A stretch of DNA of 64,000 nucleotides, from contig NZ_CP056030.1 of the NCBI RefSeq assembly GCF_013374995.1, positions 3,938,501 to 4,002,500 on the forward strand, read 5' to 3'. Position numbers and translations under genes: made by a program. A model generated the notes under the pieces. The model made no database searches and was not told the origin of the DNA. It saw nothing but the letters and a program-made list of their open reading frames with translations. Below are positions 1 to 64,000 of this stretch, one piece after another. The stretch is from Pseudomonas eucalypticola (GTDB lineage Bacteria > Pseudomonadota > Gammaproteobacteria > Pseudomonadales > Pseudomonadaceae). Position 1 is the first letter of the stretch, and each line of letters begins with the position of its first letter.

Positions 1-14
1 TGGGGATACACATC

Positions 15-1133
15 ATGCTATTCAAACAGGCACTTCTGAGTCTCGCACTCGCCAGCGGCGGGTTAAGCGCCGTGGCCCAGGCCGTCGAGGCACCCATTCG
101 CATCGGCTACCAGTTGCCCTTGACCGGTAACACCGCTCAGTATGGCCAGGACTTCAAGGTGGCGGCGCAGATCGCCCTCAAGGAGTTCAACGCCTCTGGC
201 CGCTTGCCGGTGCCCGTGGAGATCGATTTCCAGGATTCGCGCTCCGACGCCAAGGAGGCCGTGTCCATCGCGCGCAAGTTCTCCGATGACCCGAGCATTG
301 TCGGGGTGCTGGGGGATTTCACCTCTACCGTCTCCATGGCGTCGGCCCAGGTGTACGCACGCGCCGGCGTGCCACAGTTGTCGCAGACGGCATCGCACCC
401 CGACTACACGAAGATTTCGAAGTGGCAGTTCCGCAACATCATCACCGAAAACCAGGAGGGCCCGTTCAACGCCGACTGGATGGCCAGCCAAGGCTATAAA
501 AAGGTCGCAGTGATCGGTGAGCAGACCGACTGGGGCCAATCCGCGGTGCAGGCCTTCGAGAAGAAGGCCCAGGCCAATGGTACGCAGGTGGTGTTCTCCG
601 AGTACTTCAACCGCGGTATTCCAGATTTTCGTTCATTGATCACCAAGCTCGACCGTGAGCACCCGGACGCCATCTATGGTGCGATCTTCTATGAGGACGC
701 CGCGCAGTTCCTCAAGCAACTGCACCAGCTGGGCGTGACCGCGCCGGTGTTCGCCAGCTCCGCGGCCTACAGCGAGCAACTGCTGAGGCTGGCCGGCAAG
801 GACGCCGAGGGTTTCCGTGTCAGTTCCACCTTCGTGCCCACGGTGGACAGCGATAACGTGCGCCACTTCGTCAGCGAATGGAAGCAGGCCCGCAATGGCG
901 AGGAACCGGGGCAATTCCCGGCCCAGGCCTACGATGCCACGCGCATCATGCTCGATGCCGTCGCCCATGCGTACCCGGCGCCCACCCGAGAAAAAGTACG
1001 TGATGCATTGGCGCAGACCAGGGACTTTCCCGGCGTAACAGGCACCACAACGTTCGGGCCTGATCGTGAACCGCAAAAGTCCTTGGTCAAAGTACAAGTG
1101 GTCGATGACCACTTCGCCCCACTGGCCAACTGA
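15..1133 (+). CDS. ABC transporter substrate-binding protein, branched-chain amino acid (LivJ/HAAT) type
   Basis: This is a periplasmic ligand-binding protein that would deliver a small amide or amino-acid-like solute to the permease and ATPase genes downstream. The 372-residue product starts with a signal peptide (Lys4, hydrophobic run, AxA-type cleavage near residue 23). It continues with the type I periplasmic fold of the family: IRIGYQLPLTG near residue 29, the GVLGDFTS loop near 97, and a VAVIGEQTDWGQ hinge near 164. The length fits the family. It leads the cluster, with a 114-bp gap to the permease. The ligand cannot be read from sequence; leucine-type amino acids, urea, amides and aromatic acids all use this family. 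Confidence 0.88.
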   Translation: MLFKQALLSLALASGGLSAVAQAVEAPIRIGYQLPLTGNTAQYGQDFKVAAQIALKEFNASGRLPVPVEIDFQDSRSDAKEAVSIARKFSDDPSIVGVLGDFTSTVSMASAQVYARAGVPQLSQTASHPDYTKISKWQFRNIITENQEGPFNADWMASQGYKKVAVIGEQTDWGQSAVQAFEKKAQANGTQVVFSEYFNRGIPDFRSLITKLDREHPDAIYGAIFYEDAAQFLKQLHQLGVTAPVFASSAAYSEQLLRLAGKDAEGFRVSSTFVPTVDSDNVRHFVSEWKQARNGEEPGQFPAQAYDATRIMLDAVAHAYPAPTREKVRDALAQTRDFPGVTGTTTFGPDREPQKSLVKVQVVDDHFAPLAN

Positions 1134-1247
1134 ATGAATAGGGCATGCCAACTTCAACGTTGCCTGCCCGGTTAAATAAACGGTTCTTCAAGTCGTCCGG
1201 GCTGCCTCTGACGGCTTGAACTACCTTGGCTGTTGAAGGCGGTCTTG

Positions 1248-2162
1248 GTGATTGATTCATATTATCTACAGCAACTGGTCATCGGTTTATCCCAAGGGAT
1301 GATCTATGCCTTGGTGGCTATTGGTTTCACGCTGATTTTCGGGGTGCTCAACGCGGTCAACTTCGCCCATTCCGAGGTCTATACCGTCGGCGCTGTGGCC
1401 GGGCTGTTTTTGATTGGCGCCTCCTCCCCTCCGCTCGCCGCGATCATCCTGCTGGTGGCGGTGGTGGGTGCGCTGGCTGGCCTGGGCCTGGAACGCGTGG
1501 CGTTCAAGCCGTTGCGTCGGTTCGCCGACGAGGCTTCACTGAAATCGCGAGCCATGCGCGAATCGACCCTGATGTCATCGCTGGCAATATCGATCATCGT
1601 ACGCGAGGGCCTGGAACTGGCCATGGGTTCGCAAATGCAACCGGTGCCTGCCCATTACCTGCTCAATACCCCTATCGTTTTCGCAGGTATCACCATCGTC
1701 AGCGGTGACATCGTGATCTTCGGGGTATCGGCCGTGCTGCTGGTGGGCCTGCAACTGCTGTTGAAGAAAACCCGCATGGGCCTGGCCATTCGCGCCGTGT
1801 CCAACAACCCGCTGGGCGCCAAGTACAGCGGCATCAATATCGACCGCACCATCGTCTCCACCTTCGTGCTGGGCTCCCTGATGGGCGCGGTGGCGGGCCT
1901 GCTGGTCAGCCTGTACTACGGCTCGGTGTATCCCTCCATGGGTTTCGCACCCGGCATCAAGGCGTTCGTGGCCATGGTCATGGGCGGGCTGGTGTCGATT
2001 CCCGGTGCCGTGGCCTGTGCGTTGATCCTGGGCGTGGCAGAAAGCATGGCGACCACCTTCATGCCCTCGGCCTGGGCCGACATGGTGCCGTACCTGTTCC
2101 TGATCGTAACGCTGGTGTTCTTCCCCCGCGGCCTGTTTGGCGGAGGGCGCGAGCGTGTCTGA
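1248..2162 (+). CDS. Branched-chain amino acid-type ABC transporter permease, LivH family
   Basis: This is the first inner-membrane permease of the importer. The protein is almost wholly hydrophobic and has the family's N-terminal stretch GLSQGMIYALVAIGFTLIFG followed by NAVNFAHSE. Near the C-terminus is GLVSIPGAVACALILGVAES, the usual GxxSxxGA coupling region. I chose GTG 1248 because AAGG lies 8 bases before it; TTG 1245 and TTG 1233 are in frame but less well placed. At 304 residues it matches LivH proteins (about 290-310). It overlaps the next gene, pointing to translational coupling. Confidence 0.88.
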   Translation: MIDSYYLQQLVIGLSQGMIYALVAIGFTLIFGVLNAVNFAHSEVYTVGAVAGLFLIGASSPPLAAIILLVAVVGALAGLGLERVAFKPLRRFADEASLKSRAMRESTLMSSLAISIIVREGLELAMGSQMQPVPAHYLLNTPIVFAGITIVSGDIVIFGVSAVLLVGLQLLLKKTRMGLAIRAVSNNPLGAKYSGINIDRTIVSTFVLGSLMGAVAGLLVSLYYGSVYPSMGFAPGIKAFVAMVMGGLVSIPGAVACALILGVAESMATTFMPSAWADMVPYLFLIVTLVFFPRGLFGGGRERV

Positions 2163-3159
2163 CCGTCTTTTTTCCCGCTGGCCCCTCATGGCCTTGCTGT
2201 TGCTGGTGTTCGGCCTGGTGCCGGCCGGACTGTACCTGCATGGCGGCGGCTATGGCTACCAATTGGCCTGCCTGGTCCTGATATTCGCCCTGCTGGCGGC
2301 CTCCCTGCATCTGGTGTCGGGCGTCGCCGGCCTGTTGCACCTGGGCCAGGCAGCATTCTACGGGGTGGGCGCCTATGTCGCGGCGCTGGCCGGGGTGACC
2401 TGGCACGTGCCGTTTTGGCTGGCCCTGCCCCTGGCGGGCCTGGGGTCAGCGCTGATCGCCCTGCTGGTGGCCCTGCCCACCATGCGCCTGGTCAGCATCT
2501 ACTTCGCCGTAGCCACCCTGGCCATCGGCCAGATGATCTACCTGGTGCTGATGAACTGGGTCCCTGTGACCGGCGGCCCCAACGGCGTCACACTGTTCTC
2601 ACCCATGGACCTGTTCGGCCTGGAGATCACCGGCAATAACGGTATCTACTTCGTGGTCGCCACCACGGTGACATTGTCGGTGGCGGTGATTCACCGGCTT
2701 AGCCATTCCTACTACGGCAATGCCCTGCGTGCGCTGCGCGAGGATGACCAGTGCGCCGCCGCCATGGCCATCGACACCGTGCGGCTCAAGATCCAGGTGT
2801 TTACGGTGGCCGCCTTCTTCGCTGGCATCGCCGGGGCGTTGTGGGCCTATACCACCGGGTACGTGTCACCCAACGACTTCCGGTTTTCCGAAACCATCCT
2901 GGTGCTGGCGATGGTGGTAGTCGGCGGCCTGGGCAGCCTGCCCGGCGCCCTGCTGGGTGCGGTGTTGCTGGTGCTGCTGCCCGAGGCCCTGCGCGGCTTC
3001 GGCGACCTGCGCAACATCATCGTCGGCGTCGTCATGTTCCTTTCCATCGTCTTCCTGCCCAAGGGGCTATGCGGTGAGGTATCGGCGCTATCACTGGCGC
3101 GCGGGGCGCTGGGGGGGGCCTGGAAAACCGAAGGTGGCAAAAAGGTGGGATGGAAATGA
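2155..3159 (+). CDS. Branched-chain amino acid-type ABC transporter permease, LivM family
   Basis: This is the second inner-membrane permease and should heterodimerise with the LivH-like protein. Several membrane segments carry the LivM signatures GLLHLGQAAFYGVGAYVAAL near residue 55 and VVVGGLGSLPGALLGAVLL near 258, the latter being the site contacted by the ATPases. GTG 2155 is preferred because it overlaps the livH stop codon; an upstream TTG at 2137 would add six residues. The 334-residue length is normal. The end overlaps the start of the ATPase gene. Confidence 0.88.
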   Translation: MSDRLFSRWPLMALLLLVFGLVPAGLYLHGGGYGYQLACLVLIFALLAASLHLVSGVAGLLHLGQAAFYGVGAYVAALAGVTWHVPFWLALPLAGLGSALIALLVALPTMRLVSIYFAVATLAIGQMIYLVLMNWVPVTGGPNGVTLFSPMDLFGLEITGNNGIYFVVATTVTLSVAVIHRLSHSYYGNALRALREDDQCAAAMAIDTVRLKIQVFTVAAFFAGIAGALWAYTTGYVSPNDFRFSETILVLAMVVVGGLGSLPGALLGAVLLVLLPEALRGFGDLRNIIVGVVMFLSIVFLPKGLCGEVSALSLARGALGGAWKTEGGKKVGWK

Positions 3160-3911
3160 AACTGCTCGAATTCAACGACCTCACCCGCCGTTTCGGCGGC
3201 CTGACGGCCGTGGACCAGGTGTCCGGCCATGTCGCCGAGGGCGAACTGGTGGGGCTGATCGGGCCCAACGGCGCCGGCAAGACCACCCTGTTCAACCTGT
3301 TGACCGGCTTCGTGCCCGCCAGCGCCGGCACGGTGCATTTCAATGGCCATGACATCACGCGCCAGGCGCCGCACAAGGTCGCGCGCCTGGGGCTGTCGCG
3401 CACGTTTCAGAACCTGCGGGTGTTTCCCAACATGACCGTATTCGACAACACGTCGGTGGCCGCCACCGGTGTTATCGGTCATGGCTTGAGGGCAACGCTG
3501 CTGGGCGACCGCCAGCGCGCCCGGCAGATTTCCGAGCGCAGTTGGCAGGCACTGGAACGGGTGGGCCTGGCGCACCTGGCCGACCAGTTGGCCGCCAACC
3601 TGTCCTACGGCCAGCGAAAGTACCTGGAAATCGCCCGGGCACTGGCCATGCAGCCGCGCTTGCTGGTGCTCGATGAGCCGGCCGCCGGCCTCAATGACAC
3701 CGAAACCGCGCAACTGGCGGCCTTCATTCGCCAACTCAACGCCGACGGGCTGAGCGTGATGCTGGTGGAACACGACATGAACCTGGTGATGTCGATCTGC
3801 GAACGCATCATGGTGCTGGCCTCGGGTCGCAAGATCGCCGACGGCCAGCCCGCCGCGATCCGCAGCGACGCCGCTGTACTGGAATCCTACCTGGGGGCGG
3901 ATGAGCCATGA
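3156..3911 (+). CDS. Branched-chain amino acid-type ABC transporter ATP-binding protein, LivG family
   Basis: This cytoplasmic ATPase powers the importer. Visible motifs are Walker A GPNGAGKTT, the LivG signature LSYGQRKYLEIARAL, Walker B LLVLDEPAAGLN and the switch histidine in VMLVEHDMNLVM. The LivG-specific SRTFQNLRVFPNMTV segment follows the Q-loop. ATG 3156 overlaps the livM stop in an ATGA arrangement and lies 6 bases after AGGTGGG; ATG 3150 is the alternative. The gene is also coupled by ATGA overlap to the next ATPase. Confidence 0.9.
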   Translation: MKLLEFNDLTRRFGGLTAVDQVSGHVAEGELVGLIGPNGAGKTTLFNLLTGFVPASAGTVHFNGHDITRQAPHKVARLGLSRTFQNLRVFPNMTVFDNTSVAATGVIGHGLRATLLGDRQRARQISERSWQALERVGLAHLADQLAANLSYGQRKYLEIARALAMQPRLLVLDEPAAGLNDTETAQLAAFIRQLNADGLSVMLVEHDMNLVMSICERIMVLASGRKIADGQPAAIRSDAAVLESYLGADEP

Positions 3912-4612
3912 ACATTCTCGATATCCAGGCGCTGCGCATCAACCTGGGAACCCACGACATTCTGCATGGCATCGACCTGGCTGTGCCGGAGCGCAGCATC
4001 ATTGCCGTGCTGGGCGCCAACGGCGCGGGCAAGACCACGCTCATGCGTGCTATCTCCGGCATCTACAAGCCTAGCAGCGGGCGCATTCTGCTAGGTGGTG
4101 AAAACATCGCCGGCCTGCCTAGCCACGCTATCGTCGCCCGGGGTGTACTGCAGACCCCGGAAGGCCGGCAGATCTTTTCCACCATGACGGTGCGCGAGAA
4201 CCTCATCATCGGCGGCGGCCCCCAGGGTCTGGCCGAGTTGGACTACGTACTCGGGCTTTTCCCAGTGCTGGGCCAGCGCCTGGAACAACTGGCCGGTTCG
4301 CTGTCGGGCGGTGAACAGCAGATGCTGTGCATTGGCCGTGCGCTGATGCGCAGGCCGCGCTTGCTGTTGATGGATGAGCCCTCGCTGGGACTGGCCCCTC
4401 GGGTGGTCAGTGAAATCTTCCAGTTGGTGGAGCGGATCCGCGCCAACGGTCTTACCGTGCTACTGGTGGAACAGAATGCCCGCGCTGCCCTGCGGGTGGC
4501 GGATCATGCCGCGGTGCTGGACAACGGCCGCATTACCCTGGAAGGCCCAGCGCAGCAGGTGGCGGCGGACCCGCGCATCGTCCAGGCTTATCTCGGAGGT
4601 CATACCCATTGA
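3908..4612 (+). CDS. Branched-chain amino acid-type ABC transporter ATP-binding protein, LivF family
   Basis: This is the second ATPase of the importer, expected to dimerise with the LivG-like protein. It has Walker A GANGAGKTT, the LivF-type stretch RGVLQTPEGRQIFSTMTVRE, signature LSGGEQQMLCIGRALM and Walker B LLLMDEPSLGLAP. At 234 residues it is a typical LivF. It starts inside the livG stop codon (ATGA) and its own stop overlaps the TTG start of the oxidoreductase gene. Four genes in a row are therefore joined by stop-start overlaps. Confidence 0.9.
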   Translation: MNILDIQALRINLGTHDILHGIDLAVPERSIIAVLGANGAGKTTLMRAISGIYKPSSGRILLGGENIAGLPSHAIVARGVLQTPEGRQIFSTMTVRENLIIGGGPQGLAELDYVLGLFPVLGQRLEQLAGSLSGGEQQMLCIGRALMRRPRLLLMDEPSLGLAPRVVSEIFQLVERIRANGLTVLLVEQNARAALRVADHAAVLDNGRITLEGPAQQVAADPRIVQAYLGGHTH

Positions 4613-6042
4613 ACACTCAACGCGCCACCAACGCCCTGGCCACCCAGCGCCTGCATGAAGAACTGGCCTACCTGCGCCTGCCGGCCAACCCGTGGCCCAG
4701 CCTGGGCACCCCGGCGGGCAGCAGCGACATCGCCGAGGTGGCGATCATCGGCGCCGGCATGTTCGGCATTGCGGCCGCCGTGGCACTGCGGCTCAAGGGC
4801 ATCGACAACCTTCGCCTGTTCGATGACAGCCCCAGAGGCCACAGCGGTCCCTGGACCACCTACGCGCGCATGCCTACCCTGCGCTCGCCCAAGGAATTAC
4901 CTGGGTTGGCACTGGGCATTCGCGCCCTGACCTTTCGCGCCTGGTATGAGGCGGTGCATGGCGCGCAGGCCTGGGAGCAGTTGTACAAGATCCCCAACGG
5001 CACCTGGCAGGACTACCTGAACTGGATCGCCGAAGCGTTCGACTTGCCAATTGAGCATGACACGGCCATCAGCACCTTTGCCGTCGACGCCAAGGGCGTC
5101 ACGCTCAAACGCGCCGATGGCGACCAGGTGCGGGCACGGCGCCTGGTCATCGCCAACGGCCGCGCCGGGGCCGGCGGGCCGAGCATACCGGCCTTCATCG
5201 ATGCGCGGCTGTTCCCGCGCCTGGCGGCCCACACCTGCGACCCGGTGGACTTCACCGCGCTGGCGGGGCGGCGGGTGGCGGTGATCGGCGCGGGGTCATC
5301 GGCCTGGGACAACGCGGCCACGGCCCTGGAACATGGCGCGGCCCAGGTGACAATGTACGCCCGTAGGGCCTGGCTCCCGCAGATCAACAAGGCACGAGCG
5401 TCCACCTACCCGGGCTTCGTCGAGGGCTGGCACAGCCTTGCGCCCGAACAGCAATGGGCGCTGGCCAGCTACCTCGACGATACCCCGCCGCCGCCGCCCC
5501 ACGAAACCGTGTTGCGCACCCTGGCGGCGGGAGGAAAGCGCTTCACCTTGCACTTGGCGTCCCGCTTGCAGGACGTGCGTGAAGCCGACGGCCAGGTGCG
5601 CTTGCAACTGGCCGAGCACACCGACCATGCCGACTTCCTGATCGTGGGTACCGGTTTTCGCGTGGACCTGGCCCATGCCCCACTGTTCGCCGAGGTGGCC
5701 GAGCGCGTCGCCCTGTGGCGCGATCGCTTTGAACCGGCACGTGTCGGGCGACGGTCCCACCTGGGGTTGTACCCGTGGCTGGGAGATGGTTTCGAGTTGC
5801 AGGAGCGCAATGCAGCCCCCGGCCCGCTCAACCGCGTGCACCTGCTAAACCACGCCGCGAGCTTGAGCTTCGGCGCGTTGGCTTCGGATATACCGGCGAT
5901 CAGCGCAGCAGCCGAGCGGCTGGCTTCGCGTATCGTGGCGCATGTGTTTGCCGAAGAGTTCGCGGGGCACCTGGGGTATCTGCAGGGTTGGGAGGCTGAG
6001 TGGGAGTTGGAGCCCACGCCCTATCTGCGGCGTGACGCGTAG
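4609..6042 (+). CDS. FAD/NAD(P)-dependent oxidoreductase, flavin monooxygenase-like
   Basis: This 477-residue flavoprotein has two Rossmann motifs: an N-terminal FAD site, AIIGAGMFGIAAAVAL near residue 46, and an NAD(P) site, RVAVIGAGSSAWDNAAT near residue 222. This layout is typical of class B flavin monooxygenases and related NAD(P)-disulfide oxidoreductases. The TTG start overlaps the livF stop and has GGAGGT about 10 bases upstream, so the enzyme is made together with the importer. The simplest inference is that it oxidises the imported compound in the cytoplasm. The substrate is unknown and no close named relative was recognised. Confidence 0.72.
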   Translation: MNTQRATNALATQRLHEELAYLRLPANPWPSLGTPAGSSDIAEVAIIGAGMFGIAAAVALRLKGIDNLRLFDDSPRGHSGPWTTYARMPTLRSPKELPGLALGIRALTFRAWYEAVHGAQAWEQLYKIPNGTWQDYLNWIAEAFDLPIEHDTAISTFAVDAKGVTLKRADGDQVRARRLVIANGRAGAGGPSIPAFIDARLFPRLAAHTCDPVDFTALAGRRVAVIGAGSSAWDNAATALEHGAAQVTMYARRAWLPQINKARASTYPGFVEGWHSLAPEQQWALASYLDDTPPPPPHETVLRTLAAGGKRFTLHLASRLQDVREADGQVRLQLAEHTDHADFLIVGTGFRVDLAHAPLFAEVAERVALWRDRFEPARVGRRSHLGLYPWLGDGFELQERNAAPGPLNRVHLLNHAASLSFGALASDIPAISAAAERLASRIVAHVFAEEFAGHLGYLQGWEAEWELEPTPYLRRDA

Positions 6043-6238
6043 TACTTGAAGCATCCGCAGGCAACGCGGCCGATCTGGCAGCCCTCTTCCCGAGCTTCGC
6101 CCGGGTCTAACGGGTTGCCAGGCACGCCGCCGCGGATCAGGTGAGCGCTTCACGCAAGCCAGGTGCCAGCAAGGATTGGCTGAATGGACGCTTGAACTGG
6201 CACAATGGCCAGCCACCCGCCCCGGACAACGCCCGACC

Positions 6239-8050
6239 ATGCCTTTGTTCAACCGCCTCAGCACCTTCAGCGTCCAGGCAGGGCGTGCCGTGACATTGGT
6301 ATGGGGCACCTCGCGCCTGCTGTTCATCGGCCTGATCGTGGCTACCCTGGCCGCTGGTGTACTGCCGGCCTTGGCTGCGTGGATCGGCCAACGCATCGTC
6401 GATGCGGTGGTGCAGGCCATGCAAGTGCACGCCAGCGGCGCCCAGGCGCCGGTGTGGCCAGTGCTGCGCTACGTGCTGGCCGAAGCCGGGGTGCTGGCCT
6501 TGCTGGCCGCGGCCCAACGGGGCTTGTCGGTGCAACAGGCATTGTTGCGGGTGCAACTGGGCCAGAAGGTCAACCTGCTGATCCTGGAAAAAGCCCAGAC
6601 CCTGTCCATGCTGCAATTCGAGGACTCGGCGTTCTACGACAAGCTGGTGCGGGTGCGCCGCGACGCGTCCACCCGCCCCCTGGGGCTGGTGACCAAGGGC
6701 CTGGGGCTGGTGCAGAACCTCATCTCGCTGATCAGCTTTGCGGTGCTGCTGGTGCATTTCTCGCCCTGGGCCCTGGCCATCCTGGTGCTGGGCGCCCTGC
6801 CGGTGTTTTTTGCCGAGGCGCATTTTTCCGGGGACGCTTTCCGCCTGTTCAAGCGCCGCGCGCCCGAGACCCGCCAGCAGGGCTACCTGGAAGCGCTGCT
6901 GTCCCAGGAAGCCCATGCCAAGGAGGTCAAGCTGTTCGGCCTGGCACCGTTGCTGCTGCAACGCTACCGTGACAATTTCAGCCGCCTGTATGCCGAAGAC
7001 CGCCGCCTGACCCTGCGCCGCGACGGCTGGGGCTTCGCCCTGGGGCTGCTGGGCACGGCCGCGTTCTACCTGGCCTATGCCTGGGTGGTGCTGGACACTG
7101 TCCAGGGCCGTACGACCCTGGGCCAGATGACCATGTACCTGGTGCTGTTCAAGCAGGGCCAGAGTGCTATCACCGCCAGCCTCGCGGCCATTGCCGGGCT
7201 GTACGAAGATGGCCTGTACCTGTCCGACCTTTACGAATACCTGGCGCATGAGGGTGTGCAACCCCGGGGCCACCTCACGGCAGGCGTCCGGCCGGGTGAC
7301 GGGCTGCGCTGCGAAAACCTGGGCTTTCGCTACCCGGACGCGTCCCGGGACACCCTCAGTGCCATCGACTTGCACCTGGCACCGGGCAAAAGCCTGGCCC
7401 TGGTGGGCGAAAACGGTTCGGGCAAGACCACCTTGATCAAGCTGCTGACGCGCCTGTACACGCCCGGCCAGGGCCGCATCCTGCTCGATGGCAGCGACCT
7501 GCAGGACTGGGACGAGCAGGCCCTGCACCAGCGCATCGGGGTCATTTTCCAGGACTACATCCGCTACCAGATGACCGTTGGCGAGAACCTCGGCGTGGGT
7601 GACGTCACGGCTTTCGATGACCGCGAGCGCTGGTCCGAGGCGGCGGCGCAAGGTATCGCGGCCGAGTTCATCGAGCGCCTGAGCGAGGGTTATGGCACGC
7701 AACTGGGCCGCTGGTTCGTGGGCGGCCAGGAACTGTCTGGTGGCCAATGGCAGAAAGTGGCTCTGTCGCGGGCCTACATGCGCCGTGATGCCGACATCCT
7801 CATCCTCGACGAACCCACCGCTGCCCTGGACGCGGGCGCCGAAGCGGCAGTATTCGAGCATTTCCGCGAGTACGCCAAGGGCCGCATGACTCTGCTGATC
7901 TCCCACCGTTTTTCCAGCGTGCGCAGCGCCGACCATATCATCGTGCTGGACCAGGGCCGCATTGCCGAACAGGGCAACCACGAGCAACTGATCGCAGGCG
8001 GCGGCCGCTACGCCGAACTGTTCGACATTCAGGCGCAAGGTTACCGGTAG
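6239..8050 (+). CDS. ABC exporter, fused membrane and ATPase domains
   Basis: The 603-residue protein has an N-terminal transmembrane region (to about residue 330) fused to an ATPase. The ATPase shows Walker A GENGSGKTT, Q-loop VIFQDYIRYQ, signature LSGGQWQKVALSRAYMR, Walker B ILILDEPTAALD and H-loop LLISHRFSSV. The order is that of type I exporters, which act as homodimers or heterodimers. ATG 6239 is preferred over an upstream in-frame GTG-type extension because the membrane domain begins here. No precursor peptide or fusion-protein gene lies beside it, so the substrate cannot be named. Confidence 0.82.
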   Translation: MPLFNRLSTFSVQAGRAVTLVWGTSRLLFIGLIVATLAAGVLPALAAWIGQRIVDAVVQAMQVHASGAQAPVWPVLRYVLAEAGVLALLAAAQRGLSVQQALLRVQLGQKVNLLILEKAQTLSMLQFEDSAFYDKLVRVRRDASTRPLGLVTKGLGLVQNLISLISFAVLLVHFSPWALAILVLGALPVFFAEAHFSGDAFRLFKRRAPETRQQGYLEALLSQEAHAKEVKLFGLAPLLLQRYRDNFSRLYAEDRRLTLRRDGWGFALGLLGTAAFYLAYAWVVLDTVQGRTTLGQMTMYLVLFKQGQSAITASLAAIAGLYEDGLYLSDLYEYLAHEGVQPRGHLTAGVRPGDGLRCENLGFRYPDASRDTLSAIDLHLAPGKSLALVGENGSGKTTLIKLLTRLYTPGQGRILLDGSDLQDWDEQALHQRIGVIFQDYIRYQMTVGENLGVGDVTAFDDRERWSEAAAQGIAAEFIERLSEGYGTQLGRWFVGGQELSGGQWQKVALSRAYMRRDADILILDEPTAALDAGAEAAVFEHFREYAKGRMTLLISHRFSSVRSADHIIVLDQGRIAEQGNHEQLIAGGGRYAELFDIQAQGYR

Positions 8051-8130
8051 GCCGGGGATGCGGGCCGATTGCAATCGCGGTGGCTGATTGCTTCAATGTC
8101 GGCCACCTTGAACACGCACTAAGGGCCACC

Positions 8131-8904
8131 ATGATCGAGTTGAACCAGGTTACCGCCTTCCAGCAGGAAAACCGTGTCTTCGACCAGCTGTCGCTGCACA
8201 TCGGCTACAACGAGCGGGTCGCTATCCTCGGCCCCAACGGTGCCGGCAAAAGTACCCTGCTGAAGCTGATCAACCGCGAGCTCTACCCAGTGGAGCGGCC
8301 CGGCAGCTATTTGCGCCTGTTCGGCCATGAAACCTTCAACCTGTGGGACCTGCGCGCCAAGATCGGCTTCGTGTCCCAGGACATGCAGGAAGACTACACC
8401 CCCTACACGTCGGCCCTGGACGTGGTGATCTCCGGCTTCTTCGGCGCCATGGGCACCCACGCCCACCTGCGCCCCGACGCCGAGCAGACCGCCCGCGCCC
8501 GCGAACTGCTGGGCCAGCTGGGCATGCAGATCGATGAGCAGCGCATGTTCCAGCGCTTGTCCACCGGCCAGAAACGCCGCCTGCTGCTGGCCCGCGCCCT
8601 CGTGCACAATCCCCGCGCGCTGATCCTCGACGAACCCACCGCCGGCCTGGACATGGGCGCCAGCATGAGCCTGCTGAGCCTGATGCGCGACTTCTGCCAC
8701 GATGACCGCGCCATGATCATCACCACCCACCACATCGATGAAATCATTCCCGAGATCGAGCGCGTGGTGCTGATCCAGCAGGGGCAAGTGATCGCCGATG
8801 GGCCCAAGGCGCAGGTGCTGACCAGCGAGCGGCTGTCCGAGTTGTACCAGACGTCGTTGCAGGTGAGTGAGCAGGGTGGGTGGTATCGGTGTTGGCATGG
8901 GTGA
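8131..8904 (+). CDS. Stand-alone ABC transporter ATP-binding protein
   Basis: This 257-residue cytoplasmic ATPase has Walker A GPNGAGKST, a Q-loop FVSQDMQEDY, signature LSTGQKRRLLLARALV, Walker B LILDEPTAGLDMG and the H-loop IITTHHIDEI. The single-domain form with an STGQ signature resembles the ModF/YlmA-type ATPases, which often lack adjacent permeases. ATG 8131 follows a short spacer; upstream in-frame codons are not supported by a ribosome site. It is 80 bp after the exporter gene but need not work with it. The role is unknown beyond ATP hydrolysis. Confidence 0.8.
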   Translation: MIELNQVTAFQQENRVFDQLSLHIGYNERVAILGPNGAGKSTLLKLINRELYPVERPGSYLRLFGHETFNLWDLRAKIGFVSQDMQEDYTPYTSALDVVISGFFGAMGTHAHLRPDAEQTARARELLGQLGMQIDEQRMFQRLSTGQKRRLLLARALVHNPRALILDEPTAGLDMGASMSLLSLMRDFCHDDRAMIITTHHIDEIIPEIERVVLIQQGQVIADGPKAQVLTSERLSELYQTSLQVSEQGGWYRCWHG

Positions 8905-8927
8905 ATATTAGAAAGCGCCGACTGGAC

Positions 8928-8982
8928 GCCAGGCTGCAGACGGTCTAAGTATCAAGGCAACCCTAAAAACAAGAAGCCTGGC
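8928..8982 (+). other. Inverted repeat at the glcD translation start
   Basis: GCCAGGCT at 8928-8935 is the exact inverse of AGCCTGGC at 8975-8982, which ends one base before the glcD ATG. In the mRNA the 8-bp stem could cover the ribosome-binding region. The long (39-base) loop makes this a weak prediction. Confidence 0.3.
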
Positions 8983-8983
8983 C

Positions 8984-10483
8984 ATGAACATTCTCCACGA
9001 CGATCGGCTGGACGGCGCCCTGCCCGCGGTCGACAAGCAGGGCTTGATCAATGCCCTGACCACGGCACTCCCGGCCCTTGACCTGCTGTACCGCGCCGAG
9101 GACCTCAAGCCCTATGAGTGCGATGGGCTGTCCGCCTACCGCACCACGCCGCTGCTGGTGGCACTGCCCCGCCATCTGGAGGAAGTTCAGACGCTGTTGC
9201 GTATCTGCCACCAGCGCCAGGTGCCCGTGGTGCCCCGTGGCGCGGGTACTGGCTTGTCCGGCGGCGCGTTGCCGCTGGCCCAGGGCGTGCTGCTGGTGAT
9301 GGCACGGTTCAATCAGATCCTCGACATCGACCCCTGCGCCCGTACCGCCCGTGTACAGCCAGGGGTGCGCAACCTGGCCATCTCCCAGGCGGCGGCCCCC
9401 CATGGCCTGTATTACGCCCCTGACCCGTCGTCGCAGATCGCCTGCTCCATCGGCGGCAACGTCGCCGAAAACGCCGGCGGCGTGCACTGCCTCAAGTATG
9501 GCTTGACCGTGCACAACCTGGTCAAGCTTCAGGTCCTGACGGTCGACGGCGAGCCGTTGACCCTGGGCAGTGACGCCCTCGACAGCCCGGGGTTCGACCT
9601 GCTGGCGTTGTTCACCGGTTCCGAAGGCCTGCTGGGGGTGGTGACCGAAGTCACCGTCAGGCTGCTCCCCCGCCCGCACGTGGCCAAGGTGCTGCTGGCG
9701 GCCTTCGACTCGGTGGAAAAAGCCGGCCAGGCGGTGGCCAACATCATCGCCGCGGGGATCATTCCCGGTGGCCTTGAGATGATGGACAACCTGGCCATTC
9801 GCGCCGCCGAAGACTTCATCCACGCGGGCTACCCGGTAGACGCCGAGGCCATTTTGCTGTGCGAACTGGACGGCGTCGAAGCGGATGTGCATGAAGACTG
9901 CGAGCGTGTGCGGCAGATCCTCGACGCCGCCGGGGCCACCGAGGTCCGTCAGGCCCGCGACGAGGCCGAGCGCGTGCGCTTCTGGGCCGGGCGCAAGAAT
10001 GCCTTTCCGGCCGTGGGGCGGCTGTCACCGGACTACTACTGCATGGACGGCACCATCCCGCGCCGGGAGCTGGCCGCAGTACTCAAGGGCATCGCCGCGC
10101 TGTCGGCGGAATACCAATTGCGGGTGGCCAATGTGTTCCATGCCGGGGACGGCAACATGCACCCGTTGATCCTGTTCGACGCCAACCTGCCCGGCGAGCT
10201 GGAGCGGGCCGAGGCCCTGGGCGGCAAGATCCTGGAGATGTGCGTGGCGGTGGGCGGCAGCATCACCGGCGAACATGGCGTGGGCCGCGAGAAAATCAAC
10301 CAGATGTGCAGCCAGTTCAACGCCGAGGAACTGACCCTGTTCCACGCCGTGAAGGCCGCCTTCGACCCCGGCGGCCTGCTCAACCCCGGCAAGAACATCC
10401 CCACCCTGCACCGCTGCGCCGAGTTCGGCGCCATGCACATTCACCACGGCCAGGTACCCTTCCCTGAACTGGAGCGTTTCTGA
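8984..10483 (+). CDS. glcD: Glycolate oxidase, FAD-linked subunit GlcD
   Basis: GlcD is the FAD-binding subunit of the glycolate oxidase complex GlcDEF, which oxidises glycolate to glyoxylate and passes electrons to the respiratory chain. The 499-residue protein shows the FAD-binding type 4 motifs RGAGTGLSGGALPL near residue 85 and GGNVAENAGGVHCLKYG near 157, then the C-terminal NVFHAGDGNMHP and GEHGVGREK that bind substrate and flavin. It overlaps glcE by one base and leads the operon. The usual regulator gene glcC and the malate synthase and glcG genes are not in this window. Confidence 0.95.
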   Translation: MNILHDDRLDGALPAVDKQGLINALTTALPALDLLYRAEDLKPYECDGLSAYRTTPLLVALPRHLEEVQTLLRICHQRQVPVVPRGAGTGLSGGALPLAQGVLLVMARFNQILDIDPCARTARVQPGVRNLAISQAAAPHGLYYAPDPSSQIACSIGGNVAENAGGVHCLKYGLTVHNLVKLQVLTVDGEPLTLGSDALDSPGFDLLALFTGSEGLLGVVTEVTVRLLPRPHVAKVLLAAFDSVEKAGQAVANIIAAGIIPGGLEMMDNLAIRAAEDFIHAGYPVDAEAILLCELDGVEADVHEDCERVRQILDAAGATEVRQARDEAERVRFWAGRKNAFPAVGRLSPDYYCMDGTIPRRELAAVLKGIAALSAEYQLRVANVFHAGDGNMHPLILFDANLPGELERAEALGGKILEMCVAVGGSITGEHGVGREKINQMCSQFNAEELTLFHAVKAAFDPGGLLNPGKNIPTLHRCAEFGAMHIHHGQVPFPELERF

Positions 10484-11526
10484 TGAGCCTGGACACGTTG
10501 CTCGATGGCGTGCACCAGGCCATCGCCAGTAAAACACCGCTGCGCCTTCATGGCGGTGACACCAAGGCCTTTTTGGGCCGGCCCACCGCTGGCACGCCGC
10601 TGGATACCCGGGCCTGGCGCGGTATCGTCAGCTATGACCCTACGGAACTGGTGGTGACGGTGCGAGCCGGCACGCCGGTAAGCGAGTTGCTGGCCACCCT
10701 GGACGAGGCAGGGCAAGCATTGCCGTGCGAGCCACCGGACTTCAACGGCAGGGCCACCGTGGGCGGCATGGTCGCCGCCGGCCTGGCCGGGCCACGACGG
10801 CCCTGGAGCGGCGCGGTACGCGATTTCGTCCTCGGCACGCGGGTCATCACGGGGTTGGGCCAGCACCTGCGCTTTGGTGGCGAGGTGATGAAAAATGTTG
10901 CCGGCTATGACCTGTCACGGCTCCTGGCCGGTAGCTTCGGCAGCCTGGGGCTGATCACCGACGTATCGCTGAAAGTCCTGCCCAAACCACGCTGCAGCGC
11001 CAGCCTGGTGCTGGACATCGGCCCTGCAGACGCCTTGCAGCGCCTGACCGAATGGGGCCAGCAGGCATTGCCCATCAGCGGCGCGTGCCATGACGGCCAG
11101 GTGCTGCACCTGCGCCTGGAGGGCGGTGAAGCCAACGTCGCCGCGGCCAGCGACCGCTTGGGCTGCCGCAGCGCCGATGCCGGGTTCTGGCGCGACCTGC
11201 GCGAGCATCGCTTGCCCTTCTTCGCCGATCCGCGCCCCCTGTGGCGCCTGTCGCTACCCTTCAACGTAGACCTGCTGGACCTGCCCGGTGAGCAGTTGCT
11301 GGACTGGGGCGGCGCCCAGCGCTGGCTGAAATCCGACGTCGAGGCCGATCACCTCCGCGCCCGGGTCAGCGCCCTGGGCGGCCATGCCACCTGCTTTACG
11401 CCCGGGGTGCTGGATTGTCCCTTCCAGCCGCTGGCCCCGGCGTTGCTGCGCTATCAGCGCCAGCTCAAGGCACGCCTCGACCCCCACGGCCTGTTCAACC
11501 CTGGCCGCCTGTACCCGGAGCTCTGA
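10483..11526 (+). CDS. glcE: Glycolate oxidase, FAD-binding subunit GlcE
   Basis: GlcE is the second flavin-type subunit of glycolate oxidase. The 347-residue sequence has a shortened FAD type 4 domain: VTVRAGTPVSELLATL near residue 63, RATVGGMVAAGLAGPRRPW near 88, and GGEVMKNVAGYDLSRLLAGS near 127, as in known GlcE proteins. It starts on the last base of glcD (TGATG) and ends 2 bp before glcF, a fully coupled glcDEF order. Length and motifs are normal. Confidence 0.94.
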   Translation: MSLDTLLDGVHQAIASKTPLRLHGGDTKAFLGRPTAGTPLDTRAWRGIVSYDPTELVVTVRAGTPVSELLATLDEAGQALPCEPPDFNGRATVGGMVAAGLAGPRRPWSGAVRDFVLGTRVITGLGQHLRFGGEVMKNVAGYDLSRLLAGSFGSLGLITDVSLKVLPKPRCSASLVLDIGPADALQRLTEWGQQALPISGACHDGQVLHLRLEGGEANVAAASDRLGCRSADAGFWRDLREHRLPFFADPRPLWRLSLPFNVDLLDLPGEQLLDWGGAQRWLKSDVEADHLRARVSALGGHATCFTPGVLDCPFQPLAPALLRYQRQLKARLDPHGLFNPGRLYPEL

Positions 11527-11528
11527 CC

Positions 11529-12755
11529 ATGCAAACCCACCTCAGCGATCAGGCCCGGCTATTGCCACGCGCCGCCGAAGCGGAGAAAGTCCTGCGCAGT
11601 TGCGTGCACTGTGGTTTCTGCAACGCCACCTGCCCTACCTATCAACTGTTGGGCGATGAGCTGGATGGCCCCCGCGGGCGCATCTACCTGATGAAGGAAA
11701 TGCTCGAAGGCGCGCCCATCACCGCCGCCACCCAGACCCACCTGGACCGCTGCCTGAGTTGCCGCAACTGCGAGAGCACCTGCCCTTCGGGCGTGCAATA
11801 CCATACTTTGCTGGACATTGGCCGCGACTACCTGGAACAGCAGGTACCCCGCTCCCTGGGCAGCCGGCTGCTGCGTGGCACCCTGCGGGCCGTGGTGCCG
11901 CACGCGGGATTGTTTAGCGCCCTGACCCAGGCTGGGCAACGGCTGCGCCCGCTGTTGCCCGGTAGCCTGCAGGCCAAACTGCCGCGCCAGCCGCGCGCTG
12001 CCGGGGAACGCCCGGCACCGCGGCATGCACGGCGCATGCTGGTCCTGGAAGGCTGCGTGCAACCGGGCTTCTCGCCCAACACCAACGCCGCTGCCGCGCG
12101 GGTACTCGACCGCCTCGGCATCAGCCTGGTGGCGACGCCCCAGGCAGGGTGCTGTGGTGCCGTGGACTATCACATGAATGCCCAGGGCACGGGCCTGGAC
12201 AGGGCGCGGCGCAATATCGACGCCTGGTGGCCGGCCATCGAGGCCGGGGCCGAAGCCATCGTGCAGACGGCCAGCGGCTGCGGCGCATTCATCAAGGAAT
12301 ACGGCGCACTGCTCAAGGACGACCCGCACTATGGCGCCAAGGCGCAGCGGGTCAGCGCCCTGGCCAAAGATCTGGTAGAAGTGCTGCGCGAAGCGCCCCT
12401 TGAAGGGCTGGCCGTGCACAGCGACCAGCGCCTGGCGTTTCACTGTCCGTGCACACTGCAGCATGCCCAGAAGCTGGGTGGCGCGGTGGAGGGCGTGCTG
12501 GCGCGGCTGGGCTTTACTCTCAGTGCCGTGCCCGACGGGCATCTGTGTTGTGGTTCGGCGGGCACCTACTCAATCACCCAGCCGACCCTGTCGAAACAAC
12601 TGCGCGACCACCGCCTCAATGCCCTGGAAACCGGCAAGCCGGATGTCATCGTCACCGCCAACATCGGCTGCCAGACCCACCTGGACGGCGCCGGGCGCAC
12701 ACCGGTGCGGCACTGGATCGAACTGGTGGACGAAGCCTGCCAGACGCCCCTGTAG
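11529..12755 (+). CDS. glcF: Glycolate oxidase, iron-sulfur subunit GlcF
   Basis: GlcF carries electrons from the flavin subunits to the membrane quinone pool. Two 4Fe-4S motifs are visible, CVHCGFCNATCP near residue 22 and CLSCRNCESTCP near residue 73, followed by two cysteine-rich CCG domains (QAGCCGAVDYH and HLCCGSAGTYS). ATG 11529 gives 408 residues, the usual size; an open frame reaching back into glcE is not used. The TAG stop at 12753-12755 lies inside the first arm of an inverted-repeat element, so the transcript probably ends with or folds at that repeat. Confidence 0.94.
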   Translation: MQTHLSDQARLLPRAAEAEKVLRSCVHCGFCNATCPTYQLLGDELDGPRGRIYLMKEMLEGAPITAATQTHLDRCLSCRNCESTCPSGVQYHTLLDIGRDYLEQQVPRSLGSRLLRGTLRAVVPHAGLFSALTQAGQRLRPLLPGSLQAKLPRQPRAAGERPAPRHARRMLVLEGCVQPGFSPNTNAAAARVLDRLGISLVATPQAGCCGAVDYHMNAQGTGLDRARRNIDAWWPAIEAGAEAIVQTASGCGAFIKEYGALLKDDPHYGAKAQRVSALAKDLVEVLREAPLEGLAVHSDQRLAFHCPCTLQHAQKLGGAVEGVLARLGFTLSAVPDGHLCCGSAGTYSITQPTLSKQLRDHRLNALETGKPDVIVTANIGCQTHLDGAGRTPVRHWIELVDEACQTPL

Positions 12756-12837
12756 CAGCGGACCTGGCCGCGTCGGCGGTGCATGCGGTGTACCTGAAGC
12801 TGCGCGGTGCGAGTGACGCGGCCGGGTCCGCTGCTAC
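12752..12837. repeat. Intergenic inverted-repeat element, copy 1
   Basis: This 86-bp unit has 23-base arms at 12752-12774 (starting GTAGCAGCGGACC) and 12815-12837 (ending GGTCCGCTGCTAC). The arms are inverse copies with one mismatch that still gives a G-U pair in RNA. The left arm includes the glcF stop codon. It looks like a Pseudomonas REP-type extragenic palindrome and could act as a transcript end or stabiliser. Confidence 0.85.
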
Positions 12838-12861
12838 GCCGGTCCGTGTACGCCGGTCCAG

Positions 12862-12947
12862 GTAGCAGCGGACCTGGCCGCGTTGGCGGTGCACGCGGTG
12901 TACCTGAAGCGGCGCGGTGCGAGTGACGCGGCCGGGTCCGCTGCTAC
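12862..12947. repeat. Intergenic inverted-repeat element, copy 2
   Basis: This is a direct repeat of copy 1, displaced by exactly 110 bp and again 86 bp long. The arms are 12862-12884 and 12925-12947. It differs from copy 1 by only a few bases in the central part, suggesting recent tandem duplication or gene conversion. Confidence 0.85.
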
Positions 12948-12957
12948 GCTGGTCCGT

Positions 12958-12992
12958 GTAACGGCGGACCTGGCCGGGTCGGCGGTATGCGG
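12958..12992. repeat. Intergenic inverted-repeat element, partial third copy
   Basis: About 35 bases resemble the left arm and first centre of copies 1 and 2 (GGCGGACCTGGCC core), then stop just before the end of the convergent DMT gene at 12996. The right arm is missing. The spacer between the two convergent genes is therefore made up almost entirely of repeat sequence. Confidence 0.6.
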
Positions 12993-12995
12993 GGG

Positions 12996-13871
12996 TCAGG
13001 CAGGCGCTGCCACCTTGGCTACTTTCGGAGGGCGGGTGCCCAGCCAGGAGGCCAGCACGATCAGCGCCCCGCCGCACCACGAGACCAGCGTCAATTGCTC
13101 ACCCAGCCACATCACCGCGAAGCACGCGCCAAACAACGGTTCGGCTCCCATCAGCAGTGACGTACGGCTCGGGCTGGTGTGGCGCAGGGCGAAGTTCTGG
13201 GCGAAGAACGCAAACAGCGTGCAGAACAGCACCAGGTAAACCGTCTGACTCCAGAACGCCAGGTGGAGCGGCAAGGCCGGCACACCACCGGTCGTCACCA
13301 GCAGGATAGCCAGGGTGCCGAAGCCCACCACGCCGACCTGCACCGCCGTCAGCGCCAGCGCCGGCACCTGGGTGCCCAGTTGCAACTTGCGCGTGGTGCA
13401 CACCATCAGCGCGCGCAGCAACGCCGCCAGCAGAATCAGCCAGTCGCCCGGGTTCAACACCACATCACGGGCCCCGGTCAGCATCAGCGCCCCCAGCAAC
13501 GACAGGCCCGCATAGCCGAAAGTCTCACCCCTGGGCCGCTGGCCAAACATCGCCCATTCCACCAAGGGCGTGAGCACCACGCACAGGCTGATCAGAAAAG
13601 CGGCGTTACTGGCCGTGGTCATCGCCACGCCGTAGGTCTCCGCCAGGAAGATCGACAGCAGGATGCTCCCCATCATCACCCCCGGCTTCAACGCCGCCCG
13701 CACGTGCCCGCGCAACCAGGGCAGCAACAGCACAAACGTCAACAGAAAGCGCACGCTGAGAAACCCCAGTACCGGGTAGAACACCAGCGCGCTCTTGGCC
13801 ACGCCATAGCTGGTACCCCAGATCAACGCCACCATCAGCAGCATCAGTTCGGCCATTCGCAGTTTCGACAT
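12996..13871 (-). CDS. DMT-family (EamA) transporter
   Basis: The 291-residue inner-membrane protein has about ten hydrophobic segments arranged as two EamA repeats. The first begins MLLMVALIWGTSYGVAKSAL, with the family's WG(T/S)xY motif. The second half contains SRTSLLMGAEPLFGACFAVM and WLGEQLT, the usual glutamate-proline motif of the drug/metabolite exporters. The start ATG at 13871 has AGAGG 9 bases upstream. It is divergent from the TonB receptor gene. The exported substrate is unknown; relatives move amino acids, nucleotides or drugs. Confidence 0.85.
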   Translation of the reverse strand: MSKLRMAELMLLMVALIWGTSYGVAKSALVFYPVLGFLSVRFLLTFVLLLPWLRGHVRAALKPGVMMGSILLSIFLAETYGVAMTTASNAAFLISLCVVLTPLVEWAMFGQRPRGETFGYAGLSLLGALMLTGARDVVLNPGDWLILLAALLRALMVCTTRKLQLGTQVPALALTAVQVGVVGFGTLAILLVTTGGVPALPLHLAFWSQTVYLVLFCTLFAFFAQNFALRHTSPSRTSLLMGAEPLFGACFAVMWLGEQLTLVSWCGGALIVLASWLGTRPPKVAKVAAPA

Positions 13872-13982
13872 TATCAGACGCCTCTGAGCAGGAAGGCCGG
13901 ATTATCACCAAGGCCTTTGCCGAGTATTAGCCCGCCTGCCCGGACAACAGTTGTGCGCCGGGTGAACCAATCCCGCCGGCAG

Positions 13983-14008
13983 ACCACTGTTGGGCGGCCA
14001 ACAGTGGT
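13983..14008. promoter_or_regulatory. Perfect palindrome, possible operator
   Basis: ACCACTGTTGG (13983-13993), a four-base centre GCGG, and CCAACAGTGGT (13998-14008) form an exact 11-bp inverted repeat. It lies between the divergent DMT and TonB-receptor genes. A second inverted repeat, GCTCTGGCA (14064-14072) and TGCCAGAGC (14100-14108), lies closer to the receptor. Either may be a regulator site or mRNA leader structure. Apart from these I see nothing gene-like in 13872-14157. Confidence 0.45.
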
Positions 14009-14163
14009 TGGACAAACTGGCCGCACAACCTCCAGTACCAGCCCGTGAAACCCGCGAAAAACCGCTCTGGCACAGGTGGTACGGCTTTTGCTCCTGACCT
14101 GCCAGAGCCAGACTATTCACATAGATGCTCCTCACAGACATTGGACTCTCAGGGGTATTGATA

Positions 14164-16281
14164 TTGAACACGAATGACCGGGCTCGCCCTAGCGCCCGCA
14201 GGCCTCACGCACGCACACTTTCCCTGGCCATGGCCGTCAGCACTGGGCTGGCGTTGCTCAACAACGTCCAGGCTGCCACCGACACCAGCCTCGACACCGT
14301 CGTCGTCACCGGCCACGCCCAGACCGACACCCAGGCCGATAGGGAACGCCTCAACCAGGTGGCCGGCGCCACCCATGTGGTGGACAACAAGGAAGTGGAA
14401 AAGGGCCGCGCCGCCACTGCCGAAGACGTCCTGGCGTTCCAGCCGGGCGTCTATGCCCAGGCCACCAGTGGCCAGAGCGCGGCCAAGGTGTCGATTCGCG
14501 GGTCGGGCATCAACGCCTTCTACGGCGGGTACGCGCTGGGCATCAAGTACCTGTATGACGGCATCCCCGTGACCGGCCCCGGGGGTACCCAGGAAGACCT
14601 GCTGGACATGGCCGCCGTCGACCACACCGAAGTGCTGTCGGGCGCCAATGCCTTCGAATACAGCGCCCTTACCCTGGGTGGCGCCATCAACATGGTGACC
14701 CACACAGGCTACACCTCGCCGGGGAACTACGTACGCCTGGAAGGCGGCAGCTTCGGCTACAGGAAAGAACAGCTGAGCACCGGCGGCGTGGTCGGCGACA
14801 GTGATTACTACCTGTCGATCCTGCACAACGAACGCAAGGGCTACCAGGACGACTCGGCCAACCACGGCAATGACGTGGTGGGCAACTTCGGCCACCTCTT
14901 CAACGACAAACTGGAAACGCGCTTCACCTTCCGCTACCGCGACGAAGACAACACCAACGCCAGCACCCTGACCAAATACCAGATCAAGCACGACCCCACC
15001 GCCAACAATTACCGCTGGGTGCGCAAGAAGCCCGGCACCACCCTGCTGGGCAGCACCACCACCTATACCTTCGACGACAACTCCAAGCTGGAGGTGGGCC
15101 TGGGCTACCACCATTACACCTTGACCGACGGCCTGCACTACTACGCCAACCCTGGCCAATGGGACTCCACCGACCTGTCCACCTCGCTGCGATACCTGCG
15201 CAAGGGCGACACGCTGTTCGGCCTGCCGAGCAACACCACCCTGAGCTTCAGCAGCACCGTGCTGATGCCTGGCAACGAGCGGGTGCGCAATCCCGATACC
15301 TGGGCGCTGGTGCAGAAGAACAACTTCACTGGCTCGCGAGACACCGTGTTCTCCCTAGGCAACGACCTGCAACTGACCGACCGTACCTGGCTGACCACGG
15401 GGTTGTCGCTGGCCAACACCCAGCGCGATGTGCGCGTGACCTATGCCACCAACGCCAATACCAGCGAGTTCCCCAGCGAGGTCAACTACAACGACTGGAA
15501 CCTGGCCCCGCGGATCGGCATTCGCTATGCGCTGACCCCGGACGTGCAACTGTTCGGTAACGTCAGCCGCTCCATAGACCCACCGGTGACCTGGTACTAC
15601 TCCTCGGGGCCGGTCAGCAACCCCTACGTGCAGCCGCTGCATGCGCAGAAAGCCAACACGGTGGAACTGGGGGTTCGCGGCAGCCAGGATATCTTCGACG
15701 GCAGCTTCACGGTGTACCGTTCGTGGGTGCAGGGCGAGTTGCTGTCAGCGGTGATCGCCGATGCCACCGCCACCTCCAACGAGATCGTCTCCAACACCAA
15801 CGCCTCACCCACCATTCACCAGGGCGTCGAGGCAGGCCTGAGCACGCTGCTGTGGACAGGCCGGAACGGCAGCACGGTGAAGTGGCGCCAAGCCTACACG
15901 GTCAACGACTTCTACTTCCGCCACGACGCCACCTTCGGCGGCAACCAACTGCCGGGTCTGCCACGCCAGGTTTACCAGAGTGCCCTGCAGTACCAGCACC
16001 CCAGCGGCTGGTATGGCGAGGTCAACCTCAACCATGCCTCCAGCTACTACGTGGACTTCGCCAACACCGTGAAAGCCCCGGAGTACACCATTTTCGGCGC
16101 CAAGGTCGGCTACGAAGCGCCGAGCAAGCGCTGGAGCGTATTCCTGGACGCCCGCAACCTGACCGACAAGCACTACGTGACCGCCTCCAAGACCTCTTAC
16201 GACCTCAAGGGCGTGGACTCGGACAATTTCTACGTGGGTGACGGCTTTGGCGTCACCACGGGCGTGTCCTACCGCTTCTGA
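14164..16281 (+). CDS. TonB-dependent outer-membrane receptor
   Basis: This is an outer-membrane gated channel that uses TonB energy for uptake. After a signal peptide ending near NNVQAA, the mature protein begins with a TonB-box-like TSLDTVVVTG, then a plug domain (NQVAGATHVVDNKEVEKGRA, then VSIRGSG, and AINMVTHTG). A 22-strand-type barrel follows, ending in ...SYRF with the required terminal aromatic residue. TTG 14164 (or TTG 14158) is preferred because AGGGG stands 5-9 bases upstream; ATG 14125 would put about 13 charged and mixed residues ahead of the signal peptide. The 705-residue length is normal. It is co-transcribed with a flavin monooxygenase 16 bp downstream, so the ligand is more likely an organic sulfur or amine compound than a siderophore. 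Confidence 0.88.
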   Translation: MNTNDRARPSARRPHARTLSLAMAVSTGLALLNNVQAATDTSLDTVVVTGHAQTDTQADRERLNQVAGATHVVDNKEVEKGRAATAEDVLAFQPGVYAQATSGQSAAKVSIRGSGINAFYGGYALGIKYLYDGIPVTGPGGTQEDLLDMAAVDHTEVLSGANAFEYSALTLGGAINMVTHTGYTSPGNYVRLEGGSFGYRKEQLSTGGVVGDSDYYLSILHNERKGYQDDSANHGNDVVGNFGHLFNDKLETRFTFRYRDEDNTNASTLTKYQIKHDPTANNYRWVRKKPGTTLLGSTTTYTFDDNSKLEVGLGYHHYTLTDGLHYYANPGQWDSTDLSTSLRYLRKGDTLFGLPSNTTLSFSSTVLMPGNERVRNPDTWALVQKNNFTGSRDTVFSLGNDLQLTDRTWLTTGLSLANTQRDVRVTYATNANTSEFPSEVNYNDWNLAPRIGIRYALTPDVQLFGNVSRSIDPPVTWYYSSGPVSNPYVQPLHAQKANTVELGVRGSQDIFDGSFTVYRSWVQGELLSAVIADATATSNEIVSNTNASPTIHQGVEAGLSTLLWTGRNGSTVKWRQAYTVNDFYFRHDATFGGNQLPGLPRQVYQSALQYQHPSGWYGEVNLNHASSYYVDFANTVKAPEYTIFGAKVGYEAPSKRWSVFLDARNLTDKHYVTASKTSYDLKGVDSDNFYVGDGFGVTTGVSYRF

Positions 16282-16297
16282 CCACCGGACTGTTTCC

Positions 16298-17701
16298 ATG
16301 ACCCTGAAAAAACTGCACGTCAACCTGTTCGAAATGAACTGCGTCAGCCACATCACCCATGGCCTGTGGGTGCACCCGGACAACAACCGCCACCGTTTCA
16401 ATGACCTGGACTACTGGACGGAACTGGCACAACTGCTGGAAGCCGGCGGCTTCGATGCGGTCTTCCTTGCCGATGTGATCGGTACTTACGATGTGTTCCG
16501 CAACGGGCCCGAAACGGCGCTGCGCGAAGGCATGCAAATCCCCAGCAACGACCCCATGCTGGTGATCCCGGCCATGGCCGCGGTCACACGCCACCTGGGG
16601 TTCGGGGTGACCTTCTCCACCACCTACGAACCGCCCTTCGCCTTTGCCCGGCGCATGAGCACCCTGGACCACCTGACCAAAGGGCGCGTGGGCTGGAACA
16701 TCGTCACCTCCTACCTGCCCAACGCCGCGCGCAACTTTGGCCATGACGACGAGGTGCGCCATGACCAGCGCTACGAGATCGCCGACGAATACCTGGATGT
16801 GCTGTACAAACTGTGGGAAGGCAGCTGGGACGACGACGCGGTGGTCCAGGACCGGGAGAACCGGGTCTACACAGACCCGACCAAGGTGCGCTATATCGAC
16901 CATGTGGGCGACTACTACAAGGTGGCCGGCCCGCACTTGTGCCAGCCGTCGCGCCAGCGCACGCCGGTGCTGTTCCAGGCCACCGGTTCGCCGGCGGGTA
17001 TCGAGTTCGCCGGCCGCCATGCCGAGGTGGTGTTCACCGGCGGCAAGAGCCACGAGACCATCCGCCGCAACATCCAGACCATGCGCGACAAGGCTGTTGC
17101 CCATGGCCGCGAGCCAGATAGCATCAAATTTGTGGTCATGGCCTCGATCATCACCGGGCGCACCGACGAGGAAGTGGCGCAAAAACTGCACGCGTACGGG
17201 CAACTCCTGAGCGTCGAGGGGTCCATGGCCCATTTCCAACTGCCGGTGGACCTCCTGGCCTACCCTCGCGAGGAGGTGGTGGCCAACATCATCCGCCGAG
17301 AGAGACTCGCCTCACTGTTTCTCGACTACTTTCCACCGGACGAAACCGTAGGCCAGGCCCTGGACCGGATGGGCAGCCTGGACCAGGGGTACTTTTTCGT
17401 GGCAGGCACGCCACAAGTGGTCGCCGACCGCATTGAACAGTGGCTGGATGAGGATGGCATCGACGGTATCAACCTGCGCCAATTCATGTCCTTCGAGACA
17501 GCGCGCGATTTCATCGAACTGGTGGTACCGGAATTGCGCAGGCGCGGACGTTACCGACACGCGTACGAGCCGGGGGAAACCTTGCGCGAGCGGCTGTTCG
17601 GCGCAGGCCAGGCGAAGCTGCCGGGCAACCACTTCGCCAGCCGCTACCGGGACCCGCAGGCGTTGAAACAGCCCGCAGCCCCGTTGCGATTCGACGGCTA
17701 A
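16298..17701 (+). CDS. FMN-dependent monooxygenase, NtaA/SnaA/DszA family
   Basis: The 467-residue enzyme belongs to the bacterial luciferase-like group that uses reduced FMN and oxygen to cleave C-N or C-S bonds (nitrilotriacetate, dibenzothiophene sulfone and pristinamycin enzymes are the named relatives). Visible family features are FDAVFLADVIGTYDVFR near residue 52, RMSTLDHLTKGRVGWNIVTS near 118, the YEIADEYLDVLYKLWEGSW segment near 159, and FAGRHAEVVFTG near 237. ATG 16298 is 16 bp after the receptor gene. No flavin reductase gene is adjacent, so reduced FMN must come from elsewhere. The substrate is unknown. Confidence 0.87.
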   Translation: MTLKKLHVNLFEMNCVSHITHGLWVHPDNNRHRFNDLDYWTELAQLLEAGGFDAVFLADVIGTYDVFRNGPETALREGMQIPSNDPMLVIPAMAAVTRHLGFGVTFSTTYEPPFAFARRMSTLDHLTKGRVGWNIVTSYLPNAARNFGHDDEVRHDQRYEIADEYLDVLYKLWEGSWDDDAVVQDRENRVYTDPTKVRYIDHVGDYYKVAGPHLCQPSRQRTPVLFQATGSPAGIEFAGRHAEVVFTGGKSHETIRRNIQTMRDKAVAHGREPDSIKFVVMASIITGRTDEEVAQKLHAYGQLLSVEGSMAHFQLPVDLLAYPREEVVANIIRRERLASLFLDYFPPDETVGQALDRMGSLDQGYFFVAGTPQVVADRIEQWLDEDGIDGINLRQFMSFETARDFIELVVPELRRRGRYRHAYEPGETLRERLFGAGQAKLPGNHFASRYRDPQALKQPAAPLRFDG

Positions 17702-17714
17702 CAGCGGACCCGAG

Positions 17715-19934
17715 CTACTGCACAGGCCGCAAGATGAGTACTGCCAGCGGTGGCAGGTTCAGTGACAGCGAGAGCGGCTGGCCATGGCTATGCACCGGTT
17801 CGGTCGCCACCGCGCCACCGTTGCCGTAGTTGGAACCGGCGTAGATCTCAGCGTCACTGTTGAGCACCTCTTCCCAGCGCTCGGCGAAGGGCACGCCAAC
17901 GCGATACCCTTCGCGCGGGACTGGCGTGAAGTTGGCCACCACCAGCAGCGGCTCGCCTGCCTTGCTCCAGCGCAACCAGGCGAACACGCTGTTGGCCGCG
18001 TCATCGCCAATCAACCACTGGAAGCCTTGGGGCACGCAGTCCTGGTCATGCAGCGCGGGCGCTTCGCGGTACAGACGGTTGAGGTCGCCCACCAGCTTCT
18101 GCACGCCCAGGTGGTCGGACTGCTTGAGCAGGTACCAGTCCAGTTCGCTGTCATGGTTCCACTCGCGCCATTGGCCGAACTCGCAGCCCATGAACAACAG
18201 TTTCTTGCCGGGGTGCGCCCACATGAACGTCAGGTAGGCACGCAGGTTGGCGAATTTCTGCCAGCGGTCGCCGGGCATCTTGTCGATCAGCGAGTGCTTG
18301 CCGTGCACCACCTCGTCGTGGGAGATGGGCAAGATGAAGCGTTCGGAATAGGCGTAGATCAACCCGAAACTCAACTCGTTGTGGTGATGGGTGCGGTGGA
18401 TCGGGTCGTTCTGGATGTAGTGAAGCGTGTCGTGCATCCAGCCCATGTTCCATTTGTAGGCAAAGCCCAGGCCGCCCTGCTGGGTGGGTTGGCTGACGCC
18501 CGGCCAGGCGGTGGATTCCTCGGCGATGACCAGCGCACCCGGCGCCTCCAGGGCCACCACATCGTTGAGGTGACGCAGGAAATCGATGGCTTCCAGGTTC
18601 TCGCGGCCACCGTAGCGGTTGGGAATCCATTCGCCCGCCTTGCGCGAATAGTCGCGGTACAACATCGAGGCCACCGCATCCACGCGCAGCCCGTCGACGT
18701 GGAAATGCTTGAGCCAGTGCAGCGCCGAGGCCAGCATGAAGCCGTGCACTTCGGTGCGGCCCAGATTGTAGATCAGCGTATCCCAATCCTGGTGGAAGCC
18801 TTCCAGCGGGTTGTCGTATTCATACAGGGCGGTGCCGTCGAAACGGGCCAGGCCGTGGGTATCGGTGGGGAAATGCGCCGGCACCCAGTCCAGGATCACG
18901 CCAATGCCGCCCTGGTGGCAACGGTCGATGAAGGCGGCGAAATCATCCGGGCTGCCATAACGCGCCGAGGGCGCGAACTGCGACAGCGGCTGATAACCCC
19001 ACGAACCACCGAACGGGTGTTCCATGATCGGCATGAGTTCGATGTGGGTGAAGCCCAGTTGCTGTACATAAGGCACCAGGCGGTCGGCCAGTTCGTGCCA
19101 ATTATAGTTGCGCACCTCGCCTTCTTCGTTGATCTCGCATTGCCAGGAACCGGCGTGCAGTTCGTAGATCGACAACGGCTTGTTCAACCCGTGGTGTTCG
19201 CCGCGTGCCTGCATCCAGGCCTCGTCGCCCCAGGCATGGCTGAGCGGCTGGGCCACCTTGGACGCGGTGGACGGCGGCAGTTCGGTGCGCAGGGCAACGG
19301 GGTCGGCCTTGAGCGGCAGGACACCGTCGTGGCTGAGCACTTCGTACTTGTAGGTCTCGCCCGGTTGCAGACGCGGCACGAAGATCTCCCACACGCCTGA
19401 TGGGTGGCGCAGGCGCATGGGGTGGCGGCGGCCGTCCCAGATGTTGAAGTCCCCCACCACCGACACCCGCCGCGCATTTGGCGCCCACACGGAAAAGCGC
19501 ACGCCGGGCACCCCGTCGACGTTCACGCACTGGGCGCCCAAGGCGCTGCTGAGGTCACGGTGGTTGCCTTCGGCGAACAGGTACAGGTCCATCTCACCCA
19601 GCAGCTCACCAAAGCTGTAGGGGTCTTCGCTGATCTGCTCGCCACCGGCCCATTGCACCTTCAGCAGGTACGGGCGCTGGTCGGGGAATTGGCCGACGAA
19701 CAGCCCCGGCACCTCGCCCTGTTCCAGGGAGCCGCGCTCTTGCTGGGTGTCTTTGTCCAGCACCTGCACGCTGAGCGCCGTGGGCAGGTACGCACGAATA
19801 TATTGCCCACCCGCCCCATCGGCGTGCGGGCCCAGTACCGAAAACGGGTCGCGGTGGTCGGCGCGGATCAGCGCCTCAATGTCCGCCTTCGGCGGGAAAG
19901 CCCCGACCTTGCCCTGTTCCTTGTGCGCGTTCAT
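17715..19934 (-). CDS. glgB: 1,4-alpha-glucan branching enzyme GlgB
   Basis: GlgB makes alpha-1,6 branches in glycogen-like glucan. The 739-residue protein has the N-terminal carbohydrate-binding modules ([14 protein letters not shown] near residue 31; [20 protein letters not shown] near 148) and a GH13 barrel. The barrel shows [19 protein letters not shown], the nucleophile region [12 protein letters not shown], the acid [12 protein letters not shown] and the third acid in [12 protein letters not shown]. It is the last gene of the glgE-treS-glgB operon, starting 3 bp after the treS stop, with its ribosome site GGGGAGAG inside the end of treS. Confidence 0.95.
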
Positions 19935-19937
19935 TTA

Positions 19938-22900
19938 CTACTCTCCCCTGGTACTCAGTAACCCGAACAGCCCATGCAAAGGCACGGCCAGCCAGCTCGG
20001 GCGATTCTCGGCTTCGTATGCGATTTCGTAGCAAGCCTTCTCCAGGCTGAACAGCTCCAGTGCCGCGCGTTCACCATCGGCGTCCTGCCAGGCATGGGCC
20101 AGGCTGGCCGTGGCCAGGCCATAGGCCTCGATGAACGCATGGCGGGCTTCGTGCAAATAACGTTTACCCACGCGCTGGCGGGCCTGCTCGGCTTCGGGGC
20201 GGTCATCCACACCCTGGGCGTTGCGCATGGCCATGGCGGCAGCGTAGTCGAAAGAGCGCAGCACGCCGCTGACGTCCTTGTAGGGGCTGTACTTGGCCCG
20301 GCGCTCTTCCAGCGGCCGTGCCGGCTCGCCTTCAAAGTCGATGATGTAGGCATCGCCCTGCACCACCAGCACCTGGCCCAGGTGCAGGTCGCCATGCACG
20401 CGCATGATCAGCCCGCCCACCGCTTGCTGGCTGAGCTGGTCGATGTGGCTGAGCAGCGACGTGCGCTGCTTGAGCAGGTCGTCGACCAAACCGCGGTCTT
20501 CCTCGGCCAACTCGTGGTAATGCTGCTCCAGCAATTGCAAGGCGCGCTCCAGCTGGGCGCTGACACTGCTGCTCCAGCCCTGGGCATCCTTCTTGCCGCT
20601 GGGGCTGGCCTTGAAGTCGGGATTATCGGTAGGCGCAGCCAGGACCTGGTGCATCTCGCCCAGGCGTTGGCCCAGCAAGCCGGCGAAGTCAGCCAGCTCG
20701 CCCAGCGCGTTGTAGTGCTGTTCCTGATCGGAGTGGCCCAGTTGCAGCTCGTCGCGAATGGCCCGCTCCAGGTTATTCTGGGTCCAGGCCCAGGCGTCGC
20801 CCTGGTTGTTCAGGTAACCCTGGGCGATCATTAACAGGTGTGGCACGCCATGGTCATCGACGCGGCTGACCGACCCCAGCAGCGGCGAGATATTGGCGAA
20901 GCCGGCGGCCGTGAGGTAGGCACCCATTTCCAGTTCCGGGTGAACGCCGCCACTGACCCGGCGGATCATCTTCAGCACCATGCTGCCCCCCACCACTACC
21001 GAGCTGTTGGACTGCTCGGCGGACAGGTAGCGCACTTCAGGCTCGGCGGCCAGGTTCAGACGTGCCAGTTCGGGGGTGGCAGCGAAGTGAATCTTGCCCT
21101 CCTCGCAGGTGAGCACGGTGCCGGCCTTGAAGCCCTGCACCACGGCGCGAATGAAACTCTCCAAAACGAAGGCATCGGTGATCAACCCCACCTGGCGGTT
21201 GCGTCGCACCCGTGACAAGGCCAACTGATGGGGCAAGGCACTGCTGGGCTGGTCTTCACCCAGCAGGCCGAACGGGAACTGGTAGCGGCTGACCTGACCG
21301 CCGCTGCGCACCTCGATTTCACTGAGCAGCACCGGGCTGGTGGGCGTGCCGAAGCGAACGCCGTAGGCAATCCGTACCTGATCGATGGCAGTGTCCTTGC
21401 CGGCGAACCAGCGGCGTTTGGGCAGGTATTGCGGCAGGGCCTGGGTTTCCAGGCTGCTGCGCGACGGTTCTTCCAGGAGCTCTTCCATACGTTTTTTCAA
21501 CACCAGGGTGAGGAAGTCGGGCAGCGGCTGGGCCGGCTCAACGTGCCAGCTGGGCATCTGCGCTGCGGTGGCCAGCAGAAACCAGTAGAAACCATAGGGC
21601 GGCAAGGTCAGCAAAAAGTTCAGTTGGCCGATGGGCGGGAACGCACTGCCCCCCAGCATTTCCACCGGCACCATGCCGGCGTACTGGGAAAGGTCCAGCT
21701 CGGCGGCCTGAGCGGCGCGCGAAACGTTGGCCACGCACAGCACCAGTTCATTCTTGCCGTCGGGGCTGGTGTACTCGCGAATATAGGCCAGGATGCGCCG
21801 ATTGCTGGGCGACAGCATCTTCAGGCTGCCGCGGCCAAACGCTTTCTGTTGCTTGCGCACGGCCAGCAGGCGCCGGGTCCAGTTGAGCAGTGAGTGAGGG
21901 TCATTGGATTGGGTCTCGACGTTCACCGACTGGTAACCGTAGAGCGGGTCCATGATCGGCGGCAGCACCAGGCTGGCGGGGTCGGCGCGAGAAAAACCGC
22001 CGTTGCGGTCGATGGACCACTGCATGGGGGTGCGGACGCCATCGCGGTCGCCCAGGTAAATGTTGTCGCCCATGCCGATTTCGTCACCGTAATACAGGGT
22101 CGGTGTACCCGGCATGGACAGCAGCAGGCTGTTGAGCAACTCGATGCGCCGACGGTCGCGCTCCAGCAACGGCGCCAGGCGCCGACGAATGCCCAGGTTG
22201 ATGCGCGCACGGCGGTCGGCGGCGTAGTAGTTCCACAGGTAATCGCGCTCGCGGTCGGTGACCATTTCCAAGGTCAACTCATCGTGGTTGCGCAGGAAAA
22301 TCGCCCACTGGCAGTTCGCGGGGATCTCCGGGGTCTGGCGCAGAATATCGGTAATGGGGAAACGGTCTTCCTGGGCCAGGGCCATGTACATGCGCGGCAT
22401 CAGCGGGAAGTGGAACGCCATGTGGCACTCATCGCCGTTGTCGCCGAATACATCACCGAAATACAACTGGGTGTCTTCCGGCCATTGGTTGGCCTCGGCC
22501 AGCAGCATGCGGTCGGGGTAGTTGGCGTCGATCTCGGCACGGATCTGCTTGAGCACCTGGTGGGTTTCGGGCAGGTTCTCGTTGTTCGTGCCATCGCGCT
22601 CGATCAGGTAGGGGATGGCGTCCAGGCGCAGGCCGTCGATGCCCATGTCCAGCCAATAGCGCATGACCCCCAGCACCGCCTTCATCACCTGGGGGTTGTC
22701 GAAATTCAGGTCAGGCTGGTGGGAGTAGAAACGATGCCAGAAGTACTGCCCGGCCACCGGGTCCCAGGTCCAGTTGGACTTTTCCGTGTCCAGGAAGATG
22801 ATTCGCGTGCCGTCGTACTTCTGGTCGGTGTCGGACCACACGTAGAAATCCCGCGCGCGCGACCCGGGCTTGGCCCGGCGGGCACGCTGGAACCAGGGGT

Positions 22901-23255
22901 GCTGGTCCGAGGTGTGGTTGATGACCAGTTCGGTGATCACCCGCAGGCCGCGCTTGTGGGCTTCGGTGATGAACCGCCGCGCGTCGGCCATGGTGCCGTA
23001 GTCGGGGCTCACCGCCTTGTATTCGGCGATGTCATAGCCATCATCGCGGCGCGGCGACGGGTAGAACGGCAACAGCCAGATGGTGTTGACGCCCAGTTCG
23101 GCAATGTAGTCGAGCTTGTCGATCAGGCCTGGAAAATCGCCGATACCATCATTGTTCGAATCGAAAAACGACTTGACGTGTACCTGGTAGATCACCGCGT
23201 CCTTGTACCACAACGGGTCGTTGATAAAGGCCGCGGTGCGGGGTTTCTTCGCCAT
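19938..23255 (-). CDS. treS: Trehalose synthase fused to maltokinase (TreS-Mak)
   Basis: The 1105-residue fusion has an N-terminal GH13 trehalose synthase (residues about 1-540), which interconverts trehalose and maltose. Its motifs are VYQVHVKSFFDSNNDGIGDF, GLRLDAIPYLIERDG with the nucleophile, RMLLAEANQWPED with the acid, and FLRNHDELTLEMV. The C-terminal part (about 600-1105) is the maltokinase that makes maltose-1-phosphate; it includes RVHGDLHLGQVLV, the kinase catalytic-loop motif, and YIIDFEGEPARPLEER, the metal-binding DFE. The fusion passes maltose directly towards GlgE, encoded 13 bp upstream. Confidence 0.94.
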   Translation of the reverse strand: MAKKPRTAAFINDPLWYKDAVIYQVHVKSFFDSNNDGIGDFPGLIDKLDYIAELGVNTIWLLPFYPSPRRDDGYDIAEYKAVSPDYGTMADARRFITEAHKRGLRVITELVINHTSDQHPWFQRARRAKPGSRARDFYVWSDTDQKYDGTRIIFLDTEKSNWTWDPVAGQYFWHRFYSHQPDLNFDNPQVMKAVLGVMRYWLDMGIDGLRLDAIPYLIERDGTNNENLPETHQVLKQIRAEIDANYPDRMLLAEANQWPEDTQLYFGDVFGDNGDECHMAFHFPLMPRMYMALAQEDRFPITDILRQTPEIPANCQWAIFLRNHDELTLEMVTDRERDYLWNYYAADRRARINLGIRRRLAPLLERDRRRIELLNSLLLSMPGTPTLYYGDEIGMGDNIYLGDRDGVRTPMQWSIDRNGGFSRADPASLVLPPIMDPLYGYQSVNVETQSNDPHSLLNWTRRLLAVRKQQKAFGRGSLKMLSPSNRRILAYIREYTSPDGKNELVLCVANVSRAAQAAELDLSQYAGMVPVEMLGGSAFPPIGQLNFLLTLPPYGFYWFLLATAAQMPSWHVEPAQPLPDFLTLVLKKRMEELLEEPSRSSLETQALPQYLPKRRWFAGKDTAIDQVRIAYGVRFGTPTSPVLLSEIEVRSGGQVSRYQFPFGLLGEDQPSSALPHQLALSRVRRNRQVGLITDAFVLESFIRAVVQGFKAGTVLTCEEGKIHFAATPELARLNLAAEPEVRYLSAEQSNSSVVVGGSMVLKMIRRVSGGVHPELEMGAYLTAAGFANISPLLGSVSRVDDHGVPHLLMIAQGYLNNQGDAWAWTQNNLERAIRDELQLGHSDQEQHYNALGELADFAGLLGQRLGEMHQVLAAPTDNPDFKASPSGKKDAQGWSSSVSAQLERALQLLEQHYHELAEEDRGLVDDLLKQRTSLLSHIDQLSQQAVGGLIMRVHGDLHLGQVLVVQGDAYIIDFEGEPARPLEERRAKYSPYKDVSGVLRSFDYAAAMAMRNAQGVDDRPEAEQARQRVGKRYLHEARHAFIEAYGLATASLAHAWQDADGERAALELFSLEKACYEIAYEAENRPSWLAVPLHGLFGLLSTRGE

Positions 23256-23268
23256 GGGTCAGTCCTTT

Positions 23269-25287
23269 TCAGAGCGCCGCGCTGATGCGCCAGATGCCGA
23301 ATGGCTGGTAGCCGGGGTCGATGCGCATCCACTGGGTTTTGCCGTACCAGGTCCAGCGGTGGCCGGTCATCAGGTCTTCGCCCTGGGTGGCCGCGCTGTC
23401 ATCCAGGCCCAGCTCCCACAATGGCAGCTCGAAATGGGCTTCCTGAACGTTGTGCGGGTCGAGGCTGACGGCGATCAGGATGTAATTGCGTCGGTCGGCG
23501 GTGCGCTTGCCGAAATACAGGATGTTGTCATTCCAGCACTGGAAGAACGCCAGGCCCAGGTGGGTTTGCAAGGCCGGGTTCTGGCGGCGGATGCGGTTGA
23601 GCTGGGCGATTTCGGCGATGATATTGCCCGGCTGGGTATAGTCCCGCGGGCGGATCTCGTATTTCTCCGAGTCCAGGTATTCTTCCTTGCCCGGGATAGG
23701 CGCCGCTTCGCACAACTCGAAGCCCGAATACATGCCCCACAACCCTGAACCCATGGTGGCCAGGGCCGCGCGGATGAGGAAGCCGGCGCGGCCGGAATCG
23801 TGCAGGAAAAAGGGGTTGATGTCGGGGGTGTTGACGAAGAAGTTCGGCCGGTAGCAGTCGGACCACGGCGGCTGGTTGAGCTGGGTAAAGTACTCGGTGA
23901 GTTCAGCCTTGGTGTTGCGCCAGGTGAAGTAGGTGTAGCTCTGGGAATAGCCGACCTTGCCCAGGCGCGCCATCATTGCCGGTTTGGTGAATGCCTCGGC
24001 GAGGAACATGACATCAGGGTGTTCCCGGCGCACGTCTTCGATCAGCCATTGCCAAAACGGCAGCGGCTTGGTGTGGGGGTTGTCGACGCGGAAAATCTTG
24101 ACGCCCTCTTCCACCCAGCCCACGACCACATCGCGCAGCGCCAACCATAAACCGGGAATGGCGTCGGCGGCGTAGAAATCGACGTTGACGATATCCTGGT
24201 ATTTCTTCGGTGGGTTTTCCGCGTAGCGGATGGTGCCGTCCGGGCGCCAGCTGAACCAGCCCGGGTGCTCCACCAGCCAAGGGTGGTCCTGGGAGCACTG
24301 GATGGCGAAGTCCAGGGCGATTTCCAAGCCGTGCTCGGCGGCGGCCGCCACCAGGTTGCGGAAATCTTCACGGCTGCCCAGTTGCGGGTGAATGGCTTCG
24401 TGGCCGCCATCGGCGCTGCCGATGGCATACGGGCTGCCCGGATCCTCGGGGCCGGCCTCCAGCGAGTTGTTGCGGCCCTTGCGGTGCTTGCGACCGATGG
24501 GGTGAATGGGCGGGAAATACAGCACGTCGAAGCCCATGTCGCGGATCATCGGCAGGCGGCTGTGCACGTCATTGAAGGTGCCGTGGCGGGCCGGGTCGTC
24601 GGTGATCGAACGGGGGAACAGTTCATACCAGCTGGCGAACTGGGCCCGCTCACGTTCCACCTCAACGGGGAATTCATGGCTCTTGCTCAGGTAGGCACGC
24701 GGGTCGGCCAGGCTCATCAGTGCGGCCGTGTCCTTTTGCAGCAACAGCGCCACCTTGCCGTCCTGATCCAGGCCCTGGAACTCATCGTGCAGGTGCATCA
24801 GCTGGCGGCGCAGGGTCTCTTCGCTTTTTTCGGCGCTCTGCACCAAGTGGCGGCGGCCCTCTTCCAGCTCCAGGCCGATGGGCACGCCTGCGGCGTATTT
24901 CTTTTCCAGCTCGTAGCGGTAGGTGGCGAAGAGGTCGATCCACGCCTCGATGGTGAACACATGGCGGCCCACCTCACTGACGCTGAACTGGCCTTGCCAG
25001 CTGTCGTTGCCCAAGTCCTTCATGGCCGAGCTGTGCCACTGGCTACTGCCCAGCGCGCGCCAGCGCAGCACCACGGCCAGCTTGTCGTGGCCATCGGCGA
25101 ACACTTTGCTGTCCACGGTCAGGCTTTGTCCGGTCACGGCCTTGACCGCGAACTGGCCGCCATCAATGGCGGGCCGGGTGTTTTCGATCACGATCCGAGG
25201 CAGCAGCAAGGCCTGGGACAGGCTCAGTGCCTGCTCGTTGGTTTGCTCGGCCGCCTGGCCGGTTTCGAAGGGTTGATCCGCGGTCAT
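23269..25287 (-). CDS. glgE: Alpha-1,4-glucan:maltose-1-phosphate maltosyltransferase GlgE
   Basis: GlgE extends alpha-glucan chains with maltosyl units from maltose-1-phosphate. The 672-residue GH13_3 protein has an N-terminal all-beta domain and then the barrel, with MGFDVLYFPPIHPIGRKHRK near residue 257, the nucleophile region GVKIFRVDNPHTKP, the acid segment DVMFLAEAFTKP and the NTPDINPFFL loop. ATG 25287 is chosen because GGAG stands 7 bases upstream; an in-frame ATG 11 codons earlier lacks such a site. First gene of the glgE-treS-glgB operon. Glycogen synthase and TreY/TreZ genes, which often lie nearby in Pseudomonas, are not in the window. Confidence 0.94.
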   Translation of the reverse strand: MTADQPFETGQAAEQTNEQALSLSQALLLPRIVIENTRPAIDGGQFAVKAVTGQSLTVDSKVFADGHDKLAVVLRWRALGSSQWHSSAMKDLGNDSWQGQFSVSEVGRHVFTIEAWIDLFATYRYELEKKYAAGVPIGLELEEGRRHLVQSAEKSEETLRRQLMHLHDEFQGLDQDGKVALLLQKDTAALMSLADPRAYLSKSHEFPVEVERERAQFASWYELFPRSITDDPARHGTFNDVHSRLPMIRDMGFDVLYFPPIHPIGRKHRKGRNNSLEAGPEDPGSPYAIGSADGGHEAIHPQLGSREDFRNLVAAAAEHGLEIALDFAIQCSQDHPWLVEHPGWFSWRPDGTIRYAENPPKKYQDIVNVDFYAADAIPGLWLALRDVVVGWVEEGVKIFRVDNPHTKPLPFWQWLIEDVRREHPDVMFLAEAFTKPAMMARLGKVGYSQSYTYFTWRNTKAELTEYFTQLNQPPWSDCYRPNFFVNTPDINPFFLHDSGRAGFLIRAALATMGSGLWGMYSGFELCEAAPIPGKEEYLDSEKYEIRPRDYTQPGNIIAEIAQLNRIRRQNPALQTHLGLAFFQCWNDNILYFGKRTADRRNYILIAVSLDPHNVQEAHFELPLWELGLDDSAATQGEDLMTGHRWTWYGKTQWMRIDPGYQPFGIWRISAAL

Positions 25288-25475
25288 CGAGCATCTCCTA
25301 CACGCCCCAAGGACGCTCATCCATTACCAGAAAAGGCCGGCCAACGCTGCCGACGCATGCATTAAGTTCCGAGCCATGGGGGTGCTGAAAGTTCATCGGC
25401 AATGATGCCCGGGAGTCATCGGCGAAAACCTGGTGTCCAGATCCCTGACAGCCCCACGAACCTGGGAGGAACCCC

Positions 25476-25637
25476 ATGAATATCCCGATTCCCGCCGAAA
25501 CCCCGGACCCCAACATCGACGACCCCACCCTGCCGCCGCCTGACCCCGAGACCGAACCCGACGAGCTGCCGGTCAAGCCCACCGTGCCGCCAACCGTGGG
25601 CGACCCGCCCAGCCAGGAACCGCCGGCACAGCTGTAA
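25476..25637 (+). CDS. Small acidic proline-rich protein of unknown function
   Basis: A 53-codon frame begins at ATG 25476, preceded by a near-ideal ribosome site GGGAGGA five bases away. The product is about one-third proline and rich in Asp/Glu, with no Cys, Trp or Tyr, so it is probably unfolded. It starts MNIPIPAETPDPNIDDP and ends SQEPPAQL. It is divergent from glgE (189 bp between starts). The strong ribosome site and steady amino-acid bias argue for a real gene, but no family was recognised. Confidence 0.6.
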   Translation: MNIPIPAETPDPNIDDPTLPPPDPETEPDELPVKPTVPPTVGDPPSQEPPAQL

Positions 25638-25741
25638 GGTTTTTTTCGCGATAGCGACTACAGAGCATAGATGGGGTGGGAATAAGCGTGACCCGATAGT
25701 CATGAATTTTTTCGCCCCAGCGCCGCGCACCATGCACCCAC

Positions 25742-25764
25742 GTAGCAGCGGACCTGGCCGCGTC
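25742..25764. repeat. Solitary arm of the intergenic inverted-repeat family
   Basis: These 23 bases, starting GTAGCAGCGGACC, are identical to the left arm at 12752-12774, but no right arm follows. It lies in the 308-bp gap between the small proline-rich gene and the DUF3203-like gene. I see nothing else supportable in that gap except the ribosome site GGGAGAGGAG at 25934-25943. Confidence 0.7.
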
Positions 25765-25945
25765 ACGAACGCCCCGCAGTGTCCTGCACAAACAAGGCAG
25801 ACGAGGGTGCATGTCCTGGCATCTCCAACTTTCCCGGATTCCGTGAAGAACCTTTAAATCGGCTGACCGTCGATCAGGCCGAACGGCGCTAATGGGCCGG
25901 GTGCGGTCTAACGTCCGTACACCCATAACAATAGGGAGAGGAGTC

Positions 25946-26185
25946 ATGCCCGTGGAAATTGATGCCAAGACTCAACGCTGCACGCTGATCGAGCAGGACG
26001 TTCGCTATGAAGGGCCTGCCGCCCAGATCCGGATCAGCACCGACGAGCAATTGCGCATGTCCATCGCTGAACTCAACGGCCACCGCGTGCCCATCACCGA
26101 AGTCGAAGCGGACGCCCTGACCGTGGCCGGAGCCGTGGACGGCAGGAAGCACCTGAAGGCCACTACCTCCGGTTCGGTGATCTGA
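25946..26185 (+). CDS. Small conserved protein, probable DUF3203 family
   Basis: The 79-residue product starts MPVEIDAKTQRCTLIEQD and ends with a DALTVAGAVDGRKHLKAT segment that I associate with the Pseudomonas DUF3203 family, of unknown function. The start ATG 25946 follows a strong GGGAGAGGAG ribosome site; an in-frame ATG at 25892 has none. There is no signal peptide or membrane segment. It converges with fcs, ending 28 bp before that gene. Confidence 0.72.
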   Translation: MPVEIDAKTQRCTLIEQDVRYEGPAAQIRISTDEQLRMSIAELNGHRVPITEVEADALTVAGAVDGRKHLKATTSGSVI

Positions 26186-26213
26186 ACCGCTGTGGGGCTG
26201 GGCGCCCCTGCCC

Positions 26214-28067
26214 CTACCCCGCCGTGCCGGACGCGAGCACCCGGGGTGCCTTGCCAGCGTAGAGATCGTCGATCAGCGTCGCGCGGCCCTGCAAGACCAG
26301 ACGCTGGTTGATCGAGCCCTTGTCGGTGATTTCACCCCGGTCGATGGAGGGCGGGTCCTCAGCCAGGGCCGCCCAGTCCAGGCGGCTGGCGCTGCCGGTG
26401 GCGTCGGCGTTCAAGTGGGCAAGCAGGCCGGCCAGCCAGTCCTGCACAGGCGCTGCAGCCACCACCTGGGCAACCGAGGCGTCGTGGCCAAGGCCACTGA
26501 GCTGACGACACTCGTCCAGCCGTGGAAACACCAGCAGCCCCAGGCGCTCGCGATCCGGCCCCACCACCACGACGTCGTGCACATACGGCGCGCCCTCGAG
26601 AATGACCCGTGTGCGCAAGGGCCCGACGCTGACGAACACCCCAGACGACAACTTGAAGTCTTCAGCGATGCGCCCGTCGAACATCAGCCCCAACTGCGGG
26701 TTGCGCGGGTCAGCCAGCCTCACCGCATCGCCCGAACAATAGAAGCCCTGCTCGTCGAAGGCTTCACGGGTCTGTTGCGGCGAGCGCCAGTAGCCAGGCA
26801 TTACGTGGGGGCCACGGAAGCGCACTTCCAGCTTGCCGTCGCGCGGCACCAGCTTGACCTCGCAGCCGGGGGCCGGCAGGCCGACGTAGCCGGCAACCGA
26901 GAGCGGGCCGGTGGTGAAGGTGCACGAAGGCGACGTCTCGGTCATGCCCAGCCCGGCCATCATGCGGATACGCTCGCCACAGTGCGCCACCGATACCTTG
27001 TCGAGCCGGTCCCACACGGCCTGGGACAAGCCGGCGCCAGCGAAGAAAAACAGCTTCATGCGGGCGAAGAAGGTTTCCCGCAGGCCGGCGTCCGCTTCCA
27101 GGCGGCTGACCAACTCTTCCCAGCCCTTGGGCACCGTGAGGTAGGCAGTGGGCGAAATCTCGGCAAGGTTGCGCAAGGTCTCGCCGAACAATGCGGGGGT
27201 CGGCTTGCCATCGTCGATGTACAGGCTGCCGCCGTTGTACAGGACGATACCGACGTTGTGGCTGCCACCAAACGTGTGGTTCCACGGCAGCCAGTCCACC
27301 AGCACCGGCGGCTCGTCGGCGAATTCGGGGAAGGTCTGCAGCAACATTTGCTGATTGGCGCAGAGCATGCCCTGGGTGGTGATCACGCCCTTGGGCAGTT
27401 TGGTGGAACCGGACGTGAACAGGAATTTGGCGATGCTGTCGGCGGTCAACGCGCTGAACGCGGCGTCTGCCCGGGCACCGCCCGTTCCTGCCAGCAGATC
27501 GGCGAAGGCCAGGCTCGGACGCCCTGGTAACCGGCCGTCGCCCAGCACCACGGGCAGATGGGCCGGCAACACGGCGGCGATAGCCGCGCCATAGCTGGCA
27601 TCGGCGGCATAGACCAGCCCAGGGGTCAGGGTGTCGATGATGTGGCGCAGCTTGCCGTAGTCGCGTGATACCAGCGAGTAGGCCGGCGACACCGGGCAAT
27701 ACGGCACCCCGGCATAGAGCGCCGCGCAGTTCAGTTGCAGGTGTTCCAGGTCGTTGCCGGAGAGAATCACCAACGGCCGCTCGGCGCTGAGGTCGAACCC
27801 CAGCAGGTGTTCGGCGATGACCCGGGTACGCGCCAGCATCTGCGCATAGCTGATGCGCTGCCACTGCCCATCGGCGCCGCGCCGGGCCACAAAGGTTTGC
27901 TGCGGACGCAGCCGGGCCCAGTGCTGCAGGCGCTCCATCAGGCGATGCGGGTGAGCCTGCAGCGGTTCGAGCGCACGCATGTGCAGCACGCCCTGCACTT
28001 CATCGACCTGCACCTGCGGGTGGCCGATGTTCACGGCGCGCCAGGGCGCCTCCATTGAACGGTTCAC
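26214..28067 (-). CDS. fcs: Feruloyl-CoA synthase
   Basis: This enzyme activates ferulate (and related hydroxycinnamates) to the CoA thioester using ATP. The 617-residue AMP-forming ligase shows the P-loop-like FLFTSGSTKLPKGVIT, the DWLPWNHTFGGSHNVG segment, GLGMTETSPSCTF and FDGRIAEDFKLSSGVFVSVG, the usual adenylation motifs of feruloyl-CoA synthases. GTG 28067 is preferred because AGAGGG lies 7 bases before it; an upstream frame has no ribosome site. It is third in the ech-vdh-fcs order, 75 bp after vdh. Confidence 0.9.
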   Translation of the reverse strand: MNRSMEAPWRAVNIGHPQVQVDEVQGVLHMRALEPLQAHPHRLMERLQHWARLRPQQTFVARRGADGQWQRISYAQMLARTRVIAEHLLGFDLSAERPLVILSGNDLEHLQLNCAALYAGVPYCPVSPAYSLVSRDYGKLRHIIDTLTPGLVYAADASYGAAIAAVLPAHLPVVLGDGRLPGRPSLAFADLLAGTGGARADAAFSALTADSIAKFLFTSGSTKLPKGVITTQGMLCANQQMLLQTFPEFADEPPVLVDWLPWNHTFGGSHNVGIVLYNGGSLYIDDGKPTPALFGETLRNLAEISPTAYLTVPKGWEELVSRLEADAGLRETFFARMKLFFFAGAGLSQAVWDRLDKVSVAHCGERIRMMAGLGMTETSPSCTFTTGPLSVAGYVGLPAPGCEVKLVPRDGKLEVRFRGPHVMPGYWRSPQQTREAFDEQGFYCSGDAVRLADPRNPQLGLMFDGRIAEDFKLSSGVFVSVGPLRTRVILEGAPYVHDVVVVGPDRERLGLLVFPRLDECRQLSGLGHDASVAQVVAAAPVQDWLAGLLAHLNADATGSASRLDWAALAEDPPSIDRGEITDKGSINQRLVLQGRATLIDDLYAGKAPRVLASGTAG

Positions 28068-28142
28068 GTGATATCCCTCTGCCTGTTGTTTTTGTTGAAG
28101 CAGTGAATCAAGCGCTTGCTGGCACGCCAGCGCCAACCTCGC

Positions 28143-29591
28143 CTAGATAGGGTAATGCCGCGGGCCGTTCTGCAAGGTTACCCAGCGCAGTTGGGTGAAC
28201 TGCTCGATGGCCGCGGTGGCGCCGAAGCTGCCGTAGCCACTGGCCTTGACGCCGCCGAACGGCATGTGGGCCTCGTCGTGCACGGTAGGGCCGTTGATGT
28301 GGCAGATGCCTGACTCCAGGCGCTGGGCCAGCGCCAGGGCGCGGCGGGTGTCGCGGCTGAAGATGGCCGCCGACAGGCCGAACGCCGAGTCGTTGGCCAA
28401 GGCCAGCAAGGCCTCGTCGCCGTCACCGCGCAGTACCACGGCGACCGGGCCGAACGACTCCTCGGCATACAGGCGCATGGCCGGGGTGACATGGTCGAGC
28501 AACACCGGCTGCATCACACTGCCCTGGGGAGTGCCCCCGCAGACCCGCCGGGCACCCTGCCCCACGGCATCGTCCACCAGCCCTTGAATACGCACGGCAG
28601 CGGACGGGTCCACCAATGCCCCCAGCACCGAGCGACTGTCGGCAGGATCGCCAGCACGCAAGCCCGCGACCTTGCGCGCCAGGCGAGCGACGAAATCGTC
28701 GGCCACCTCGGCGTCGACGATCAGGCGCTCGGTGGACATGCAAATCTGCCCCTGGTTGAAATACGCACCGAAGGCCGCGGCCTCGACGGCTGCGTCCAGG
28801 TCGGCGTCGGCCAGCACCAGGAACGGCGCCTTGCCACCCAGTTCCAGCAGCGCAGGCTTGAGGTGGCGGGCCGCGACCTGGCCGATGATGCGGCCCACAT
28901 GGGTGGAACCGGTGAAGTTGACCCGGCGCACCGCCGGGTGGGCGATCAGGCGCTCGACGATGGCCGCGGCGTCGGCCGGCGCGTTGCTGATGATGTTCAC
29001 CACGCCAGCACCCAGGCCGGCGTCTTCCAGCACCTGGCCGATCAGGCGGTGCACGGCCGGGCTCAGTTCCGAAGACTTGAGCACCACGGTATTGCCGCAG
29101 GCCAGCGGCATGGCGATGGCGCGGGTGGCGAGAATGACCGGGGCGTTCCAGGGGGCGATGCTGAGGATGACCCCGCACGGTTGGCGCAATGCCATGGCGA
29201 AGCTGCCAGGCACATCGGAGGGGATCACCTGGCCGTGCACCTGGGTGGTCAAGGCGGCGGCTTCCCGCAGGATATTGGCGGCCAGTTGCACATTGAAGCC
29301 ATACCAGTTGGCCATCGCTCCGGTTTCGCTGGCCATGGCCACGAACTCGGTGCTGCGCGCCAGCAGGTTGTCGGCGGCGCGCAGCAGGCGGTCGCGGCGC
29401 TCGCCGGGGCCCAGTGCCGCCCAGGCGGGAAACGCGGCCTGGGCGGCGTCGACTGCGGCGTCGGCGTCTTCCAGGCTGGCCGCGGCGGCGATGGACACCA
29501 CCTGGCCGGTCATCGGGCAACGACGCTCGAAGGTGCGGCCATCACGGGCGCCGACGGCCTTGCCGGCGATCAGCAGAGGGACTTCGAACAT
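28143..29591 (-). CDS. vdh: Vanillin dehydrogenase
   Basis: This NAD(P)-dependent aldehyde dehydrogenase would oxidise vanillin, released by Ech, to vanillate. The 482-residue protein has the catalytic Glu in KPALLELGGKAPFLVL and the catalytic Cys in YFNQGQICMSTERLIV, plus the NAD-site VNFTGSTHVGRII and the C-terminal MPFGGVKASGYGSFG. ATG 29591 follows GAGGAATG; an earlier in-frame start 14 codons upstream looks unused. The vanillin role rests on its place between ech and fcs; sequence alone only gives the aldehyde dehydrogenase family. Confidence 0.88.
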   Translation of the reverse strand: MFEVPLLIAGKAVGARDGRTFERRCPMTGQVVSIAAAASLEDADAAVDAAQAAFPAWAALGPGERRDRLLRAADNLLARSTEFVAMASETGAMANWYGFNVQLAANILREAAALTTQVHGQVIPSDVPGSFAMALRQPCGVILSIAPWNAPVILATRAIAMPLACGNTVVLKSSELSPAVHRLIGQVLEDAGLGAGVVNIISNAPADAAAIVERLIAHPAVRRVNFTGSTHVGRIIGQVAARHLKPALLELGGKAPFLVLADADLDAAVEAAAFGAYFNQGQICMSTERLIVDAEVADDFVARLARKVAGLRAGDPADSRSVLGALVDPSAAVRIQGLVDDAVGQGARRVCGGTPQGSVMQPVLLDHVTPAMRLYAEESFGPVAVVLRGDGDEALLALANDSAFGLSAAIFSRDTRRALALAQRLESGICHINGPTVHDEAHMPFGGVKASGYGSFGATAAIEQFTQLRWVTLQNGPRHYPI

Positions 29592-29688
29592 GGTGCATTC
29601 CTCGTTGTTATGGTTGTCGGGAATGATCGTCAAGGGTTGCGCATGGGGTGCCGGGCGCCACTCGGGCGCCCGGCAACGGGATGCTCGA

Positions 29689-30519
29689 TCAGCGCTTGTA
29701 AGCCTGCAACCCCGGCTTGATGCTCTTGTCGTCCAGGAACTGTTTCAACCCCTGCTCGCGGCCGTGCTCGGGGTCGCGCAGCTGCGCCTGGTCGAGTTTG
29801 GCGTACAGGTAGTCCTCGCTTTGCTCCCAGGTCAGCTCGCGGCAGCGCTTGAAGCCATTCTTCGCCGCGCGCAGTACCACCGGGTTCTTGTCCAGCAGGT
29901 CGCGGGCCAGCAGTATCACTTCTTCACGCAACTGGGCCAGCGGCACGCTCTTGTTCACCAGACCCATTTGCGCGGCCTTGGCGCCGTCGAACGTCTTGCC
30001 GGTCATGATGTAGTACAGCGACTGGCGGTGGCCCACGGTGTCGGCCATGGCCTTGCTGACCAGGTTGCCCGGCGGGATGCCCCAGTTGATCTCCGACAGG
30101 CCGAAGGTCGCCTCGTCGGCGCAGATGGCCAGGTCACAGGCCACCAGTGGGCTGAAACCGCCACCAAAGCACCAGCCGTTGACCATGGCGATGGTCGGCT
30201 TGCTGTACAGGCGCAACAGCTTCCATTGCCATTCCGAGGCATCGCGGCGGATACGCTCCTGCAGGATTTCCGGGCCGGCATCCACTTCGCGGAAGTATTC
30301 CTTGAGGTCCATCCCGGCGGTCCAGGCACTGCCAGCGCCGGTGAGCACCAGTACCCGGGCATCGGCGTCCTGCTCGACCGTTTCCAGTACATCGCGCATT
30401 TCCCGGTTCAGGGTCGGGCTCATGGCATTGCGTTTTTCCGGACGGTTCAAGGTGACCCAGGCGATACCGTCTTCGACGTCGACGGTGACGGTTTGCCAGC
30501 GATTTTGGTAACGGCTCAT
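29689..30519 (-). CDS. ech: p-Hydroxycinnamoyl-CoA hydratase/lyase (feruloyl-CoA hydratase)
   Basis: Ech adds water to feruloyl-CoA and splits off acetyl-CoA, giving vanillin. The 276-residue crotonase-fold protein conserves residues known to matter in the Pseudomonas enzyme at the same numbers: Met70 and Tyr75 in AGMDLKEYF, Ser123 in CFGGGFSPL and Glu143 in GLSEINWG. It is the first gene of the minus-strand ech-vdh-fcs operon; the promoter and an AT-rich palindrome lie just upstream at 30563-30612. Product assignment is firm. Confidence 0.95.
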   Translation of the reverse strand: MSRYQNRWQTVTVDVEDGIAWVTLNRPEKRNAMSPTLNREMRDVLETVEQDADARVLVLTGAGSAWTAGMDLKEYFREVDAGPEILQERIRRDASEWQWKLLRLYSKPTIAMVNGWCFGGGFSPLVACDLAICADEATFGLSEINWGIPPGNLVSKAMADTVGHRQSLYYIMTGKTFDGAKAAQMGLVNKSVPLAQLREEVILLARDLLDKNPVVLRAAKNGFKRCRELTWEQSEDYLYAKLDQAQLRDPEHGREQGLKQFLDDKSIKPGLQAYKR

Positions 30520-30562
30520 CTCACACCTCTTGTTCTTTGATTTGTGCGTTGCGAATGACCAG

Positions 30563-30591
30563 ACGGTAGCGCGGCAAAATGGTTACGTCAA
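30563..30591 (-). promoter_or_regulatory. Predicted sigma-70 promoter of ech
   Basis: On the minus strand TTGACG (30591-30586) is followed, after 17 bases, by TACCGT (30568-30563). The -35 box overlaps the end of the palindromic operator at 30591-30612, as expected for a repressed promoter. Confidence 0.5.
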
Positions 30592-30612
30592 TTAATGGTT
30601 TATCTTATTAAC
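30591..30612. promoter_or_regulatory. AT-rich operator-like site upstream of ech (site 1)
   Basis: This 22-base site begins ATTAATGGTT and ends TTATTAAC. It matches site 2 before the transporter gene (31869-31890) at most positions, including both ATTAA half-sites. It overlaps the likely ech -35 box and the last codons of the transporter's alternative frame. A MarR- or TetR-type repressor sensing a hydroxycinnamoyl-CoA is the usual regulator of such genes; no such gene is in the window. Confidence 0.55.
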
Positions 30613-31824
30613 TATATTTTTGCAGTGAAGCACTCACCGGCGCCCGCTGGCCGCTTGCCAGCGCCAGCGTTGCCAGCGCCGCGACCACCAACCCCGGCGC
30701 GGCGGCCAGCAGCACGCCGCCTACCCCACCCCCGCGGCCAGCACGTGGCCTGCGGCCAACGGCCCGGCCATGGACCCCAGCCGCCCCACTGCCACACATG
30801 CCCCGGTGCCGGTGCCGCGCATGTCCGCCGGGTAGAGCCGTGGCGCCAGCGCATACAGCACCAACTGCCCGCCAATGCAGCAGTAACCGGCCGCGAGCCC
30901 GGCCACGGCCATGGCCACGAACGTGCTGGCCAGGCCCAGGCCGGCCAGCGACAGCAGCATGCCCAGGTAGGCGACGGTCACGGCCAGTGCCGTGCGGTTG
31001 CGGTCCATCAGGCGGCCGGTCAGGAACGAACCCGCTGCCCCACCCAAGTTGAACAGCACTTGAATGTAACCCGCGTCAGCACGGCTATACCCCTGGGCCA
31101 TCAGCAGCGAAGGCAGCCAGTTGAGCAGCATGTACAGCACGGTGAGGGTGAAGAAGCACGCCAGCCACAGGAGCAGTGTGCGGCGCCCGCGCCCTTCGCT
31201 GAACAGGCGGGCGACCGATGCCCCCGCGGCGTGCCGTGCGGGGGCCGCAAGCGGGCCGGCAGGTAGCCAGGCCAGCAGCCCCGCAGCAATGGCCAGGGGT
31301 GCCACACCGCCGACCTGAAACACCAGGCGCCAGTCGTCCCCTACCCCGGCCAGGCTGATCACGGCCGCCAGGGCGCCGCCCAGGGGAACGCCGCAGTAGG
31401 TCAGGCTCACCGCGGTGCTGCGCCAATGGGGCGCGGCCGCTTCACTGGCCACGGCAATAATGATTGGCAGCGCCGCCCCCAGGCCCAGGCCGGTGAGCAA
31501 TCGGGCCAGCAACAGGCTGGGAAAGCTCAGCGCGTGGGCGGTGAACCAGGTGAAGGCGCCAAACAGCATCACGGCGGCCAGCAACACGGGCTTGCGCCCG
31601 GCGCGGTCGGCCAGCCAGCCGCCCAGGAAGGCGCCGGGCAAAAGCCCCATCAGCCCGGCGCTGAACACCCAGCCCAGTTGCTCGGTGTTCAGGCCCAGGG
31701 CCTTGGCCATGAACGGGGCGGCAGTGCCGGTGGATTGCAGGTCGAAGCCTTCAAGCAAGGCAACGGCGAAGCACAGCGCAACGGTCATAACCGCGCGCTG
31801 GGAAGCAGCGGGAAGCAAAGGCAT
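30608..31824 (-). pseudogene. MFS aromatic acid transporter with a C-terminal frameshift
   Basis: This is probably an AAHS-type major facilitator importing hydroxycinnamates for the ech-vdh-fcs pathway. From ATG 31824 the protein has the family features DLQSTGTAAPFMAKALG near residue 30 and GGWLADRAGRKPVLL between helices 2 and 3. The frame stops at 30721, just after GPLAAGHVLAAGVG. The -1 frame continues at once as GGVLLAAAPGLVVAALATL and ends at 30608, supplying the missing last membrane helix. Adding one base in the five-C run at 30729-30733 (plus strand) restores a protein of about 404 residues. A real mutation, a sequencing slip and programmed -1 frameshifting are all possible. Even the short form keeps about eleven helices. 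Confidence 0.7.
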
Positions 31825-31868
31825 GGCGTGCATCTCTTGTTGTGGTTGTGGGGCACGTGGGTAACACA

Positions 31869-31890
31869 ATTAATGATTATATCTATTAAT
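31869..31890. promoter_or_regulatory. AT-rich operator-like site upstream of the MFS gene (site 2)
   Basis: The site begins ATTAATGATT and ends CTATTAAT; 16 of 22 positions agree with its own inverse. It pairs with site 1 upstream of ech, and in both cases a CATTAATTG sequence on the minus strand leads into the expected -35 region. The rest of the gap 31891-32037 holds a possible plus-strand TATAAG box near 31968 but nothing firm. Confidence 0.55.
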
Positions 31891-32037
31891 CAATTGCTTT
31901 CCACCCGGACCCGCTTCACGCCTTGTGCGAATTGTGCTGAACCAAGCGATAGCCGCCTCTGTCGTAGTTATAAGCCGACTACACTGGCTTGTGCTGTGCA
32001 ATGAGATGGTTCATCCAACTGATCGAGGACGTCATCC

Positions 32038-32304
32038 ATGAAGCGATTGCTAGGCTGTGGGCTGTTAGTACTGGCGGGGGCGCTGAGCTTCCAGGCCAGC
32101 GCGGCGGACGATGATACGTGCAATGCCAACATTCAGCGCTTGCAGGACCGGGTCAATAGCGCCGGCACCACCGATCCCAAGGTCAAGGAACTGGTGACCA
32201 AGGACATCGAGAGTGCAAGTGCGGCCCGCGACAAAGGCAACGTGAAGGAATGCCTGGCCATCACTGACCGGGTCAAGAGCCGCCTGGACAAGTACAACAA
32301 GTAA
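32038..32304 (+). CDS. Small secreted protein of unknown function
   Basis: The 88-residue product has a clear signal peptide: MKRLLGCGLLVLAGALSF followed by a QASA|A cleavage site. The mature part, about 64 residues, is charged and helical (IQRLQDRV, VKELVTKDIESASAARDKGN, ITDRVKSRLDKYNK) with two cysteines, in DDTCNAN and VKECLAIT, that could form a disulfide in the periplasm. No family was recognised. It converges with the large sensor kinase gene. Confidence 0.75.
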   Translation: MKRLLGCGLLVLAGALSFQASAADDDTCNANIQRLQDRVNSAGTTDPKVKELVTKDIESASAARDKGNVKECLAITDRVKSRLDKYNK

Positions 32305-32346
32305 TTCCCGCCGTGGGCGCCCGCCGTACCGGCCCCACGCGTTCTC

Positions 32347-35300
32347 TCAGACCTGACCGCCGCTTTCCAGGCGCGCGGTCAGGTCATTCAGCGCTGTGCG
32401 CAGCGCGGCAACCAGTGCCACCAGCGGTTCCCCCGGGCTCGAGCACGCCTGTTCCACCTGATCACAGGCGTCGACCACGTGCGCGGCGCGAATGATGCGC
32501 GCGCCCCCCTTGATCCGATGCGCAAGGTCGGCAATGGCTTGGCGATCCCCGTCCAGGTCGAGCGCGTCCAGGGTCAGCAGGTCCTGGCGGCAGCAATCCG
32601 TCAGGCCGTCGAGCAGTTGCTTCAATGCCTGGGTGTCGGCACCGGTCAGCTCTTGCAGTGCCCCCAGGTCATGCCCACCACGCCCTGGGTCGGGCGTCGG
32701 CGCCTGTTCGCTGCCGGACGGCTCCAGCGCCTGTGCCAGCGCGGTAAGGCTCAAGGGCTTGAACAGGCAGCCGTCCATGCCAGCGGCCAGGCAGCGGGCG
32801 CGCTCCTGAGGCACGGCATTGGCGGTAAAACCCAACACCTTGCACCGGGCTCCCCCGCTGCGCTGCTCGTGCAGCCGGATGGCCTGGACCAGTTGGTAGC
32901 CGTCCAGGCCGGGCATGTTGCAATCGCTCATGACCAGGTCGAAGTCACCGCGCAGCCAGCTCAGCAGGCCAGTGTTGCCATCCTCGGCCAAGGTGACCCG
33001 GTGGCCCAGGTAAGTCAGTTGCTGCTGCAACAGGATTCGGTTGGCGCGGTAGTCGTCGACCACCAGTACGTTCAGCGAACGGCTGGCAACGGGCACGTCC
33101 AAGGCATCCGCCTGCCTGGCCGTCGCCCACCCCAGGGTCAGTTCAAACCCCGCCTGGGTTCCCTGCCCCAGCGTGCTCTGCAGGGCCAGGTGCCCGCCCA
33201 TCATGGTGCACAAGGTGCGGCTGATGTTCAGGCCCAGGCCGCAGCCCTCACGCGCCGATTGCTGATGGTTGCTGGCCTGGGTGAAGGCGCTGCCCAATTG
33301 CGCGACTTCGTCGGGGGGAATGCCCACCCCCGTGTCGCTGACGGTCAGTTTCACCCAGAGCCCCGCGTCGCCGGGACGCAGGTGCACCGCCACCCGCACT
33401 TCGCCTTCGTGGGTGAACTTCACCGCGTTGCTCAGCAGGTTGGACACAATCTGCTTGAACCGCAGTGGGTCCAGCAACACCAGGGAGCCGGCCTGCCCTT
33501 CGACATCGAGCACCAGGCGCAGGCGCTTGTGCCGGGCCTGCACTTCGAACAGGCGGACCACGGCTTCGACATGCCCCATCAGGTCGGTGGGTTTTGGTTC
33601 CAGCGTCAGGTGGCCGGTTTCGATGCGGGTAATGTCGAGAATGTCGCCAATCAGTGCCAACAGACTGTTGGCGGCGCTGGCGGCCACTTCGATGGACAGG
33701 TGGTCGAACACGCCCTGTTCTGATTTCTTCAGCGCCAGTTCGAGCATGCCCGTGATGGCGTTCATGGGCGTGCGGATTTCATGGCTCATGGTGGCCAGAA
33801 ACACTGTCTTGGCGCGGTTGGCGGCTTCGGCCTGCTCCTTGGCCTGCTGATAGGCCAGCAATAGCCGTTGGCGCTCGGTGATGTCGATCCAGCCGCCAAT
33901 CAGCCCGGCGATGGCGCCGTCGGTGGTGGTGTAGGGCAGCGCCCAATGGTAGATGGTCATGAGCTCACCGTTGTGCAGGCGTACCTGGCGGTCGGCGACT
34001 ACCTTGACGTTGTCCTTCATCGCTTGCAGGTACGCCTGCTGATAGGACTCGGCCTCCTCGAAGGTAAAGGCAATGGTCTGGCCGACGGGCTTGCCGACCA
34101 CGTCGTCGAGCTGCACCTGCAAGGCTTCCAGGTAACTGGCGTTGCAGGTCAACAGATAGCCTTTCGGGTCGCGCACGTAAATGGGGTGCGGGGTGCCATC
34201 GATCATCACGCGCATGAACTCCAACTGGTCGGTCAAGGCCACTTCCGCCTTGACCCGGCGGCGTACCTGCCGCCGCAGCTGGGTGATCCAGCCCAACCCC
34301 AGGCCCAGCAGCACCACCACCATGATGCTCAATTGCACGATGTGCCAGCGGTGGCGGCTCCAGAAGCTTTCCTCCAGCACCACCTCCCCGCGCCAGCGCG
34401 CCGCCAGGTCGTTGAACTCCTGGGGCGGGATGGCCAGCAGTGCCTTGTTCAGGATCGACAGCAGCTCCGGGGCATGGTGCGAGGTGGCGAACGCCACGCT
34501 CGCGGGGCGCACCGGCAGCGTGGCATTGATGTGCAGGCGCCCCGCGTACTGGCGGAAGATGCGGTAGCGCGCCCCGATCAACGTGAGCATTGCCGCGTCC
34601 GCCGCGCCGTTGGCGACCATGGACAGCGCATGGTCGGCACTGGGGGCCGGCACCGGAATGACGCCGGGGTATTGCTCGCGCAGCACATCGAACAGGAAAC
34701 TGCCATGGATCACCGCCAGGCGCTTGCCATCCATCTGCTCCAGGGAGTGCGGCGCTATTTCGCCATCCCGGGTCACCAGCACCCGCGGACTGCTCATGTA
34801 GGCCCGGGTGAAACTCAACTGCTGCTCCCTGGCCGGACTGGGTGGCAACGCCGCCAGCAGGTCGGCGTCGCCGCGCTGCACGCGGTTGATCATTTCGGCC
34901 AGTGACTTGCCCGTCTGCACTTCGAACTCCAGGCCGGTCATTTGCCCGATCACCTCCAGCACCTGGGCGCTGATCCCGCGGTAACGGCCTTGGCTGTCCA
35001 GGTAACTGAGGGGCAGGAACTGGGGGTCTATCAATACTTTCAGGGTCCCGGCATTGGCCAGCCAGCGCTGCTCGGCTTCACTCAGGGCCAGGGCGTGCCG
35101 TTGCCCGATGGTCACCCCGCCCACGCTCCAGCGCCCCAGAATGGCCAGCCGCTCGTGGTCGGGAATGGCCTGCAGGGCAGCGTTCACCAGGGTCAGCAGG
35201 CGGCTGTTGCGCGCCGAGAAGGCGAAGCCGAAGTAGTTGCTCTGCACTTGCGGCAGGTGGCTGAGGTACAAGCCATTGAGTTGCCCTTTGTACACCTGGT

Positions 35301-35943
35301 AGTAAGCGCCCAGGGCGTTGCCCAGAAACACATCGGCCTGGCCGAACGCCACGGCCCCCAGCGCCGCCACGGAGGAGGAATACAGCTGGATGCGCGCGCC
35401 GGGGTACAGATCCTGGACCACGGCCTGGGGCAAGTAGAACTCCTGCATCGCCAGGCGCCGGTTATCCAGGCCGCCGAACAGCGCGGTGCGGTCATCGCTG
35501 CGGCTGGCCAGCACGGACTCATCCTGGGCATAAGCCTGGGACAGCATCAGGTTGGCGGTGGCGGCCTCGAACACATTGGAGGTGCCCAGCACATCGATCG
35601 AGCCGTCGCGCACCGCCGCCAGGGCTTCGGCGCGGCTGGGGTAGCGCACCACTTCGACGCTGAGGTTGAGCAGGCTGGCCACCAGCCCGGCATAGTCGGC
35701 GGTGATGCCCTCGTACTCTTGGCCAGTGCCCAGGATATCGAAGGGCGCGTATTCCGGCTGGCTGACCCCCAGGCGCAGTACCCGCCGCTGCCACAGCCAG
35801 CGGCGGTCATCGTCGGTCAGCTCCAGGCGCTCCACCTGCCCCGGCGGCAGGGTGGACCGGCCGTACAGCACGGGCGCCTGGGGGGCGGCCAGGGCCGCGG
35901 GCGCGCACAACAGCCAGAACCAGCAAAACATCCGTGTGAACAT
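32347..35943 (-). CDS. BvgS/EvgS-like hybrid sensor histidine kinase
   Basis: The 1198-residue sensor has a signal peptide, then two periplasmic solute-binding (SBP_bac_3) domains at about 50-270 and 290-510, a membrane helix near 535-555 (LSIMVVVLLGLGLGWI), a PAS domain (about 585-700), and a kinase with His near 720 in ATMSHEIRTPMNAITG. The ATP domain has LLSNAVKFT and DTGVGIP; a receiver domain carries the Asp near 1004 in VMSDCNMPG; a C-terminal Hpt domain has its His near 1141 in LAHRIKGG. This full phosphorelay order is that of BvgS and EvgS. It follows its response regulator gene by 10 bp. The signal is unknown; Venus-flytrap sensors often bind small acids such as nicotinate. Confidence 0.9.
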   Translation of the reverse strand: MFTRMFCWFWLLCAPAALAAPQAPVLYGRSTLPPGQVERLELTDDDRRWLWQRRVLRLGVSQPEYAPFDILGTGQEYEGITADYAGLVASLLNLSVEVVRYPSRAEALAAVRDGSIDVLGTSNVFEAATANLMLSQAYAQDESVLASRSDDRTALFGGLDNRRLAMQEFYLPQAVVQDLYPGARIQLYSSSVAALGAVAFGQADVFLGNALGAYYQVYKGQLNGLYLSHLPQVQSNYFGFAFSARNSRLLTLVNAALQAIPDHERLAILGRWSVGGVTIGQRHALALSEAEQRWLANAGTLKVLIDPQFLPLSYLDSQGRYRGISAQVLEVIGQMTGLEFEVQTGKSLAEMINRVQRGDADLLAALPPSPAREQQLSFTRAYMSSPRVLVTRDGEIAPHSLEQMDGKRLAVIHGSFLFDVLREQYPGVIPVPAPSADHALSMVANGAADAAMLTLIGARYRIFRQYAGRLHINATLPVRPASVAFATSHHAPELLSILNKALLAIPPQEFNDLAARWRGEVVLEESFWSRHRWHIVQLSIMVVVLLGLGLGWITQLRRQVRRRVKAEVALTDQLEFMRVMIDGTPHPIYVRDPKGYLLTCNASYLEALQVQLDDVVGKPVGQTIAFTFEEAESYQQAYLQAMKDNVKVVADRQVRLHNGELMTIYHWALPYTTTDGAIAGLIGGWIDITERQRLLLAYQQAKEQAEAANRAKTVFLATMSHEIRTPMNAITGMLELALKKSEQGVFDHLSIEVAASAANSLLALIGDILDITRIETGHLTLEPKPTDLMGHVEAVVRLFEVQARHKRLRLVLDVEGQAGSLVLLDPLRFKQIVSNLLSNAVKFTHEGEVRVAVHLRPGDAGLWVKLTVSDTGVGIPPDEVAQLGSAFTQASNHQQSAREGCGLGLNISRTLCTMMGGHLALQSTLGQGTQAGFELTLGWATARQADALDVPVASRSLNVLVVDDYRANRILLQQQLTYLGHRVTLAEDGNTGLLSWLRGDFDLVMSDCNMPGLDGYQLVQAIRLHEQRSGGARCKVLGFTANAVPQERARCLAAGMDGCLFKPLSLTALAQALEPSGSEQAPTPDPGRGGHDLGALQELTGADTQALKQLLDGLTDCCRQDLLTLDALDLDGDRQAIADLAHRIKGGARIIRAAHVVDACDQVEQACSSPGEPLVALVAALRTALNDLTARLESGGQV

Positions 35944-35953
35944 GGTGCCGCCC

Positions 35954-36580
35954 TTAGATCAAGGCATGCCGCCTGGCCAGGTCCGCCAGGTCGACCAGGG
36001 ACTGCACCCGCAGTTTCTCGATCAGCCGCGCCTTGTAGGTGCTGACGGTCTTGTTGCTCAGCAGCATGGCGTCGCCGATGGCCTTGTTGCTGTAGCCGCG
36101 GGCCAGTTGTTGCAGTATCAGCAACTCGCGGTCGGTAAGGCGGGCGATGCATTGGGCCTCGGTGTCCAGGCAATCACCACGGTGTACCGAGCTCAGGGCC
36201 ACGTCGGGAAAGTAGGTGTAGCCAGAGGTGACCGCCTGCACGGCCTTGACCAACTCGGTGAGGTTGTCGGACTTGCACACGTAGCCCGCGGCGCCCACCT
36301 TCATGCAGCGCAAGGAAAAGTAGTCGGGCGCCTGGGACGTCAGCACCAGGATCTTGACGGGCAACTCCAGCGCCTTGATCCGCTGGATGACCTCCAGGCC
36401 GTCCATCTTGGGCATGCCTATGTCGAGAATGACCAACTGGGCGCCGTAGTCGCGCACCATCTGCACCGCATCGGCGCCATTGTCGGTCTCTGCCACTACC
36501 TTGACCTTCATCTTTTCCAGCAGCAAACGCACGCTGGCACGGATGAACGGGTGGTCGTCGACAATCATTGCTCTGTACAT
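35954..36580 (-). CDS. BvgA/EvgA-like response regulator (receiver plus LuxR-type HTH)
   Basis: The 208-residue protein has an N-terminal receiver domain (MYRAMIVDDHPFIRASV; phospho-acceptor Asp near 53 in LVILDIGMPKMDG; Lys in GYVCKSDN). A C-terminal LuxR/FixJ helix-turn-helix follows, with LTDRELLILQQLARGYSNK and NKTVSTYKARLIEKL. ATG 36580 follows GAGGATGCC; upstream in-frame codons have no support. It is first in the operon with the sensor kinase and is divergent from the topoisomerase gene; the 213-bp gap between them shows no clear site. Confidence 0.9.
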   Translation of the reverse strand: MYRAMIVDDHPFIRASVRLLLEKMKVKVVAETDNGADAVQMVRDYGAQLVILDIGMPKMDGLEVIQRIKALELPVKILVLTSQAPDYFSLRCMKVGAAGYVCKSDNLTELVKAVQAVTSGYTYFPDVALSSVHRGDCLDTEAQCIARLTDRELLILQQLARGYSNKAIGDAMLLSNKTVSTYKARLIEKLRVQSLVDLADLARRHALI

Positions 36581-36793
36581 GGCATCCTCGCTTGGCAGAC
36601 GGTCGAGCAGCGGCGATGCAAACACCCCGCTGCCCGTAATGCCGCAGTATTGGCGCCATAGGCTGTAGGAAAAAGCCGGACGATTCCGAATGAAACTCGG
36701 AAATTTCCCAAATACCGAAACCCTCCACCGGCTTCGCACCTCCGCCAACCGCCGTGGTCTATTACCGGGAACCCCGAGGGAAAAACCGATACC

Positions 36794-37843
36794 ATGGCCG
36801 ACCTTGCCGCCCTGTCCGAACAGCCCGAGTTACCGCCGGACCTGCACTATGTGGATGACAGCCAGCCCGGCATCCGCCGCGAACGCGAAGGCGACCACTT
36901 CGTCTATTTCACCGCCAAGGGCGCGCTTATCGAAGACCCCGCGGTCATCAAGCGCATCAACGCCTTGGCGGTGCCGCCCGCCTACACCGACGTGTGGATA
37001 TGCGCCGACCCGCGCGGCCACCTGCAGGCCACCGGCCGCGATGCCCGCGGGCGCAAGCAGTACCGCTACCACGTGCGCTGGCGCGAGGTGCGCGACGAAA
37101 ACAAGTACGCGCGCATGGTGGCGTTCGGCAATGCGCTGCCCAAGCTGCGCAAGCAACTGGAAAGCCACCTGGCACTGCCCGGCCTGGACCGCAACAAGGT
37201 CATGGCCACGGTGATCTACCTGTTGGACACCACCTTGATCCGCGTCGGTAACAGCCAATATGCCCGCGACAACAAGTCCTACGGCCTGACCACCCTGCGC
37301 AACCGCCATGTGGCGGTGAAGGGCAGCGCCATCGAGTTTCATTTCCGCGGCAAGAGCGGCGTGGAGCACCGGGTGTCGGTCAAAGACCGGCGCGTGGCGC
37401 GGATCGTCAAGCGCTGCCTGGAATTGCCAGGGCAGCATCTGTTCCAGTACCTGGACGACCAGGGTGAGCGCCACACGGTCACCTCATCGGACGTCAATGC
37501 CTACCTGCAAGACATGACCGGTGCGGACTTCACCGCCAAGGACTACCGCACCTGGGCCGGCAGCGCACTGGCCTTGGCCATGCTGCGCGAACTGCACTGG
37601 CAGCCGGAACCGGAGGCCAAACGCCAGATCGTCGAAATGGTCAAGGCAGTGGCGCGTACCTTGGGCAACACCCCGGCCGTGTGCCGGCGCTGCTACATTC
37701 ACCCGGCGGTGCTGGAGCGCTACGTGCTGGGGGAACTGGCGAAGCTGCCCAAACCACGCAAGCGCAAGGGTTTGCGCCTGGAAGAGGTGGCGCTGGCGAC
37801 ATTTCTGCAGCGCTTGCTGGACCTTCAGGCCGCCCCGGCGTGA
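36794..37843 (+). CDS. DNA topoisomerase IB (poxvirus/eukaryote type)
   Basis: This enzyme relaxes supercoiled DNA through a 3'-phosphotyrosine link. The 349-residue protein has an N-terminal domain (GDHFVYFTAKGALIEDPAVI; INALAVPPAYTDVWIC) and a catalytic domain with RVGNSQYARDNKSYGLTTLR, GKSGVEHRVSVKDRRVARIV and DFTAKDYRTWAGSALAL. The nucleophilic Tyr is likely in CRRCYIHPAVLERY. The length is that of bacterial TopIB proteins. ATG 36794 matches the conserved start. It precedes the UvrA2 gene by 70 bp, suggesting a linked DNA-maintenance role. Confidence 0.93.
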   Translation: MADLAALSEQPELPPDLHYVDDSQPGIRREREGDHFVYFTAKGALIEDPAVIKRINALAVPPAYTDVWICADPRGHLQATGRDARGRKQYRYHVRWREVRDENKYARMVAFGNALPKLRKQLESHLALPGLDRNKVMATVIYLLDTTLIRVGNSQYARDNKSYGLTTLRNRHVAVKGSAIEFHFRGKSGVEHRVSVKDRRVARIVKRCLELPGQHLFQYLDDQGERHTVTSSDVNAYLQDMTGADFTAKDYRTWAGSALALAMLRELHWQPEPEAKRQIVEMVKAVARTLGNTPAVCRRCYIHPAVLERYVLGELAKLPKPRKRKGLRLEEVALATFLQRLLDLQAAPA

Positions 37844-37913
37844 TGGAGGGAACGGCGATGGGCTACCTTTGTCGGTTATAAGACGCCCATAGCCATTACA
37901 GGTGCAGTGCTCC

Positions 37914-40424
37914 ATGAAACCGATCGGCCAGTCCGGCTACGTGCAAGTACGCGGTGCCCGCGAGCACAACCTCAAGAACGTCGACGTCGACATTCCCCGC
38001 GACGCCCTGGTGGTGTTCACCGGGGTGTCAGGCTCAGGCAAGTCATCGCTGGCCTTCGGCACCTTGTACGCCGAAGCGCAGCGCCGCTACTTCGAGTCAG
38101 TGGCACCCTATGCCCGCCGCTTGATCGACCAGGTGGGCGTGCCCGATGTCGACCGCATCGATGGCCTGCCGCCGGCCGTGGCGCTGCAGCAGCAACGTGG
38201 TACGCCCAGCACGCGCTCGTCGGTGGGCAGCGTTACAACCCTGGGCAGCCTGGTGCGCATGCTGTACTCGCGCGCCGGCCACTACCCGGCCGGCATGAGC
38301 ATCCTGTATGCCGAAGACTTCTCCCCCAACACCCCCCAGGGCGCCTGCCCCGAGTGCCACGGCCTTGGCCGCGTGTACGAAGTGAATGAACAGACCATGG
38401 TGCCGGATGACTCGCTGACCATTCGCGAGCGCGCCGTGGCGGCCTGGCCCACGGCCTGGCAAGGCCAGAACTTGCGCGACATTCTGGTGACCCTGGGCTA
38501 TGACGTGGACATTCCCTGGCGCGACCTGCCCCAGGAACAGCGCGACTGGATTCTGTACACCGAAGAGCAGCCGACGGTGCCGGTGTACGCCGGCCTGACC
38601 CCGGCCGAAACCCGCCAGGCCCTGAAACGCAAGCTGGAGCCCAGTTACCAGGGCACCTTCACCGGGGCACGGCGTTACGTGCTGCATACGTTCACCCACT
38701 CCCAGAGCGCGCTGATGAAAAAGCGCGTCAGCCAGTTCATGCGCGGCACCCTGTGCCCGTTGTGCGAAGGCAAGCGCCTGAAACAGCAAGCGCTGCAAGT
38801 GACGTTCGCCGGCCTGGACATCGGCGAATTCTCGCAAATGCCCTTGGCACGCCTGACCGAGGTGCTGGCCCCCCTGGCTACCCACGGAGACCCCAACGGC
38901 CTGTCGGTGGAAAAGCACCTGGCCGCCCAGCGCCTGGCCCACGACCTGCTGCAACGCCTTCACACGCTCACCGACCTGGGCCTGGGGTATTTGGCCCTGG
39001 AACGCAGCACCCCCACGCTGTCGTCCGGCGAACTGCAACGCCTGCGCCTGGCCACCCAGCTCAACTCGCAGCTGTTCGGGGTGATCTATGTGCTGGACGA
39101 GCCGTCCGCCGGCCTGCACCCTGCCGATGGCGAAGCCCTGTTCGACGCCTTGCAGCGGCTCAAGGCCGCCGGCAACACCTTGTTCGTGGTGGAGCACGAC
39201 CTGGAAACCATGCGCCGCGCCGATTGGCTGGTGGACGTTGGCCCGGCGGCGGGCGAGCACGGCGGCACCGTGCTGTTCAGCGGACCACCCCATGGCCTGG
39301 CCGACATCGAAGCATCGCAGACGCGCCTGCACCTGTATGGCGACGCCCACCCGTTGCCCCACCCGCGGCGCAAGCCCGTGGACTGGCTGAAGCTGGCGGA
39401 CGTGACGCGCAACAACCTGCAGCGCCTGGCCGTGGACTTCCCCCTGCACGCATTCACCGCGGTAACCGGGGTCAGTGGCTCGGGCAAATCCAGCCTGGTC
39501 AGCCAGGCGCTGCTGGAACTGGTGGCCGAAGCCCTGGGGCATCCGTTGGCCGACGAAGACGACAGCCCCGATAACCCCTTGGAAGACGCCGCGCCGGTGA
39601 CCGAGTCCGGGCACATCGTCAGCGGCATGGGGGCCATTCAGCGGCTGGTGAAGGTGGACCAGAAACCCATCGGCCGTACGCCGCGTTCGAACCTGGCGAC
39701 TTACACCGGGCTGTTCGACCAGGTGCGCAAACTCTTCGCGGCCACGCCCGCGGCCCGTGAGCGCGGCTTCGATGCCGGGCAATTTTCCTTCAACGTCGCC
39801 AAGGGCCGTTGCCCGCAATGCGAAGGCGAGGGCTTTGTCAGCGTCGAGCTACTGTTCATGCCCAGCGTCTACGCCCCCTGCCCCACCTGCCACGGCCAGC
39901 GCTACAGCCCGCAGACCCTGGAGGTGGAATGCCTGGGGCTGAACATCGCCCAGGTGCTGCAACTGACCGTGGACCAGGCCTGCGAGGTATTCGCCCAACA
40001 GCCCCCCGTGCTGCGCGCCCTGGCGGTGCTGCGCGATATCGGCCTGGGCTACCTGCGCCTGGGCCAGCCCGCCACGGAGCTGTCCGGCGGCGAGGCCCAG
40101 CGCATCAAGCTGGCCACCGAACTGCAACGTGGCCAGCGCGGCGCCACGCTGTACGTGCTCGACGAACCCACCACGGGGCTGCACCCCTGTGACGTGGACC
40201 GGCTGCTGGCCCAGCTCAACGGCCTGGTGGACGCCGGCAACACGGTGATCGTGGTGGAGCACGACATGCGCGTGGTCGCCCAGTGCGACTGGGTCATCGA
40301 CATGGGCCCGGGGGCTGGCGACAAGGGCGGCAGCGTGGTGGCCTGCGGGCGCCCGGAAAAAGTCGCCAAGGCCCGCGCCAGCCGCACGGCGCCCTACCTG
40401 GCGGCCGTACTGGCCAGCACCTGA
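37914..40424 (+). CDS. UvrA-like ATPase, class II (UvrA2 type)
   Basis: This ABC-type DNA-damage-binding protein has two ATPase modules: [20 protein letters not shown] with [14 protein letters not shown], and [18 protein letters not shown] with [15 protein letters not shown] and [11 protein letters not shown]. Zinc-binding cysteines are visible in [20 protein letters not shown], and CPQCEGEGF with CPTCHGQRY. At 836 residues it is about 100 shorter than canonical UvrA (about 940), which fits class II UvrA proteins linked to drug tolerance and alternative repair. ATG 37914 is used; GTG 37902 is possible. Confidence 0.9.
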
Positions 40425-40489
40425 CGCCGGCTGAACTCTTGCCCGCCTGGGCCAGTCGACTGTGCACACTCATTGCCCAGAGGCTGGCC

Positions 40490-41290
40490 ATGCAGATATC
40501 CCTTCAACACCAGGTGGCGCTCGTCACCGGCGCCAGTTCCGGCCTGGGAGCCGGCGCGGCCGAGGCGCTGGCCGAGGCCGGCGCCGCCGTGGTGGTCAAC
40601 TACAACCGCCATGCCGAACCGGCCGAGGCACTGGCCGAGCGCATTCGCGAAAACGGCGGCAAGGCCCTGGCCCTGCAGGCCGATGTGTCCCAGGAAGACC
40701 AGGTTGAGGCGCTGTTTGCGCGCACGGTGGAAACCTTCGGTGCCCTGGATATTTTGCTGGCCAATTCCGGCCTGCAGAAGGACGCCGCCACGGTGGACAT
40801 GACCCTGGCCGACTGGAACCAGGTGCTGCAGGTCAACCTCACGGGCCAGTTCCTGTGCGCCCGCGCGGCGCTGCGCCAATTCATCAAACAGGGGCCGCGC
40901 CCGTGGGTTTCCCGCGCACAGGGCAAGATCATCCACATGAGTTCGGTGCACCAGCTGATTCCCTGGGCCGGGCACGCCAACTATGCCGCGTCCAAGGGCG
41001 CCATTGACTTGCTGATGCGCAGCATTGCCCAGGAGGTCGGTGGCCAGGGTATCCGCGTCAACGCCATCGCCCCCGGCGCGATCAAGACCGCCATCAACCA
41101 GGACACCACACAAGGCGAAAAAGGCCAGCGCCTGCTGGAGCTGATTCCCCAAGGCCGCCTGGGCGAGGTCCAGGACATCGCCAATGCGGTGGTGTGGCTG
41201 GCTTCCGATGCTTCTGACTATATCCACGGCACCACCCTGTTCATCGACGGCGGCATGAGCCTTTACCCAGGATTCAAAGACAATGGCTGA
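40490..41290 (+). CDS. Short-chain dehydrogenase, glucose 1-dehydrogenase-like
   Basis: The 266-residue oxidoreductase has the SDR cofactor motif VTGASSGLGAGAA (TGxxxGxG) near residue 11, the NNAG-equivalent ILLANSGLQ near 90, catalytic Ser in IHMSSVHQ, and Tyr/Lys in NYAASKGAI. The C-terminal DASDYIHGTTLFIDGGMSL is typical of glucose 1-dehydrogenase-type SDRs. It overlaps the GH15 gene by 8 bp, so a sugar substrate such as glucose is plausible, but SDR substrates are hard to predict. Confidence 0.82.
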   Translation: MQISLQHQVALVTGASSGLGAGAAEALAEAGAAVVVNYNRHAEPAEALAERIRENGGKALALQADVSQEDQVEALFARTVETFGALDILLANSGLQKDAATVDMTLADWNQVLQVNLTGQFLCARAALRQFIKQGPRPWVSRAQGKIIHMSSVHQLIPWAGHANYAASKGAIDLLMRSIAQEVGGQGIRVNAIAPGAIKTAINQDTTQGEKGQRLLELIPQGRLGEVQDIANAVVWLASDASDYIHGTTLFIDGGMSLYPGFKDNG

Positions 41291-43106
41291 ACACGCACGA
41301 AGCAGTACCCAAAGCCCGATCGAAGCCCACGGCATCATCGGCGACATGCGCAGTGCTGCCCTGGTGGCCGATACCGGGGCGGTGGACTTTTTCTGCTGGC
41401 CGGACTTCGACAGCCCGTCCATCTTCACTGCTCTGCTCGATACCCCCGAAGCCGGTGTGTTCGAGCTGGCACCGGTACTACCGCATGCCCGTCGGCAGCA
41501 GATCTACCTGCCAGACAGCAACATTCTGCAAACCCGCTGGATCGATACCGGTTCGGTGGTCGAGGTCACCGACCTGATGCCCATTGGCGAGAGCCCTGAC
41601 GACATGCCTCGGCTGGTTCGGCGCATTCGCGCGGTCAATGGCCAGGCGCAGGTGCGCATGCGGTGCCGGGTGCGCCACGATTACAACCGTGCCGCCACCC
41701 AGCCGCGCCTGGATGGCGAGCAGGTGTGCTTTGATGCCCAAGGGCAGCCCAGCCTGCGCCTGGCCTCGTGCCACACGCTGCACATCGATGAGCACGGCTG
41801 CGCCGTGGCCGACTTTACCCTGGCCGAAGGCCAGTGCGCTGAGTTCATCCTGGGCGCCGAGGACGACCCACTGGTACGCGCGGGCCAGAGCCAGCGCTGC
41901 TTCGAGCACACCCTCAAGTACTGGCGGGACTGGCTGGGCCAGTCCCATTACCAGGGACGCTGGCGGGAAATGGTGCACCGTTCCGCCTTGGCGCTCAAGC
42001 TGCTCACCTCGCGCAAGCACGGCGGCATCATCGCCGCGCCCACGTTCGGGCTGCCGGAGCAGGCCGGTGGCGGCCGCAACTGGGATTACCGCTACACCTG
42101 GATCCGCGACGCATCGTTCACCGTCTATGCCTTCATGCGCCTGGGCTTCAGCGAGGAAGCCAATGCTTATGTTCGCTGGGTACGCGAGCGCGTCAGCGAC
42201 TGCTGCCAGGAGCGCGTGGACCTGCGCCTGATGTACGCCCTTGACGGCCGCCAGGAGTTGCCGGAAGAGGAGCTGTCGCACTTGGCCGGCCATGGCGGCG
42301 CCACCCCGGTGCGCGTCGGCAACGGCGCCTATACGCAAAACCAGCTGGATATCTACGGCGAGTTGCTGGACGCCGTGTACCTGGCCAACAAGTACGGCGA
42401 GGCCATTTCCCACGAGGGCTGGCGCAACGTCCAGGCCCTGGTGGATAAAGTCTGCGAGCGCTGGCACCACAAGGACGTGGGCATCTGGGAGATGCGTGGC
42501 AACGAACAGCATTTCCTGCACTCGCGACTGATGTGCTGGGTGGCCCTCGACCGCGCCCTGCGCTTGGCCAACAAACGCTCTTTGCCCGCGCCCTTCGCGC
42601 GCTGGGACGAAGTACGCCAGGCTATCCACGACGACATCTGGACCCACTTCTGGGACGACGAAGCCGGGCACTTCGTCCAGCACCTGGGCAGCCGCGAAGT
42701 GGACGGTGCATTGCTGTTGATGCCGCTGGTGCGCTTCGTGGGCGCCAGCGACCCGCGCTGGCTGGCCACCCTGGCCGCGATCGAGCGCGACCTGGTGCGC
42801 GACGGCATGGTATACCGCTACCGGGAGGCCGACGACGGCCTGGACGGCGAGGAAGGCGCGTTTACCGCGTGCAGCTTCTGGTACGTGGAATGCCTGGCCC
42901 GGGCGGGCCGTGTAGAAGAAGCGCATCTGGAATTCGAACAACTGTTGCGCTACGCCAACCCGCTGGGGCTATACGCCGAAGAGTTCGACCGCCAGGGCTG
43001 CCACCTGGGCAACACCCCCCAGGCGCTGTCGCACCTGGCGCTGATCAGCGCGGCGAGCTTTCTGGACAGGAAGTTGAGTGGGCAACGAACGTATTGGCAG
43101 CCTTGA
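41283..43106 (+). CDS. Glycoside hydrolase family 15 protein (glucoamylase/trehalase-like)
   Basis: The 607-residue protein belongs to the bacterial GH15 group with an N-terminal beta domain (IEAHGIIGDMRSAALVADTG, FFCWPDFDSPSIFTALLD) and an alpha/alpha barrel. The barrel has GGGRNWDYRYTWIRDASFTV, the conserved NWDYRYxWxRD motif, and the general acid region near KDVGIWEMRG. A catalytic base in the GEEGAFTACSFWYVE segment is expected. Relatives include glucoamylases and actinobacterial trehalases. There is no signal peptide, so it acts in the cytoplasm, perhaps on stored glucan or trehalose made by the 17.7-25.3 kb cluster. It is coupled to the SDR gene by overlap. Confidence 0.88.
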   Translation: MAEHARSSTQSPIEAHGIIGDMRSAALVADTGAVDFFCWPDFDSPSIFTALLDTPEAGVFELAPVLPHARRQQIYLPDSNILQTRWIDTGSVVEVTDLMPIGESPDDMPRLVRRIRAVNGQAQVRMRCRVRHDYNRAATQPRLDGEQVCFDAQGQPSLRLASCHTLHIDEHGCAVADFTLAEGQCAEFILGAEDDPLVRAGQSQRCFEHTLKYWRDWLGQSHYQGRWREMVHRSALALKLLTSRKHGGIIAAPTFGLPEQAGGGRNWDYRYTWIRDASFTVYAFMRLGFSEEANAYVRWVRERVSDCCQERVDLRLMYALDGRQELPEEELSHLAGHGGATPVRVGNGAYTQNQLDIYGELLDAVYLANKYGEAISHEGWRNVQALVDKVCERWHHKDVGIWEMRGNEQHFLHSRLMCWVALDRALRLANKRSLPAPFARWDEVRQAIHDDIWTHFWDDEAGHFVQHLGSREVDGALLLMPLVRFVGASDPRWLATLAAIERDLVRDGMVYRYREADDGLDGEEGAFTACSFWYVECLARAGRVEEAHLEFEQLLRYANPLGLYAEEFDRQGCHLGNTPQALSHLALISAASFLDRKLSGQRTYWQP

Positions 43107-43329
43107 GCAGGTGGAGGCCAGGGCGTTGGTTTACCCGCGCCCTTGAAACCATGCGCCGCACGCGCGGCGCATCCCGCTGGGACCGAATGAACATCGCCTG
43201 GCTTCCCCCTTCCATGAGTTTTTCTTTAGCGGCGATGAAGTTTTTCATTACAGGCAGGCGCAAACGCGCGGAAACAGCCATAATGGCAACCATCACATCC
43301 TGATACTTAATTGTTTCCTATTCTGAAAA

Positions 43330-43367
43330 GACCGGATCAAGGCAAGTTCGGGGAATTTAATCCGGTC
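43330..43367 (+). promoter_or_regulatory. Inverted repeat in the region upstream of csrA
   Basis: GACCGGAT (43330-43337) and ATCCGGTC (43360-43367) are exact inverses 22 bases apart, in the 325-bp gap before the Rsm gene (43107-43431). The ribosome site at 43418-43425 reads CAAGGAGC, which includes the GGA core that Rsm proteins bind, so self-control at translation is plausible. The rest of the gap shows no gene. Confidence 0.4.
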
Positions 43368-43431
43368 CCGTGCGTCTCAATCCCGACCCGAAAGTCAAAA
43401 GTGGACTCACTGACCCAGCAAGGAGCAGCAC

Positions 43432-43629
43432 ATGCTGATACTCACCCGTAAAGTAGGCGAGACCATCGTCATCAACGACGACATCAAGATCACCATCCTT
43501 GGCGTCAAGGGGATGCAGGTTCGCATCGGTATCGATGCGCCGAAAGAAGTACAGGTACACCGCGAAGAGATCTACAAACGCATTCAGGCTGGCAGCCCTG
43601 CCCCCGAAAAAGAAGACCACAACCACTAA
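43432..43629 (+). CDS. csrA: Carbon storage/Rsm regulator, CsrA family
   Basis: This small RNA-binding dimer represses or activates mRNAs by covering GGA-containing ribosome sites, and is itself titrated by GacA-activated small RNAs. The 65-residue protein keeps the CsrA core: [34 protein letters not shown] and VHREEIY with the RNA-binding Arg44. The C-terminal extension ([13 protein letters not shown]) differs from the main RsmA and RsmE proteins of Pseudomonas, so it is probably an extra paralogue. The ribosome site AAGGAG is 6-8 bases upstream. Confidence 0.92.
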
Positions 43630-43715
43630 GGTCTCCGCGTTCCCGCCTTGCCGCCTGGGCCGCTGGCCCAGTCGCACGCTTGAGCCCGCCCTCACTCACC
43701 AGCGGCTGATGCCTG

Positions 43716-46121
43716 TCAGGGCAGCGGTTGCGAACCTTCCAGGTTGGACTGCGCCGCCAGTGCGTGCTCCAGTTTCTCGGCCAGTTCATCATCCCGAAAG
43801 GGCTTCTGCACCACCAGCGGCTCATGCCCGCGCAGGCCCTCCAGGTCCGCATACCCCGTGATGAACACTACGGGCAGATGAGGGTGGACGCCACGCGCCA
43901 CCTGGGCCAGTTGCGCGCCGTTCATGCCCGGCATGGCATAGTCGGTCAGCAGCACGTCCACCTCTTCGCTCAACACGTCCAGCGCTGCCTGGCCACTGGC
44001 CGCTTCCAGCACGTTGTACCCCAGTCGGTCGAGCAACTGCGCGGTGACCGCGCGCACCTGATGGTCATCGTCCACCAGCAGTACCGTACGGTTGCCACCT
44101 TGCACCGGCTCGCGACGTACGGGCACGGGCGTCGAGCGCAGGGCAATGGCGTTGAGACTCGGCAAGTAGACGTCCACCGTGGTGCCCTGCCCAGCGGCCG
44201 TGGTGATGCCAACCCCGCCCCCGGACTGCTTGGCGAAGCCGAAGACCTGAGCCAGTCCCAGGCCGGAACCTTTGCCGATGTCCTTGGTGGTAAAGAACGG
44301 CTCGAAGGCCTTGGCCAGCACCGCCTCGCTCATGCCACTGCCTGTATCGCCGATGGACAGCACGACGTAGGCCCCGGGCTCCGGATCCTGTGGGTGCTGC
44401 GCAGGGCGCTCGACCACGGCGTTGCGGGTGGCCAGACGCAGGGTACCGCCGTTGGGCATCGCATCGCGGGCGTTGATGGCCAGGTTGAGGATGATCATCT
44501 CGGTCTGGGTGGGGTCGACCAGCGCGCTCCACAGGGCGTCATCGGTATGGGTCTGGATCCAGATACTGCCACCCAGGGTGCGCTGCAGCAGCTCGAACAT
44601 GCCGAACACTGTGTCGTTGAGGTTGACCGGGATGGGTTCCAGCCGCTGGCGACGGGAAAACGCCAGCAGCTGCGCGGTGAGCTTGGCCCCCCGCTCACCG
44701 GCTTCGCGAATGTTGTGCAGGCGGCTCTGCACCTTTTCCATCACACCGCGCTCCACGTCGCGCGCCAGGAAGGTGGTGCTGGTGAGGATCACCGTCAGCA
44801 GGTTGTTGAAGTCGTGGGCCACGCCGGCCGTGAGCTGCCCCACGGCTTCCAGGCGCTGCATTTGCTGCAGCGTGGCCTCGATGCGTTCGCGCTCTTTAAT
44901 CTGCTGGCGCAGCTGTTCATTGGTGGCGGCCAACTCATCCACCACCGCGCGTTCGCCGGTGATGTCGCGCACCGCGGCATACATCAGGCCATCGTCGGGC
45001 ACGATGGTCCACGACAGCCAGCGGTAGTCACCGTCGGCATGGCGCATGCGGTTGACGAAACGGGTGGAAACATTGCCACTGGCGATGTTCTCGGTTTCGC
45101 GCACCGTGGCGCCGATATCATTGGGGTGCACCAGTTCCCATAGCTGCATCTGCCCCAGGGTTTGCCGGGACCAGCCCAACGTATCCTCCCAGGCGGGGTT
45201 GAGGGCGATGGGCGACATGTCGAAGCGCATCACTGCCAGCAATTCCCGGGACAGCTCCCAGGTACGGTCGCGCTCGCGGGTGCGCTTTTCCACCCGGTCG
45301 CCCAGCAACTCGTTGAGCCGCTGCAAGGCTTCGGTGGCCTGCTTCTGCTCGCTGACGTCCTGAATGACGCCGGTGACCCGCACGCACACCACGCCTTCGA
45401 AAAACGCACGGCCGCTGATGGCCAGCCACCGCTCGCCGCCATCGGGCATCACCGCCCGGTATTCCACCTGGTAGGTGCCGTTGCCCTCCGGCGACATGGC
45501 TTGGGCCATGGCCTCCTCCACCCGTGCGCGGTCGTCGGAGTGGCAGCGGGCCAGGAAATACTCGAGGTCGACCCCCACGTCCGGGCCTATCCCGTACAGG
45601 GCCCGGCAGCGCTCGTCCCATACCAATTGATCAGTGTGCGGCGTGAAGTCCCAGACCCCCATACGCGCCGCGTCGATCGCCAGGTGCGCGCGCACTTCCA
45701 TCTGCTGCAGAGTCTGTTCGGCGCGTACACGCTCACGGCGCTCATGCACTTCCGCCAGCGCTCGCTTGACCGCCTTGGGCAGCAGGGTCAGGTTCTGCTT
45801 GAGCACGTAGTCGATCGCGCCCAGGCGCATCATCTCCACGGCGTTTTCTTCGCCGTACACTCCGGAGAGGAAAATGAAAGGGGTCTGCGGGGCAATTTCC
45901 CGGGCGCGTTGCAGCACCTGGGCCCCCGAAGAACCCGGCAGCAGGAAGTCGCAGAGAATCAGGTCGAACGTCTGGGTGCGCAGCACCTGTTCGGCGCCCT
46001 GGTGGTTGAATACCAGGGTCGACTCGATCACCAGGCCAGCCCGCTCCAGTGTCAGCAGGCACAGTTCGGCGTCACGCGGGCTGTCTTCGATCAGCAGTAG
46101 TTGCAGGGGCTTTGACAGCAT
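43716..46121 (-). CDS. Hybrid histidine kinase, REC-PAS-PAS-HK-REC
   Basis: The 801-residue soluble kinase begins with a receiver domain (MLSKPLQLLLIEDSPRDAEL; Asp near 54 in LILCDFLLPGSSG). Two PAS-type domains follow (about 180-310 and 340-440), then a phospho-acceptor His near 437 in TAGVAHDFNNLLTVIL. The ATP domain has NLAINARDAMPNGGTL and DTGSGMS, and a C-terminal receiver domain is present (TVLLVDDDHQVRAV; VDVLLTDYAMPG; VVQKPF). It is the last gene of the bacteriophytochrome operon, 34 bp after the response regulator. ATG 46121 starts directly at the receiver domain; the longer open frame upstream overlaps the regulator gene and is not credible. Confidence 0.88.
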   Translation of the reverse strand: MLSKPLQLLLIEDSPRDAELCLLTLERAGLVIESTLVFNHQGAEQVLRTQTFDLILCDFLLPGSSGAQVLQRAREIAPQTPFIFLSGVYGEENAVEMMRLGAIDYVLKQNLTLLPKAVKRALAEVHERRERVRAEQTLQQMEVRAHLAIDAARMGVWDFTPHTDQLVWDERCRALYGIGPDVGVDLEYFLARCHSDDRARVEEAMAQAMSPEGNGTYQVEYRAVMPDGGERWLAISGRAFFEGVVCVRVTGVIQDVSEQKQATEALQRLNELLGDRVEKRTRERDRTWELSRELLAVMRFDMSPIALNPAWEDTLGWSRQTLGQMQLWELVHPNDIGATVRETENIASGNVSTRFVNRMRHADGDYRWLSWTIVPDDGLMYAAVRDITGERAVVDELAATNEQLRQQIKERERIEATLQQMQRLEAVGQLTAGVAHDFNNLLTVILTSTTFLARDVERGVMEKVQSRLHNIREAGERGAKLTAQLLAFSRRQRLEPIPVNLNDTVFGMFELLQRTLGGSIWIQTHTDDALWSALVDPTQTEMIILNLAINARDAMPNGGTLRLATRNAVVERPAQHPQDPEPGAYVVLSIGDTGSGMSEAVLAKAFEPFFTTKDIGKGSGLGLAQVFGFAKQSGGGVGITTAAGQGTTVDVYLPSLNAIALRSTPVPVRREPVQGGNRTVLLVDDDHQVRAVTAQLLDRLGYNVLEAASGQAALDVLSEEVDVLLTDYAMPGMNGAQLAQVARGVHPHLPVVFITGYADLEGLRGHEPLVVQKPFRDDELAEKLEHALAAQSNLEGSQPLP

Positions 46122-46155
46122 ACGCAGGTATCGATCTCGTTCAATTGGCCCGTTC

Positions 46156-46614
46156 TCAGGTAGGGCGACGTTGCAGGCGCAGCGAACCAGGCGGTGGCTC
46201 GTTGAGCACCGCCCAGAATACCCCGAGGTCGGAAATCGCCGCGACGAACTCCTTGAACTCCACGGGTTTGACCACGTACGCGTTGACACCCAGTTCATAG
46301 GCGCGCATCAGGTCGGGCTCTTCACGTGACGAGGTCAGCATGACGGTGGGAATACTGCGCAGCTCCGGCGACTCGCGCACCGCCTTGAGCACCTCCAGGC
46401 CATCGACCTTGGGTAGTTTGAGGTCCAGCAGCAAGACCGCCGGGTTGCCCTCCAGCCGTTGGGCGTGGGCGTTGCGGCGCAGCAGGTAATCCAGGGCCTC
46501 GGCGCCGTCACGCATGACGATCACTTCGTTGGCCAGCTGGCTGCGCTCGAGCGCAAGCAGCGTGAGTTCCAGGTCTCGTGGGTTGTCTTCCACCAGCAGG
46601 ATGGGTTTGAGCAT
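46156..46614 (-). CDS. Single-domain response regulator (Rcp1-like)
   Basis: The 152-residue protein is a lone receiver domain: KPILLVEDNPRDLELTL, the phospho-acceptor Asp near 64 in LLLDLKLPKVDG, the Thr/Ser in VMLTSS and the Lys in AYVVKPVEF. Lone receivers of this form, with the NPRD and long beta4-alpha4 region, are usual partners of phytochrome kinases. It starts 17 bp after bphP and should take phosphate from it, with the downstream hybrid kinase as a further relay partner. Confidence 0.88.
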   Translation of the reverse strand: MLKPILLVEDNPRDLELTLLALERSQLANEVIVMRDGAEALDYLLRRNAHAQRLEGNPAVLLLDLKLPKVDGLEVLKAVRESPELRSIPTVMLTSSREEPDLMRAYELGVNAYVVKPVEFKEFVAAISDLGVFWAVLNEPPPGSLRLQRRPT

Positions 46615-46631
46615 CGATAGCCTCGGTAAAA

Positions 46632-48890
46632 TCATGCGGAATTGCGGGCCGGGTGGTGGGGCAAGGCGAAACTGAAGGTCGCCCCTTCGCCCAGGGCACC
46701 CTGGGCCCACACACGGCCGTCATGGCGTTCAATGATACGCCGGACGCTGGCCAAGCCAATGCCGGTACCTTCGAATTCTTCCATGCGATGCAAGCGTTGA
46801 AACACGCCGAACAGCTTGTCCACGTACTGCATGTCAAAGCCGACGCCGTTGTCACGAACATAGACCACGGTTTCGCCATTTTGCTCAGTGGCGCCTATCT
46901 CGATCACCGCAGGGTCGCTGTCCCGACTGTATTTGAGGGCATTGGAAATCAGGTTGCGCAGGGCAAGATGCAGGAACGCGGCATCGGCCAGCACCCGGGG
47001 CAGCGCCTGGACGTGCCACTGCACATCGCGGCCTTCGTAGTCAGGGATCATTTCCTGACGGATGGCGTCCACCAGCGCGCCCAGGTCGACATCGGACAAG
47101 CGCAGGGCGGAACGGCCCATCTGCGAGAAGCTCAGCAGGTTGTCCACCAGGCTGCCGGCGAATCGCGCCGACTCGCCGATGTGGTCGAGGAAGCGTTGGC
47201 CACGCTCCGATAGCTTCTCGCCCTCGAAGTCGCCCAATAGCTCGGCATAGCCGGCAATATGCCGCAACGGTGCCCGCAGGTCGTGAGACACGCTGTAGGA
47301 GAAAGCTTCGAGCTCCTTGTTGGAGCGCTTGAGTTCGCCCGCCAGCTGCGCCAGCTCCTCGGCCTTGCGCAACACGATGCCGAGCACCGCGGTGCGCAGC
47401 TCGGCCACCCCTTCGATTTCCAACGGGTCCCAAGGGCTGGAATAGCCTTTGACGGTTTCCTGCCAGCTGTCGAAACTGTGGCGTGGGTTGAGCGCGCCGC
47501 TGTCACTGATGCTTTTTTCCGGCTTGCCCGCCCAGTTCACACTGCGGGCCTGCTCGGGCTTGAACCAGATCAGGTAGTGGGAGTGGATTTCCGAGATGGC
47601 CACGGCCAGCACGCCACCCACCTGGGCAGCCAGGCCAGGCAACGACGGAATATCGCGGCCTACATTGTCGCTGTGAAAGACTTCATGGCCACCGCGCTCG
47701 GCCAGCCATTCGGTCAGGGCCTGCACCTGGGCTTCATCGGGGGTCTGGCCGACCAGGTCGCAGCTGGAGGCGGTAATGATCGCCGCGCCCTGGGCACGGG
47801 CAAAGCCGAGCAAGGTATCGCTCAGGGCCAACGCACCGTCACGCACGCTGTCACGGTCGGCCATGGCCGACAGCAGTTGCACGATCTGCTGGCGCACGCC
47901 CAGCAAGCGCTGATTGCGCACGTGCAACTCCATCGACTCGATTTGCAACGACAGCACGCTGCCCAGCAGCTCGCACGCCGTGCGGCTCTGGAACCGCACC
48001 GCCTTGGGTTCGGCATGGTGACAGGAGATCAAGCCCCACAGCCGCCCACCGACCACAATGGAAATCGACATGGACGCCAAGGTGCGCATGTTGCGCATGT
48101 ATTGCAGATGAACCGGCGAGACGCTGCGCAACGCCGCGTGACTAAGGTCTAGCGGCCGCTCGGTCAAGGGGTTGAGAGCGGGCACCAGAGCCGCGGGCAC
48201 GTAGTTGGCATCCTCGATCACACGGATGCGGTTGGCGCAGTACAGTGCGCGCGCCTGGGGCGGAATGTCTGCCGCAGGAAAGCACAGGCCCAGGTAGCTG
48301 GGGTAACCCGGGTCGGCCAGTTCGGCCAATACCAGGCCATCACCGGCTTCGTCGAAGCGGTAAGCCTTGACGCGGCCGAAGCCTGTGATGCGCTTCACCT
48401 CTGCCACCGCCTGGGCGCAGACCTGTTCAATGCTTTCGGCACCTTGCAGTTGGCCGATGAAGGTACGCACCAAAGGGTAAAGGTTGGCGTAGGCGGTCAG
48501 CACATCGCTGGCGGGCTCGAACTCGGCAATCAGCACACCGTCGAAACGGTGCACCATCAGCGCGATGGGCGGGCCCTGATAGTTGCCTACGGCGAAGCGC
48601 ACATCCGCCACATGCATGGGCTTGTGTTCGTCGCTGGTGCGCTCGGCCAACAGCCGCGCCACCTGATCGCCGCCCAGCAGCAGCTCCGGCAGGCGTCGCC
48701 CCAGCCACTGTAGCGCCGCCTCGCCAAGCCAGCGGTGAATGTTCTCACTGGCCTGCAGCACCGCCAGACTGTCGGGGTCCAGAACCAGCATGAAACCGTG
48801 GGGCTGAATGCTGCCAGGCAAATGAATGGGCTCTTTCGCGCAATTGGCGGTGGCCTGAGCCAAAGCCGCTGAAATGTCGCCGGATGTCAA
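46632..48890 (-). CDS. bphP: Bacteriophytochrome histidine kinase
   Basis: This is a red/far-red light sensor kinase that binds biliverdin. From TTG 48890 (AAGGAG seven bases upstream) the 752-residue product has Cys17 in ATANCAKEPIHLPG, the expected N-terminal chromophore-binding cysteine. PAS and GAF domains follow with FPAADIPPQARALY near 208, then a PHY domain with the tongue motif PRHSFDSW. The kinase has His near 534 in SYSVSHDLRAPLRH, and LRNLISNALKYS and DNGVGFDMQY. A longer start at ATG 48950 would put the Cys at 37 and lacks a good ribosome site. A heme oxygenase gene (bphO), often next to bphP, is absent here. Confidence 0.92.
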   Translation of the reverse strand: MTSGDISAALAQATANCAKEPIHLPGSIQPHGFMLVLDPDSLAVLQASENIHRWLGEAALQWLGRRLPELLLGGDQVARLLAERTSDEHKPMHVADVRFAVGNYQGPPIALMVHRFDGVLIAEFEPASDVLTAYANLYPLVRTFIGQLQGAESIEQVCAQAVAEVKRITGFGRVKAYRFDEAGDGLVLAELADPGYPSYLGLCFPAADIPPQARALYCANRIRVIEDANYVPAALVPALNPLTERPLDLSHAALRSVSPVHLQYMRNMRTLASMSISIVVGGRLWGLISCHHAEPKAVRFQSRTACELLGSVLSLQIESMELHVRNQRLLGVRQQIVQLLSAMADRDSVRDGALALSDTLLGFARAQGAAIITASSCDLVGQTPDEAQVQALTEWLAERGGHEVFHSDNVGRDIPSLPGLAAQVGGVLAVAISEIHSHYLIWFKPEQARSVNWAGKPEKSISDSGALNPRHSFDSWQETVKGYSSPWDPLEIEGVAELRTAVLGIVLRKAEELAQLAGELKRSNKELEAFSYSVSHDLRAPLRHIAGYAELLGDFEGEKLSERGQRFLDHIGESARFAGSLVDNLLSFSQMGRSALRLSDVDLGALVDAIRQEMIPDYEGRDVQWHVQALPRVLADAAFLHLALRNLISNALKYSRDSDPAVIEIGATEQNGETVVYVRDNGVGFDMQYVDKLFGVFQRLHRMEEFEGTGIGLASVRRIIERHDGRVWAQGALGEGATFSFALPHHPARNSA

Positions 48891-49127
48891 AGAAGATCTC
48901 CTTGTGCGTGCCCCGTTCTCTGCGCTGGAACGGGCACGTATCGTGGTCATCCGCTTGTTGTTAAACAGACACTCACGACTCAGACAGCACGATATCAAAT
49001 TCTATCGCTGCAACTGCAAAAAAAGTGGCTTTTACATGGCACCAGGCCGGTAGCCGGCGATGGCGAAGTAGCCCCTGCAGGACCAGACGAAGCTCGGGCG
49101 GGGCCAGATGCACGGCGGCTTGGCGCC

Positions 49128-49868
49128 TCAGCGCCCCTGCGCGACCAGTTCCCTGCCGTAACCCAGCAGCCAGTTGCGCACCTGGGGCGTGGTGCCAGCC
49201 TTGTCTGCCAGGTGGTGGGTGTTGTTGGACACCCAGGTCAGCCGTGTGTAGCTGTTGCCGCTGGCATCACGCATGCCGTACATCATGCCCCGGTGCCCGG
49301 CCAGGTCGACATTGGCCAGTTCCTTGATGGTCGTCACCGCCACCCCCTTGAGCACCATGTCCTGCAACAGCAGATCACCGTCGGGGCAATGCAGGTAACG
49401 GCGCAAGCCATTGAGCCCGTTCTCAGTGTACACCCCCATTCGGTAGGACACCTGCACTTCGCATTGACGCGTCTGGCTCAGTCGTGGCGCGTCGTACATG
49501 CCCTGCGGGCTCGCCAGCTTGCGCGCCGGGCGCTCACGCTGCACCTGCACCAGGCGCGACACCATGCTGGCATTGTCGACGGTTTCGACATAAGTACTGG
49601 GCTTGCGCCGCTCACGCAGCCTGCGCTCGATCTGTGCCCGTTCTTCAGCCGAAGGCCCCGCCGCCGGCCCAGTGCTGGCCCGCAGCAAATGGGCGCTGGT
49701 CATGGCGTCTTCCAGGCGGTCCTGGTCCTTGAAGGGAATGTCGAAAATGGAAATCTCATGGTAGCCCTCGTTTGTCGAAGGGCGTTCCAACGTGGCGGCG
49801 TGGCCAGATAGCGCTACCACCGCGGTAGCGAGAAACAGCGTGCTGGCCAGGATTCTGGGTGAGGTCAT
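49128..49868 (-). CDS. Secreted protein of unknown function
   Basis: The 246-residue product has a signal peptide (MTSPRILASTLFLATAVVAL, cleavage near SGHAA). The mature part contains a charged helical stretch (SAEERAQIERRLRERRKP near 73) and a C-terminal half with two cysteines (RQCEVQVSYRMG and YLHCPDGDLL). The N-terminal TNEGYHEISIFDIPF is also distinctive. I recognise no family. It is a separate unit: 237 bp to the bphP start on one side and 133 bp to the next small gene on the other. Confidence 0.7.
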   Translation of the reverse strand: MTSPRILASTLFLATAVVALSGHAATLERPSTNEGYHEISIFDIPFKDQDRLEDAMTSAHLLRASTGPAAGPSAEERAQIERRLRERRKPSTYVETVDNASMVSRLVQVQRERPARKLASPQGMYDAPRLSQTRQCEVQVSYRMGVYTENGLNGLRRYLHCPDGDLLLQDMVLKGVAVTTIKELANVDLAGHRGMMYGMRDASGNSYTRLTWVSNNTHHLADKAGTTPQVRNWLLGYGRELVAQGR

Positions 49869-50001
49869 GGTTTCAGTCCTTGAAACGCAAGGTTCCGCGC
49901 GACAGGCGGCAGGGGAACGTTATTTTTACTACAAAGAGGGTAGCCGGGAAATGGCCATGGCCTCATGACGTGAATCAATTCCCTGGCACCCACTGACGCC
50001 G

Positions 50002-50235
50002 CTAGCGCTCGCGATGCTCCTCAGGGCCTGCGCCCAGCGCGGCGGCAATCAGTTCATCGACCGCCGAGGCACACTGCACGCGGAATTGAGCCGGGTGCGT
50101 ACACAGCTCCGGGCTGCCCAGTATCCCCAGCTTGGCGGCCTCGGCCACTGTGCCCAGGTCGATGCCCTGGGCCTTGAGCTGCTGAATGATGGCCAGCATC
50201 GCCACTTTTTGTTGCTCTGACGTCACTCTGTACAT
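50002..50235 (-). CDS. Small hypothetical protein
   Basis: The 77-residue product begins MYRVTSEQQKVAMLAIIQQL and continues with LKAQGIDLGTVAEAAKLGILG and two cysteines. It appears helical and cytoplasmic, with no membrane segment. The start is supported by GAGGAG about eight bases upstream on the minus strand. It is rich in Ala, Gln and Glu. No family was recognised. Confidence 0.6.
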   Translation of the reverse strand: MYRVTSEQQKVAMLAIIQQLKAQGIDLGTVAEAAKLGILGSPELCTHPAQFRVQCASAVDELIAAALGAGPEEHRER

Positions 50236-50343
50236 GGCCGACTCTCCTCAGCCCACATGATTGGGACTGGCAGGCGTTAGGCACAGAACAGAGGGCGCTG
50301 GTTCAGAATTTATCACGGCGCGGGGGGGACTTGCGCGTAGCGG

Positions 50344-50389
50344 AAAAAACAAAAAGGGCCTGCCGACGGTAACGTCTGGCAAGCCCTTG
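50344..50389 (-). terminator. Intrinsic terminator after tRNA-Leu
   Basis: On the minus strand an imperfect stem (AAGGGCTTGCCAGACG opposite CGTCGGCAGGCCCTT, loop TTAC) is followed by TTTTTGTTTTTT. It lies 8 bases after the CCA end of tRNA-Leu. Confidence 0.8.
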
Positions 50390-50396
50390 ATTTGTT

Positions 50397-50483
50397 TGGT
50401 GCCCGGAGCCGGGGTCGAACCGGCACGTCCTTACGAACGGGGGATTTTAAGTCCCATGCGTCTACCAATTTCGCCATCCGGGC
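50397..50483 (-). tRNA. tRNA-Leu, anticodon TAA
   Basis: This is an 87-base leucine tRNA with encoded CCA. The acceptor strands are GCCCGGA and TCCGGGC, the anticodon loop reads CTTAAAA (anticodon TAA), there is a long variable arm as expected for tRNA-Leu, and the T-arm has GGTTCGACCCC. It has its own terminator downstream and is separated from tRNA-Cys by another one, so it needs its own promoter; a weak minus-strand -10 box TAAGAT lies at 50512-50517. Confidence 0.97.
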
Positions 50484-50666
50484 GGTAGCGCGATACAGCC
50501 TGAGTGCGAGGGATCTTACACCCCTGCCCCGCCTTCATACGGAACCCTAATAACGTTTAAACCGTTTTAGCGCACCAACAGCGAGCCGATGAATATATAC
50601 ACCCGTCCCTGAACAAGCAACAACGTTCAGGCACTTTCCCAGACAAAATATTTCATTGCCTGGAAA

Positions 50667-50702
50667 TAAAAAAGCCCTGTAGATCAGTGATCTACAGGGC
50701 TT
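50667..50702 (-). terminator. Intrinsic terminator after tRNA-Cys
   Basis: GCCCTGTAGATCA (50674-50686) and TGATCTACAGGGC (50688-50700) form a perfect 13-bp inverted repeat with one central base. On the minus strand it is followed by a run of T residues (plus strand AAATAAAAAA). It ends the pgsA-tRNA-Gly-tRNA-Cys transcript. Confidence 0.9.
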
Positions 50703-50710
50703 CGTTATAA

Positions 50711-50784
50711 TGGAGGCCGAGGTCGGAATCGAACCGGCGTAGACGGATTTGCAATCCGGAGCATAACCACTTTGCTACTCGGCC
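50711..50784 (-). tRNA. tRNA-Cys, anticodon GCA
   Basis: This is a 74-base tRNA with encoded CCA. The acceptor strands are GGCCGAG and CTCGGCC, the anticodon loop is TTTGCAA (anticodon GCA), the T-arm is GGTTCGATTCC and the discriminator base is U, typical of tRNA-Cys. It lies 42 bases downstream of tRNA-Gly in the same transcript. Confidence 0.97.
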
Positions 50785-50826
50785 TCAAATGTACAGCAAC
50801 TTACAACCGCTGCTCCACATAAAAAC

Positions 50827-50902
<76 letters not shown>

Positions 50903-50968
50903 GTCGTGTTGATGGGCGCCATTCTAGCGATTTAAAAATCGCCGTCAACCCCTTGATTCAAAAAAGTT

Positions 50969-51529
50969 TTATTTATTTTCAGTTTGGCTGTTCAGGTGCG
51001 GCCAGGCGGCACGCAGGTAGTGGGCCATGGACCACAGCGTCAGGCCAGCCGCGACCATCAGCAAGGTGTAGCCCAGCAGCACCCAGGCGTCGATCTGCGC
51101 GGGGTTGCCCAGCAGGATCACCAGGGCGAGCATTTGCGCCGCGGTTTTCCACTTGCCCATGCTGGACACGGCCACATGGGCACGCGCACCGATTTCGGCC
51201 ATCCACTCGCGCAAGGCAGAGACGACGATTTCCCGGCCGATGATCACTGCCGCAGGCAGGGTCAGCCAGACGTTATGGTGCTCCTGCACCAGCAGCACCA
51301 GGGCCACGGCTACCATCAGCTTGTCGGCCACCGGGTCCAGGAAGGCGCCGAAGGGTGTGCTCTGCTCCAGGCGCCGGGCCAAATAGCCGTCCAGCCAGTC
51401 GGTGGCTGCGGCGATGGCGAAGACCGTGCTGGCCGCCGCATAGCTCCACGTATAGGGGAGGTAGAACAGCAGGATGAAAAACGGAATGAGCAGGACGCGC
51501 AGAACGGTAAGCAGGTTCGGGATATTCAT
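50969..51529 (-). CDS. pgsA: CDP-diacylglycerol-glycerol-3-phosphate 3-phosphatidyltransferase
   Basis: PgsA joins CDP-diacylglycerol with glycerol-3-phosphate, the committed step to phosphatidylglycerol and cardiolipin in the inner membrane. The 186-residue protein starts [18 protein letters not shown] and has the CDP-alcohol phosphotransferase motif spread over [12 protein letters not shown]...[10 protein letters not shown], with the four metal-binding aspartates. Several membrane helices are evident. ATG 51529 is used; ATG 51535 is possible. It follows uvrC by 33 bp and precedes three tRNA genes. Confidence 0.95.
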
Positions 51530-51562
51530 CGGCACAACTGGCGGCTGGGTGAGTGGGGCATT

Positions 51563-53386
51563 CTACTCGCTGTGCAGGTTCGCATAAATCGACTCTGCGA
51601 GCTTTTTGCTGATCCCCGGGGCTTTGGCGATTTCGTCGATGCTTGCACGAGACAGCTCTTGCAGGCCACCAAAATGTTTCAATAAATCACGACGACGCTT
51701 GGGCCCTACCCCCGCCACCCCTTCCAGGGTGGAGGTGCGACGGGTTTTTCCACGCCGGGCGCGGTGGCCGGTGATGGCAAAGCGGTGAGCTTCGTCGCGG
51801 ATCTGCTGGATCAGGTGCAACGCGGGGGAATCGCCCTTGAGGGTGAACTCATGGGCCACGTCATTGAGGTACAGGGTCTCGAAACCGGCCTTGCGGGTGG
51901 TGCCCTTGGCCACGCCCAGCAGGATCAGGTCGGGGATCGCCAGTTCCTGGAGCACGTCGCGGGCCATGTTCAACTGGCCCTTGCCGCCGTCCACCAGCAG
52001 CACGTCGGGCAGCTTGCCCTCGCCGTCCTTGATACGGCTGAAGCGCCGCGTCAGGGCCTGGTGCATGGCCGCGTAGTCGTCGCCGGCGGTGACGCCCTCG
52101 ATGTTGTAGCGGCGATAGTCCGACTTGATCGGCCCCTCGGGGCCGAACACCACGCAGGACGCCACGGTGGCCTCGCCGCTGGAGTGACTGATGTCGTAGC
52201 ATTCCAGGCGTTGAGGCGGCTCGTCCAGGTTGAGCACATCGGCCAGGGCCTCGAACCGCGCCGCCACATGTTGGCGGTTGGCCAGCCGCGCAGCCAGGGC
52301 TTGCTCGGCATTGGTGACGGCCAGTTGTTGCCAGCGTGCCCGGGTACCGCGCACCCGGTGGCTGACGCTCAACTCGCGGCCGCGCAGGGTGTCGATGGCG
52401 GCCACCAGGGCCTCGACATCCTCCGGCACCACGTTGACGATCAGTTCCGCCGGCAGGTCGCGCTCGCTGCTGGTGAGGTAATACTGGGCCAGGAACGCCG
52501 ACATGACCTCGGCAACCTCTTCCTCGATACCCACCTGGGGAAAGAAATTCTTGCTGCCCAGCACCCGCCCGCCCCGCACGCTGATCAGGTGCACGCAAGC
52601 GCCGCCCGGGTTGACGAACGCGGCGACCACGTCCACATCGCCGCTGCCGCCTTCCATGTTCTGCTGGTCCTGCACCCGGCGCAGCAAGGCGATCTGGTCA
52701 CGCAACAGCGCAGCGTTCTCGAAATCCAGGCCCATGGCGGCTTTTTCCATGCTCGCCGACAGTTCATCGGTGAGCTGGTGGCTGCGCCCCTCCAGGAACA
52801 TGATGGAGTGACGCACGTCCTCGGCATATTCCTGCGGCTCCACCAGGCCCACGCACGGCGCCTTGCAGCGCTTGATCTGGTATTGCAGGCACGGGCGGGT
52901 GCGGTTCCTGTAGTAGCTGTCCTCGCACTGGCGCACGAAGAACGTCTTCTGCAGCAGGCTCAGGCTTTCGCGAATGGCGCCGGCACTGGGGTACGGCCCG
53001 AAATACTTGCCCTTGGCCTTCTTCGCCCCACGATGAATGCTCAGCCGTGGGAACGCACCGTCGGACAGGAACACGTAGGGGTAGGATTTGTCGTCGCGCA
53101 GCAGGATGTTGTACGGCGGCCGCCATTCCTTGATGAGCGTCTGCTCCAGCAGCAGCGCTTCGGTTTCGTTGCCGGTGATGGTGGTTTCCACCTGGGCGAT
53201 TCGCCCGACCAGCGCAGCGGTCTTGGGCGCCAGGCCGGTCTTGCGAAAATAGCTGGCCAGGCGTTTCTTGAGGTTCTTGGCCTTGCCGACGTAAAGCAGG
53301 CGTGCCTCGCTGTCGAACATGCGGTAGACACCCGGGCGGGCGCTGCAGGTGGACAGGAAGGCAGAAGGTTCGAAGGGGGTTTCCAT
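51563..53386 (-). CDS. uvrC: Excinuclease ABC subunit C
   Basis: UvrC makes the two cuts around a lesion in nucleotide excision repair with UvrA and UvrB. The 607-residue protein has the GIY-YIG nuclease domain at the N-terminus ([20 protein letters not shown]), the UvrB-binding UVR region near 205, the RNase H-like C-terminal nuclease ([36 protein letters not shown]) and tandem helix-hairpin-helix motifs ([18 protein letters not shown]). ATG 53386 lies 2 bases after the gacA stop; TTG 53392 overlaps it. Confidence 0.97.
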
Positions 53387-53388
53387 GT

Positions 53389-54032
53389 TCAAAGGCTGGC
53401 GTCGACCATACCGTGTCGCACGGCCAGCAAGGTGAGTTCGACGTCACTGGCGATCGACAACTTTTCAAAGATGCGGTAGCGGTAAGTATTCACCGTTTTG
53501 GGTGAAAGGCATAGCTTGTCGGAGATGATCTGCACTTTCTGGCAGTTGACGATCATCAGCGCGATCTGGATCTCACGTTCGGACAACAGGTCGAACGGCG
53601 AGTTCGTGGTCTGCGGCTGGAACGACTTGAGCGCCAGCTGCTGGGCGATCTGCGGGCTGATGTAGCGCTGGCCGGCGAACACCAGGCGAATGGCCTGGAC
53701 CATTTCATCGAGCCCCGCCCCCTTGGTCAGGTAGCCAGCGGCACCGGCCTGGAGCAACCGGGTGGGGAACGGGTCTTCCTCACAGACAGTCACGGCCACC
53801 ACCTTGATGTCCGGGTGCCTGCTGAGCAACTTGCGGGTCGCCTCAAGGCCGCCGATGCCGGGCATCTTGACGTCCATGAGCACCACGTCTGGCTTGAGGT
53901 CGCTGGTGAATTTCAGGGCGTCTTCACCCGATTCCGCCTGGCCGATGACCTGCAGCCCGTCGATGTCGGCCAACATCCGAGTGATGCCTGTACGTACCAG
54001 ATCATGATCATCGACAACTAGGCCCTAATCAA
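53389..54032 (-). pseudogene. gacA: Response regulator GacA, frameshifted at codon 4
   Basis: GacA is the response regulator of the GacS/GacA system that switches on the Rsm small RNAs, and through them secondary metabolism, secretion and biofilm traits. The reading frame gives VVDDHDLVRTGITRMLADID, the phospho-acceptor Asp in VVLMDVKMPGIGGLE and a C-terminal LuxR-type HTH (LSEREIQIALMIV; SPKTVNTYRYRIFEKL). It covers the whole protein except the first residues. The usual TTG start (54032-54030) has GAGGTG five bases upstream, but reads TTG ATT AGG GCC TAG: one base is missing in codon 4, normally Val, and the frame stops. The next standard start, ATG 53976, loses about 19 residues including the acidic pair Asp8-Asp9 and the first beta strand, and has no ribosome site. 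uvrC follows directly. Confidence 0.85.
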
Positions 54033-54143
54033 GCAGACACCTCGTTCTTGGGCTTTGAAGGAATTGTTAGCCACCTTAGCAAAAAATCGGATCCGGAACC
54101 TAGCGCAAAGCGTCATGCACATGACGCCATGCGTCCGTTGCCA

Positions 54144-54512
54144 TCATTTGGCGCGCGGCGAACCTCGTCGCGGCCGGGCGGAATAGTTGGCTGCCATCTC
54201 GGCCAGGCTGTTGGCCATCTGGCGGATGGCATCCTGGCCCTCCCGCGGCAGCACACGATAATGCCCCAGAACATGCTCCTCGGCCTGACTGAGGCGATCG
54301 GCGGGTATCGGCGTGCGCACCCCGGTCAGCACATACAGCACATCCACGCCCTGCGTCGCGACCTTGGCCAGGTAATTGGCCTTGGGCGTGCGCTCGCCAC
54401 TCTCATACTTGCCCTGGGCGTTGGGCTCGACGCCGCCGATATCGCCGAACTCTTTTTGAGTCAGGCCGAGCCTGTCCCGTTCTTCCCGTAAACGCGAACC
54501 GATTCCAGTCAT
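54144..54512 (-). CDS. XRE-family (Cro/CI-type) transcriptional regulator
   Basis: The 122-residue protein has an N-terminal helix-turn-helix (IGSRLREERDRLGLTQKEFG, then NAQGKYESGERTPKANYLAK) and a C-terminal helical region. There is no peptidase-like domain, so it is not a RecA-cleaved repressor. ATG 54512 faces the small gene at 54594; an 18-bp palindrome lies between the two starts. It probably represses itself and its neighbour. The usual short distance to gacA suggests a fixed chromosomal gene rather than a prophage. Confidence 0.85.
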   Translation of the reverse strand: MTGIGSRLREERDRLGLTQKEFGDIGGVEPNAQGKYESGERTPKANYLAKVATQGVDVLYVLTGVRTPIPADRLSQAEEHVLGHYRVLPREGQDAIRQMANSLAEMAANYSARPRRGSPRAK

Positions 54513-54535
54513 TTGAATGTATAATCCCTTATTAA

Positions 54536-54553
54536 TCACCCATACGGGTGATA
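54536..54553. promoter_or_regulatory. Palindromic operator between divergent regulators
   Basis: ATCACCC (54536-54542) and GGGTGAT (54547-54553) are exact inverses around ATAC. The site lies in an AT-rich 81-bp gap with a plus-strand TATAAT at 54521-54526. Its place and symmetry fit binding by the XRE regulator. Confidence 0.6.
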
Positions 54554-54593
54554 TTTTTAACCACAATTACACCAAATAAAACGGACTTGAACT

Positions 54594-54806
54594 ATGCACG
54601 GTATACGGACTGCCGCACAAGCCAGGGCCTGGCTCGACCAGCAGGGAAAATCAGTACAAGAATTTGCCAGGGAACACGGCGTGGACCCCGCCACCACCTA
54701 CCAGGTGCTGTCGGGACGCAAGAAAGGCCGCCGCGGGGAATCGCACAAGGTGGCCGTCTTGTTGGGGATGAAGGAAGGAATAGTGCCCGACTACACCACA
54801 GGCTGA
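54594..54806 (+). CDS. Small DNA-binding protein, BcepMu gp16-like
   Basis: The 70-residue product starts MHGIRTAAQARAWLDQQGKS and continues VQEFAREHGVDPATTYQVLS then GRKKGRRGESHKVAVLLGMK. It has a short helix-turn-helix with a basic GRKKGRRGE segment, the pattern I associate with phage BcepMu gp16-type (Ner-like) proteins. It is divergent from the XRE regulator, forming a CI/Cro-like arrangement. There are no phage structural or integrase genes nearby. Family call is moderate; DNA binding is likely. Confidence 0.65.
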   Translation: MHGIRTAAQARAWLDQQGKSVQEFAREHGVDPATTYQVLSGRKKGRRGESHKVAVLLGMKEGIVPDYTTG

Positions 54807-54818
54807 CCGCACGGCCGA

Positions 54819-55253
54819 TCAGTCGGCGCTGAGGCGCTCCATGCGCCAGAAGCACTCGTCTTCACCGACTTCGGCAAAGCCCTTGCGCACGTACAGGTGG
54901 CGTGCCGGGTTGGACTGGAACACCATCAGCCGCACCCGTGGCAGGCGCCTTTCGCGGGCCAGGTCCATGATGCGGTCCAGTGCCCAGCCACCGATACCCC
55001 GGTTGCGCGCCTCGGGCAGCAGGTGCAGTTCACGGATGAACAGCGCCTGCCGGTCAATGCTGAGGCTGAAGTACCCCTGGGCAATGCCGTCGGCCAGGAT
55101 GATGAAATTGTCCCGCCACAGCCACGCCTGGTTGAACGCCTCCTCTTGCCACAACAAGCTGTAACGGCCGTAATAAGGCAGCATGGCCTGGCGCGTCAGG
55201 TTGCGGGAAAAATCCAGGTCGCCCTCGGTGGCGGCACGCAATTCAAGCCGCAT
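54819..55253 (-). CDS. GNAT-family N-acetyltransferase
   Basis: The 144-residue protein has the GNAT acetyl-CoA site: LFIRELHLLPEARNRGIGGW (the R/QxxGxG/A loop) near residue 90, and the C-terminal VRLMVFQSNPARHLYVRKGF with the usual Asn and Tyr. The target amine is unknown. It overlaps the upstream nitrilase-family gene by 11 bp, so the two are probably translated together. Confidence 0.85.
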   Translation of the reverse strand: MRLELRAATEGDLDFSRNLTRQAMLPYYGRYSLLWQEEAFNQAWLWRDNFIILADGIAQGYFSLSIDRQALFIRELHLLPEARNRGIGGWALDRIMDLARERRLPRVRLMVFQSNPARHLYVRKGFAEVGEDECFWRMERLSAD

Positions 55254-56019
55254 CCGCCCCTCCCTCGGCCACCAGGCCTTCGACCCGAGCCTGCCAGCCC
55301 TCGCCCGTGCGCCGCGCTACCAGCAGCTGTTCACCGGCCCCGTTGACCGCCACCACCAAGCGCCCCTGGGCATCCCACAGCGCGCTGCGTCCAGCCGCCT
55401 GCCAGCCGCCGGTGGGCCCCCCGTGGTTGGCCAGCAGCACGGCCATGCCATGGGTGCGGGCATAGCCCTGAAGGATGTGACTGTCGGCCGGGTAGCCCGC
55501 CTCACCTATGAGCACGCTGGCGGCATACACAGTGGCCCCCGCCTCACGGGCCAGGCGCGCGTGCTCGGGGCGAGTGAAGTCGGCGCACACCGCCAGGGCG
55601 ATGTGCTCGCCCCCCAGGTGCAGGGGCGCACCGCCGATGCCGGCGGCGAAAAAAACCTCTTCACCGCCGTGCAGGTGTTGCTTGGTATAGACCGTCTGGT
55701 CGCCATTGGCGTGCAGTACCAGCGCGCCTATCCGCACTTCCGTTTGGGTGGATTCGCGCAACGGCAAGCCGACCACCGTCGTCATGCCCAGTGTTCGCGC
55801 CCGATCGCGCAGCGGCTGCAGCAGCGGCGTAGCGGCGGGTTGCGCCAGCGCGGCCGCCAGGGTGGGCTCGTAACCGGTCAGCGACAGCTCCGGGAACAGC
55901 AGACATTGCACGCCATGGTGCGCGGCACGGTCCATGAACTGCAGGTGGCGGGCGATATTGGCGGCCAGGTCGCCGGCAATGGCGCAGGTCTGGGCGGCGG
56001 CGATGCACAGGGCGGTCAT
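55243..56019 (-). CDS. Carbon-nitrogen hydrolase (nitrilase superfamily)
   Basis: The 258-residue protein has the nitrilase-fold catalytic triad: Glu in LLFPELSLTGY near residue 45, Lys in TVYTKQHLHGGEEVFF near 112, and Cys in IALAVCADFTRPEHA near 146. Members hydrolyse amides or nitriles, and the group with this motif context includes omega-amidases and carbamoyl hydrolases. ATG 56019 follows AGGACA; longer open frames upstream run into the aroF leader promoter region. It is coupled to the GNAT gene. The substrate is unknown. Confidence 0.85.
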   Translation of the reverse strand: MTALCIAAAQTCAIAGDLAANIARHLQFMDRAAHHGVQCLLFPELSLTGYEPTLAAALAQPAATPLLQPLRDRARTLGMTTVVGLPLRESTQTEVRIGALVLHANGDQTVYTKQHLHGGEEVFFAAGIGGAPLHLGGEHIALAVCADFTRPEHARLAREAGATVYAASVLIGEAGYPADSHILQGYARTHGMAVLLANHGGPTGGWQAAGRSALWDAQGRLVVAVNGAGEQLLVARRTGEGWQARVEGLVAEGGADAA

Positions 56020-56112
56020 GAGATGTCCTGATCTCGAAATGATGAAATGAATGATGCCACAAACCTGACAGCGATCACTCACAGGGCCGCGGCATAAAAC
56101 CGCAGATAACAC

Positions 56113-56142
56113 TTGAACAGTGCGCAATCGCTGCAGTAAGCT
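56113..56142 (+). promoter_or_regulatory. Predicted promoter of the aroF leader transcript
   Basis: TTGAAC (56113-56118) and TAAGCT (56137-56142) are separated by 18 bases. They lie 25 bases before the first leader peptide start, giving a short 5' end as in amino-acid attenuators. Confidence 0.5.
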
Positions 56143-56166
56143 CGGCGCATCTTGACGGAGACATCC

Positions 56167-56301
56167 ATGTCCAACGCCCTTCACACTCAGGCTCAGCACA
56201 CTGCCAGCGCACGTCGCTCGGTAGCGGTTGCGGCTGTGCGTTCGGCTGCCGTCGTTGCAGATTATTACTATGGGTATTGGTTTAGCCACTGGCGCGCCTG
56301 A
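56167..56301 (+). CDS. Leader peptide 1 of the DAHP synthase transcript (aromatic-rich)
   Basis: A 44-codon frame starts at ATG 56167 with GGAG seven bases upstream. After an Ala/Val/Arg-rich first part it contains DYYYGYWFSHW (residues 32-42): four Tyr, two Trp and one Phe codons in eleven, then ends at TGA 56299. A strong intrinsic terminator begins 50 bases later. This layout is that of a ribosome-stalling leader for aromatic amino acids: slow reading of Tyr/Phe/Trp codons would change RNA pairing and spare the terminator. The run TGGG-TAT-TGG in the codon stretch can pair with CCA-GAA-CCCA (56310s-56330) downstream. Confidence 0.7.
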   Translation: MSNALHTQAQHTASARRSVAVAAVRSAAVVADYYYGYWFSHWRA

Positions 56302-56350
56302 TACCCTTATCCGGCGGCCAGAACCCAAGGTCGCCCGGTTTGAGAAACTC

Positions 56351-56393
56351 CAAAACCCCCGGTCGGCCTCCCGACCGGGGGTTTTGTTTTTTT
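56351..56393 (+). terminator. Attenuator terminator before aroF
   Basis: A perfect 16-bp stem (56351-56366 with 56371-56386, loop CCTC) is followed by seven T residues (56387-56393). It lies between leader peptide 1 and the second leader frame, about 240 bp before aroF on the same strand. The convergent alternative is excluded because the T-run is on the plus strand after the stem. Confidence 0.9.
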
Positions 56394-56440
56394 CGCCACC
56401 TGTTTTCCCTTTTTGCCATTTGCCACAGAGGATCGACCCC

Positions 56441-56584
56441 ATGAACTACGCCACCTATTACCGCTACGACTATTGCACCGCCTGGCGATTTACCACCCTC
56501 CGTTCGGGACAGCTTGCCGCCTCCGACCGGTCGTGCCTGGGTGGCCATGCGCTAACACATACCAATAGTCGAACATCGCGATAG
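56441..56584 (+). CDS. Leader peptide 2 of the DAHP synthase transcript (Tyr-rich)
   Basis: A second short frame, 47 codons, starts at ATG 56441 with AGAGGA eight bases upstream. It begins MNYATYYRYDYCTAWRF: five Tyr, one Trp and one Phe in the first 17 residues. Unlike leader 1, its tail is long (30 residues, Ser/Thr/Arg-rich). Its TAG stop (56582-56584) touches the first base of a hairpin that runs up to the aroF ribosome site. It may therefore act on translation of aroF rather than on termination. That both frames are by chance aromatic-rich is unlikely. Confidence 0.6.
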   Translation: MNYATYYRYDYCTAWRFTTLRSGQLAASDRSCLGGHALTHTNSRTSR

Positions 56585-56618
56585 GGTTGCGCGTGCGCAC
56601 AGGGTGCGCCGCCAACCC
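56584..56618 (+). promoter_or_regulatory. Hairpin at the aroF ribosome-binding region
   Basis: GGGTTG (56584-56589) pairs with CAACCC (56613-56618), with a GC-rich inner part. The outer arm overlaps the leader 2 stop codon, and the inner arm adjoins the aroF ribosome site AGGGA at about 56619. A ribosome that ends at the leader 2 stop would sit on this stem. Confidence 0.5.
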
Positions 56619-56632
56619 AGGGAAAATACTTC

Positions 56633-57721
56633 ATGAACATCTCAATCAGTGCCCTGCCCCTTGCCACCACCGCTGCCCAGGCCCTGCCCCTGGCCCCTGC
56701 CGCGAATGCGCCGGCCCTTCAGCGCTTGCCCAGCACCGTCGAACTCAAGCAGCAACTGCCCCTGGCCCGCGAACTCAACCAACAGGTCAGCGGCCATCGC
56801 AACGCGATCCGCGCCATTCTCGAAGGCCGTGACCCACGCCTGCTGGTAGTGGTCGGCCCCTGCTCGCTGCACGACCCCGATTCTGCCCTGGAGTACGCTG
56901 AACGCCTGGCGACCCTGGCCACCGACGTGCAGGACCAACTGCTGCTGGTCATGCGCGCCTACGTGGAAAAGCCCCGCACCACCGTGGGTTGGAAAGGCCT
57001 GGCCTACGACCCCCGCATGGACGGTAGCGACGACATGGTCGGCGGCCTGAAACTGTCCCGCCAACTGATGCTGGAAATGCTGCACATGGGCCTGCCCCTG
57101 GCCACCGAATTGCTGCAGCCCATGGCGGCCGGCTACCTGGACGACCTGCTGAGCTGGGTCGCGGTGGGGGCGCGTACCACTGAATCGCAGATCCACCGGG
57201 AAATGGCCAGCGGCCTGAAGATGCCGGTAGGTTTCAAGAACGGCACCGACGGCGGCGTGGCCATCGCCTGTGACGCCATGCGCAGCGCCGCCCACCCGCA
57301 CCGCCACTTCGGCGTGTCCGCCGAGGGCCACCCGGCCATCATCGAAACCGCTGGCAACCCCGACACCCACCTGGTACTGCGCGGCGGCCATCGCGGCCCC
57401 AACTACGACCATGACAGCGTCGCCCAGGTACACCAGGCACTGGGCAAGGCCGGCGTCTCGGCGCGCATCATGGTCGATTGCAGCCACGCCAACAGCGGCA
57501 AGAACCCGCTGAACCAGCCCAAGGTGTTCAATGACGTGTTGCAGCAGCGGCTGCTGGGGGACCGTTCACTGGTGGCGGCCATGCTGGAAAGCCACCTGTT
57601 CGAAGGCAGCCAGGCCATCGGCCCGGGCATGCGGTACGGGGTATCGGTGACCGATGGTTGCCTGGGCTGGGAGGATACCGAAGCGCTGTTGCGCGACGCG
57701 GCGTTCGCGCTGCGCGGTTGA
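56633..57721 (+). CDS. aroF: 3-deoxy-7-phosphoheptulonate (DAHP) synthase, class I
   Basis: This enzyme condenses phosphoenolpyruvate and erythrose-4-phosphate, the first step of the shikimate pathway to Phe, Tyr and Trp. The 362-residue protein has the class I-alpha motifs GPCSLHDPDSALEYAERL near residue 80, RAYVEKPRTTVGWKG near 108, GARTTESQIHREMASGLKMP near 180, and VDCSHANSGKNP near 283. The N-terminal Ala/Pro-rich tail of about 30 residues is longer than in the E. coli enzymes. The upstream leader region predicts control by aromatic amino acids at the RNA level. Which feedback amino acid it senses cannot be read; aroF is used in the general sense. Confidence 0.93.
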   Translation: MNISISALPLATTAAQALPLAPAANAPALQRLPSTVELKQQLPLARELNQQVSGHRNAIRAILEGRDPRLLVVVGPCSLHDPDSALEYAERLATLATDVQDQLLLVMRAYVEKPRTTVGWKGLAYDPRMDGSDDMVGGLKLSRQLMLEMLHMGLPLATELLQPMAAGYLDDLLSWVAVGARTTESQIHREMASGLKMPVGFKNGTDGGVAIACDAMRSAAHPHRHFGVSAEGHPAIIETAGNPDTHLVLRGGHRGPNYDHDSVAQVHQALGKAGVSARIMVDCSHANSGKNPLNQPKVFNDVLQQRLLGDRSLVAAMLESHLFEGSQAIGPGMRYGVSVTDGCLGWEDTEALLRDAAFALRG

Positions 57722-57741
57722 CAGTCCGGCTACCCATGGCT

Positions 57742-57826
57742 GCAGCAGTGGCCCGGGGCGCGTCGACGGTGTCGGCGGCGTGCCGGCTGCTGCGCGGTGT
57801 ATGGGACGCGGCCGGTCCGCTGTCAC
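57742..57826. repeat. Diverged copy of the intergenic inverted-repeat family
   Basis: This 85-bp stretch between aroF and ppiC follows the pattern of the 86-bp elements at 12.75 kb: a left arm with GCAGCAG and CGCGTC, a centre with GCTGCGCGGTG, and a right arm starting GACGCGGCCGG and containing GTCCGCTG. It is much more degenerate, so it is an old copy. Confidence 0.6.
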
Positions 57827-57905
57827 GGTTGCCGGTTGAAGCACGCGACGCCACGCCGATTTTGCGTTAGGCTGCTTTCTTTCTGTTTTTCTGGAGTACT
57901 TTCCC

Positions 57906-58187
57906 ATGGCCAAAGCCACTGCCCGTCACATCCTGGTGTCCTCGGAAGCCAAGTGCAACGAACTGAAAGCACAAATCGAAGGCGGCGCCGACTTCGCTGA
58001 AGTCGCCAAGGCCAACTCCAGCTGCCCGTCGAGCCGCCAAGGCGGCGACCTGGGTTCGTTCGGCCCTGGCCAGATGGTCAAGGAGTTCGACACCGTGGTG
58101 TTCAGCGCCCCGATCAACGTGGTGCAAGGCCCGGTCAAGACCCAGTTCGGCTACCACCTGCTGGAAGTGACCAGCCGCCAGGACTGA
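57906..58187 (+). CDS. ppiC: Parvulin-type peptidyl-prolyl cis-trans isomerase PpiC
   Basis: This 93-residue cytoplasmic enzyme speeds proline isomerisation in folding proteins. It is a bare parvulin domain: ARHILVSSEAKCNELKAQIE, the GADFAEVAKANSSCPSSRQG stretch, GGDLGSFGPGQMVKEFDTVV, and TQFGYHLLEVTSRQD at the end. The length and motifs equal those of E. coli PpiC. It stands alone with its own terminator 17 bp downstream. Confidence 0.95.
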   Translation: MAKATARHILVSSEAKCNELKAQIEGGADFAEVAKANSSCPSSRQGGDLGSFGPGQMVKEFDTVVFSAPINVVQGPVKTQFGYHLLEVTSRQD

Positions 58188-58204
58188 TCCTGCCCGACCA
58201 ACAG

Positions 58205-58231
58205 AAGGCCTGCGCTCGCGCAGGCCTTTTT
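58205..58231 (+). terminator. Intrinsic terminator after ppiC
   Basis: AAGGCCTGCG (58205-58214), loop CTCG, and CGCAGGCCTT (58219-58228) form a perfect 10-bp stem followed by TTTTT. Confidence 0.92.
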
Positions 58232-58304
58232 GTTTGTGAACGGCGCCGCAGTTGGTGGTAGGGTTGTATGCGCCTGCAACCCCACCCTTTCAACAAGGCA
58301 GACA

Positions 58305-60152
58305 ATGCGCTCGGTTTTCGCCCTTCTGTTCCTGACCGCCTACTGGCTGTTGCCCACCAGCGCTGTCGCGGCCGCGCAACATGCCCTGACAGTTTACGGC
58401 GAACCGCCGAAGTACCCTGCCACGTTTGACCATTTCGACTACGTCAACCCGGCGGCGCCCAAGGGTGGCAGCCTGCGACGCTCGGCGGTGGAAATCGGCC
58501 AGTTCGACCACTTGCTGCCTTATATAGACAAGGGCACGGGGGTCAGCCAGGTCGACGGCTTGCTGTATTCGCCGCTGGCGCTACGCTCCCTGGACGAACC
58601 CTACACCGTGTATGGCCTGATCGCGCAGAAAATGGAACTGGCCGACGATCATCTGTCCCTGCGCTTTTACCTCAACCCCAAGGCCACCTTCAGCGACGGC
58701 GTCGCCATTACCGCCGACGACGTGAAGTTCACCTTCAACCTGTTCATGACCCAGGGCAGCCTGCGCTTTCGCACCCAGTTCGCCGACGTGAAACAGGTAG
58801 TGGTGGAAGGCCCGCGGCAAGTGCGCTTCGATTTCAGCAGCACCGACAACCGCAGCCTGCCCCTGGACCTGGCCTCGCTGCCGGTGCTGCCCGAGCACTG
58901 GTGGAAAGACCATGACTTCGCCGCTGGCGGTGGCTTCGACGCGGCGCCCGGCAGTGGCCCCTATACCGTGGGCAAAATGGACAACGGCCGCAGCATCACC
59001 TTCCAGCGGGACCGGAACTGGTGGGCCAGAGACCTGCCCGTGACCCGCGGCCTGTACAACTTCGACCAGTTCGGCGTGGAGTTCTTCGGCGATACCGAAG
59101 TCGCCCGCCAGGTGCTGATGGGCGGCGCCTATGACTACAACCGCGAATTCTCCGCCACCGCCTACACCATCAAGTACAACAGCCCGCCCCTGGACGACGG
59201 TCGCCTGCAACGCGCGCACCTGGCCCCGCAAAGCCTGCAAGCAGCCCAGGGTTTCGTGTTCAACCTGCAACGGCCGGTGTTCCAGGACCGTCGCGTGCGC
59301 CAGGCCCTGGCCCTGCTGTGGGACTTCGAATGGACCAACCGCCAGCTGATGCGCAGCCTGTATATCCGCCAGCAGAGTTTCTTCGCCAACAGCCCGCTGG
59401 CGGCCCGGCAGCCGCCGGATGCCGCGGAGCTGAAGATCCTCGAACCCCTGCGCGGCAAGGTGCCCGACGAAGTGTTCGGCCCGGCCTTCGAAGCCCCGCG
59501 AACCGACGGCACGGGGTTCATCCGCGACAAGCAGCTGCAGGCCCTGGCCCTGCTGAAGGACGCTGGCTGGCGCCCGGAGGGTGACCGCCTGGTGAACGCC
59601 GCGGGCGAGCCCCTGAGTTTCACCTTCCTTAACGGCCAGGCCGGCCTGGAGAAACTCATTCTGCCCTGGAAGCGCACCCTGGCGCAGATCGGCATCGACC
59701 TGCAGATCCGCCGCATCGACCCTTCCCAGTACATCAACCGCCTGATGGCCCGCGACTACGACATGATCATCACCGGCTACCCGGTGTCCGCCTCGCCGGG
59801 CATGGAGCTGTACAACTATTTTGGTTCGGCCAGTGCCACCGACAGTGGTTCCAACAACTACATGGTGCTCAAGGACCCTGCCGTGGACAGCCTGATCAAG
59901 GGCCTGGTCAGCGCCCGCACCAAGGCCGACATGACTGAATACGCCCACGCCCTGGACCGGGTGCTGCAGTGGAACTACTACTGGATTCCCAACTATTACC
60001 CGCCAGGCACCTCAACGGTGTGGTGGAACCGCTTTGGCATTCCCGCGCACCCGGCGCCCAACGACGAGGCCCCTGAAACCTGGTGGCAGGTCAGCCCCAC
60101 ACCGCTCACCAATACCCAGATGGCCGACCTGCGCGCCAAGGAGGCCCATTGA
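58305..60152 (+). CDS. yejA: Peptide/oligopeptide ABC transporter substrate-binding protein, YejA-like
   Basis: This is a periplasmic binding protein for peptide-like solutes. The 615-residue product has a signal peptide ([20 protein letters not shown], cleavage near AVAAA). It belongs to the SBP_bac_5 family, with [19 protein letters not shown] near residue 50, [20 protein letters not shown] near 130, [16 protein letters not shown] near 222, and [16 protein letters not shown] near 333, all typical of YejA. ATG 58305 is preferred to an upstream in-frame GTG region that overlaps the ppiC terminator. Its stop overlaps the next start (TGATG). Confidence 0.88.
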
Positions 60153-61213
60153 TGCTGGCCTATGCCCTGCGGCGCCTGCTGCTGATCGTGCCGACCCTGG
60201 TGATTATCCTGCTGGTCAATTTCGTCATCGTCCAGGCGGCCCCCGGCGGCCCCGTGGAACAGGCCATCGCCCGCCTGCAGGGCCTGGGCGGCGGCGCGGT
60301 GGGTGGCAGTGGTGGCGATTCGGTCCAGGGCGCTTCGCGGGCCAGCCGCGGCCTGGACCCCAAGCTGATCAAGGACATCGAGCGCCAGTACGGTTTCGAT
60401 AAACCGGCCCACGAGCGCCTGTGGCTGATGCTGAAAAACTACGCCACCCTGGACTTTGGCAACAGCTTTTTCCGTGGCGCCAAGGTCACCGACCTGATCC
60501 TGGACAAGATGCCGGTGACCCTGTCGCTGGGCTTCTGGGCCACGCTGATCACCTACCTGGTGTCCATCCCCCTGGGCATTCGCAAGGCGGTGCACCACGG
60601 TAGCCATTTCGATATCTGGACCAGCACCGCCATCGTCATCGGCTACGCCATGCCCGCCTTCCTGTTCGCGATGCTGCTGATCGTGCTGTTCGCCGGCGGC
60701 ACCGAGCTGAACTGGTTCCCGGTGCGCGGCCTGGTCTCGGAAAACTTCGCCCAGCTGTCGCCCCTGGGCAAGGTGGCCGACTACTTCTGGCACCTGGTGC
60801 TGCCGGTACTGTCGCTGGTGATCGGCGGCTTCGCCACCCTCACCATCCTGACCAAGAACTCGTTCCTCAACGAAATCACCCGCCAGTACGTGGTGACCGC
60901 GCGCGCCAAGGGCGTCAGTGAGCGGCGAGTGCTGTACGGCCACGTGTTTCGCAACGCTATCCTGCTGGTGGTGGCCGGCCTGCCCCAGGCGTTCATCAGC
61001 GTGTTCTTCGCCGGTTCCTTGCTGATCGAGGTGATCTTCTCCCTCGACGGCCTCGGCCGCCTGAGCTATGAGGCCGCCGTGGCCCGGGATTACCCGGTGG
61101 TGTTCGGCACCCTGTTCATCTTCACCCTGTTCGGCCTGCTGATAAAGCTGGTGGGCGACCTGTGCTACACCCTGGTGGACCCGCGCATCGACTTCGCCGC
61201 GAGGACTGCCTGA
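60152..61213 (+). CDS. yejB: Peptide ABC transporter permease, YejB-like
   Basis: The 353-residue inner-membrane permease begins [20 protein letters not shown], the usual DppB/YejB start. It has a Gly/Ser-rich insert near residues 48-66 ([18 protein letters not shown]), as in YejB proteins, and the coupling loop [20 protein letters not shown] near 250. It is joined to yejA and yejE by one-base stop-start overlaps, indicating a single coupled operon. Confidence 0.92.
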
Positions 61214-62235
61214 TGAAGCATCTGTCACCGGTGTCCCGTCGGCGCTTGCAGCGCTTTCGCCAGAACCGCCGAGGCTGGTGGTCGCTGTGGCTGTTCCTGG
61301 CGCTGTTCGCCCTGAGCCTGGGTGGCGAACTGATCGCCAACGACAAACCCCTGGCCGTCAGCTACCACGGCCAGTGGTACTTCCCCGCGTTCAAGCGCTA
61401 CACCGAGACCGAGTTCGGTGGCCTGCTGCCGTTCCAGCCCGACTACCGCAGTGACTATGTGCGCACACTGATCAGCGAGGGCGGCGGGCGCATGTATTTC
61501 GCCCCCATCCCGTTCAGTGCCGACACACCCAACTATGACCTCACCCAACCGGCCCCCAGCCCGCCCACCGCCAGCAACTGGCTGGGCACCGATGACCAGG
61601 GCCGCGATGTGCTGGCGCGGGTGATCTACGGTGCGCGGGTATCCATTCTGTTCGCCCTGGCGCTGACCTTGATCAGCTCGTTGATCGGCATCGTCGCCGG
61701 GGCGCTGCAGGGCTATTACGGCGGCTGGGTCGACCTGTTCGGCCAACGCCTGCTGGAAGTGTGGTCGGGGCTGCCGGTGCTGTACCTGCTGATCATCCTG
61801 TCGGGCTTCGTGGAGCCGAACTTCTGGTGGTTGCTGGGGATCATGGCACTGTTCTCCTGGCTCTCCCTGGTGGACGTGGTGCGCGCCGAATTCTTGCGCG
61901 GCCGCAACCTGGAGTACGTGAAGGCCGCCCGCGCCCTGGGCCTGAATGACGGCAAGATCATCCGCCGGCATATCCTGCCCAATGCCATGAACGCTACCCT
62001 GAGCTACTTGCCGTTCATCCTCACGGGCGCCATCTCCACCTTGACTGCCCTGGACTTCCTGGGCTTCGGCATGCCAGCGGGCAGCGCCTCGCTGGGCGAA
62101 CTGATCGCCCAGGGCAAGGAAAACCTGCAGGCGCCGTGGCTGGGGTTCACGGCTTTCTTCACCTTGGCACTGGTGCTGTCGTTGCTGGTGTTCATCGGCG
62201 AGGCATTGCGCGATGCCTTCGACCCCCGCGCTTGA
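61213..62235 (+). CDS. yejE: Peptide ABC transporter permease, YejE-like
   Basis: The 340-residue second permease has an N-terminal basic stretch and helix (RFRQNRRGWWSLWLFLALFA). A long periplasmic loop (about 45-140) follows, then NWLGTDDQGRDVLARVIYGA, the standard DppC-type motif, and the coupling loop FLRGRNLEYVKAARALGL. It pairs with YejB in the membrane. It starts on the last base of yejB and ends 7 bp before yejF. Confidence 0.92.
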   Translation: MKHLSPVSRRRLQRFRQNRRGWWSLWLFLALFALSLGGELIANDKPLAVSYHGQWYFPAFKRYTETEFGGLLPFQPDYRSDYVRTLISEGGGRMYFAPIPFSADTPNYDLTQPAPSPPTASNWLGTDDQGRDVLARVIYGARVSILFALALTLISSLIGIVAGALQGYYGGWVDLFGQRLLEVWSGLPVLYLLIILSGFVEPNFWWLLGIMALFSWLSLVDVVRAEFLRGRNLEYVKAARALGLNDGKIIRRHILPNAMNATLSYLPFILTGAISTLTALDFLGFGMPAGSASLGELIAQGKENLQAPWLGFTAFFTLALVLSLLVFIGEALRDAFDPRA

Positions 62236-62242
62236 GGCCAGC

Positions 62243-63829
62243 ATGAGCGAACACCTGATCGAAATACGTCACCTGCGGGTCGAGTTCAACGGCCACGTAG
62301 CGGTGAAGGACCTCAACCTGGACATCCCCGTGGGTGAATGCCTGGCCCTGGTCGGCGAATCGGGTTCGGGCAAGTCGGTGACCGCCCACTCGATCCTGCA
62401 ACTGCTGCCCACCATCGGCACCCACAGCCAGGGCAGCATTCGTTACCGTGGCACTGAATTGCTGGGCGCCCCGGCGGCGACCCTGCGCGAGATCCGTGGC
62501 AACCGCGTGGCGATGATCTTTCAGGAGCCGATGACGTCGCTCAACCCGTTGCACACGGTGGAAAAACAGATCGGCGAAACCCTGCTGGTGCATCGCGGCC
62601 TGACCGGCAAGGCCGCCCAGGCGCGCACCCTGGAACTGCTGCGGCTGGTGGCGCTGCAGCACCCGGAGAAACGCCTGAAGGCCTACCCGCATCAGCTCTC
62701 CGGTGGCCAACGGCAACGGGTGATGATCGCCATGGCCCTGGCTTGCGAACCCGACCTGCTGATCGCCGACGAACCCACCACGGCGCTGGACGTGACGGTG
62801 CAGCGGCGCATCCTGCACCTGCTCAAGTCGTTGCAGCAGCGCCTGGGCATGTCGTTGCTGCTGATCAGCCACGACCTCAACCTGGTGCGCAGTATCGCCC
62901 AGCGCGTGTGCGTGATGCGCGCCGGCGAAATCGTTGAACAGGCCGATACCGAAACCCTGTTCTGCCGCCCGCAACACCCCTACAGCTGCGTGCTGATGAA
63001 CGCAGAGCCGGCCGGCGAGCCCTTGCCCCGCCACGAACGGCCCAGCCTGTTGCAGGTCGACGACCTCAAGGTGTGGTACGCCACCGGCGGCGGCCTGTTG
63101 CGCAAGCCCCAGTACATCAAGGCGGTGGACGGCATCAGCCTGAGCCTGCAAAAGGGCAAGACCCTGGGCATCGTCGGCGAGTCGGGCTCGGGCAAGTCGA
63201 CCCTGGGCCAGGCGATCCTGCGCCTGCTCGACTCCGAAGGCGCCATTGCCTTCGATGGCCACGCGCTGTCCGGGCTCAGCCCCAAGCAGATGCTGCCGTG
63301 GCGAAAGCGCATGCAGGTGGTCTTCCAGGACCCGTTCGGCAGCCTCAGCCCGCGGATGTCGGTGCAGCAGATCATCAGCGAAGGCCTGGAAGTACACGTG
63401 CCATGCGACGCCCAGGACCGCGAGCAACGGGTGATCCGCGTGCTCGAGGAGGTCGGCCTGGACCCGGCCAGCCGGCACCGCTACCCCCATGAGTTTTCCG
63501 GTGGCCAGCGCCAGCGTATCGCCATCGCCCGCGCCCTGGTGCTCAAGCCCGACCTGATCCTGCTGGACGAGCCAACGTCGGCCCTGGACCGCACGGTGCA
63601 GAAACAGATCGTGGCGCTGCTGCGCCAACTGCAGGACGACCATGGGCTGACCTACCTGTTCATCAGCCACGACCTGGCGGTGATCAAGGCCCTGGCCCAT
63701 GACGTCATCGTGGTCAAGGACGGCCAGGTGGTGGAACGTGGCCCCAGCCATGACCTGTTCGAAGCGCCGCAACACCCTTACACCCGCGAACTGCTGCTGG
63801 CCGCCCATGTGCAGCCCGAGCAGACCTGA
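62243..63829 (+). CDS. yejF: Peptide ABC transporter with two fused ATPase domains, YejF-like
   Basis: The 528-residue protein contains two ABC modules in one chain, as in YejF. The first has Walker [12 protein letters not shown], signature [16 protein letters not shown] and [11 protein letters not shown]. The second has [34 protein letters not shown] and [12 protein letters not shown]. The C-terminal [11 protein letters not shown] is the usual oligopeptide-transporter ending. It powers the YejABE importer; in enterobacteria this system takes up peptides including microcin C. Confidence 0.93.
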
Positions 63830-63844
63830 CCTGGAGGCACGCCC

Positions 63845-64000
63845 ATGACCCTGAACGGCAAGACGGCACTGATCACCGGCTCCACCAGCGGCATCGGCCT
63901 GGGCATTGCCCATGGCCTGGCCGCCGCGGGGGCCAATGTGATTCTCAACGGCTTCGGTGACGCCCAGGCGCTGCTCGCCGACTTCGCCCGCCATGGCGTG
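63845..64000 (+). CDS. 3-hydroxybutyrate dehydrogenase (SDR), N-terminal part
   Basis: Only the first 52 codons are inside the window. They read MTLNGKTALITGSTSGIGLG and continue with HGLAAAGANVILNGFGD. The TGSTSGIG cofactor motif and the NGFGD stretch are those of D-3-hydroxybutyrate dehydrogenases, which oxidise 3-hydroxybutyrate to acetoacetate. The gene starts 15 bp after yejF with GGAGG upstream, so it may share that transcript. The call is provisional because the catalytic Ser-Tyr-Lys region lies beyond the window. Confidence 0.72.
   Translation, partial: MTLNGKTALITGSTSGIGLGIAHGLAAAGANVILNGFGDAQALLADFARHGV

What the first reader, a model, noticed from the sequence alone, without database searches (positions are those of the whole stretch)
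53389..54032. gacA carries a one-base deletion in codon 4 that should abolish the global regulator GacA
The whole GacA sequence is present in one frame from VVDDHDL onward. The usual TTG start, with GAGGTG five bases upstream, is in the other frame: it reads TTG ATT AGG GCC then TAG. Adding one base in codon 4 (plus strand around 54021-54024) joins the frames exactly and restores a normal start and 214 residues. The only standard start left, ATG 53976, removes the first strand and the Asp8-Asp9 pair needed for phosphorylation. Spontaneous gacA loss is well known in cultured Pseudomonas and changes secondary metabolism, secretion and biofilm behaviour. The bphP/Rsm block and the rest of the window look intact.
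Basis: partly seen in the sequence, partly recalled or inferred. Interest (0 to 1): 0.85.

Follow-up and report, generated by a model that had tools for sequence, protein, structure and literature searches.

The report
Broken start of Pseudomonas gacA gene
In this Pseudomonas genome the gene for the master regulator GacA has lost its reading frame a few codons after its start, most likely an ordinary spontaneous loss of a regulator that cultured pseudomonads often lose, although a sequencing error cannot be ruled out without the raw reads.

Summary
On the minus strand the conserved ribosome site and TTG start (54032) read four codons, then TAG (54020-54018). The GacA frame opens only at 54024, with no start before ATG 53976 (Met20). 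All 109 gacA loci examined from other genomes run unbroken from TTG; this genome's place is the only broken one. The 195-residue remnant lacks the first receiver strand and Asp8-Asp9 (Pfam receiver match from position 20 against 1). No second gacA was found. gacS, three csrA genes, rsmX1, rsmX2, rsmY, rsmZ and rpoS look intact. Against the nearest relative the remaining codons show 28 synonymous and 0 nonsynonymous differences, so the break is recent. No other convincing break appeared among 237 compared genes (four start-extension cases unchecked). This fits a spontaneous gac loss-of-function mutant, a known phenomenon. A control tempers it: in 398 Pseudomonas genomes gacA is visibly disrupted in 4 (this one included) and uvrC in 6. 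Sequencing error remains possible.

The parts
54038..54043 (-). GAGGTG ribosome-binding site of gacA
   Evidence: sequence; duplex with anti-Shine-Dalgarno -7.2 kcal/mol against -2.5 for ATG 53976
54018..54032 (-). conserved gacA start TTG followed by three codons and TAG: all that the normal start can now translate
   Evidence: TTG start in 109 of 109 other loci examined
54018..54027 (-). place where the two frames fail to join; one base fewer than in relatives
53389..54024 (-). rest of gacA, uninterrupted in its own frame but with no start codon before 53976
   Evidence: (open frame 211 aa)
53389..53976 (-). longest translatable remnant, Met20 to end, 195 aa: receiver without its first strand, plus LuxR-type HTH
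   Evidence: PF00072 positions 20-111; PF00196
53913..54017 (-). short out-of-frame readings from TTG 54017, ATG 54011 and ATG 54005 directly after the TAG; they pass over ATG 53976 in another frame and would compete with restart there
   Evidence: frames and stop; end coordinate counted
51563..53392 (-). uvrC, directly downstream, intact
   Evidence: 607 aa from ATG 53386, 100% (rounded) identical to G051, no stop inside
50969..51535 (-). pgsA-like gene, next in the same direction
   Evidence: ORF; gene name taken from the gacA-uvrC-pgsA order reported in PMC6786584 (passages), not tested by a family search

Best explanation
The sequenced culture carries a recent spontaneous loss-of-function mutation in gacA. 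Ribosomes start at the normal TTG and stop after four codons; the GacA frame downstream has no start before Met20, which has a weak ribosome site and lies behind two out-of-frame ATGs. Little or no GacA is made, and any remnant lacks the first receiver strand and Asp8-Asp9, so GacS could not activate it. RsmX1, RsmX2, RsmY and RsmZ would then not be induced, the RsmA-type proteins would stay free, and Gac-dependent traits (exoproducts, secondary metabolites) would be off. Shown: the frame break, its absence from 109 other loci, the intact rest of the pathway, the recent date. Inferred: that the base is missing in the cells, and every step from missing GacA onward (from general knowledge of the Gac/Rsm pathway).
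For: Frame break and no upstream in-frame start. Unbroken in 109 of 109 other loci examined. No second gacA: next best own match is 35% identical. Receiver match starts at profile position 20. gacS 916 aa with all its domains; three CsrA genes; rsmY, rsmZ, two rsmX above Rfam cut-offs; rpoS above cut-off. 28 synonymous and 0 nonsynonymous codon differences to G051 over 210 codons, stop included. Of 159 plus 78 genes of G051 compared with this genome, gacA is the only one convincingly split inside a conserved protein (with; four start-extension cases not checked one by one). Spontaneous gac loss is documented, also in a published genome: Pf0-1 (passages of PMC3390384); six gacA mutations in three of five evolved lines (passages of PMC8262913); loss said to be frequent in culture and nature (passages of PMC12482163).
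Against: No reads. In the same 398 genomes uvrC gives two matches instead of one in 6 and gacA is visibly disrupted in 4, or 3 of 397 if this genome, chosen because it is broken, is left out. Per residue gacA has 1.9 times (1.4 times) the rate of uvrC, on tiny counts. Technical breaks alone could account for such numbers. The unchanged amino-acid sequence is equally expected if GacA is still made.
Confidence: 0.6

Rival explanations
1. Sequencing or assembly error: the strain has an ordinary gacA and the consensus lacks one base.
For: Single-gene breaks turn up in deposited genomes of the genus in the neighbour gene too: uvrC gives two matches in 6 of 398, four of these six in assemblies of one or two contigs (their coordinates were not in the capped list, so not every one need be a frame break). 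This genome also has only 2 contigs. Everything after the break is identical in protein to the nearest relative's GacA.
Against: The site has no run longer than 3, so it is not a typical homopolymer slip. Completeness is given as 100%. In 237 gene comparisons with G051 no other break inside a conserved protein was convincing; taking the four unchecked start-extension cases as not real, the rate is below about 1.3% of genes (rule of three). A random error would fall in gacA, about 1% of this window, only by chance.
Confidence: 0.33
2. The remnant works: a 195-residue GacA from Met20, or full-length GacA made by ribosomes that slip at the break, keeps some regulation, perhaps independent of GacS.
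For: The remnant keeps its HTH domain. No nonsynonymous change against G051.
Against: Weak ribosome site at Met20 (-2.5 against -7.2 kcal/mol) and out-of-frame ATGs just before it. No unusual RNA structure over the start (z 0.01). I saw no classical slippery heptamer at the joint (by eye, no call). The receiver lacks its first strand and acidic pair.
Confidence: 0.05
3. An old pseudogene: this lineage gave up GacA long ago.
For: A frame break stands in the consensus of the sequenced culture.
Against: 0 nonsynonymous against 28 synonymous codon differences to G051. If G000's half of the divergence had been unconstrained, about 40 nonsynonymous changes would be expected (my estimate), so the broken state covers less than about a tenth of that time. 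The rest of the pathway is kept.
Confidence: 0.02

Closest known systems
gacA mutation in the published genome of Pseudomonas fluorescens Pf0-1 (PMC3390384, passages seen)
   Same: A sequenced pseudomonad whose gacA is defective; the authors write that one cannot know whether it was there before isolation or arose in storage.
   Different: There gacA was sequenced again and the phenotypes tested; here neither could be done. The nature of the Pf0-1 mutation was not in the passages.
gacA/gacS mutants of P. protegens CHA0 in rhizosphere evolution (PMC8262913, passages seen)
   Same: Repeated independent gacA hits, including a nonsense allele and an upstream change.
   Different: The gacA changes in the passages were base substitutions, not a frame break near the start.
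GacA/UvrY/SirA response regulators (NarL/LuxR class)
   Same: Sequence from residue 5 on, HTH domain, uvrC directly downstream, conserved TTG start.
   Different: The start no longer leads into the frame.
Disrupted gacA in genomes G042, G272 and G315 of the same genus
   Same: gacA interrupted in genomes rated 100% complete.
   Different: Other places and kinds: small deletion with frame change near residue 84-89, frame change near residue 107, interruption near residue 126 close to the ends of two contigs.

Membership tests
GacA/UvrY response regulator (as an encoded, working protein) | complete receiver domain with acidic pair and phospho-acceptor Asp | tested here: not met
   Longest translatable product matches PF00072 from position 20 only; intact relative from position 1
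GacA/UvrY response regulator (as an encoded, working protein) | LuxR-type HTH (GerE) domain | tested here: met
   PF00196, 52.6 bits
GacA/UvrY response regulator (as an encoded, working protein) | conserved TTG start joined in frame to the receiver | tested here: not met
   Met in 109 of 109 other loci examined, not in this genome
GacA orthologue (as a locus) | sequence identity and uvrC directly downstream | tested here: met
   Residues 5-214 100% identical to G051; uvrC at 51563-53392
spontaneous gac loss-of-function mutant | disruptive change in gacA or gacS with the rest of the pathway intact | tested here: met
   at the level of the deposited sequence only
spontaneous gac loss-of-function mutant | change present in the cells, not only in the consensus | not testable with these tools
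   no raw reads and no second assembly of the strain
spontaneous gac loss-of-function mutant | loss of Gac-dependent traits and of rsm RNA induction | not testable with these tools
   needs the strain
spontaneous gac loss-of-function mutant | excess of breaks in gacA over a control gene across the genus (my own criterion, not a published definition) | tested here: inconclusive
   4 of 398 genomes for gacA (214 aa; 3 of 397 without this one) against 6 of 398 for uvrC (607 aa)

The most novel reading that the evidence does not exclude
The strain really lives with a start-truncated GacA: the Met20 remnant, freed from its receiver, acts on rsm promoters without GacS, or a low level of ribosome slippage gives a trickle of full-length GacA, so the break tunes the pathway rather than closing it.
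Probability: 0.04. Interest if true: 0.6.

Novelty: new member of a known kind. Interest (0 to 1): 0.22.

Why it matters
If the base is truly missing, this reference genome comes from a gac-negative culture. Phenotypes measured on that stock (exoenzymes, antibiotics, biofilm, motility, plant effects) would not represent the species, and its gene clusters could look falsely silent, as reported for Pf0-1. If it is an error, the annotation wrongly shows a truncated or missing global regulator. Either way it is a quality flag, not a new biological principle.

Tried and rejected
Second gacA elsewhere in the genome: none seen; next own match 35% identical. Poor assembly as the explanation: tested by comparing genes of the nearest relative G051 with this genome. 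Of 7 frame-split candidates among 159 genes, three are long antisense or upstream readings over other intact genes (metH/cti, two small genes, a TonB receptor), three split only in a 22-28 residue start extension (in two the family match begins after the split; the third, in L131, was not checked further), and gacA remains. A second block gave 3 of 78, again only start extensions, of lower identity; these three were not checked one by one. In the reverse direction the counts were 1 of 154 and 1 of 78, also start extensions. A plain count of alignment gaps was of no use because the aligner opens many gaps in diverged stretches. Recoding at the break: no structure beyond shuffles. Enrichment of gacA breaks in the genus: not shown. 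Strict GacA-box pattern TGTAAG-N6-CTTACA (recalled): no match in the 231 loci then held; a looser form lies upstream of rsmY, with no match in the loci of rsmZ or rsmX. Weak gacA matches in G277, G278, G295, G370 and G420 were set aside as incomplete genomes (completeness 73-78); G431 reads as N at the gene start and was not judged; G371 is a near-full-length 72% match. The survey sees only breaks that cut the match strongly, and one search listed only its best rows, so 4 of 398 is a lower bound. Intact copies in sister strains: a protein search (7999 candidates scored, best 120 of 1096 listed) showed nothing above 92% identity, so no sister strain was found. Species: not identified; the closest named record among the 80 kept is gamma proteobacterium L18 (96% protein, 89% DNA).

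Full report
What is there. On the minus strand the sequence GAGGTG, five bases, TTG (54032) is followed by ATT AGG GCC and TAG (54020-54018). The frame that encodes GacA is closed just upstream by another TAG (54027-54025) and is open from 54024 to the stop ending at 53389; its first ordinary start is ATG 53976, Met20 of GacA, with TTG 53973 right behind it.

Is it peculiar to this genome? I compared 111 gacA loci: 80 from genomes with named records (the best 80 of 554 relatives), 30 from a search of 144 relatives and this genome (the best 30 of 92 genomes with a match), and one from the own-genome search. All 109 from other genomes have TTG as start and run in frame into VVDDHDLVR; 99 read LIRVLV, 9 LIKVLV and 1 LIRGLV (P. 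lini, L074). The two broken rows are the same place in this genome. The same genome may stand in both searches, but 108 of the 109 intact copies are distinct in DNA over the stretch compared. The nearest relative, G051, has an intact 214-residue GacA identical to this genome's from residue 5 on. The whole-genome search found no second gacA here; the next match is 35% identical. No sister strain of the same species was found in a protein search.

What the break does. The longest product that a start codon can give is 195 residues. Its receiver matches Pfam PF00072 only from position 20, where intact GacA matches from position 1; the HTH domain is unchanged. The lost part holds the first strand and the Asp8-Asp9 pair, which align with the VDDH stretch of VraR, a relative of solved structure; that such an acidic pair is needed for phosphorylation is recalled knowledge. 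The ribosome site of the normal start pairs with anti-Shine-Dalgarno at -7.2 kcal/mol, that of Met20 at -2.5, and two out-of-frame ATGs (54011 at -3.4, 54005 at -2.1) follow the TAG and pass over Met20 in another frame. The RNA over the start shows no unusual structure. So I expect little or no GacA and no activatable GacA. This is inference; nothing was measured.

The rest of the pathway. gacS is present as 916 residues with sensor, HAMP, HisKA, ATPase, receiver and Hpt domains. Three CsrA-type genes exist, one in the window at 43432-43629. rsmY, rsmZ and two tandem rsmX genes pass Rfam's cut-offs. Two 7TMR-DISM kinases of the RetS/LadS type (names recalled) are there, and RpoS passes its family cut-off without a stop. 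uvrC, directly downstream, is intact. In P. syringae DC3000 a Tn5 insertion in gacA lowered uvrC expression while deletion of gacA did not (passages of PMC6786584), so an effect on uvrC here is possible but not shown.

When. Over 210 codons, stop included, this genome differs from G051 by 28 synonymous and 0 nonsynonymous codons, and from L006 by 63 and 7 over 209 codons. The protein was under selection until recently. With equal branches and no constraint after the break, the broken state covers less than about a tenth of the time since the split from G051 (my estimate).

Real or error? For reality: no run longer than three at the site, completeness 100%, and no other convincing frame break among 159 plus 78 gene comparisons with G051 (how the other candidates were dismissed, and which four were not checked, is told under tried and rejected). 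Also, gacA is a gene that cultures do lose: the published Pf0-1 genome carries a gacA mutation (passages), evolved lines pick up gacA mutations repeatedly (passages), and a recent paper calls GacA loss frequent in culture and nature (passages). Against: in 398 genomes of the genus, gacA is visibly disrupted in 4 (this one, G042, G272, G315), but uvrC gives two matches in 6 and gacS more than one in 2. Per residue gacA has 1.9 times the rate of uvrC, or 1.4 times without this genome, on counts too small to matter. So the survey does not show that gacA is special, and a technical slip keeps about a one in three chance in my judgement.

Verdict. It is an instance of a known phenomenon, useful as a warning about this reference strain, and of low general interest.

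Noticed in passing
L236 and L242 (G272), L235 and L245 (G042), L234 and L243 (G315): gacA is also disrupted in three other species genomes of the genus, each in a different way; G315 looks like an insertion because the gene halves lie close to the ends of two contigs.
   Followed up: partly
G034, G187, G253, G290, G413, G434, G178: uvrC gives two matches instead of one in six genomes; G178, rated 99% complete, has no uvrC match at the threshold.
   Followed up: no
   Followed up: no
L074 (Pseudomonas lini DSM 16768): Intact gacA with Gly instead of Val at residue 4, the only such case among the 109 loci examined.
   Followed up: no
window 43432-48998: A csrA/rsm gene, a PAS/receiver hybrid kinase (43716-46298) and a phytochrome kinase (46632-48998) lie side by side.
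   Followed up: no
window 56259-56381 +: Pseudomonas sRNA P15 (RF00627, 95.4 bits); three tRNA genes lie at 50400-50902 on the minus strand.
   Followed up: no
L224 1500-1607 and 1731-1838: Two tandem rsmX genes in this genome, both above the Rfam cut-off.
   Followed up: no
window 55243-56442 -: Carbon-nitrogen hydrolase ORF whose family match begins only at residue 147, so the true start is probably downstream.
   Followed up: no
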